DNA of 34,040 nt from NCBI GenBank assembly GCA_001593935.1, contig LUCE01000026.1:1-34040 (forward strand), read 5' to 3'. Both the position numbers and the translations under genes were made by a program. The stretch's first letter is position 1. The number at the start of each line of letters is the position of its first letter. The notes below the pieces were generated by a model that searched no databases, was not told where the DNA came from, and saw only the letters and a program-made list of their open reading frames with translations. This document shows positions 1 through 34,040 of the stretch, in pieces. This DNA is from Candidatus Bathyarchaeota archaeon B26-2. GTDB taxonomy: Archaea; Thermoproteota; Bathyarchaeia; Bathyarchaeales; B26-1.

Positions 1-192
1 TGCCCAGCCTTTGATGGCTTTCTCGCTTAGGCTCCAGGACTCTGGGCCTCCCATGTCCGGAGCATACCTCGCAACCCTCTCACAGTCCATCAGGTTTATC
101 ACGTATAGATTCTGTTTGGGCATGTAGACCGCTTCCTTAAAGCCTAGGTCGCCGGTTGAGTATTTAATACTTTCACCATCGCGAAGAAGCAT
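1..192 (-). CDS. Unknown protein, N-terminal part only (runs off left edge)
   Basis: An open frame of 64 codons runs leftward from ATG at 192 to the window edge without a stop. It starts MLLRDGESIKYSTG and continues through MPKQNLYVINLMDCERVARY. An in-frame TAG lies about 30 bases upstream of the ATG with no earlier start codon between, so 192 is the first possible start; a second ATG at 123, preceded by AAGGA, is an alternative. The composition looks like a soluble protein: no signal peptide or membrane segment is visible. I do not recognise the family. It is divergent from the ferredoxin gene starting at 343, so positions 193-342 should carry both promoters. Confidence 0.6.
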   Translation of the reverse strand, partial: MLLRDGESIKYSTGDLGFKEAVYMPKQNLYVINLMDCERVARYAPDMGGPESWSLSEKAIKGWA

Positions 193-342
193 GTTATAAG
201 TTGGGGAGACATGGTTCGCCTAGATTGGGATGGAATGGCGAAGGTGGAGGAAGGATAAGTTTAATTTGAGGAGGAACACTAAAAAGGGAGGAACGTTAGG
301 GCTGTGGGTGGATGAAGCCGCTGAGAGGCTGAGGCGAACTTT

Positions 343-1299
343 ATGGAAGCTGTGGAGGCTGAGGGTCGGTCGGTCGTCAGCCGCGTTAAGGCTGCGGTCT
401 TCAGGATAGAGGTTGCTAGGAAACTCGTTCAGTTCTCATGTTTTGTGCTCTTCAACGCTGGCATCTTCGGGGTATCCCCGTTGCCGCTCGTCCTACCGGT
501 CCTTCAGAGCCTTGGGTCGGTCCACAACACTATCGGCGAGGCCATCGGCTTAATAGAATGGATGCTCTATAACCTTGCTTTTCCTTGGCTGCCCTTAGCC
601 TCGATCTTGATCCTTGCAATCGTCTCGGGGAGGTCTATCTGCGGCTGGGTCTGTCCTTTCGGCCTCATACAGGATGTATTGGAATACGCTGGCGTAAGTA
701 AGGTTAGAATCTCTCAGAGTACTCATAGGGAAATGACATCCGTCAAGTACCTAGTACTTCTCCTCTTCATAGTCCTCAGTGGAGGTCTAGCGATATCCTC
801 GGCTAGGGGTGTGGGTCAAGCCTATAGGGAGACCTTGGGAGTGATCGGGGAGGGACCTTTCACGGCTTTAAGCCCCTCGGATACGCTCTTCGCCGTTACA
901 CCGAGGCTCATAATCATCCTACAGTATTATGTCTTCCCCATTTCAGAAGCCTACGAGGCTTCTGTAGCCGATCTGCTGTCGTCGCCTCTCCTATGGGCCC
1001 GGCTCACCATAATGGTCGGTGTCCTAGTCTTAGCCCTTTATGTTCCGAGAGGATGGTGCCGGTACCTCTGCCCTCAAGGGGCGATGCTAGCTCTAGCAAG
1101 CCGGTTCAGCTTCTTAGGCCTGAGAAGGGAACCCGTCCGCTGCACGAGAGCGACTTGCAGAGCTTGTGTAGAGGCATGCCCCATGAACATACGCATCTTA
1201 GACTTACCTTGGGAGAAGTTCACAGACCCAGAGTGCATATACTGTCTGAGATGCGTAGAGGCATGTCCAACCAAGGCGATAAGGCCCAAGTTCCCATAA
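343..1299 (+). CDS. NapH/CcoG-like membrane 4Fe-4S ferredoxin
   Basis: A 318-residue membrane protein with several hydrophobic segments (about residues 27-55, 72-95, 133-152, 220-235). It carries the two CxxxCP motifs of the NapH/MauN/NosR-type family (CGWVCPFG near 100-107 and CRYLCPQG near 239-246). The C-terminus has two cytoplasmic 4Fe-4S motifs: C-x4-C-x2-C-x3-CP from residue 267 and C-x2-C-x2-C-x3-CP from residue 298. Family members pass electrons between the quinone pool or membrane donors and soluble partners. No partner redox gene is adjacent, so the donor and acceptor are unknown. The ATG at 343 follows GAGG with 8-base spacing, and an in-frame TGA lies just upstream at 322. The first ferredoxin motif has one widened gap (CTRATCRAC), as is common in this family. 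Confidence 0.85.
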   Translation: MEAVEAEGRSVVSRVKAAVFRIEVARKLVQFSCFVLFNAGIFGVSPLPLVLPVLQSLGSVHNTIGEAIGLIEWMLYNLAFPWLPLASILILAIVSGRSICGWVCPFGLIQDVLEYAGVSKVRISQSTHREMTSVKYLVLLLFIVLSGGLAISSARGVGQAYRETLGVIGEGPFTALSPSDTLFAVTPRLIIILQYYVFPISEAYEASVADLLSSPLLWARLTIMVGVLVLALYVPRGWCRYLCPQGAMLALASRFSFLGLRREPVRCTRATCRACVEACPMNIRILDLPWEKFTDPECIYCLRCVEACPTKAIRPKFP

Positions 1300-1360
1300 G
1301 GATTTTTAGTAAGCTGCCCTCTGAGATAGGTTGATCTGACACTGACGGAGGGTGACACGG

Positions 1361-2749
1361 GTGCCTGATAGACTCATCAAGGTTCCATGCGCCATGACCA
1401 TAGCTGGGTCAGACAGTGGAGGGGGAGCCGGCGTTGAGGCAGACCTCAAGACGTTCGCGGCTCTTGGGGTCTTCGGAACCTGCGCCATAACTGCGGTAAC
1501 CGCCCAGAACACCCGGGGAGTATATGATGTCTTCCCAGTTCCCCCTGAAGTCGTAAGGCGTCAGATCGAGATTGTCTTAGAGGATATTGAGGTTGGGGCG
1601 GCCAAGACCGGTATGCTCTACTCGAAGGAGATTATGGAAGTCGTCTCTGAAGCCATAGACCGATATGAACTCAAGATGGTTGTAGACCCCGTTATGAAGG
1701 CAGGAACGGGAGCCGACCTTATCCCTGAATCTGAGGTTGAATCTCTAAGCAACCTAATCGTCTCTAGAGCCTTCGTTGCAACTCCGAACAGATACGAGGC
1801 TGAACAGCTATCCGGCATCGCGATAAGGAGCCTCGAGGATATGAAAGAAGCCGCTGTGAAGATATCGCGTCTAGGGTCGGAGACTGTCGTCATTAAAGGA
1901 GGCCATCTGGACGGCGCAACGGTTCGAGATGTCCTATATCACAATGGAACATTCAAGGTCTTCGAGAAGCCTCGGGTTAAGGTTAGGCCTCACGGCGGGG
2001 GATGCTCTTTCTCAGCGGCGATAGCTGGATACTTGGCGTGCGGGGAGAGCGTTCTCAACGCCGTCTCTAAGGCTGAAGACCTAATCCAAGATGCCATAAG
2101 GTTCGGGGTCAAGGTTGGCGGGGGGAGGGTTCCAGTCAACCCTCTGGTTCATCTATACAACGAGGCTGAGAAGGTGAAGGTTCTTCAGGACGTGCAAGAA
2201 GCGGCTGAGATGATCGTGGGGTGTAAGGAACTCTTACCTTACATCGCCGAGGTTGGAACTCAAGTTGCCATGGCTTTGAGGTACGCATACTCTCGAGAGC
2301 ATGTGGCCGCGGTGGAGGGGAGGATCGTCAAGACCCGTGGAGGGGCGAAGGCCGTGGGGCCTGCTAAATTCGCGGCCTCAAGCCACATGGCACGCCTTGT
2401 CTTGAAGGTTATGGAGTATAACCCCGAGGTTAGAGCGGCCCTTAACTTACATTATGACCCCCATTTGGTCGAGGCGTTTAGAGAGGTGGGTTTCACGGTC
2501 TCATCCTTCGAGAGGTCTCTAGAGCCCAGCGAAGTTAAGGCTGTTGAGGGTAGAAGTCTCGTCTGGGGAGTTGAGACCGCAGTCAAGAGTGTTGGGATGG
2601 TTCCCGACGTGATCTACGACTTGGGCGAGGTCGGTAAGGAACCCATGATCCGCGTCTTAGGGAACTCGGCGACCAACGCCGTCAAGAAGGTCCTTAAAGT
2701 TATGGAGCGGCTCACAAAAAAGCGGCGGGTGGACAAGCAGAAACCGTAA
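1361..2749 (+). CDS. thiDN: Bifunctional HMP-P kinase / thiamine phosphate synthase (ThiD-ThiN fusion)
   Basis: About 462 residues. The first ~255 are ThiD: the N-terminal substrate loop [16 protein letters not shown], the ITAVTAQNT segment, [15 protein letters not shown], and the [17 protein letters not shown] anion hole with the conserved Cys. The last ~180 residues are Thi[36 protein letters not shown] and [18 protein letters not shown]. ThiD phosphorylates HMP-P to HMP-PP. ThiN, the archaeal alternative to ThiE, couples it to thiazole phosphate to make thiamine phosphate. Two in-frame GTG starts exist, at 1352 and 1361. The ribosome binding site GGAGGG at 1347-1352 overlaps the first and sits 8-9 bases before the second, so 1361 is preferred. 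No riboswitch-like leader is visible in the 61-base gap after the ferredoxin gene. Confidence 0.92.
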
Positions 2750-2813
2750 GTCTCAGTTGGTCAGCGGTCAACAACTCGTTCAGTGGAGATGGCCGTTAGG
2801 TCGCTTGTCCACC

Positions 2814-2836
2814 AGCCTCAAATAATCTTTGAGGCT
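2814..2836. terminator. Hairpin between convergent thiDN and hypD
   Basis: A perfect 9-bp stem (AGCCTCAAA / TTTGAGGCT) with a 5-base loop lies 65 bases after the thiDN stop and about 80 bases before the 3' end of hypD. It is followed on the plus strand by a T-rich stretch with GGGTTTTTG at about 2848-2856. Because the genes converge and the hairpin is symmetric, it could end transcripts from both sides. Archaeal terminators usually depend on T-runs rather than stems, so the function is inferred. Confidence 0.5.
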
Positions 2837-2915
2837 CCGTTTATCTAGGGTTTTTGTCACTGTTTCTCTTATTGTTGGGTGACATCTCGCTGCGAAGGGC
2901 GTTATGTCCGGATGG

Positions 2916-4001
2916 TTACCTCTCAACCCCGTGCTTAGCCCATATGCTGCATGTTCCCTCAGTCGAGACCATACATGCTCCTTTAGGAGTCTGGGGAGTA
3001 CACGCCTTCATAAAGAGGGGACATTCCGGGGGTTTTATCTTCCCTATCATGACCAAGTGACAGAGGCACCCGGGCAGGATATCCCTAGAGCCCTCAACCT
3101 TCACGTTGTATCTTATCTTGGCGTCGTATCTGGAGAGTTCGTCCTTCAGAGTGAACGCCGAGTTAGGTAGCCTACCCAAGCCTCTCCAGTACCCGCTGAC
3201 TACGTCGAAGACCTCCCGCATAAGCTTGTGGGCCTTCTCGTTTCCCTCCCAAGTGACAGACCTTGTATACTCGTTCTCGAGACGGGCTTCCCCCTCTCTG
3301 ATCTGTCTCAGCAACATCAACACCGCGAAGAGCATATCTAAAGGCTCAAACCCGGCTATGACCGTCGGCATTCTGTATGCCCGTGGAAAGATCTCGTAGG
3401 GCCTCATCCCGATGATCGTTGAGACGTGGCCGGGGGCTATGAAACCGTCGATGTGGAGGTCTCCTATGCCGAGAAGCAGCTCCATGGCCGGCGGGATCAG
3501 TCTATGAGCAACCAGAAAACTTAGGTTTTCCGGTGGACCCTTGAGGACCTCTATGGCGGTCGAGGGAGCGGTCGTCTCGAAGCCCACGGCGAAGAAGACG
3601 AACTCTCTCGAGGGTTCCTTGCGAGCAATCTTGACGGCGTCCCCGACGCTGTAGACCACCCTCACATCTCCTCCTTGAGCTCTCGCGTCGTGGAGTGAGG
3701 TCCTTGAGCCCGGAACCCTAACGAGGTCGCCGAACGTTAGGATAGTCACCCCCTCCAAGGCTAGGGCTACAGCCCTATCGATCTCGGATGCAGGTGTGAC
3801 GCAGACGGGACATCCGGGACCGGCTATGAGGTCTACGTTCTCGGGTAGGAGAGACCTAAGTCCGTAATGGGTTATGGTCCATTCGTGAGTCCCGCAGACA
3901 TGGCAGAACCTGACTTCGTATGGGGGAGCGACCTCTCTGATCCTCTCCACAACTCGTCTAACGAGGCTTGGGTCCCTGAACTTCAGCTCTTCACTACTCA
4001 T
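2916..4001 (-). CDS. hypD: [NiFe] hydrogenase maturation protein HypD
   Basis: Full-length HypD (361 residues). HypD is an iron-sulfur protein that, with HypC, holds the Fe(CN)2CO unit while it is assembled for the [NiFe] hydrogenase active site. Visible hallmarks are CHVCGTHEW (Cys33/36), GPGCPVCVTP (Cys64/67), FFAVGFETTAP, and the C-terminal cysteine-rich part (Cys312, 314, 327, 334, 343, 351) that ligates the 4Fe-4S cluster. No ribosome binding site precedes the ATG at 4001, but a TATA-like box ends about 30 bases upstream, suggesting a very short leader. HypC, HypE, HypF and hydrogenase subunits are absent from the window, so this copy stands alone. It is convergent with thiDN and divergent from adk. 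Confidence 0.95.
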   Translation of the reverse strand: MSSEELKFRDPSLVRRVVERIREVAPPYEVRFCHVCGTHEWTITHYGLRSLLPENVDLIAGPGCPVCVTPASEIDRAVALALEGVTILTFGDLVRVPGSRTSLHDARAQGGDVRVVYSVGDAVKIARKEPSREFVFFAVGFETTAPSTAIEVLKGPPENLSFLVAHRLIPPAMELLLGIGDLHIDGFIAPGHVSTIIGMRPYEIFPRAYRMPTVIAGFEPLDMLFAVLMLLRQIREGEARLENEYTRSVTWEGNEKAHKLMREVFDVVSGYWRGLGRLPNSAFTLKDELSRYDAKIRYNVKVEGSRDILPGCLCHLVMIGKIKPPECPLFMKACTPQTPKGACMVSTEGTCSIWAKHGVER

Positions 4002-4030
4002 CGTCGTGTAGTAGAGAATGGTCGGGGCGA

Positions 4031-4040
4031 CCTATAATGG
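4031..4040 (-). promoter_or_regulatory. TATA box of hypD
   Basis: Reading the minus strand, the segment is CCATTATAGG, centred about 34 bases upstream of the hypD ATG. This predicts transcription starting about 10 bases before the start codon, which fits the lack of a ribosome binding site. Confidence 0.45.
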
Positions 4041-4128
4041 TTGCGCGTTGCCAGACGACGCTGCTGAGTTCTCCCAGACAGTTGACGCCTCAAAAGTCTT
4101 TAAGCCTCACTTCGCTGCAAAGGGCGAG

Positions 4129-4138
4129 ATTTAAAAGT
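4129..4138 (+). promoter_or_regulatory. TATA box of adk
   Basis: ATTTAAAAG preceded by a purine-rich GGGCGAG stretch resembles BRE plus TATA. Its centre lies about 37 bases before the ATG at 4171 but only 16 before the ATG at 4150. The expected transcription start (about 4159) therefore falls after the upstream ATG, which supports 4171 as the adk start. Confidence 0.5.
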
Positions 4139-4170
4139 TCCTAATTTTAATGTTGGTTTGGTGGTTGAGC

Positions 4171-4824
4171 ATGGCTTTAAGGATCGTTCTCTTAGGTCCG
4201 CCCGGGGCTGGCAAGGGAACATACGCGTCTAGGCTAATGAGGAGGCTCAGGATTCCTCACATCTCAACCGGGGATATGGTTAGAGAGGAGATCAAGGCGG
4301 GAACGCCCCTAGGCAGAGTTCTCAAAGAGTACAGCGACCGCGGCGAACTCGTTCCCGACGATATTATAATCGGGATTCTGGAGGAACGGCTGAAGAAGCG
4401 TGACTGCGCGGAAGGCTTCATCCTAGACGGCTTTCCGAGGACGATACCTCAGGCTGAAGCCTTAGACAAGATAACGGGTATCGACTACGTGATAAACATA
4501 AATGTCTCAGACGAGATCATAGTCCAACGTCTCTCAAGCAGGCTTGTCTGTAAGAGGTGTGGAGCCATATACAACCGGCTTACACTGAAGCCCAAGAGAG
4601 ATATGATCTGCGACATCTGCGGGGGAGAGCTCTACACTAGGGAGGACGACAAGCCTGAAGTGGTGAGGGAGAGGCTGAGGGTCTACAAGGTGAGGACGAA
4701 GCCCCTCATAGAGTATTATAGGCGTAGGGGCTTGCTGAGAGAGGTGTACTGCAAGGATATAAAGGCAGACCCTGAAGTCGTCGTCGATGAGATAATCTCC
4801 ATAGTCAAGGAGAGAGAACTCTAA
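4171..4824 (+). CDS. adk: Adenylate kinase, long form with zinc LID
   Basis: 217 residues from ATG 4171. The P-loop GPPGAGKG is at residues 9-16, the NMP-binding part is STGDMVREE...PLG, and LDGFPRT is at 85-91. The LID (about 124-160) carries four zinc-type cysteines (127, 130, 147, 150: CKRC...CDIC). The enzyme converts ATP plus AMP to two ADP in the cytoplasm. It is the bacterial/eukaryal-type long form rather than the short trimeric AdkA of some archaea. Starting at the upstream ATG (4150) would add seven residues (MLVWWLS) that do not look like the family and would lie before the predicted transcription start. GGTGG precedes 4171. It converges on the S28e-L7Ae pair. Confidence 0.93.
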   Translation: MALRIVLLGPPGAGKGTYASRLMRRLRIPHISTGDMVREEIKAGTPLGRVLKEYSDRGELVPDDIIIGILEERLKKRDCAEGFILDGFPRTIPQAEALDKITGIDYVININVSDEIIVQRLSSRLVCKRCGAIYNRLTLKPKRDMICDICGGELYTREDDKPEVVRERLRVYKVRTKPLIEYYRRRGLLREVYCKDIKADPEVVVDEIISIVKEREL

Positions 4825-4893
4825 CCCACCAGTTGACGTCGATGGACGCCACTGAAGGTTTCGAGTTCTTCACCCTCGGTTCCTGATGACCTT

Positions 4894-5115
4894 CTACTCT
4901 ATTCTTCTGGCTTCCCTCTCGGTCTCTCTGAGCATCAGTATGTCATCAAGTCTGACAGGACCCTTGACGTTCCGGATTATTATCCTTCCTTTATCCCGCC
5001 CCTCGAGTATGCGAACCCTAACCTGCGTGATCTCACCGGTCATTCCCGTTCTGCCTATGATCTGTATGACCTGAGCTGGCGTTAGGACCTCCTCGGCTGA
5101 ATCCCGGGAGCTCAT
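4894..5115 (-). CDS. rps28e: Ribosomal protein S28e (eS28)
   Basis: 73 residues matching eS28: [22 protein letters not shown], then [13 protein letters not shown] and the terminal [15 protein letters not shown]. It is an archaeal/eukaryal-specific small-subunit protein. It lies 8 bases after the L7Ae stop and the two are surely cotranscribed, as in many archaea. The usual next genes (L24e, NDK) are not here: the following gene is adk on the other strand. GGGAGG directly abuts the ATG, and a GGAGG 12 bases upstream is the more normal ribosome binding site. Confidence 0.96.
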
Positions 5116-5123
5116 CCTCCCAT

Positions 5124-5501
5124 TCAGCCTCCTTTCCTTAAGTTCTTAACCCTAGTTATGATCTCCTTGACCAGATCCTCGGCTTCACCTGGGTTGGTTA
5201 TGCAGACCGATGCTGACGGTACATCTATACCGGCTGCCGAGCCGAGCTTGGATTTACTGGGGACGTAAACGTATGGGACCTTTCTCTCGTCGCAGATTAT
5301 TGGGAGGTGAGCTACAACCTCTGGTGGGTCTACATCTTCAGCTATTATGACGAGTTTCGCCTGTCCACGTTCAACGGCTTTGGTCGTCTCGTTCGTTCCT
5401 CTACGGATACTGCCTGTTCTGACGGCTATCTGGAGGGCTTCGTAGGCTGCGTCGACCACCGCCTTCGGAACCTCGAACTTCACATAGAAGGGTTTTGACA
5501 T
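5124..5501 (-). CDS. rpl7ae: Ribosomal protein L7Ae (eL8; kink-turn binding)
   Basis: 125 residues, the normal length. Hallmarks are [29 protein letters not shown], the kink-turn RNA-binding signature, and [22 protein letters not shown]. In archaea this protein binds kink-turns in 23S rRNA, in C/D and H/ACA guide RNPs, and in RNase P. The ATG at 5501 follows GAGGTTA with about 8-base spacing. Its promoter box lies about 68 bases upstream, giving a leader of about 40 bases. L7Ae is known to bind its own leader in some archaea; I did not identify a clear kink-turn in this leader by eye. Confidence 0.96.
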
Positions 5502-5564
5502 ACTACCGTAACCTCATCAACTCGCGTTTCGGTTAAACCGCATACCCTAACTCTCAGAATTCAC

Positions 5565-5575
5565 CTATATATCTT
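5565..5575 (-). promoter_or_regulatory. TATA region for L7Ae-S28e
   Basis: On the minus strand the sequence reads ACCGTAAGATATATAGG: a purine-rich BRE-like part followed by ATATATAG. Its centre is about 68 bases before the L7Ae ATG. It overlaps the 15-base repeat at 5569-5583. Confidence 0.5.
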
Positions 5576-5583
5576 ACGGTAAA
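5569..5583. repeat. 15-base repeat, copy 1 (TTACCGTAA palindrome)
   Basis: ATATCTTACGGTAAA occurs here and again at 9838-9852. It contains TTAC-n-GTAA, an inverted repeat with a one-base centre. Here it sits over the BRE/TATA of the L7Ae promoter. Confidence 0.55.
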
Positions 5584-5875
5584 CTCTACTCTTCCTCCTG
5601 AAGGGCATCACGTTCTCGCGGGGTGCAGACGTACTCGAAGCCAGACTTTGGGCGCCATGACGGAAATCTTGGAAATATGTTGATTTGAACACTTCTTAGT
5701 TGCCGGGGGCGAAGAGTTCTTCTAGGTGACCGTTAGCCCAGATTTAGGAGATAGCGCGCACGAGATGCTTAGACTCAAACTTGAGAATGGAACTTTCCTC
5801 ACCAAGTGTAGCATCCATGAACCAAACCTCTACCACCATTAAGTGGAGGACCCTCACGGTGTTTTGTGTGTCCCT
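5584..5875. other. Gene-free stretch
   Basis: About 290 bases between the L7Ae promoter and the esterase stop. Only very short frames occur: a 25-codon frame on plus from ATG 5765 and a 31-codon frame on minus from about 5838. These overlap one another and neither is recognisable. A weak inverted repeat (CCT-CTA-CCAC...GTGG-AGG, about 5828-5850) lies just after the esterase gene and may end its transcript. No tRNA or other RNA gene is evident. Confidence 0.4.
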
Positions 5876-6946
5876 TCACAGCCACCTCTCGAACCAGTCA
5901 TAAGCCTTCGCCCCACTCCACTCGTGGCCTCCAGGGTGGACGTCGCAGTCTAGGCGTTCAGGCACACCAGCGGCTCTGTAGATGCTCTCCAAGTGTTTGT
6001 AGGCCCTTTTAGCGTCTTCGATGACGAAACACTGATCCCTCTCACCCATCTCTATGAGGAGGGGCTTCGGAGCTATCAGGCCGGCTACGTCGGGTATATC
6101 CCCTATCGTCAGTAACCCTGGCATGTACTGGGCTCCGCAGAAGTTCGCCTTAGCCCTCATCCCCATGGCATCACCCCTGATCGTACTCAGGTAGCCGCTT
6201 ATGCAGGCTACCTTCACCCTATCATCGAGTGCCGCCAGATACGTTGTCATCGTCCCCCCGAAGGAGAGGCCCGCGCACCCTATCCTATCCTCATCGACCT
6301 CCCGGCGAGACTGGAGGTAGTCTATAGTGCGCATCCCATCCCATATCTGGAGGGCTAGGAGGTGATAGCCCAGATACCCATAAGCCATATAGTTGACGTT
6401 GCACTTATCCCTATTCGGGCGGACCCACTCCTCCGGGCTCAACCGTTCCCCAAACCCCCTCCAGTCAGGGGCTATGACGACGTAACCTCTCAAGACGAAT
6501 TTAACGGCGTAGTCATAGTTCAAGGGAGCCACATACCGCTCATACTCTTTTCTATCATTTACAACTCCGCAGACATCGACCTTCCCACGGCCGTGACCGT
6601 GAGCCGCGAGGATTCCAGGTCTCTTCTCGGAGCCTATATCCTTAGGAATAAGAACATAAGCCGAGACCGTTGAGTACTCATCCGAGTCGTACAGAACCTT
6701 CTCCCTCACATAAGGACCCATATCAACCGACTCGACGATCTCAGGATTTAATGAGACTCTCTCCGGCATCTTGCCTAGGAGCTCCACTAACCTCGCCTTG
6801 AACATCCTCCGCCAGGCGACATAATCCTTGTATGTCTTACCCCTAAAGGAGAGCTTAGGCCTCTTGGACCTGATCCAAGCCCAGACGCTATCGTATGGGG
6901 AGAGATGCCTCCTTGCCATAACCCCAACGATCCTTTCACTAATCAC
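5876..6946 (-). CDS. Alpha/beta-hydrolase, acetyl-xylan-esterase-like
   Basis: 356 residues with an alpha/beta-hydrolase catalytic triad: nucleophile Ser228 in GLSFGG, acid Asp304 in MGERDQCF, and His341 in HPGGHEW. An oxyanion-type AHGHGRGK is near 115-122 and DWRGFGER near 161-168. The layout matches the large bacterial/archaeal esterase group related to acetyl xylan esterases and dienelactone hydrolases, so deacylation of a carbohydrate or small ester is the likely reaction. There is no signal peptide, so it acts inside the cell. The GTG at 6946 is the first start; ATG 6919 (347 residues) is about as likely, because a TATA-like ACTTTTATC at about 6949-6960 puts transcription start near 6930. 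It lies near the glycoside hydrolase and MFS genes, which suggests a sugar-use role. Confidence 0.8.
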   Translation of the reverse strand: MISERIVGVMARRHLSPYDSVWAWIRSKRPKLSFRGKTYKDYVAWRRMFKARLVELLGKMPERVSLNPEIVESVDMGPYVREKVLYDSDEYSTVSAYVLIPKDIGSEKRPGILAAHGHGRGKVDVCGVVNDRKEYERYVAPLNYDYAVKFVLRGYVVIAPDWRGFGERLSPEEWVRPNRDKCNVNYMAYGYLGYHLLALQIWDGMRTIDYLQSRREVDEDRIGCAGLSFGGTMTTYLAALDDRVKVACISGYLSTIRGDAMGMRAKANFCGAQYMPGLLTIGDIPDVAGLIAPKPLLIEMGERDQCFVIEDAKRAYKHLESIYRAAGVPERLDCDVHPGGHEWSGAKAYDWFERWL

Positions 6947-7008
6947 TAGAGATAAAAGTTCTTTCTTATCATCTTAAGAGCTTATGTGTGTATTTAGTAG
7001 GTGTGTAA

Positions 7009-7410
7009 GGTTTTCTGGTAGATGTTACCGTAGATTCTAAGAGGAAGCTTCCTTTAACCATCATCGTGGCTCCAGCAGACCAGAACGAGAAGAAGCACCG
7101 CCTGACCCTAATGGAGAAGACCAAGCAAGTCCTCCGGAAGGCAAGAGCCACGTTGAGGAGAATAACAGCAGCAGGAATATTAGAAAGAAGGTCAAGGAAG
7201 CGATTATTCCCTTTAAACAAACCAGAGACGCGGCGTTAAAGGCCTATTAAGGGTGGACAAGAAGTTCAGAACTCACGGTTCCGAAGACGAAGGAGAAAAT
7301 GTCACAGACGCGTGCTGCTCTTGTTAGTGAAGAAAATGCTTTCTGCCACGCCCTTGACACCAAACGAATACCTCACAGACCATGGAAACGTGGAAGTAGC
7401 CTCTGGCCCA
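7009..7410 (+). pseudogene. Decayed DDE transposase (several frameshifts)
   Basis: This 580-base gene-free stretch holds a transposase relic on the plus strand. From 7018 one frame reads VDVTVDSKRKLPLTIIVAPA followed by DQNEKKH, typical of the first catalytic-Asp region of IS4/IS5-type DDE transposases; it runs to a TAA at 7236. One frame over, from 7253, VDKKFRTHGSEDE is typical of a later part. Near 7350-7390, DTKR in one frame and YLTDHGN in another continue the pattern before the reading is lost. No intact frame, obvious terminal inverted repeats or target duplication can be seen. The exact insertion sequence family cannot be named by eye. The flanks (6947-7008 and 7411-7529) contain nothing else recognisable. 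Confidence 0.7.
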
Positions 7411-7529
7411 GAGGAAATGAATAGAAAAATCGAAGTCTAACCTTATCCAACGGGGATTATTCCCCCTGATAGATTCGGCGGCGAACTGTCAAGTCTTACT
7501 GTACCAAAAAGGATGAGACGATAGGAAAC

Positions 7530-9635
7530 TTAAGGCTCTAAGGCTACAACCTCGTATTCCTTTAGGGTTGGAACGGTGAACCTAACTCCATCCTCAACAT
7601 CCTTAAGGTCGAGCTCCTCACCCAACCATAAGGCCTTGGCTCTCTCAAATCCATCGAAGCCGTGTAGGGTTACATCAATGTCCTTGAGGGCTACCACGGA
7701 CTCTATAGGCCTTGTCATCTCCGCTGTGAAGTTCACAAAGTGGACTAGGGTCCTACCTTTATGGGGTTGCTGTCGTATCGTGACTTCGACGCTTGAGGTG
7801 CAGTTCTCTAGGGTGATGAGGGGCTCAGCCATGATCTTAGCCGTGTTAGCTATGATTCTCCTATGGTCTGAAATATGGTAATTGTGGTAGTGCTCGAAGA
7901 GGTTCCCGGCTATGTATAGGCATCGACCCTCACCATACCGATTGATCAGTATGGCTGGATTCTCTGATTGTTGTGGGAGCCTCACATATCGAGCCGGCAT
8001 CTTCTCAAGGTATAGGGCTAGGGGCCTGGCCGTTGTCGGCTCGACCTCTATCCCATAGACTGGGCATGGCAGAAGCCTAGCGGTCAGACCCTCCATCACG
8101 GGCGACTCGGCATCCGCCACAGCCATGTAATCGATCCTCATCGGGCCGAATGTCCCTCTCTTAACCCTAACCCCAAAGACATCGGAGAGGCCGAATTCAT
8201 CTCGGAGGCCTCCATACTCATCATACCTTGACGCCTCGAAGCTTGCAATCAAGTTCCCTCCGCCCTTAATGTATTCTCTGACCACTTCAACCCTCTTCAT
8301 AGAGAGGCATGCGCAGTTTGGCATAACCAACATGTCGTAGCGGCTAAGGTTCTCCGATGTCAAGGCATCCTCGTCGATGACATCGAATGGGATATGGGAC
8401 CTAACGAAGGCTTCATAGCAGCCCAAGAAGCTTCTATAGAAGTTTCCGGCGGCCTCCCTCCTCTCTAAGCGTTCACCTTGAGGTGTGAAGTCTGTGACCG
8501 GGACACTAGCCCTATAATAATCCGCGGTCCTACTCGACCAGAAGAGTGCAACCTTAGCCAGAGACCGTGTTCCCTCAAGATACTCTGAGTTCCTCAATAA
8601 GAAACGGTTCATCTCGCCAGCCGCTTGGGCTCCAGGGTTATCAGCTAGGCGGAGAGGTATACCATACCATGGGTTAGCTCCATTCGCAACCGTATCGGCG
8701 TATAGCAACTTAGTCTCAGCTGGAGTTAGGAGGTAATAGTCCCAAGCCTTGTGGGCTCCAGCTATGAAGACGACGGTCGGCTTGCCCTCAGCTTGGGTCT
8801 CCAACAACTTGGCGGCCATTCCAGGCTTCCATAACGGTGTGGTCCTCAGATCATAGTACAAGAAGCCGCCCTCAGCACCGAGAATATCTTGGTATGACAT
8901 CAGCCTCCTGTTGTCTCTGGCTGCTGGCCAGGCGGGCCAGAGTCCGGTGCAGTTCATGTATATGATGGCCTCAGGCCTAACCTCCTTCAGAGTCTTCTCG
9001 GCATCTTTGAGGTATCTGGCTATACTATCATATCGGAACTCTATGAATCTCCTCCATGTGGGGTCCTTCCAGTCCTCCCTCCGGGGGAGTTCAACCCCAT
9101 ACTCCTCCATGAAGAGCTTCTGGCAGCTCTCACAGTAGCATGCTCCAGGGGCGAAGATCGGGCCGTCTAGGAAGACTCCATCTATCTCGTACCTTGCCAA
9201 GTCTCGGATTCCTTGGAAAGACCACTCACGGTATGGAGAGTTCACGCATGGCGCGCAGCCTGAACCATAAAGGTTGTCTATGATCCTGCCCTCAGAGTTT
9301 GCTTGGAGCCATTCTGGATGTTCCATTCCGAAGTCTTTGTTGAGCCAATGGACATTATAGTAGATTAGGACCTTTATTCCCCTCTTATGGGCCTCGGGTA
9401 TATACTCGCCGATGAAGTCCCTTGGAACCTCTTTGGCTATACTTGTCTTGAAGTAGAAGGTTCCCTTCTCCCCACCATAAACGTCGCTGCATGTTAAGTG
9501 TTCCATGTTGAAGCCGAGGTTCCTCTTCATCTCGGCGAGCTCGGCCGGATTGAGCTCTAGAAGCTCCTCGACGCTGTAGATTCCAAGATCCGCTATAGTC
9601 AGGATACCATACCACCAAGGTTTATGCTCACTCAT
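7530..9635 (-). CDS. GHL6-type glycoside hydrolase with beta-galactosidase trimerisation-like domain
   Basis: About 701 residues. The N-terminal TIM-barrel half has WWYGILTIADLGIYS, YIPEAHKRGIKVLIYYNVHW, and IDGVFLDGPIFAPGACYCESCQ. The FLDGP plus CYCxxC pattern is typical of the hypothetical glycosyl hydrolase 6 group. A following domain (LSRYDMLVMPNCACLS, VREYIKGGGNLIASFEASRYDE, GEGRCLYIAGNLFEHYH) resembles the glutamine-amidotransferase-like trimerisation domain of GH42 enzymes, and a C-terminal beta domain ends the protein. The substrate is unknown, probably a plant or microbial glycoside. No signal peptide is visible. ATG 9635 (GGGGGG seven bases upstream) is preferred to ATG 9689, whose 18 extra residues look unlike the family. 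It is divergent from the MFS gene. Confidence 0.82.
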   Translation of the reverse strand: MSEHKPWWYGILTIADLGIYSVEELLELNPAELAEMKRNLGFNMEHLTCSDVYGGEKGTFYFKTSIAKEVPRDFIGEYIPEAHKRGIKVLIYYNVHWLNKDFGMEHPEWLQANSEGRIIDNLYGSGCAPCVNSPYREWSFQGIRDLARYEIDGVFLDGPIFAPGACYCESCQKLFMEEYGVELPRREDWKDPTWRRFIEFRYDSIARYLKDAEKTLKEVRPEAIIYMNCTGLWPAWPAARDNRRLMSYQDILGAEGGFLYYDLRTTPLWKPGMAAKLLETQAEGKPTVVFIAGAHKAWDYYLLTPAETKLLYADTVANGANPWYGIPLRLADNPGAQAAGEMNRFLLRNSEYLEGTRSLAKVALFWSSRTADYYRASVPVTDFTPQGERLERREAAGNFYRSFLGCYEAFVRSHIPFDVIDEDALTSENLSRYDMLVMPNCACLSMKRVEVVREYIKGGGNLIASFEASRYDEYGGLRDEFGLSDVFGVRVKRGTFGPMRIDYMAVADAESPVMEGLTARLLPCPVYGIEVEPTTARPLALYLEKMPARYVRLPQQSENPAILINRYGEGRCLYIAGNLFEHYHNYHISDHRRIIANTAKIMAEPLITLENCTSSVEVTIRQQPHKGRTLVHFVNFTAEMTRPIESVVALKDIDVTLHGFDGFERAKALWLGEELDLKDVEDGVRFTVPTLKEYEVVALEP

Positions 9636-9837
9636 CTTGAGTCCCCCCAATCTAATAGTCTCTCTACCACTTAAGCCTTGCATGCTCATCCTCAGTATCT
9701 TCTCTACATAGAGGAGTCAAGGCCTATTTCGCGCGCTTGCAGAACTATTGATGGAATTGTGGCAATTATGGTTCTATGCCAAAAAGATAAAGAACCAAAA
9801 AAAGAAGGGGCTGGGACATCGCCAATATCTCCGTTAA

Positions 9838-9852
9838 ATATCTTACGGTAAA
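9838..9852. repeat. 15-base repeat, copy 2 (TTACCGTAA palindrome)
   Basis: This is an exact second copy of ATATCTTACGGTAAA (see 5569-5583). It lies in the 230-base gap between the divergent glycoside hydrolase and MFS genes. On the minus strand it continues into ATTTAA, again like BRE plus TATA, but about 150-200 bases before the hydrolase start. It could be a promoter element or an operator for the divergent pair. Confidence 0.45.
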
Positions 9853-9922
9853 TTTTTGTGGTCGGAGTTCCATCAATCATAACCTTAAGAGGCTCGAGAC
9901 TATAGAAGAGGGGACCGCGTCG

Positions 9923-11179
9923 GTGGCAAGGGCTCTGAGGACGTTTAGGGACTTCATGCGTAGGCAGAGGTCCAATTTCCACGTCCTCGTGGTTAGAGGT
10001 GTCTGTACGAGCTTCTCTAAGGGCCTAACACAGAACTACACCTCGATCTACATAGTGGAGCTCGGAGCGGACCCGATTCAGCTCGGAGGCTTAAGCGGTG
10101 TTGGAAGTTTGGTTAACACATTCGTCTCGGCTCCGATCGGCTGGCTTGCCGACCGATACAGCCTAAAGACCGCCTTCCTCCTAGGATTGATCTTGGAAGT
10201 TTTGATGCCCCTCTTCTTCGCGCTATCTTGGAGCTGGGAGATGTTAGTCATACCGGTAATTCTCTCATCCATGACGATGGTTACAACCCTAACGATCGAG
10301 AGAGTTCTGACCGCAGACTCCTTAAGAGACAAAGATAGAGCCACGGGTTTCGGGGTCTTCATGACATTAAGCCAGATACCGGCCATGATCTCCCCGGTTA
10401 TAGCGGGGTTGATCGTTACATGGCTTGGGGGAATATCAGCCGAGGCCATCCGTCCCCTCTTCTATATCGCTTTCGTCGTATCATTGCTTACGTCGGCTTG
10501 GGCATACCTTAAGCTGAAGGAGGTCGGCCCAAGTCCAAGACTCAGTCAAGAAGGGTTCTTCAGCGGTTTTAAGAGCGTCTTAGCTGGTAGATGGTGGCTG
10601 AAACGGTGGCTTATGGTGGAGCTGTTGGGCTCATTCATCTTCGGCTCGACCATGCCCTTCATAATGGTCTACGCAGCCGACGTTAAAGGCGCGGACGCGA
10701 TCACGTTAGGGGTCATGGGCTCGGCTCTGAGTCTCGTCTCAACAATATTCTCCATACCCTTTGGGAGGCTGGCTGACAAAATCGGGAGGAAGAAGACGAT
10801 CCTCCTTTTGAGGCCAGCCCTATACCTCTCCTATCTACTCCTAGTCTGGGCTCCGAGGCCGGAGTTCTTAATCTTGTCCTTCGCGCTTAGAGGCATCCTC
10901 TGGAGCAGCTTCAACGTCTGGGTATCCATGCAGATGGAGCTCGTCCCACGAGGCGAGAGAGGTAGGTGGGGAGGGACAATCAACACATTCAGGAGCATAG
11001 TTAGGATTCCAGCCCCAATTATAGGCGGACTCTTATGGACTTACATCAACCCTTCGGTTCCTTTCCTCCTCCTAATCTTAATCGACGCCCTGATAAGAAT
11101 GCCGATCCTCTCGACGATGCCTGAGACCCTAACCGAACTAGAGAAGAGCAGAAGTACTCAACAATCAAAGCCCGGTTAA
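9923..11179 (+). CDS. Major facilitator superfamily transporter
   Basis: 418 residues with about 12 hydrophobic segments, a cytoplasmic loop with the MFS signature GWLADRYSLKTAF (about residues 73-85), and the repeat GRLADKIGRKKT in the second half (about 284-295), which shows the two-fold 6+6 organisation. It is an inner-membrane secondary transporter; the substrate cannot be read from the sequence. The divergent glycoside hydrolase and nearby esterase suggest uptake of sugars or oligosaccharides, though drug-efflux members look similar. The GTG at 9923 follows GAGGGG with about 11-base spacing; the ATG at 9956 is an alternative start. It is convergent with gltX, with 47 bases between stops. 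Confidence 0.85.
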   Translation: MARALRTFRDFMRRQRSNFHVLVVRGVCTSFSKGLTQNYTSIYIVELGADPIQLGGLSGVGSLVNTFVSAPIGWLADRYSLKTAFLLGLILEVLMPLFFALSWSWEMLVIPVILSSMTMVTTLTIERVLTADSLRDKDRATGFGVFMTLSQIPAMISPVIAGLIVTWLGGISAEAIRPLFYIAFVVSLLTSAWAYLKLKEVGPSPRLSQEGFFSGFKSVLAGRWWLKRWLMVELLGSFIFGSTMPFIMVYAADVKGADAITLGVMGSALSLVSTIFSIPFGRLADKIGRKKTILLLRPALYLSYLLLVWAPRPEFLILSFALRGILWSSFNVWVSMQMELVPRGERGRWGGTINTFRSIVRIPAPIIGGLLWTYINPSVPFLLLILIDALIRMPILSTMPETLTELEKSRSTQQSKPG

Positions 11180-11226
11180 AGATCGAACTGGTGTCGGACC
11201 TTCATCTAGGACACGGGTTGAATCCT

Positions 11227-12969
11227 TCACTTGTGAGCGAAGTATACCGTGAACCCTTCATCTATGCGGTCGACTCGGACGAAGCCGAAACGTTCAAACT
11301 GGACGATGTCCCCGACATGGACGCCTTTGAAGTTCTCCTCGACGAGCCCAGAAGTAATCGAGCCGTCGGGCATAACAACGTCGCATGGAAGTCCGCTTCC
11401 ATCCGGTATCCAATGGATGAGGGGGGCTCCCAGCCTCCTAGCCTCCTCGTGAGGCCGGCTGTGGAAGACCCCGATTGCACGTTTTCTATCTAGGGACTCA
11501 ACCTTGAAGTTGAAGAGCCCTATGAGACGTATAACGGCGCCTCTCTTGAGAAGGTTCAAGTCCGAATCTGAGATCAAGATCGATGCCTCGCCGTTGATGG
11601 GCTCTATGCAGAGACGGCGTGAACCGACCTCCGGACGGTTGGGATGTAACGGAACCTCGGCCGTGAAGCGTTGTGGAACCTCTCTAACTAAGAGCTTAAA
11701 GGGGTTCTTCACGAAGAAGTATCTCTTAGCCTCGGGATCAACGACCTTCCGGTTGTGGGCGTAAAGGTTCTCCCAGCTCAGAACTATGTCTGCCGATCTG
11801 GGCCCGATCTCGATTATTAGGCGCCTTATGGCTTCAGGCCTTATTCCACGCCTCCTTAAGGCCGCAAACGTGGCGAGTCTGGGGTCGTCCCAGCCCTCAT
11901 AGAGCCCGCTTCTGACATCTCGAAGGATCTTAGATTTGCTCAAAGAGGCTCCGACAATCTTGAGCCTTCCATAATGGATGGCCTCCGGATACTCCCATCC
12001 GAGGTGTCGGTAGAGATACTCTTGTCTCAGTTGGTTGCTTAGGTGTTCCTTCCCCCTTATTATGTGGGTTACCCCCAACAAATGGTCGTCGATGCCGCTT
12101 GCGAAGTTGTAGAGGGGCCAAACCCGGTATTTATCTCCAACCCTCGGGTGTGGATACCTTCTTGTATCGATTATTCTGAAGGCCGGCCAGTCCCTAATAG
12201 CTGGGTTGGGGTGGTTCAAGTCAGTCTTCACCCTCATGACCGCTTCGCCCTCTCCGTAGGATCCATCGAGCATCTTCTCCCATCGAGAGAGGCTCTCGCT
12301 AGGTTCTAGTCCCCTACAGGAGCACGGCTCCTTGAGCAAAATTTTGGCCCTAAACTCTTCAGGTGTGCATGTGCAGATGTAGGCCTTACCATCTTCAAGA
12401 AGCCTCTCAGCATACTCGTAATAAATCTGAACTCTATCACTCTGGATGTATTCTTCGTCCCACTTACACCCAAGCCAGAGGAGGTCCTCCCTAATCATCT
12501 CGAAGAACTGGAGGGCCGACCTCTTCAACCGGGGGTCGGTATCTTCGAATCGAAGTAGGAATCTGCCCTTGTATATGCGGGCGTACTCATGGCTTAAGAT
12601 GATGGCCCTAGCGGAGCCGAGGTGTAAGGCGCAGTCGGGGTTCGGCGCGAACCTCGTGACGACTCGGTCGTACTTCTCAACGTTCGGGAGTGGAGGTAAC
12701 GCCCTTTCTTTCTCCTCCTTCTCTACAGCCTCAGCTAGAGCCTGGGGCCACCTCTCCTCAACTATCCTTCTCTGTTCAGCCGGGGTGAGATCATTAACAC
12801 TTTGGACAACGTTCTTCACGACCGGCATGAGGTCTCTAACGTTCACCCTCAGCTCCGGCCGCACAGCTAGAAGTCTACCGAGAACGGGTTTAACCTTAGC
12901 CTTTCCGTCATGCTTTATAGCGTTCAGAAGCGCTATCCTCAGAATCTCTTCCTCGATCTTTTCGTTCAT
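11227..12969 (-). CDS. gltX: Glutamyl-tRNA synthetase (archaeal class I GluRS)
   Basis: About 580 residues. The class I ATP site is seen as ALHLGSAR (HIGH motif) and ASLSKSKI (KMSKS motif), with RFAPNPD before the first and RFEDTDPR after it. The C-terminal half is the beta-barrel anticodon-binding type shared with GlnRS, as usual for archaeal GluRS. Paired CTC and CSC motifs in the inserted domain may bind zinc. Many archaea use this enzyme to charge both tRNA-Glu and tRNA-Gln (the latter corrected by GatDE); a GlnRS role cannot be excluded by eye. The ATG at 12969 fits the family's N-terminus (MNEKIEEEILRIALLNAIKH) better than the GTG at 13002. It is the last gene of the superoperon. Confidence 0.95.
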   Translation of the reverse strand: MNEKIEEEILRIALLNAIKHDGKAKVKPVLGRLLAVRPELRVNVRDLMPVVKNVVQSVNDLTPAEQRRIVEERWPQALAEAVEKEEKERALPPLPNVEKYDRVVTRFAPNPDCALHLGSARAIILSHEYARIYKGRFLLRFEDTDPRLKRSALQFFEMIREDLLWLGCKWDEEYIQSDRVQIYYEYAERLLEDGKAYICTCTPEEFRAKILLKEPCSCRGLEPSESLSRWEKMLDGSYGEGEAVMRVKTDLNHPNPAIRDWPAFRIIDTRRYPHPRVGDKYRVWPLYNFASGIDDHLLGVTHIIRGKEHLSNQLRQEYLYRHLGWEYPEAIHYGRLKIVGASLSKSKILRDVRSGLYEGWDDPRLATFAALRRRGIRPEAIRRLIIEIGPRSADIVLSWENLYAHNRKVVDPEAKRYFFVKNPFKLLVREVPQRFTAEVPLHPNRPEVGSRRLCIEPINGEASILISDSDLNLLKRGAVIRLIGLFNFKVESLDRKRAIGVFHSRPHEEARRLGAPLIHWIPDGSGLPCDVVMPDGSITSGLVEENFKGVHVGDIVQFERFGFVRVDRIDEGFTVYFAHK

Positions 12970-13027
12970 CTCTAGGTCTGTCCCTCGCAAGACTTGAGGC
13001 ACAGTAGCTGTGCTCTTAGGTGAGAGC

Positions 13028-14008
13028 CTATATGCTTCTCTCGATGAGGAAGTCCGCGAGTGCTGAGAGCATCTCCTTGGCTTCTGAGGGCGGCATAACC
13101 CTGTCGACCTCGCTCCAGCTCTCCTTCCTCAACCTGAGAGCTAGTTCCTTCGCGTATTCGATAGCGCCGTATCTTTTAATTATCTCTATCGCCTCTTCTC
13201 GGAGGTTCTTATCTCTAGTATGCATCTTCAGAATCTCCAGGAGACGGCTCCTATCTTCAGAGGTCGCCCTCTTAAGCGTATATACGACCATTAGAGACCG
13301 TTTTCCCTCAGTTATGTCCATTCCCACCCCGCCCTTCCCCTCCGCGAACTTGACACCGGTTAAGTCCAGAACATCGTCCTGTATCTGGAAGGCTACACCG
13401 ATCGACTCAGCGAACCGTCCAACCTTCTCGACAACTCCGTCTCCAGCTCCAGCCAAGACGGCTCCAATCTCAGCCGCAACTCTAGCCAAGGTACCAGTCT
13501 TGTAGGTGCACATCTGGAGATACTGTTCCACAGTGGCGTCGTCGGCGTTCGCCAGTCCCCTATGCCACGCCAAGTCCATCGCCTGCCCCAGACAAAGGTT
13601 GACCATACCCCTCACGAAGGCTTCGTATATCCTGTTAGCCTGCTCTAACGTGATCTTCCCTTTGTTCTCTCTCAGGACGAGCATGGGGATGAAGTACATG
13701 GCTTGAGACAAGTTCACTGAGATGTCAAGGCCGAAGATTCGGTACGTGCAAGGTTTTCCCCTCCTTAGGGCGGAGGAGTCCTCGATGTCGTCGGCTATGA
13801 GCGTCCCGTTGTGGATGACCTCTGGAATTATCGCGAAGTCCATAAACTCTTCTGGTTCTCCTCCTAAAGCCTCGCAGACTAGAAGTAGGAGGGCGGGCCT
13901 CCACCTTTTCCCTCCCCTATCGAGGAAGTCCCATAGGGGTTCAGATATAGCCTTCGTTAAAGCCTCGAGGTCAAGCTGATATGAAGGAGAGTCCAGCTTG
14001 AAGATCAA
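13028..14008 (-). CDS. idsA: Prenyl diphosphate synthase (GGPP synthase type), long frame
   Basis: 326 residues from a TTG at 14008. GGKRWRPALL is at 32-41. The two aspartate-rich Mg-binding motifs are DDIED (73-77) and QDDVLDLTG (from 210). The enzyme condenses IPP with allylic diphosphates to make geranylgeranyl diphosphate for archaeal membrane lipids. The TTG start (with AAGGA seven bases upstream) is doubtful: the frame stays open upstream to 14065, encoding IEKYIPRAFKDSS, which looks like genuine protein, and no better start lies there. The natural start is probably the ATG at 14126, in another frame (see next entry). It lies between fni and gltX in the isoprenoid part of the superoperon. 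Confidence 0.9.
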   Translation of the reverse strand: MIFKLDSPSYQLDLEALTKAISEPLWDFLDRGGKRWRPALLLLVCEALGGEPEEFMDFAIIPEVIHNGTLIADDIEDSSALRRGKPCTYRIFGLDISVNLSQAMYFIPMLVLRENKGKITLEQANRIYEAFVRGMVNLCLGQAMDLAWHRGLANADDATVEQYLQMCTYKTGTLARVAAEIGAVLAGAGDGVVEKVGRFAESIGVAFQIQDDVLDLTGVKFAEGKGGVGMDITEGKRSLMVVYTLKRATSEDRSRLLEILKMHTRDKNLREEAIEIIKRYGAIEYAKELALRLRKESWSEVDRVMPPSEAKEMLSALADFLIERSI

Positions 14009-14042
14009 GGAAGAATCCTTAAAGGCTCTAGGTATATACTTC

Positions 14043-14126
14043 TCAATCCTTTCTAGCGGTCTTTTCTAAATAAGCCTTCAAATCCGCGTATACTCCCCTC
14101 TCGGCTATGCCATAACGCCGACTCAT
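14043..14126 (-). CDS. Likely true 5' end of idsA, separated by a +1 frameshift
   Basis: A 27-codon frame (MSRRYGIAERGVYADLKAYL, then EKTARKD, then TGA) begins with an ATG that overlaps the fni stop as ATGA and is preceded at 7-8 bases by a strong ribosome binding site, GGAGGAGG. Its end overlaps the upstream open part of the idsA frame between 14065 and 14043. A one-base forward shift there gives ...YLEKTARK joined to IEKYIPRAFKDSS and on into idsA. Prenyl synthases normally have such a helix before the GGKRxRP motif. It may be a sequencing error, a real mutation rescued by the internal TTG, or programmed frameshifting at GAT-TGA. Alternatively it is a stand-alone 27-residue peptide. Confidence 0.6.
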   Translation of the reverse strand: MSRRYGIAERGVYADLKAYLEKTARKD

Positions 14127-15226
14127 CTATTAAGCCTCCTCCTCGCATATAGATCGGGCTCGAAGCCCCTGGCCCGAAGCCACTCGGCCGTCCTTCCTGT
14201 GAGGACGAGTGGGACTTCCTTCAGCCTCTTCACCGAGTCCGCGCCTACAAGGAACATTATGTTCCTCAGCTGGTCGATCATGTTGTTCAGCAGCCGCTCA
14301 ACTTTGTCAGCCCCCTTAAGGGCTGGAGCCAAAACTGGTGAGGCGAACCCAACTAGGCTGGCTCCTAGAGCTATGGCCTTCGCGGCGTCGTTGCCAGATC
14401 GTATGCCGCCGGAGGCTATGACTGGTATGCTGACCGACTGAACAGTCTCGACTAGGCTGACGGCCGTCGGTATCCCCCAGTCCCAGAGGAGCTCACCGAG
14501 CCTCTGGGACGAGTCGTTACCTCGCTTCTTCGCTCTGTGATACTCGACGGCTGCCCAGCTCGTTCCTCCCGCCCCAGAGACATCTATCCCTGCAACACCA
14601 GCAGCTTCAAGCATACCGGCATCCTCCGCGGCTATCCCCGCCCCGGTCTCCTTCACTATAACCGGCACCTCGAGACCCTTAGCAACCTCCCCTATACTCT
14701 CGAGTATACCTTTGTAGGTGGTCTCCCCTTCCGGTTGAACAGCCTCTTGAAGCGGGTTCAAGTGTATCGCTAAGGCGTCGGCCTCGATCATCTCGACGGC
14801 CCGCCTCAAGTCTTTGAGGCTGTACCCCCTTACGAGTTGAGGGCCGCCTATATTGGCTATGAGGAAGGCGTTCGGCGCCTTCTCTCTTGCGATCGTGAAA
14901 GTCGCCTCTAGAGTTGGATCTTCTAGGGCAGCCCTCTGACTTCCGACGCCCATGCCTAAGCCGAGCCTCTCAACGGCCTCCGCTATCGAGGCGTTTACTT
15001 TAAGAGCCTTAGGGGTACCCCCCGTTATTCCCTCGACGATGAGAGGGGCCGAGAACTCATGGTTGAACAGTCGAGTTGAAAGATTTATCTCGTCCCGGTT
15101 AATCTCCGGTAAGGCCCTATGCACAAGAAAGATCTCTTCGAACCCCGTGGTTATCCTCCTAGCCTTGACCTCCTCCTCTAGGCAGATCCTCAAGTGGTCC
15201 GACTTCCTCTCTTCCGTGGGGCCCAT
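14123..15226 (-). CDS. fni: Type 2 isopentenyl-diphosphate delta-isomerase (FMN-dependent)
   Basis: About 367 residues. Features include the N-terminal RKSDHLRICLEEEV, APLIVEGITGGTPKALKVN, LGMGVGSQRAALEDP, IDVSGAGGTSWAAVEYHR, and the FMN-phosphate region IPVIASGGIRSGNDAAKAIALGA. It interconverts IPP and DMAPP using reduced FMN. The frame extends to a GTG at 15280, but ATG 15226 fits the family's N-terminus; it has AAGG close upstream and leaves a 16-base gap after the IPK stop. It is translationally coupled to the next gene by an ATGA overlap at 14126-14123. In several archaea an RNase J gene follows here; it is absent. Confidence 0.93.
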   Translation of the reverse strand: MGPTEERKSDHLRICLEEEVKARRITTGFEEIFLVHRALPEINRDEINLSTRLFNHEFSAPLIVEGITGGTPKALKVNASIAEAVERLGLGMGVGSQRAALEDPTLEATFTIAREKAPNAFLIANIGGPQLVRGYSLKDLRRAVEMIEADALAIHLNPLQEAVQPEGETTYKGILESIGEVAKGLEVPVIVKETGAGIAAEDAGMLEAAGVAGIDVSGAGGTSWAAVEYHRAKKRGNDSSQRLGELLWDWGIPTAVSLVETVQSVSIPVIASGGIRSGNDAAKAIALGASLVGFASPVLAPALKGADKVERLLNNMIDQLRNIMFLVGADSVKRLKEVPLVLTGRTAEWLRARGFEPDLYARRRLNR

Positions 15227-15242
15227 CAGAAGCCTTGCCTCT

Positions 15243-16058
15243 TTATTCTTTCGTGATCTCCGTTCCAATTCCGGGTTCACCCTTTAAGGCTTTGTAGACG
15301 TTTCTTGGTTTCAACGCGTTCACTATCAAGGCTTTGGCACCACGCTTGATTGGGGGTATCAACTCTAAAATCTTGCCCATCATCCCGCCTGTTACGTCTG
15401 GAGAGGACGAGCCTCTTATCCCACGCCATATCTCTTCGAGGTCCTTAATTGTTAGGTGCTGTATAAGCCTAGCTGAAGGGTTGAGTTTCGGGTCTTCTGT
15501 GTAGAGACCGTCGACGTCTACGCCCATAATGATGCGTTCAGCCCCAAGCCTAACGGCCAGCAAGGCCGCTATCTGGTCCCCAGAGAGGATGGCGAACCCC
15601 TTCTCTAGGTCCAAGGTCACATCTCCATAGAGGATGGGGACCAAGCCGAGGTCGATAGCCATCCTTATAGGCTTATCCTCGAGGCCATACACCCGACCCA
15701 TCCTTGTAACCGTGAATGATGAGGGCGGCATCCCGAAGGCTGGGATCCCCTCCTCGATTAGAGCCTCGACGACGAGCTTATTGAGGGAAACCATGGCTTC
15801 ATGTGTCTTTGAGAAGCCTACCAACTGAGATGGGTCTCTGAAGCCCTCTTTAAGCCTATACTTCTCAGCTAATGGATGGCCGAAGCTTCCGCCTCCATGA
15901 ATCAAGATGAGAGGGGAGACCTCAGCCTCTGAGACCTCTCGAGCTAGCCGTCTTATGACAGACATGCTGGGGGTTAAAGGCGTTCCTTTCTCTGTTATAG
16001 CTGAGCCTCCCAGTTTGAGTATGGTCGGCTTCCTTTCAGCGTTATCTCTGTTCCTCAA
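15243..16058 (-). CDS. ipk: Isopentenyl phosphate kinase
   Basis: 271 residues of the amino acid kinase fold. LKLGGSAIT at 15-23 is the ATP-phosphate loop, and IHGGGSFGHPLAEKY at 53-67 has the His (residue 61) that is diagnostic for IPK over other kinases of the fold. Also seen are LSGDQIAALLAVRLGAERI, GVDVDGLYTEDPKLNP, and VTGGMMGKI. It phosphorylates isopentenyl phosphate to IPP, the last step of the archaeal mevalonate pathways. The only plausible start is a TTG at 16058, which overlaps the mevalonate kinase end by 17 bases; GAGGA abuts it, so translation is probably coupled. Confidence 0.94.
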   Translation of the reverse strand: MRNRDNAERKPTILKLGGSAITEKGTPLTPSMSVIRRLAREVSEAEVSPLILIHGGGSFGHPLAEKYRLKEGFRDPSQLVGFSKTHEAMVSLNKLVVEALIEEGIPAFGMPPSSFTVTRMGRVYGLEDKPIRMAIDLGLVPILYGDVTLDLEKGFAILSGDQIAALLAVRLGAERIIMGVDVDGLYTEDPKLNPSARLIQHLTIKDLEEIWRGIRGSSSPDVTGGMMGKILELIPPIKRGAKALIVNALKPRNVYKALKGEPGIGTEITKE

Positions 16059-17034
16059 TCCTCACGCCTTCCTTCGCCCTAGTTGCGGTGAGGGTTTCTC
16101 CACCGGCCTCTTCTATCGCTCTCGCAACCTTATCGAGGTCTCCAGTCGCTGTGAGGGCAACCATGCAGCCTCCTCCCCCAGCACCGGTCAGTTTGGCTCC
16201 TAAGGCTCCAGCCCTCCTCGCCGCGTAGACAAGCCTCTCTAAGGGCCCACTGGAGACGCCGACAGCCGAGAGTAGGCCGTGATTTATATCCATTAGGTTT
16301 CCCAGAGCCTCTAAGTCTCCTGCCTTTAACGCCATGATGGCTTCAGCAACGATCTTGCCTCCAACACTCAAGATCGGCTCCACTATGGATGGATATCTGT
16401 CCTTCAGCCTCCTTACTCTCGCAACGAGGTCGCCTGTAGACCTAGAAAGCCCCGTATTCCCGATGACTAAGGGGACTTCGACTTCCAGAGTCAAGGGTTT
16501 AACCCCTTCACCTCTACGGTATATCAGCGTTCCGCCGTACGTTGAGATGGCTGGATCTATACCTGATGGGGTTCCATGGATAACCTTCTCAGCCTCGTAG
16601 GCTATCTGGTAGACCTCCTCCCTGGAGAGTTCCAAACCGAGGACGCGTCCCACAGCGGCTGCCGTGGCGACAGCGACCGCGGCTGAGGAGCCCAGACCGG
16701 CCGCAACCGGTATCGCAGACTTAACTATAACGTTCAATCCGACTTTTTTCTTTGAGAGTCTCAAGGCGTGCTCGATTACGACCTTTATAGGCTGAAGCCT
16801 ATCTTGGGCTTCTCTCCCGCCCATCTCAGCCTCAAATGTTCTTAGGGCCTCTCCAGAATAGTACCCTGAGGCTCCTATCCCATCAGCCCTTATGTAAATC
16901 TTACAGTCGGTCCGAGGCTCAGTTGAGACGTAGACCCTCCTCTCGACAGCCATGACTAGAGCCGGTTCCCCATAAACGACAAAGTGTTCTCCAAAGAGTA
17001 TAACCTTCGCTGGAGCTGAGGCAGTTACCCTCAC
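16042..17034 (-). CDS. mvk: Mevalonate kinase (GHMP family)
   Basis: 330 residues. N-terminal PAKVILFGEHFVVYGEPAL is at 8-26. The ATP-binding GHMP loop is PVAAGLGSSAAVAV, about 109-122. GTPSGIDPAIS holds the catalytic Asp160. The C-terminal motif is LTGAGGGGCMVAL. It phosphorylates mevalonate at position 5. Together with IPK and type 2 isomerase it points to the archaeal route in which mevalonate phosphate is later decarboxylated and then rephosphorylated by IPK; the decarboxylase is not in this window. It starts 16 bases after the MEMO1 gene ends. Confidence 0.95.
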   Translation of the reverse strand: MRVTASAPAKVILFGEHFVVYGEPALVMAVERRVYVSTEPRTDCKIYIRADGIGASGYYSGEALRTFEAEMGGREAQDRLQPIKVVIEHALRLSKKKVGLNVIVKSAIPVAAGLGSSAAVAVATAAAVGRVLGLELSREEVYQIAYEAEKVIHGTPSGIDPAISTYGGTLIYRRGEGVKPLTLEVEVPLVIGNTGLSRSTGDLVARVRRLKDRYPSIVEPILSVGGKIVAEAIMALKAGDLEALGNLMDINHGLLSAVGVSSGPLERLVYAARRAGALGAKLTGAGGGGCMVALTATGDLDKVARAIEEAGGETLTATRAKEGVRIEEQR

Positions 17035-17050
17035 AATACTTCCCAGCCGT

Positions 17051-17905
17051 TTACCTCCTAAACATGACCGATGCGTACCCGACCACGGAGGATCTATCCC
17101 CCGTCACGTCGCCGCTCGTCTTGTAAGAGAGGAGCTCAGCTCTCTCCGCTTTAAGTCCTTTAGCCGCCACGATCAAGGCTGCGACCGGTCCGTACCCACA
17201 GGCCGAAACCCTGTGAGACTCTAAGACCGAGTATAGGAGGTTCTCGTCCATCTTGAGCATGGCTTCTATAACCATCCTATCCTTCCTTTCCGCGGCATTC
17301 TGAGGTTCGTAGTGAGTCAGGTCTGTAGATGCAATTATGACCGCGTTCCTATCCGCCAAGGCTTTAGCCAAGGCACGCCCAACCTCACGGCTGGACTCCA
17401 AGTCTTGCATGAGGAAGCAGATAGGCACAAACTTGAAGGATGAACCATATAGGTACTGTAGAAATGGGAGCTGAACCTCTATCGAGTGTTCATAGGTGTG
17501 GGCAGCCTCATCGATATCGATTATTCCAGATTCGCGGACGATCTCCTCCGCCAGCTCAGAGTCAACTTGGACATCTCCTAAGGGGGTTCTCCAAATCCCC
17601 CGCTCAACCGTCGCCAAGCCGCTACCCAATCCATAATGGTTCGGCCCCATGATCACGAAGACGTCAACCCGCCCATCTGCGGCGAGGCGATGGTACGAGT
17701 TCGCGGCGACAGGGCCGGAGTACATGTATCCAGCGTGCGGACAGACAAGCCCAATGATCCTTCTAGGGCCGTCCTCGGAGACCTTGGGAACCACGCCGGG
17801 CCCAAACCTATGCTTGAAGCACTGCTCTATCTGGCTTCTCAAGGCTGGCTCTGAACCTGCATAGAACGATCCAGCTTGACTTGGGTGCCTAACCCTAAGC
17901 GACAA
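17051..17905 (-). CDS. MEMO1 family protein (AmmeMemoRadiSam system protein B)
   Basis: 284 residues: VRHPSQAGSFYAGSE, VCPHAGYMYSGPVAANSYH, VIMGPNHYG, STDLTHYEP, and ACGYGPVAALIVAAKG. The conserved His and Cys positions of the MEMO fold (related to non-haem iron dioxygenases) are kept. The archaeal role is unknown; the gene's stable place beside mevalonate kinase in archaeal superoperons is well known but unexplained. The TTG at 17905 is used because an in-frame TGA lies immediately before it; GGTGGGATGG precedes it. A TATA-like box about 20 bases upstream suggests a second promoter for the isoprenoid genes. Confidence 0.9.
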   Translation of the reverse strand: MSLRVRHPSQAGSFYAGSEPALRSQIEQCFKHRFGPGVVPKVSEDGPRRIIGLVCPHAGYMYSGPVAANSYHRLAADGRVDVFVIMGPNHYGLGSGLATVERGIWRTPLGDVQVDSELAEEIVRESGIIDIDEAAHTYEHSIEVQLPFLQYLYGSSFKFVPICFLMQDLESSREVGRALAKALADRNAVIIASTDLTHYEPQNAAERKDRMVIEAMLKMDENLLYSVLESHRVSACGYGPVAALIVAAKGLKAERAELLSYKTSGDVTGDRSSVVGYASVMFRR

Positions 17906-17920
17906 TCAGCCATCCCACCG

Positions 17921-17930
17921 AGATATAATT
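17921..17930 (-). promoter_or_regulatory. Possible internal promoter before MEMO1-mvk-ipk-fni-idsA
   Basis: The 94-base gap between S2 and MEMO1 is the largest within the superoperon. On the minus strand it holds CAATTATATC, centred about 21 bases before the TTG start. The spacing is slightly short for a leaderless transcript, so this is tentative. Confidence 0.3.
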
Positions 17931-17999
17931 GATAGATCGACCCAAATAACGTTAATGGAATATGTCTGTCCAGATCATTGAGGCCGAACGGTTTCCGGT

Positions 18000-18659
18000 T
18001 TAGACGGGCCTCTGAACCAGTTTAACCTCAAAGTCTTCTATCGGGACGGGGATGTCCCCGTCGGGCGGTATCTCTCCTCTCTCACGGAGGACCTGTCTAG
18101 CTAGAAGCCAGTATATTATCGCCAAGGCTCTCCTACCCTTATTGTTGGTTGGTATAACCAAGTCTATGTTAGAGAAGTCATTATCCGTGCTGCATAAGGC
18201 TACAACCGGTATCCCGAGGCTCGTGGACTCCCTGATGGCTTGAGAGTCAGCCCTAGGATCGGAGACTATCACTATGTCAGGCTCGATCCGGTTTGGGTAG
18301 AGGGGGTTCGATAGGGAACCCGGGATGAACCTCCCAACTATCGGGATGGCTCCCGTAACCTCGCAGAACTTCCTAACCGGTTCACGGGCGTAGAGCCTAG
18401 CTGCCACAGCCGCGACCTTCGAGGGTTCAAACCGAGCTAGAAACTTGGCCGCGACTTTTATCCTTTCATTCGTCTTCTTCACGTCTAAGACGAAGAGGCC
18501 GTCCGGCCTAACCCTATATATGAAGGGTTCCATATCCCTCGTCTTCATCTTTGTGCCTATATGCACTCCAGCTGATAGGAGGTCCTCTTGTGGGAGGAGA
18601 AGCTCCTCTTCTTGGGCATCCCCAGCGTCATTCATTTCCTCAGACTCTGCCTCAGACAT
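18000..18659 (-). CDS. rps2: Ribosomal protein S2 (uS2)
   Basis: 219 residues. The core has LLSAGVHIGTKMKTRDMEPFIYRVRPDGLFVLD and the KTNERIKVAAKFLARF segment. GRFIPGSLSNP and IVSDPRADSQAIRESTSLGIP follow, as in archaeal/eukaryal uS2. The first ~28 residues are an acidic tail (EAESEEMNDAGDAQEEE), an extension seen in various archaeal S2 proteins. The ATG at 18659 has GAGGATG upstream and lies 13 bases after the enolase stop. Confidence 0.96.
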   Translation of the reverse strand: MSEAESEEMNDAGDAQEEELLLPQEDLLSAGVHIGTKMKTRDMEPFIYRVRPDGLFVLDVKKTNERIKVAAKFLARFEPSKVAAVAARLYAREPVRKFCEVTGAIPIVGRFIPGSLSNPLYPNRIEPDIVIVSDPRADSQAIRESTSLGIPVVALCSTDNDFSNIDLVIPTNNKGRRALAIIYWLLARQVLRERGEIPPDGDIPVPIEDFEVKLVQRPV

Positions 18660-18672
18660 CCTTCATCCATCC

Positions 18673-19923
18673 TCAAAACGTCAGTTTCGGCATCCTCGCC
18701 CTGTTTCCAAGCATCTCCTCGATTCGGATCAGCTCGTTGATCTTTGCAGCTCTCTCCCCGCCCATTACCCCCGTCTTTATGATCGGGCATCCGAAGGCTA
18801 CAGCTAGGTGGGCTATGTGAAACGCCGTAGTCTCACCCGACCTGTGGGAAATGACGGGTATGTATCGAGCTTTCTTCGCCGTCTCGGTGGTTCTCCAAGC
18901 GTCAGTTAGTGTTCCAACCTGGTTCACTTTTATTATTATGGAGTTTCCCGCACACATCTCTATGCCACGGCAAAGCCTCTCACTGTTGGTCACGAAGAGG
19001 TCGTCTCCGCAGATGAGGCATCCCCTAACTCTTCTAGTGAGCTCTTTGAAACTCTCAAAGTCCTCTTCGTGGAATGGGTCTTCAACATAAATGAGTCTAT
19101 ACTTCTCGATCAGTTCCTTGATGTACTCGAGCTGTTCTCCGGGGTCCCTCTTAACACCGTCCCTAACGTAGGTGTACTCTTTCTTCTCTGGGTTCCATAG
19201 GGATGAGGCTGCTACGTCTAGGCCAACTCTACATTCGAAGCCGACTTCTCCAGAGATGGCTTCACACGCCTCGGTTAAGGCCTCAAGCGCCTCTCCACTC
19301 GTTAGGTTTGGCGCCCAAGCTCCCTCATCTCCTTTTCCCCCGGTGAAGTTCGCGTCGAACCTCTTGATTATCCTTCCAAGACGCTTATGGACGAGGACGT
19401 TGGCCCTAGCCGCCTCCGCGAAGGTTGGAGCCCCAATCGAGAGAACTAGGAACTCCTGTATGTCTGGAGCCTTACCTAGTGCATGTTTGCCGCCGCCGAG
19501 GACGTTGCCGAGGGGGTATGGTAGTTCCCTAGCCACGTATCCCCCTAAATACTGGAAGAGGGGTAACCCGTAGGAGTTAGCTGCGGCTTCAGCAACCGCT
19601 AGGGAGACCGCGTAGGCTGTGTTTCCTCCTATCTCACTGAAGTCGTCGGTTCCATCCAAGTCGTGGAGTAGACCGTCTATCTCTTCTTGTTCGTCTGCAC
19701 TAAGCCCTATGAGCTCCGGAGCGATGACCTCCTCAACCCTTTTGACGGCTTCGTCAACGCTTCCATTTGGGAACGGGACGACCTCGGCTTTTCCTCTACT
19801 TGCCCCTGAGGGCGCTGAGGCTCTGCCAACGCCGTCAACGGTTATCACATCCACCTCTATCGTCTCGTCTCCCCGACTGTTCAGCACTTTACGGGCAACA
19901 ATATCTTCTATTATCGTGGACAT
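18673..19923 (-). CDS. eno: Enolase
   Basis: 416 residues from ATG 19923 (the GTG at 19932 has its ribosome binding site too close). ARKVLNSRGDETIEVDV is at the N-terminus. Metal ligands lie in GLDVAASS, YVEDPF and CGDDLF; the catalytic lysines are in IIIKVNQVGTLT and CPIIKTG; SHRSGETTAFHIAHLAVA is the phosphate-binding loop. It converts 2-phosphoglycerate to phosphoenolpyruvate. The residue after SHRSGETT is Ala, where many homologues have Asp; this is a small deviation. RpoN directly precedes it with no room for rpoK, the usual neighbour in many archaea. Confidence 0.96.
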   Translation of the reverse strand: MSTIIEDIVARKVLNSRGDETIEVDVITVDGVGRASAPSGASRGKAEVVPFPNGSVDEAVKRVEEVIAPELIGLSADEQEEIDGLLHDLDGTDDFSEIGGNTAYAVSLAVAEAAANSYGLPLFQYLGGYVARELPYPLGNVLGGGKHALGKAPDIQEFLVLSIGAPTFAEAARANVLVHKRLGRIIKRFDANFTGGKGDEGAWAPNLTSGEALEALTEACEAISGEVGFECRVGLDVAASSLWNPEKKEYTYVRDGVKRDPGEQLEYIKELIEKYRLIYVEDPFHEEDFESFKELTRRVRGCLICGDDLFVTNSERLCRGIEMCAGNSIIIKVNQVGTLTDAWRTTETAKKARYIPVISHRSGETTAFHIAHLAVAFGCPIIKTGVMGGERAAKINELIRIEEMLGNRARMPKLTF

Positions 19924-19937
19924 CCTCTCCACTCCCT

Positions 19938-20162
19938 TCAGATAGACCCTTCCTCCCGCATCCTCTTAGCCTCAAAGAACTTAATAATCTCGTCGATTAC
20001 CTCGACGTGAGAGAGGAGCATACGTCTGCAACAATACCTCTTCAAGCCCATATCGTCTAGGACATCCTTTGGAGGTTCTCCTCCTTCAACCCTCCTCGCG
20101 AACTCCTCCCACTTATCACCGATCAGTTTACCGCATGTGAAGCAACGTACAGGTATTATCAT
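19938..20162 (-). CDS. rpoN: DNA-directed RNA polymerase subunit N (Rpb10)
   Basis: 74 residues starting [18 protein letters not shown]. The zinc ligands are CFTC near the N-terminus and the adjacent pair in [11 protein letters not shown]. It is an assembly platform with subunits D and L. The open frame reaches back to 20183, but the ATG at 20162 has GGAGG nine bases upstream and matches the family start exactly. It follows S9 closely. Confidence 0.97.
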
Positions 20163-20183
20163 TCTATGCCGCCTCCACAACAC

Positions 20184-20609
20184 CTACCTATAACTCTTCT
20201 GTTTCCTTGCTCTAGCTCCTGGCCCCCCAAACTTCTTCGGTTCCTTCCTCCGAGGATCACCGGCGATCATCGTTCGGTCATACTTGTAGAAGATTGTCTT
20301 TAAGTGGGAGCTCTTCGTCCACTTCAGAAGAGCCCTCGCGATAGCTATCCTAGCGGCCTCAGCTTGTCCCATGAAGCCGCCTCCTTTCACGTTGACTTTT
20401 ATGTCGATCTGCTTCCACACGTCTTCACCAGCCATCCTGAGGGGCTCCATGATCTTCAATCTAGCGATTTCAGGCTCGTATATCTCGAGGGGTATCCTAT
20501 TTATACGGATCCTCCCCTTGCCCGGTTTTATCGTTGCCTTGGCTATCGCTGTTTTACGTTTCCCGCTTACAACAAGGACCTTCTTTGTGGATGAACTTGC
20601 GCTACTCAT
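20184..20609 (-). CDS. rps9: Ribosomal protein S9 (uS9)
   Basis: 141 residues from ATG 20609, which has GGTGAT eight bases upstream; the GTG at 20621 would overlap L13. [42 protein letters not shown] and the C-terminal [20 protein letters not shown] with basic tail KSYR are standard. The tail reaches the P-site tRNA in ribosomes. Confidence 0.97.
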
Positions 20610-20613
20610 CTCA

Positions 20614-21051
20614 TCAATCACCTACCGGTTTCCAGCCAATCTCCTTCGCTAAGTCCGAGAGTCTGATGTATGGGCATCGGAGGCTCCTCGAGTCGGCTTC
20701 TGGAATTCTCTCCTTCTCCCTATCCTTAAACTCTTCAGGGAGTCCTATGAAGACCCTAAGCCTCTTGAGTGCCTCTCTTCCCCGAGGCTTCTTCCGCGGA
20801 AGCATACCTCTGACGGCCCTCTTAACGATCTCGTCGGGCCTCCTAGGGTGGTGAGGACCCTTTCCCGGATGGCCGATCTCAAGGAATTTCTTCGCTTCTC
20901 TAAGTATGCTCAACCTCTTTCCCGAGATTACAGTCTTCTCGGCATTGACTATGATTATTCTCTCACCGTTCAGCAGCCTCTTCGCCACTACACTGGCAAG
21001 CCTCCCCAAGATGAGGCCGTTCGCGTCGATCACGGACTCCCTCAAACCCAT
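20614..21051 (-). CDS. rpl13: Ribosomal protein L13 (uL13)
   Basis: 145 residues from ATG 21051, which follows GGGTGAG at about eight bases; an upstream GTG at 21063 overlaps the L18e stop as [25 protein letters not shown], the phosphate-site-like region [19 protein letters not shown], and [22 protein letters not shown] are typical. It lies four bases before the S9 start. Confidence 0.96.
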
Positions 21052-21059
21052 ATTTCTTC

Positions 21060-21428
21060 TCACCCAATTATCTTTACGTTCGTGCCTTTGGGGTTCATCT
21101 CTATAAGTTCAGGTATAGTGATGCACTTGCCTTTAGCCTTGATGATCTTGAGACGGGCCTGTTCCGAGAAGGCGAAAGCTGCAACCTTCACGGGATGGTC
21201 AATCGATCCTGCTCCCAGAACCTTGCCTGGAACAACCACGGTGTCGTCGCCCTTCGTGTAGCGGTTTAATCGGCTTAGGTTGACGGCTATGCGTCTACGC
21301 TTAGGCTTAGAGAGGCGTTCCGCCAAGTCTCTCCATATCGCAGCGCTGTTTTCTCTAGCCTTCTTCTTAAGTAAACGGATAAGCCTCACAAGCTCTGGGT
21401 TCGTCGACCTAATCCTTCTTGGGCTCAT
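21060..21428 (-). CDS. rpl18e: Ribosomal protein L18e (eL18)
   Basis: 122 residues starting MSPRRIRSTNPELVRLIRLL. RRRIAVNLSRLNRYTKGDDTV, VPGKVLGAGSIDHPVKVAAF and TIPELIEMNPKGTNVKIIG are the family's hallmarks. The open frame begins at 21494, but the ATG at 21428 has GGAGGT six bases upstream. The gene overlaps the last 20 bases of rpoD in another frame, so the two are probably translationally coupled. Confidence 0.96.
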   Translation of the reverse strand: MSPRRIRSTNPELVRLIRLLKKKARENSAAIWRDLAERLSKPKRRRIAVNLSRLNRYTKGDDTVVVPGKVLGAGSIDHPVKVAAFAFSEQARLKIIKAKGKCITIPELIEMNPKGTNVKIIG

Positions 21429-22239
21429 AAGCAACCTCCGTAAGGCTCTCCATGAAGTCTGAGAACTTCTCATTAAGGGCCTTGAGGGCCTCAATGACTA
21501 TCCGTTTAACCGGAAGGGCTCCAGTCGACTCTAAATCGAAGATGAAAGTCTTATCGTCCCAGCTCACCTTTATAGCTGGAGGCTCCTCTCCACATGAGTC
21601 GACGCAGTCTCCACATAAAGTGCATTCTATCAAGTTCTCTACCTTGATCTTTCCATCCTTCTCTGCCAGAACCTTCTTTGGACATATATCGACGCATCTC
21701 CCGCAGGTGTTGCACCTCTCCTCATCGATCTCGATCTTGGGCATGTACCGGTAGATGCATAGAGAGACAGGCTGCCACTTTGCGTGGTCTTTCCCTCTCC
21801 CAAGCCGTGCATACGCCTCGAGTCTAATCTTCTGTCCAGGAGCCAACTTGACGATCGGAATCTCATCGCTGGTTGGAGCGACATCCGGGTCTTCTGGAAC
21901 GAGGTCTCCGGAGTAGACGGTCCTCACCTCATCTCCGGCTTGGACGTCTAGGGTCAACGTCGATCGGCAGAGGCTGCATCCAAACTCGCTCTTACAGCTG
22001 CAGTCCTCAGGGAGATTATACGAGTCTAGATCGGTCTTCAACGGAATAAGTCCCAGTCTCAAAGCGAGAATCTCGTTGTGGAGAATGGAGGAGTTCTCTA
22101 TTATCACAACCTCGTCTACGGCCATCGTCGGGACTTCGGAGAGGATTATCCGACGTAAGGTGTTGGCTAAGGCTGGGTCTATCCCCTCCACCACGAAACG
22201 TAGGAAGTTCTCGTTCATCTCAATTATACGGATGTTCAT
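21409..22239 (-). CDS. rpoD: RNA polymerase subunit D with two 4Fe-4S motifs
   Basis: 276 residues, homologous to Rpb3/Rpb11-type alpha subunits: FVVEGIDPALANTLRRIIL is the dimerisation region, followed by VPTMAVDEVVIIENSSILHNE and LALRLGLIPL. Cys80/82/88/91 form the CSC...CSLC cluster seen in archaeal D. A ferredoxin-like insert carries Cys176/179/182/186 (CNTCGRCVDICP) and Cys206/209/212/216 (CTLCGDCVDSC): both are complete four-Cys motifs. Archaeal lineages vary in keeping zero, one or two clusters; here both appear able to bind. The insert helps D pair with L during assembly. The 79-base gap to S11 is the second-largest in the operon. Confidence 0.97.
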   Translation of the reverse strand: MNIRIIEMNENFLRFVVEGIDPALANTLRRIILSEVPTMAVDEVVIIENSSILHNEILALRLGLIPLKTDLDSYNLPEDCSCKSEFGCSLCRSTLTLDVQAGDEVRTVYSGDLVPEDPDVAPTSDEIPIVKLAPGQKIRLEAYARLGRGKDHAKWQPVSLCIYRYMPKIEIDEERCNTCGRCVDICPKKVLAEKDGKIKVENLIECTLCGDCVDSCGEEPPAIKVSWDDKTFIFDLESTGALPVKRIVIEALKALNEKFSDFMESLTEVAYEPKKD

Positions 22240-22318
22240 CTCGATGTTCCTTCATCCCGTAATCTTTAGCGAGGTCCTCTCCCTGGGGAAAATGCGATTG
22301 CATCGTAAGTTCGCCTTT

Positions 22319-22717
22319 CTAGACTCTGCGACCCCTACGGCCTCCTTTACGCCTAGTTCCATCGTGAGGAATCGGTGTTACTTCTTCTATCCGCCCGATC
22401 TTCTTGAAGCCGGCGCGGGCTAGAGCCCTTATCGCGGCTTGAGCCCCGCGTCCAGGGGTCTTCGCTCCCGAGCCTCCCGGCGCTCTAACCTTTATGTGGA
22501 TCGCCGTTATTCCTTTATCCTTAGCTATGGACGCAACGTAGGCCACGGCCCTCATGGCCGCGTAGGGTGAAGGCTCGAGGCGGTCAGCCTTCACGAACAT
22601 TCCCCCCGAAGCCCTTGCGATCGTCTCAGCTCCCGAGAGATCGGTTATGTGGACGATCGTGTTGTTGTAGGAGCTGTATATGTGTGCTATCCCCCAACGT
22701 TCCTTTTTGCTACTCAT
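22319..22717 (-). CDS. rps11: Ribosomal protein S11 (uS11)
   Basis: 132 residues: [44 protein letters not shown], and the C-terminal [23 protein letters not shown]. The normal archaeal form on the small-subunit platform. It lies 19 bases after the S4 stop, in the S13-S4-S11-rpoD order. Confidence 0.97.
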
Positions 22718-22736
22718 GGGGTCGTCTCAGCCTCCT

Positions 22737-23276
22737 TCACTCGCTACTCACCTCGATACTCTCTATGCTCTCCCTCAAGGGATGCTCAGGGTTCGAGAGG
22801 GGACTGGTCGGAGCATACGTCACTTGGGACTCCTCACTTCCTAAGACGAGGTACCCCGGGGAGAAGACTCTCCTCCCCCCGATTGCGATGTGACCATGAG
22901 TTATGAGTTGTCGCGCCTGATAGATGGACCGCGCCAGCCCCTTCCGGAAGACGAGAGTCTGGAGTCTACGTTCAAGTATATCTTCAACCGATAAGTCGAG
23001 AACATCATCCAATGTTGCGTTCTCGGGAAGAATCTTATACCTCTTCAGTTTACGGAGGAGTTGAGCCTCCCTCAGAGCTCTCTCCTCTCCAGACATCCCC
23101 AAAAGAGACCTAGCAATTCTTCTAAACTTTGAGATCATGGTCTTGTAGCGCCACAATTCCCTCTTATTCCTCAAACCGTACTGCCCCATGATCTTCAGTT
23201 CACTCTGTAGGACGTCGGCTCTCCAAGGAAACCTTGGAGTCTTATACTTTTTCCTCTGCTTCTTTGGGTCGCCCAT
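22737..23276 (-). CDS. rps4: Ribosomal protein S4 (uS4)
   Basis: 179 residues: MGDPKKQRKKYKTPRFPW at the N-terminus, typical of archaeal S4/S9e, and an S4-type RNA-binding domain with LERRLQTLVFRKGLARS and ARQLITHGHIAIGGRRVFSPG. The ATG at 23276 has GGGAGGT nine bases upstream. It starts six bases after the S13 stop. Confidence 0.97.
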   Translation of the reverse strand: MGDPKKQRKKYKTPRFPWRADVLQSELKIMGQYGLRNKRELWRYKTMISKFRRIARSLLGMSGEERALREAQLLRKLKRYKILPENATLDDVLDLSVEDILERRLQTLVFRKGLARSIYQARQLITHGHIAIGGRRVFSPGYLVLGSEESQVTYAPTSPLSNPEHPLRESIESIEVSSE

Positions 23277-23282
23277 GGGATG

Positions 23283-23735
23283 TTACCTCCCTCTCCTCCT
23301 TCTGACACCGACGGTCTTCCCTGTCCTGCCAGTCGTTCTGGTTCTCTGTCCTCTAACCTTCAAGCCGTAAGCGTGACGGTATCCCCGCCAAGACCTTATC
23401 GCCTTCATCAAGTCGATGTCAGCCTTAACTTGGAGGTCTAGGTCCGATCCGAGTAGGTGGAGGTCTTCACCGGTTCTGAGGTCCTTGCGGCGGTTCAGGA
23501 GCCACGTAGGAATTTCGTGGCCAACAGGGTCCTTCGCTACGGCTTCAAGCCTCCTGACCTCGGCCTCAGAGAGGAAACCTACCCTCTCATCCGGGTTGAT
23601 TCCGGCCTTCTCCACAATAGCGTTGGCCATCCGAATTCCGATACCTTTGATGTGGGTTAGGGCGTAGACTACCTTATCGGTTCCATTTAGGTCCGTGCCG
23701 AGCATACGGACGATATGTCTGAACTCCTTAGGCAT
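23283..23735 (-). CDS. rps13: Ribosomal protein S13 (uS13), first gene of the superoperon
   Basis: 150 residues from ATG 23735; a TTG two codons upstream (23741) is less likely. EFRHIVRMLGTDLNGTDKVVYALTHIKGIG and the C-terminal SWRGYRHAYGLKVRGQRTRTTGRTGKTVGV are standard. As the first gene it is preceded by a clear TATA box about 55 bases upstream. Confidence 0.97.
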   Translation of the reverse strand: MPKEFRHIVRMLGTDLNGTDKVVYALTHIKGIGIRMANAIVEKAGINPDERVGFLSEAEVRRLEAVAKDPVGHEIPTWLLNRRKDLRTGEDLHLLGSDLDLQVKADIDLMKAIRSWRGYRHAYGLKVRGQRTRTTGRTGKTVGVRRRRGR

Positions 23736-23784
23736 CTTCAACCGTCCATCAGTTGGGGGTGTTTAAGATTAAACGCGGCTACTC

Positions 23785-23795
23785 TTTATTTAAAT
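23785..23795 (-). promoter_or_regulatory. Promoter of the ribosomal/isoprenoid superoperon
   Basis: On the minus strand GAAAAGATTTAAATAAAG contains a BRE-like purine run and a strong TATA-like ATTTAAATAAA. Its centre is about 55 bases before the S13 ATG, predicting a leader of about 30 bases. Confidence 0.55.
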
Positions 23796-23831
23796 CTTTT
23801 CTCCTCCGTGCTGAGATCGGCCTGCACAAAT

Positions 23832-23842
23832 CCTAAATATTA
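23832..23842 (+). promoter_or_regulatory. Promoter of the sugar-isomerase-like gene
   Basis: CCTAAATATTA is centred about 45 bases before the TTG start at 23882, giving a predicted leader of about 20 bases that includes the ribosome binding site GGGGAGG at 23867-23873. This divergent promoter shares the gap with the superoperon promoter. Confidence 0.5.
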
Positions 23843-23881
23843 GGTGGTGTCCCATCTAACCTCTTAGGGGAGGCGTCCGGT

Positions 23882-24703
23882 TTGGTTAGACTCAAGCTAG
23901 GGATGATCGCCAGACTTAAACCAGACCTAGAGAAGGAACTTGACAAGGTTCAAAGGCTAGGTTTCCCAACGTGCCAAGTTGTCTGTTGGGATATGAACCT
24001 ATACAGAGCCAACGTAGCGCGTAGGCTCCGAAGAGCCGCTGAGGACCGTGGCATAGAGGTGACGACCCTCTGGTCCGGGTTGCCCGGGAGGTATGTGTGG
24101 AACTTCATTGAAGGCCCTAGTACTATAGGGTTGGTGCCTCCTCAGATGCGGGAGGTTCGGTTGAAGGCCTTGAGGAAAGCATCTGACTTCGCACGTATAA
24201 TCGGGGTGCCGAGCATCACGACTCATGTAGGCTTCATACCGGAGAACCCTCTCGACCCTGTCTACGTCTCCCTCATCGAGGTCTTGAAAGACGTAGCCAG
24301 ATTCTGCGGTGAAAACGGTCAAGAATTCTGGTTTGAGACTGGTCAAGAGACTCCCATAACTCTGCTTAGGACCATAGAGGACATCGGCGCAGAGAACCTC
24401 GGCGTGAACCTCGACCCCGCTAACCTCCTCATGTATGGAAAAGCCAACCCTGTGGACGCTCTGGACATAATTGGGACTTATGTTCGGGGAGTACACGCTA
24501 AGGACGGCGAATACCCGACCAACGGGCGTGAACTCGGAAAGGAGAAACCTATAGGGAAAGGCCGTGTAAACTTCCCAGCCCTCATATCGAAACTTAAAGC
24601 GTTGGGTTACAGTGGCGCCCTAACAATCGAACGTGAGATAAGTGGGCCTCAACAGATCGAGGATATAAAGAGGGCTAAGGCTTACCTAGAAACCCTATGT
24701 TGA
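23882..24703 (+). CDS. Xylose-isomerase-like TIM barrel (sugar phosphate isomerase/epimerase family)
   Basis: 273 residues, a full-length member of the AP-endonuclease-2/xylose-isomerase-like superfamily. The four expected divalent-metal ligands can be placed: Glu152 (FWFETGQET), Asp178 (NLDPANLL), His205 (RGVHAKDGEYP) and Glu250 (TIERE). The GVHAKD signature and C-terminal YSGALTIERE are typical of ketose epimerases and inosose-type enzymes. The substrate is unknown. It starts with TTG at 23882, supported by GGGGAGG eight bases upstream and by no better codon nearby. It is a single-gene unit on the plus strand, 65 bases before the DUF72 gene's first ATG. Confidence 0.85.
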   Translation: MVRLKLGMIARLKPDLEKELDKVQRLGFPTCQVVCWDMNLYRANVARRLRRAAEDRGIEVTTLWSGLPGRYVWNFIEGPSTIGLVPPQMREVRLKALRKASDFARIIGVPSITTHVGFIPENPLDPVYVSLIEVLKDVARFCGENGQEFWFETGQETPITLLRTIEDIGAENLGVNLDPANLLMYGKANPVDALDIIGTYVRGVHAKDGEYPTNGRELGKEKPIGKGRVNFPALISKLKALGYSGALTIEREISGPQQIEDIKRAKAYLETLC

Positions 24704-24783
24704 CATCCGTTTAACCAGCACTTTCGATTCGTTCCTAAGTCTTTTAAGGACGAGCCCGACCATTTAGGATGGGAGGTCTTCGT

Positions 24784-25986
24784 ATGATGTCCCTTCTAGA
24801 TGAGAGTCTCCCGGAGACAGCGGACGATAAAATTCTGCTCGGAACGTCCGGTTGGGGATACGAAGAATGGGTTGGCCCCTTCTACACTACACGCGAGAAG
24901 AAGTTCAGCAATTACGTTAGAGTCTTTAAGACTACGGAGATAAACTCAACGTTCTATCGTTACCCAACGCCTGGAATGATCCGGGGGCTTGTGAGGGCGG
25001 CGCCCAAAGGATTCATCTTCTCAGCGAAGATGCCGAAGATCATAACTCACAAGAAGCGACTGAACCTCTCTTTGGGGGTCAGAGACGACTTGGAGCGGTT
25101 CCTAAAACTTATGAAGCCGATGAAGGACGCCGGTAAACTCGGGCCCATACTCATTCAGCTGCCTCCAAGGTTTGAGTATAATGAGGTGGAGCGGCTCAGC
25201 AAGTTTCTCGAGATTCTTCCATCCGAGTTTGACTTCGCCGTAGAGTTTAGAAGTCTATCTTGGCTTCGCTCCGAGACTTGGAGCCTCCTGAAAAGGTATA
25301 ATGTCGCCTACACGATTGTTGATGAGCCTCTTATACCTCCTGAGATGGTCTTCACGGCGGACTTCACGTACTTGAGATGGCATGGTAGAGGTGAACGCCC
25401 TTGGTTCAACTACCGATACAGCGAGGACGAACTTAAGGAATGGGTTCCTAAGGTCAAGAGCGCCGCCGAGAAGACGGAGGTCGTCTACGGATACTTTAAT
25501 AACCACTTCCACGCGTATGCCCCGGAGAACTGCCTCCGCCTACTCGAGATGCTTGGGAAGGCGACGCGTCTTCAGACCAAGGTTAGGGAGCGGATAGACT
25601 CCTACATAAGAGGTAAACGTGAAGGAATCGTGATTGCACCTTCCACAAAGGAGGAGGCCTTAAGGCTGAATTTGTCGCAGCTACTCCGAGGGCTCACCGA
25701 CAGAGGTAGAATAAATCGAGCGGAGACCATACGCGAGTCCGACGTCTCTATAAGGCAGAGACCTCGAGGCAAAGTTGTTGCGAAGATCAGGGATTACATT
25801 GTGGAGATAGACCCCCACGAAAGAACGATACGCCACGATTGTGAAGACTGGATAAAGCTCTTACCCGAGAAGAAGATCTGCAAACATGTGGTTCGAGTCT
25901 TCTTGTCTTTACCCCTCGAGTCCTCCAAGGAAATTCTGGCCGACATACTAACGAACAAGGAGGAATGGCGATTCGAGGCTGCCTAA
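24784..25986 (+). CDS. DUF72 TIM-barrel protein with C-terminal SWIM-like domain
   Basis: 400 residues. The first ~260 are a DUF72 (YecE-type) barrel: LLGTSGWGYEEWVGPFY, FKTTEINSTFYRYPT, FIFSAKMPKIITH, ILIQLPPRFEYN, FAVEFRSLSW, YLRWHGRG, and VYGYFNNHFHAYAPENCLRLLEMLG. DUF72 proteins normally end there. The remaining ~140 residues contain RDYIVEIDPHERTIRHDCEDWIKL followed by KKICKHVVRVFLSL, resembling a SWIM zinc finger (CxC...CxH) with the first Cys replaced by His (HDC...CKH). No biochemical role is established for DUF72. ATG 24784 has GGGAGGT six bases upstream, preferred over ATG 24769. A TATA-like CTTTTAAGG about 38 bases upstream suggests its own promoter. Confidence 0.82.
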   Translation: MMSLLDESLPETADDKILLGTSGWGYEEWVGPFYTTREKKFSNYVRVFKTTEINSTFYRYPTPGMIRGLVRAAPKGFIFSAKMPKIITHKKRLNLSLGVRDDLERFLKLMKPMKDAGKLGPILIQLPPRFEYNEVERLSKFLEILPSEFDFAVEFRSLSWLRSETWSLLKRYNVAYTIVDEPLIPPEMVFTADFTYLRWHGRGERPWFNYRYSEDELKEWVPKVKSAAEKTEVVYGYFNNHFHAYAPENCLRLLEMLGKATRLQTKVRERIDSYIRGKREGIVIAPSTKEEALRLNLSQLLRGLTDRGRINRAETIRESDVSIRQRPRGKVVAKIRDYIVEIDPHERTIRHDCEDWIKLLPEKKICKHVVRVFLSLPLESSKEILADILTNKEEWRFEAA

Positions 25987-26214
25987 AAGAATGCCTAGAA
26001 TTCTAAAGGATACAAGCTCAAGGATATCCGTGCATAACATCACGCATGAAGGTTTATTCGGGTTCTCTCAAAGAGATGAACATCTAGAAAAGTAACGAAA
26101 ATTTACTGCTATAGAGGATTTGCAGATCTTTGCATATTACTCTCCAATCTGCCTTAGATGTGTAGATAGATTCTAGTTGGATGCTGCGGATTTAGAGGTA
26201 TTAGCATCCCTTTT

Positions 26215-27747
26215 ATGGTGTTCCAAATTTTAAGGGTTATAAGATCGGTAGCGCATAGTTTCTTTGTGGGGTTGATTGGGTTGTCTGCTTTGAGGGTTGG
26301 CGTTTCTTCTGGGGTGATTACGCCTCCAGTCGGGGTTCCGATGGCTGGTTTCGGTGCAAGAACAGAAGTCTCTCAGGGAGTTCACGACGACCTCCACGCC
26401 AAGATTCTCCTTATGGAGAGCGGTGGAAGGAGGGCTGCTTTAGTCACTTTAGACCTAGTCGGTTTAGGCAGAGACGAGATGAACCGCCTAAGAGAGGCTG
26501 TGGGGAAGCACGCGGGAACACAGCCAACCAACGTTATGATAGGATGTAGCCACACACACTCCGGCCCATCCGTAAAGCCTAACCCCATGGGCAGCTTACC
26601 ACTCAAAGAGCAGCAGAGGCTCATAGACGATTGGCTGAGAGGCCTGCGATCTAAGCTTAGCGAGATCGCTGATGAGGCTTCTGAGAACCTGACGGAGGCT
26701 AAGGTTAAGTTTGGTAAGGGCCTGGTGACCGGGTTAAGTTACAATAGGCGGAAGCCTGTACCTGAAGGCGCCTGCATGCTGATAATGGAGACTGGCAGAA
26801 TGAAGGGGGCTGTACGCGAACAGTACAAAGCGTGGGGGATGCCACCCGAACTGATAGAGGAACGCGCCGTTCCGGGAATACCTACGGGCCCAATAGACCC
26901 GGAGCTCATAGTTCTCCGCTTTGAGGCCTTGGACGGAAAACCCATCGCCATAGTCGTAAACTTCTCATGCCACCCTGTTACCTTAGGGCCCTCCAACCTC
27001 CTGATCTCGGCCGATTACCCGGGATACTTAAGGCGTCTAGTAGAGGAGAGTGAAGGTGCAACCCTGCTCTTCACTCAGGGAGCCTCAGGGAACGTGAGAC
27101 CATACTATTCAGAACGCTCATTCCAGGAGGCTGAAAGGATAGGGACAGCCTTAGCATCCATAACTTTGAAGACGATGAGAGACTTGACACCCCTCCCACC
27201 TGACATCGAGGTTCAAGTTGCCAACTCCGTCTTCGAGCTGCCCCTAAGAGAGGTTCCTCCCCCAGAAGAGGCTGAAAGACTGATCAACAAAAGGGAAGAA
27301 GAACTGAAAAAGGCAATCGAAGCGCGAGACTTTCGGGAGGTCAGAAGGCTGAAAGAAGAACTACTCATGTTAAGGAGAATCTCTGGACAACCGACCGACC
27401 TCCCAGTCCAATGGCTCGGAGTCACTTCCAAAAAAACCGTTAAACAGGTCTCGCAATCCATATACGAAAAGGATAGGGTATGCGAACTCCAAGTGTTGGC
27501 TTTGGGAGACGTGATCTTCGCGGCTGTTCCAGGAGAGCTCTTCACCGAACTGGGCCTAGAGATCAAGAGAAGGTCGTGGTCCAAGAGGGTGATGGTTGTT
27601 ACCCTAGCCAACGGCTCGGTCGGGTATATTCCGACCAAGGAAGCCTACGAAGAAGGGGGATACGAGACCAAATCACTTCTTAAGCCGGGTGTCGGAGAGC
27701 TGATCGTCGACCGGATGGTGATGCTCATCGATAAGTTGGAGGGCTGA
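26215..27747 (+). CDS. Neutral/alkaline ceramidase-like hydrolase
   Basis: Up to 510 residues. The N-terminal domain matches the neutral ceramidase family: LRVGVSSGVITPPVGVPMAGFG, HDDLHAKILLM (His57 likely a zinc ligand), IGCSHTHSGPS (about 110-119), VVNFSCHPVTLGP, and LFTQGASGNVRPY, whose Ser aligns with the family's nucleophile region. A charged helical segment (about 348-390, EEAERLINKREEELKKA) is followed by FAAVPGELFTELGLEIK and NGSVGYIPTKEAYEEGGYE, both usual in the family. Ceramide is not a known archaeal lipid, so another amide is the likelier substrate. The true start may be a TTG at 26281 or 26296, since homologues begin near LRVGV; the preceding residues are hydrophobic but weak as a signal peptide. 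The 228-base gap before it is AT-rich and shows nothing else. Confidence 0.8.
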   Translation: MVFQILRVIRSVAHSFFVGLIGLSALRVGVSSGVITPPVGVPMAGFGARTEVSQGVHDDLHAKILLMESGGRRAALVTLDLVGLGRDEMNRLREAVGKHAGTQPTNVMIGCSHTHSGPSVKPNPMGSLPLKEQQRLIDDWLRGLRSKLSEIADEASENLTEAKVKFGKGLVTGLSYNRRKPVPEGACMLIMETGRMKGAVREQYKAWGMPPELIEERAVPGIPTGPIDPELIVLRFEALDGKPIAIVVNFSCHPVTLGPSNLLISADYPGYLRRLVEESEGATLLFTQGASGNVRPYYSERSFQEAERIGTALASITLKTMRDLTPLPPDIEVQVANSVFELPLREVPPPEEAERLINKREEELKKAIEARDFREVRRLKEELLMLRRISGQPTDLPVQWLGVTSKKTVKQVSQSIYEKDRVCELQVLALGDVIFAAVPGELFTELGLEIKRRSWSKRVMVVTLANGSVGYIPTKEAYEEGGYETKSLLKPGVGELIVDRMVMLIDKLEG

Positions 27748-27772
27748 TCAGCGGCTTCCAGGGGGACAAGCC

Positions 27773-28681
27773 CTAAAGCTTGTATCGCTTCATAACGCGC
27801 AACACGTTCTTGTAGGTGATCTTGTCGAACACCTCTTGGGTTATATGCCCCTCATCTAATAGGCGACGCAGGTATCCTAGCTGCGGCATCCTCCCCCGCT
27901 CATCCCCGAAACAGACATCCGTACCGAAGATAATTCGGTCTTGAAACTCGTTCAGAAAACGGATGGCGAAGGCTTCGTCGCGGGTCAGGGCGTTGTATCC
28001 GCTCATAGCTGAGATGTCGGCGTAGAGATTAGGGTAGGTGCGCAGTAAACGGGGTACACTCCCCTCCTGTCTGATCGGCCCCTTTGGATAACCTGATTTC
28101 TCCTCGACTGTTAATCCTCCACCTATATCTGCCCAGAATCCCGGTCCGTGACCGATTATTATCGTCTCCGGCACCTGCTGCAGCAGCCGCTCCAAGTGAG
28201 GCGAACCGACATCGTCGATGAATCCGTAGTGGCCCTCTCCGGGTCCCGTGCTCTCGATGGTTATAGGCAGGTCCCACTGGCCGCATTGCCGGAAAAGATT
28301 AACCGCTCTCGGATCGTCGAAGTACATGTTGGCGCTGACCTCCCCCATACCTACACAACCCATCTCCACAAATCGTTCCAGAAGCCAAGAGAAATCTGTG
28401 TGCGACGTGTTTCCTCCCCAACGTGGATCAGCGTTGCCGAAAGGGATGAGGCGGTCAGGATAACGCAGTGTAGCCCTAATCTGGCTAATGATGTCGGGTT
28501 CGGGTGCGAAGAGGCCCGGGAACGTGACAGCCTCCGGACACGCGGGCCATGGCAACACAACGGCCTTGTCGATCCCTTCTTCATCCAAGCGAGCGATCAA
28601 TTTCTCCACAGTTACGGGCGTCCGGTCTAGATTGCTTGGCGAACGTAGATCGCCGATATGTGCATGCGCATCGATGATCAT
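27773..28681 (-). CDS. Amidohydrolase-2 family metal-dependent hydrolase
   Basis: 302 residues, TIM-barrel amidohydrolase (PF04909 type). The metal-binding HxH is intact in MIIDAHAHIGD (His6, His8). Other expected pieces are GMGEVSANMYF, ETIIIGHGPGFW (His) and IIFGTDVCFGDERG (catalytic Asp), with a C-terminal ITYKNVLRVMKRY helix. Related enzymes decarboxylate or hydrolyse ring acids and lactones, including sugar lactones. The ATG at 28681 follows GAGGAG at about 11 bases; a TATA-like AAATATCTTA about 50 bases upstream suggests separate transcription. It is convergent with the ceramidase-like gene (25 bases between stops). Confidence 0.85.
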   Translation of the reverse strand: MIIDAHAHIGDLRSPSNLDRTPVTVEKLIARLDEEGIDKAVVLPWPACPEAVTFPGLFAPEPDIISQIRATLRYPDRLIPFGNADPRWGGNTSHTDFSWLLERFVEMGCVGMGEVSANMYFDDPRAVNLFRQCGQWDLPITIESTGPGEGHYGFIDDVGSPHLERLLQQVPETIIIGHGPGFWADIGGGLTVEEKSGYPKGPIRQEGSVPRLLRTYPNLYADISAMSGYNALTRDEAFAIRFLNEFQDRIIFGTDVCFGDERGRMPQLGYLRRLLDEGHITQEVFDKITYKNVLRVMKRYKL

Positions 28682-29050
28682 TTAGTCTCAGCTCCTCAAG
28701 CTTTGTAGGCTAATTGGTCTGTTAAGATATTTCTCTTTTTTGCGCAATCTGGATAGACAAGATATACGCCCGCGCTTCATACAAACGTTGTAGGGTCTCT
28801 CAAATTGATTAGGGGTAGGTGCGTACTCTGTTATCGGCCTTCGACGGTCATTCTGTTGATCCGTGAGGTGTAGCCCCTCATTCTCCTCTGTCGCCTCAGT
28901 CTAGGAAGCACCGTCCATCTGAAGAACCAAGATATCTCCCATTTTATGTGGAAGATTATCTCCTTGATCAGGGCTCTTAACCCCCCTTGATCCCTCCAAA
29001 AAAATTGTTGGACAACATTTAATCTTTCGGAAAGTTAATTATAGAAGAAC
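28682..29050. other. Gene-free stretch with an orphan open frame
   Basis: This 370-base gap carries the promoter of the 302-residue amidohydrolase at about 28724-28734 (minus strand). Between about 29040 and 28831 the minus strand holds an open frame with protein-like text (IKEIIFHIKWEISWFFRW followed by a basic tail) but no ATG, GTG or TTG that could start it. It may be a gene relic or chance. A T7 run (A7 on plus, 28998-29004) lies upstream of it on the minus strand and could end the transcript of the gene ending at 29051. Confidence 0.4.
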
Positions 29051-29839
29051 TTAAGGGAGGTTAGTAAGCATCTTTACGGCGTTCCCGCCCAGTATCAACT
29101 CTTTGTCCATCTCACTTATCTTCGACTTCTCTACGTTAAGTTTCGCTGCCTCCGGGATGAGGAGGGGCATCCTCGTTCCGAAGATCAGCCTTGAACCGCC
29201 GATCTTTTCAACTAGGCCTCGGAGACCGTCAAAGGGACCTCCGATCCCTGAAGTTTCTATATAGTAGTTCTCACATGTTGGGGGGAGAGCCTTCAGTAGG
29301 CTCTCTACACGGCTCCAGAAATGTTTTCCCCCGCCTAAAACTATCTTGACGTCTGGATACTGTTCGATCATGGCGGTGGCTTCCGTTATCGGAGTCTCCT
29401 CGACGAAGCAGTATGGAGGGTGGTGCCTCATATCTTGGACGCTTAACTCAACGAATATCGGTAGGTTGTATCTCTTGACCTCTTTGACGAGTTCATCCAT
29501 CTCAGCTCCAGTCAGGCTGAACTTGTGGTAGTCGGGATGCAGCTTGACACCTTTCACTCTGTAAATCTCAACGCATTTCTTTAGGTGCTCCTTCCACCCG
29601 GGGAAGTCTAGGTTGATGACCGCGAACGGTATGAACTTATCTGGATGCGACAGGCATGCATCGGCCACCTCTTCGTTTCCAACCTCGTAATCTATGAGGA
29701 AGATGCTATCAAAGGAAGTGACAACGGCCTTATCTATTCCAGCCCTATCCATGAGGGCTATTAAACCATCGGTTCCCTGATACTTGAGACGTCTAAATGG
29801 CCAACGGCCGAGGTAAGCGTTAAAATCGATGATCAACAT
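29051..29839 (-). CDS. Amidohydrolase-2 family protein lacking the HxH metal site
   Basis: 262 residues, clearly the same fold as the next gene, but the start reads MLIIDFNAYLGRWPFRRL: Asn and Tyr replace the two metal-binding His of HxH. The position that is the catalytic Asp in relatives (YGSDAP in the neighbour) reads FGTRMP here. GVKLHPDYHKF and ILGGGKHFW keep His residues. It may be an inactive partner, or may bind metal differently; proteins with a similar N-terminus are annotated as amidohydrolases in other genomes, so it is not simply a mutant. GGTGAGGG directly precedes the ATG. It follows its intact paralogue by 3 bases, suggesting cotranscription and perhaps a shared complex. Confidence 0.83.
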   Translation of the reverse strand: MLIIDFNAYLGRWPFRRLKYQGTDGLIALMDRAGIDKAVVTSFDSIFLIDYEVGNEEVADACLSHPDKFIPFAVINLDFPGWKEHLKKCVEIYRVKGVKLHPDYHKFSLTGAEMDELVKEVKRYNLPIFVELSVQDMRHHPPYCFVEETPITEATAMIEQYPDVKIVLGGGKHFWSRVESLLKALPPTCENYYIETSGIGGPFDGLRGLVEKIGGSRLIFGTRMPLLIPEAAKLNVEKSKISEMDKELILGGNAVKMLTNLP

Positions 29840-29842
29840 CCC

Positions 29843-30607
29843 TCACCCCAACCTCAGAATCTTCGCGGCGTTCTCGCCTAGAATGAGCCTCTTATCCGCC
29901 TCACTTATGTCGGCGTAAATTACCTTAGCAACCTGAGCGGCGAAGCTTCGACCCGGAGCGTCGGAACCATATATGACCCTTTCAGCCCCCAGCCTCTCTA
30001 CGGCCATCTCGACGATTCCCATCTCAGGGTCGAAGCCTGAAGTATCAAGGTAGACGTTTCTGTAAGGTTCCACGGCCTTCACGGCTTTTTCCCAGCACCC
30101 ACCCATATGAGCGAAGATGAATACTGTTCTCGGGCATCTCTCGGCAACCTTTCTCATAAGGTCTACCGGAAAACGGGCTCGTCCAAGATGCTTCTCCGCT
30201 CCTGGGGGGAGACCCCTCTGTTCATGCCAGCTGTGGATGAGAACCGGCACCTCAAGGTCTGCCGCCTCGTCGAAGAGGCTGGAGAGCTCAAGTAGCCTAG
30301 AGAGTCTCCAATCTCCCTCTTCGTGGACTTTGAGCCCTACCATGCCGTGATTCACGATCCATCTACGTAACTCTTTAGATGGGTTCTTCGATAGGGGTGA
30401 TAGGTAGCAGAATCCTAGGATCCTCTCTGGGAAGGCTTCCATCAACCTCAAAACGTCCTCGTTCGCCTCCGGATACCGTATCGAAGAGACGCAGAGCCGG
30501 TCTATACCGAGCTCAAGTGCGAACTCTACGATCGGCTTGAACCTCTTAACATCCCGGAATGGCGACGACCGGTGGGTAGCTGCATGGACATGAAAGTCTA
30601 TGATCAT
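29843..30607 (-). CDS. Amidohydrolase-2 family metal-dependent hydrolase
   Basis: 254 residues from ATG 30607 (an upstream GTG at 30616 overlaps the lyase stop). The metal site is complete: MIIDFHVHAATH (HxH), PVLIHSWHEQRG, VFIFAHMGGCWEKA, and VIYGSDAPGRSF with the catalytic Asp. The substrate is unknown. It starts five bases after the polysaccharide lyase gene and ends three bases before the HxH-less paralogue, forming a three-gene operon. This context suggests it acts on a breakdown product of the lyase, such as a lactone or unsaturated sugar acid (inference). Confidence 0.86.
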   Translation of the reverse strand: MIIDFHVHAATHRSSPFRDVKRFKPIVEFALELGIDRLCVSSIRYPEANEDVLRLMEAFPERILGFCYLSPLSKNPSKELRRWIVNHGMVGLKVHEEGDWRLSRLLELSSLFDEAADLEVPVLIHSWHEQRGLPPGAEKHLGRARFPVDLMRKVAERCPRTVFIFAHMGGCWEKAVKAVEPYRNVYLDTSGFDPEMGIVEMAVERLGAERVIYGSDAPGRSFAAQVAKVIYADISEADKRLILGENAAKILRLG

Positions 30608-30612
30608 CAGTG

Positions 30613-32901
30613 TCACATCTCTACTATTAGATTGTGTTGACCCTCTTTAAGCCAGACTGTTAGGAGGCCCATCTTACTGTTGTATGCAAAGCTTTGAGGT
30701 GGAAGGTTAGAACCGTTGAGGAGCACTCTCTTAGGCTTTGGGGATGATAGGAGCATCTTCACCTCTCTCTTGGCCGAGACCTCCGCCGTTAAGGAACCAT
30801 CGGACATCCGAACCTCAGCCGAGAGGGGGTTACTGGATAAGAGTAAAATCCTCCCATTTAACGTGAGGACAGTTCCTTTATAGAGGAAGTACTTTAACGG
30901 TCTCTTACCTTCCAAGGTGACAACACAGTTTTGAGGGTCGCCCTTAATTCCCTCTACGGAGAAGAGGCCTCCCACAAGATTAAAGACGACGATCTCCTGG
31001 AGTTCGCCTCTCTTAACCTTGACTCCTAGGGTGCCTCCCGTAGAGCTACCGACAACTTCCACAGTCGGTAAATTGAGAACTTTTTCCTTTCCGTCCAGTG
31101 GGTAAAGTAGGGACAGAAACCTTTGGCTTAAACCATTTTCAGAGGGCGAGACCCGTATAAAGGGCCCGTAAACCTCGAGTCCTTTGTGGCGGTCGCACAG
31201 CGTCCTAATCCTCTCTGGGAGGAGAATCTTGACTAAGAGTCTCGCTTGTGGCTTCTCGATCATAAGGTCTGGGGTGTCCACCGGTCCTCCTACGTCGAGT
31301 TCCTTTCCTCCTAGCGTTCTCCAGACGCCGTCGTTGTCAGTGTGGAGCAGCCACTCAAAATGATGAGGTGAACCTGAACCCTCAACCTCGTCCAAGATTA
31401 GGAAGTAATCCGGCTTTACGTAGACTATATGGCGTAGGAAGAGTCTGAGCTTCTCGCCGTCGTAACACTTGCTGGCATCTCCAACGACATAGTCGTAGCC
31501 GTGCGCCGTATAGAAATCCCTTATGTAACCAGCTCTATACTTCTGGCCCTCTCCGTCCACCAGAATCGTATTGTGGCCAACTGTGTGCCTAGAGAAGTAG
31601 CCATCCTCCTTGGACCTGAAGCTCCCGTAGCCTATGTCCGTTGCAAGCCACTCGCCCTTGTGGTTCAGGACGAAGTTGTTCTGGTCCCAGTGGTCGTGTC
31701 CGAGCGTTGAGCTGCTGCATTTGAAGGCCAAGAGGGTGTCTTCGTCTTCCCACCCGGACCTCAAGGCGGCCCACCCAATGTTCCAGAAGACCGCTGACGA
31801 CGGAAGGTCATGGGGAGGTCTAACAACTGGCTTTCTAGGGATGTAGAGGATGTTCCAGAAGGGCTCCTTTGGGTCGAGGACTAATTTACCGGTCTTCTTC
31901 AGGTACCAGCCGGCGTAACCGTTACCGAGATGTTTATTGATGATTCTCATCGTGTTTATGAATGTCGTTGGGTAGACGCCTCCTCTGCCGCAGTCTCCGA
32001 AGTTTACGCTCCCAGAGTTCTTCGGTCCCAAGAAGTATATGACCTTCTTTGGTAAGATGTCGCTGATATAGGGGTGTCTTAAGAGCCTATCGTCGCCCAT
32101 AACCCTCTTCAAGACGTCGGCGAAGACCATAAGGTTATCTACGCTTCCGGAGTCGTAGGACATGCCTTCAGTGTCTGGGGAGACCATCTGATAGTCGAGA
32201 TACCAAAGGAAGTAGTCTAAAGCTTGGTTGAGCCACCTCTCGAAGTCCGACTCTGGGACATCTCCCATCACGGCTAGGGCGCCGACCCCTAAGGCAGAGT
32301 GCTGATATAAGGGTAGGTTCCACGCTCTTAAGGAGGGGTTCTCATGTGTGAAGGCCCAGACGCAGTCTCTATAGAGAGGCTCCAACCCCAGCCTTACAAG
32401 CCCGTTGAGGACCTCGCTTCTCTCTTCATGGGACATCCGTTCATGGCAACCGTCGTAGACAACGCTTACACCGAACGTTAGGCTAGCGGTATCTAGGCAT
32501 GTTCTGCCCATACGTCCATAATGATAATCCGGATCAGACCAAGTATCCCATCGCGCCAGAGAGAGGGCGTAACTTATGGCCTTGTCTGCGTATCTCGGGT
32601 CAGATGTGCCTGCGTAAGCGAGAACCAGATGTTGCATTCGGCTTCTGATAGCGCGGGACATCCCCGTCCAGTATGGGTAGTGCCCGAAGGTCTTGTAGTC
32701 AAACCCCTCAGGCTCCTCTATCTTTTCAGGCTGCTTTGGGGGGAGAGGAAAGACCACCTCCTTACCGCCAAAGTAGGTGACCCTCAACTCCTTCTCTCTC
32801 AGAAGGCTCTCAGCACTGAAACCTAAACTCCGAACCCACCCAAGATCGTTCTCGAGGAAGAAGAGGCGAGGGCGCTCCTTAACCGGGTATCTCTTGGGCA
32901 T
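30613..32901 (-). CDS. Heparinase II/III-like polysaccharide lyase
   Basis: 762 residues. The N-terminal ~350 form an alpha/alpha-toroid (RMQHLVLAYAGTSDPRYADKA, WNLPLYQHSALGVGALAVMG). The centre is heparinase II/III-like: WAALRSGWEDEDTLLAFKCSS, GHDHWDQNNFVLNHKGEWLA, and FSRHTVGHNTILVDGEGQ. A beta-sandwich follows (YFLILDEVEGSGSPHHFEWLLHT). Such enzymes cleave uronic-acid polysaccharides by beta-elimination or act on oligomers. No signal peptide is seen, so it probably works on imported oligosaccharides. The ATG at 32901 has a distant GGAGG and a TATA box about 48 bases upstream. It is the first gene of an operon with the two amidohydrolases. Confidence 0.85.
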   Translation of the reverse strand: MPKRYPVKERPRLFFLENDLGWVRSLGFSAESLLREKELRVTYFGGKEVVFPLPPKQPEKIEEPEGFDYKTFGHYPYWTGMSRAIRSRMQHLVLAYAGTSDPRYADKAISYALSLARWDTWSDPDYHYGRMGRTCLDTASLTFGVSVVYDGCHERMSHEERSEVLNGLVRLGLEPLYRDCVWAFTHENPSLRAWNLPLYQHSALGVGALAVMGDVPESDFERWLNQALDYFLWYLDYQMVSPDTEGMSYDSGSVDNLMVFADVLKRVMGDDRLLRHPYISDILPKKVIYFLGPKNSGSVNFGDCGRGGVYPTTFINTMRIINKHLGNGYAGWYLKKTGKLVLDPKEPFWNILYIPRKPVVRPPHDLPSSAVFWNIGWAALRSGWEDEDTLLAFKCSSSTLGHDHWDQNNFVLNHKGEWLATDIGYGSFRSKEDGYFSRHTVGHNTILVDGEGQKYRAGYIRDFYTAHGYDYVVGDASKCYDGEKLRLFLRHIVYVKPDYFLILDEVEGSGSPHHFEWLLHTDNDGVWRTLGGKELDVGGPVDTPDLMIEKPQARLLVKILLPERIRTLCDRHKGLEVYGPFIRVSPSENGLSQRFLSLLYPLDGKEKVLNLPTVEVVGSSTGGTLGVKVKRGELQEIVVFNLVGGLFSVEGIKGDPQNCVVTLEGKRPLKYFLYKGTVLTLNGRILLLSSNPLSAEVRMSDGSLTAEVSAKREVKMLLSSPKPKRVLLNGSNLPPQSFAYNSKMGLLTVWLKEGQHNLIVEM

Positions 32902-32943
32902 TATTTTCTTGAACCCTCCGGTTCAGAGTCTTCTTAAGCGGTA

Positions 32944-32953
32944 CGCATATAAG
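32944..32953 (-). promoter_or_regulatory. Promoter of the lyase-amidohydrolase operon
   Basis: TCTTATATGCG on the minus strand is a TATA-like box centred about 48 bases before the lyase ATG, giving a leader of about 24 bases. Because it is nearly symmetric (GCATATAAG on plus) it might also serve a plus-strand transcript through 33000-33110, although no gene is seen there. Confidence 0.45.
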
Positions 32954-33032
32954 ACTTTCCGTTCAACTCAAAACCTCAAGGCGACGAAGCGACTAGAACA
33001 ACCATCAAAAATCAGGTAACGGGTTTATTCCG

Positions 33033-33057
33033 TGGTGCCGCGGGGGAGACTTGAACT
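33033..33057 (-). pseudogene. tRNA 3'-end relic (T-loop, acceptor, CCA)
   Basis: On the minus strand AGTTCAAGTCTCCC is followed by CCGCGGC-A-CCA. This has the canonical T-loop (G53-TTCAAGT-C61), a five-base T-stem 3' arm, a seven-base acceptor 3' arm, a discriminator A and an encoded CCA, all at the exact tRNA spacing. The 5' arm of the T-stem does not pair beyond two bases, and the expected acceptor partner GCCGCGG does not occur nearby, so this is only a fragment. tRNA 3' ends are common attachment sites of integrated elements. The acceptor sequence resembles archaeal tRNA-Asp, but its identity is uncertain. Confidence 0.5.
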
Positions 33058-33126
33058 TGAGGTATGCTGGCGATATCTCCCGCACTTCCCCCTTCTTTTT
33101 TGTCTCGGTTTTTGGAGGTGTTGTAA

Positions 33127-33720
33127 GTGTCTGAGGTGTCTGAGCCAGCTGGGATCATAAAGCGGGCTTTGAGTAGGGAGTTCGTGGTTCTCCGCCGTCG
33201 GGAACTGGAGAAGACTCTTCGAGAGTTGGAGAAAGCAACCAAGTATATCAAGTCCTTGTGTGGCCCTGAAGATTGCGGCTTCCTAGTGTGTCAGGCCCAG
33301 ATCAGACTGCTTAGAGAGCTCGTGGCGCCTAAAAGCGTAAGCCGGGAGATCGACGAGCTCATCAGGAGGCGCCTAGCCGAGCTTGAAGGCCGGGAATACG
33401 ACGCCGTCGAGGAAGCCGACTACGAAGCCCTGAAACGCGAGTATCACAGGCTTGTGAGGGAAGCCGACAGACTCAAGAAGCTCCTGGAGAAGCGGGGAAC
33501 CCGCCGGAAACTGCTGCAGCTCACAAGGCGGATACTCGAAGAAATGGGCCTCGAACGTGTAGGCGACAGGCTCCGGGAAGTCTCAGCCGAGATCCTACGA
33601 CGGTGGAAAGACAGCAAAGACGACGCACACCTCTACATCAACCTGCTGGAGCTCGAGAAGAAGAAGGCTGAAGCGTCGAGGCGCCTCGAAGAGATTCGCC
33701 TCAAGAGGAAGCCGGAATGA
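33127..33720 (+). CDS. Coiled-coil protein of unknown function
   Basis: 197 residues, not recognised. GTG 33127 has a perfect GGAGGTG six bases upstream. The protein is highly charged and mostly helical with likely coiled coils at about 18-45 (RRRELEKTLRELEKATKYIK), 78-125 and 168-195. Three cysteines cluster at LCGPEDCGFLVCQ (about 44-56), which could bind metal or form a disulfide. It has no membrane segment. Arginine and leucine codons are richer in CGC/CGG and CTC/CTG than in neighbouring genes, which lean to AGG and CTA/CTT; this may mean recent transfer. It stands alone between the lyase operon and the deoxyhypusine synthase gene. Confidence 0.75.
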   Translation: MSEVSEPAGIIKRALSREFVVLRRRELEKTLRELEKATKYIKSLCGPEDCGFLVCQAQIRLLRELVAPKSVSREIDELIRRRLAELEGREYDAVEEADYEALKREYHRLVREADRLKKLLEKRGTRRKLLQLTRRILEEMGLERVGDRLREVSAEILRRWKDSKDDAHLYINLLELEKKKAEASRRLEEIRLKRKPE

Positions 33721-33855
33721 TCCTCAAGGTTCTAGGCGCATGGCTTATAATAGACACGCTGGGATCATGGCTGCACCCAAAGCAAGCTTCATACCTCTCC
33801 ACACATTCATGAATTTTCCCTTTTTCCTCCTTCCCCAATTAATCAAAGAGAAATA

Positions 33856-34040
<185 letters not shown>

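Follow-up and report, generated by a model that had tools for sequence, protein, structure and literature searches.

The reading frame of idsA, the prenyl synthase gene in the middle of the window (the whole 34,040-nucleotide stretch analysed here, which lies on contig C3 of a source MAG of 73 contigs and 1.89 Mb, G000), is broken close to its 5' end, and the break is probably a local assembly artefact in an otherwise ordinary gene. From the frame break, the 11-base difference from a close relative, the intact homologues and the defects of this class, with and without N, elsewhere in the source MAG and in the relative, all of which are observed, we infer that the junction is most likely an assembly join and not a mutation. 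We propose that idsA in this organism is a geranylgeranyl/short-chain prenyl diphosphate synthase gene of the ordinary kind, read in a single frame from the ATG at 14126 after fni, and that two assembly pieces may have been joined at 14054/14053 with the gap estimated as zero, so that no N was written and about 11 bases were dropped, breaking the frame. Unless reads show the deletion to be real, there is most likely nothing new in this feature.

The ATG of the upstream 27-codon ORF (14126-14124) lies on the fni stop (ATGA), with GAGGAGG 8 nt upstream; the ORF encodes MSRRYGIAERGVYADLKAYLEKTARKD and ends with TGA at 14045-14043. The idsA frame opens at 14065, bounded by TAG at 14068-14066, shares 23 bases with the 27-codon ORF and has as its first ATG, GTG or TTG the TTG at 14008. 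The initial annotation had described this arrangement from the letters alone, and its account holds base for base: the Shine-Dalgarno-preceded ATG on the fni stop with 27 codons to TGA, the frame open from 14065, the first start at 14008 and the 23-base overlap, as well as the positions of an A4 run (14065-14062) and of GAT-TGA (14048-14043).

Table 1. Features around idsA (window positions) and frame breaks in the source MAG (G000) and in B26-1 (G001)
Feature	Location	Strand	Observation
27-codon ORF	14043..14126	-	5' end of idsA (first half of N-terminal helix); homology to the B26-1 IdsA N-terminus and 42 distinct homologues
idsA junction (14054/14053)	14053..14054	-	G000 break without N; 11 bases lost versus B26-1 in alignments; placement uncertain to within a few bases
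Open idsA frame	13028..14065	-	prenyl synthase, PF00348, ERIEKYIPR to C-terminus; sole copy found in genome
TTG	14006..14008	-	first common start codon remaining in idsA frame; AAGGA 7 nt upstream
fni	14123..15280	-	type 2 isopentenyl-diphosphate isomerase, intact; TIGR02151 above cut-off
gltX	11227..13002	-	archaeal glutamate--tRNA ligase, intact, downstream neighbour of idsA; TIGR00463 above cut-off
hdrA	L064:6207-6212		G000 break without N; 14 bases lost versus B26-1
1971-aa ORF	L173:10842		G000 break without N; 11 bases lost versus B26-1
nfo			G000 break without N; 1 base lost versus B26-1
proA	L064:9636-9644		G000 break at N-run; 5 N where B26-1 has about 10 bases
hdrB	L064:3597-3613		G000 break at N-run; 11 N where B26-1 has about 18 bases
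thrB			G000 break at N-run; 3 N where B26-1 has about 14 bases
Tartronate-semialdehyde reductase			G000 break at N-run; 14 N where B26-1 has about 28 bases
rpsI (ribosomal protein S9)	L086:639		G001 break; 4 bases lost
TIM-barrel gene	L086:4474		G001 break; 4 bases lost
aroC	L152:7163		G001 break; 8 bases lost, in two gaps

That the upstream codons are the true idsA N-terminus in another frame, as had been suggested, agrees with the homologues and with the alignment to B26-1. A match to the idsA product is encoded by 58 of the 61 genomes searched, the best matches in an uninterrupted frame. At 51 homologous loci, representing 42 distinct N-termini, no stop interrupts the frame over at least 14 codons upstream of IEKYIPR, where it follows the pattern xIExFLEExAxxIDxxIEKYIPR; a start codon is present in this upstream frame in every homologue examined, and the window alone has none. 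No homologue starts near FKLDSPSY; in all of them one frame reaches further upstream and takes in IEKYIPR and the helix, and the joined gene stands. When the stop-free 10-mers from all six frames of the window were ranked against the homologous N-terminus profile, DLKAYLEKTA from the 27-codon frame came first of 44,491; the gene is therefore truly split, as the initial annotation held. An independent small gene upstream of idsA is ruled out by the same match. Relative to B26-1, pN/pS is about 0.08 over 10 codons of the upstream piece (few sites), 0.25 over the 15 codons before the TTG and 0.11 for the rest of idsA, and both pieces flanking the break look to be still constrained.

The nature of the break emerges from the Bathyarchaeota MAG B26-1, the nearest relative among the genomes compared, which carries its idsA locus on L032, is 89% identical and aligns cleanly to the window on both sides of the break. 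In the best alignment the window shows a gap of 11 bases between GCTA (14054) and GAAAGGATTGAG (from 14053); at the gap B26-1 reads TAKAVDERIEKYIPR, and the window reads TA and then ERIEKYIPR in the shifted frame. The missing codons, for K-A-V-D, fall midway along the first helix (residues 16-19 of B26-1). Because -11 equals +1 modulo 3, the frame moves in the same way as it would after the gain of one base, and it was a single extra base, with the A4 run or GAT-TGA as slip sites, that had been proposed; the alignment shows 11 bases absent from the window instead. A single shift does join the two frames, as claimed, but the joined product would still be about 4 residues short of its homologues. 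The same shortfall, together with the 11-base length of the gap, makes a simple one-base sequencing error, with a surplus base at the A4 run or close to GATTGA, most improbable, even if deleting one base would join the frames.

Defects of this kind recur in both assemblies. We compared about 736 kb of the source MAG with 1.14 Mb of B26-1 and counted frame changes from HSPs; about 309 ORFs in each direction were matched in the other genome, with 15 frame changes each way, a comparison that rests on one congeneric MAG, itself imperfect. Some of these changes reflect divergence at gene ends or ORFs that are spurious, and several lie inside well-conserved genes (Table 1). Four breaks in the source MAG coincide with N-runs that would show the mechanism, namely scaffold gaps sized, by comparison with B26-1, 5-14 bases too small. 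Two further N-runs in B26-1 are undersized by 12 and 13, and one exception is oversized (L059:19763, 15 N versus 12), its flank alignment being incomplete. At least part of this class of breaks must be artefact, because a working archaeon cannot plausibly lose ribosomal protein S9. In the window itself the orthologues of the rpsI and TIM-barrel genes that are broken in B26-1 are intact (20183-20621, minus strand, and 23881-24703, plus strand). Three of the broken genes, hdrB, proA and hdrA, sit on a single contig of the source MAG (C10, L064), two at short N-runs and hdrA at a site without N. The 1971-aa ORF (L081:13599-19514, minus strand, with its orthologue in L173) is 87-92% conserved between the two MAGs and has no Pfam match.

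The deficits of 5-14 bases at these N-runs span a range that includes the 11 bases missing from idsA. As in the local assembly and scaffold-join errors known from MAGs, a conserved single-copy gene is broken that is intact in close relatives, no compensating paralogue was found in the genome, and the same class of defect is found elsewhere in the source MAG, tied to scaffold joins by undersized N-runs. Chen et al. described how MAGs carry local assembly errors and scaffold-gap problems and how uncurated ones propagate incorrect gene sequences (PMC7111523). Antonov et al. expected that singleton frameshifts with BLASTp validation reflect sequencing errors and not genuine indels (PMC3711429); idsA presents this situation. 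What counts against an artefact is that the idsA junction, unlike the N-run breaks of the same MAG, carries no N, and that a natural 11-base deletion would look identical.

Such a deletion, recent and real in the population, is the alternative that deserves most weight, and we consider it unlikely. The 27-codon peptide would then terminate, and IdsA would be made from the internal TTG at 14008 or another weak start, lacking its first helix, or some cells would keep an intact allele. The deposited sequence does read this way, AAGGA lies 7 nt before the TTG, and the catalytic core, including both Asp-rich regions, lies 3' of it. The deletion would, however, damage the sole idsA match in the genome, in which no second intact copy was found. 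AlphaFold2 modelling of B26-1 IdsA (mean pLDDT 90.5) shows residues 3-25 as one helix, with pLDDT of about 86-93 in this block; a start at TTG 14008 would remove all of this predicted helix along with the conserved IEKYIPR segment. Moreover, several comparable breaks in the MAG sit at N-runs, and artefact is therefore the more usual cause here.

Programmed or tolerated +1 ribosomal frameshifting within the 23-base overlap, giving one IdsA about 4 residues short in helix A, appears very remote. The loss of 11 bases plus the skipping of one would take out four whole codons and keep the frame, a shortening by about one turn of the helix, and the TGA follows GAT, with GAAAGG before it. Against this, the split recurs in none of the 42 distinct homologues, all of which have a single open frame with neither the split nor the shift site conserved; a search for a stimulatory RNA structure near the overlap found none, the RNA folding no better than shuffles (z = 0.16 over 151 nt); the N-free breaks elsewhere in the MAG have, by eye, no common sequence; and archaeal precedent is scant. 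According to a review (PMC8211752), the sole cellular archaeal case is the -1 shift in fucA1, frameshifting of a magnesium chelatase is presumed, and +1 shifting is reported only from a haloarchaeal virus. The likeness to the programmed -1 frameshifting of Saccharolobus fucA1 is that two overlapping ORFs encode the N- and C-terminal parts of one enzyme; in idsA, however, the shift runs in the opposite direction, there is no heptanucleotide slip site or stimulatory structure, and the 11 missing bases explain the split. Genome-wide stop recoding was likewise set aside: the in-frame stops inspected against B26-1 fall largely in spurious-looking or antisense ORFs or in divergent ends, and TGA, TAG and TAA are all present.

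Among the three causes listed by the initial annotation it is thus the first, an assembly error, that is favoured, and a tolerated mutation with a TTG start and programmed frameshifting are disfavoured. That the deletion is real and that this lineage of Bathyarchaeia relies on a +1 ribosomal shift across the 23-base overlap, or on the internal TTG, to produce its essential prenyl synthase seems highly unlikely; were the break real, an archaeal gene that is apparently essential would be expressed across a frame break, a rare occurrence. The practical lesson is one of caution: in the source MAG and in B26-1, core genes frequently have broken frames, which often mark scaffold joins with an underestimated gap size, and such breaks should not, without read support, be taken for pseudogenes, pathway loss or recoding.

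The gene lies in a minus-strand row of isoprenoid genes encoding a Memo-like protein, mevalonate kinase, isopentenyl phosphate kinase, fni and idsA, followed by gltX. The ATG on the fni stop differs in its use between the two MAGs. In B26-1 it opens only a 7-codon mini-ORF (L032:2919-2942) that ends one base before the idsA ATG (2944); in the window the same fni-overlapping ATGA (14126) is the start of idsA itself, whose N-terminus is thereby longer than in B26-1.

The idsA product is a member of the Pfam family Polyprenyl synthetase (PF00348; 218.3 bits, gathering threshold 27), and its closest solved sequence is 1wy0. This match and the gene order of mevalonate kinase, isopentenyl phosphate kinase, fni and idsA are those of an archaeal short-chain isoprenyl diphosphate synthase (IdsA/GGPP synthase), to which the product is homologous as judged by sequence, a comparison that does not settle the chain length of the prenyl diphosphate made. 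Unlike the IdsA/GGPP synthase equivalogs, it has a 5' end broken in the contig and scores below the NCBIfam cut-offs of NF040698 (IdsA_Meth; 226.6 versus 468) and NF041003 (GGPP_syn; 172.5 versus 500). Because the IdsA homologue falls far below both cut-offs, the short-chain prenyl synthases of Bathyarchaeia seem to form a branch of their own.
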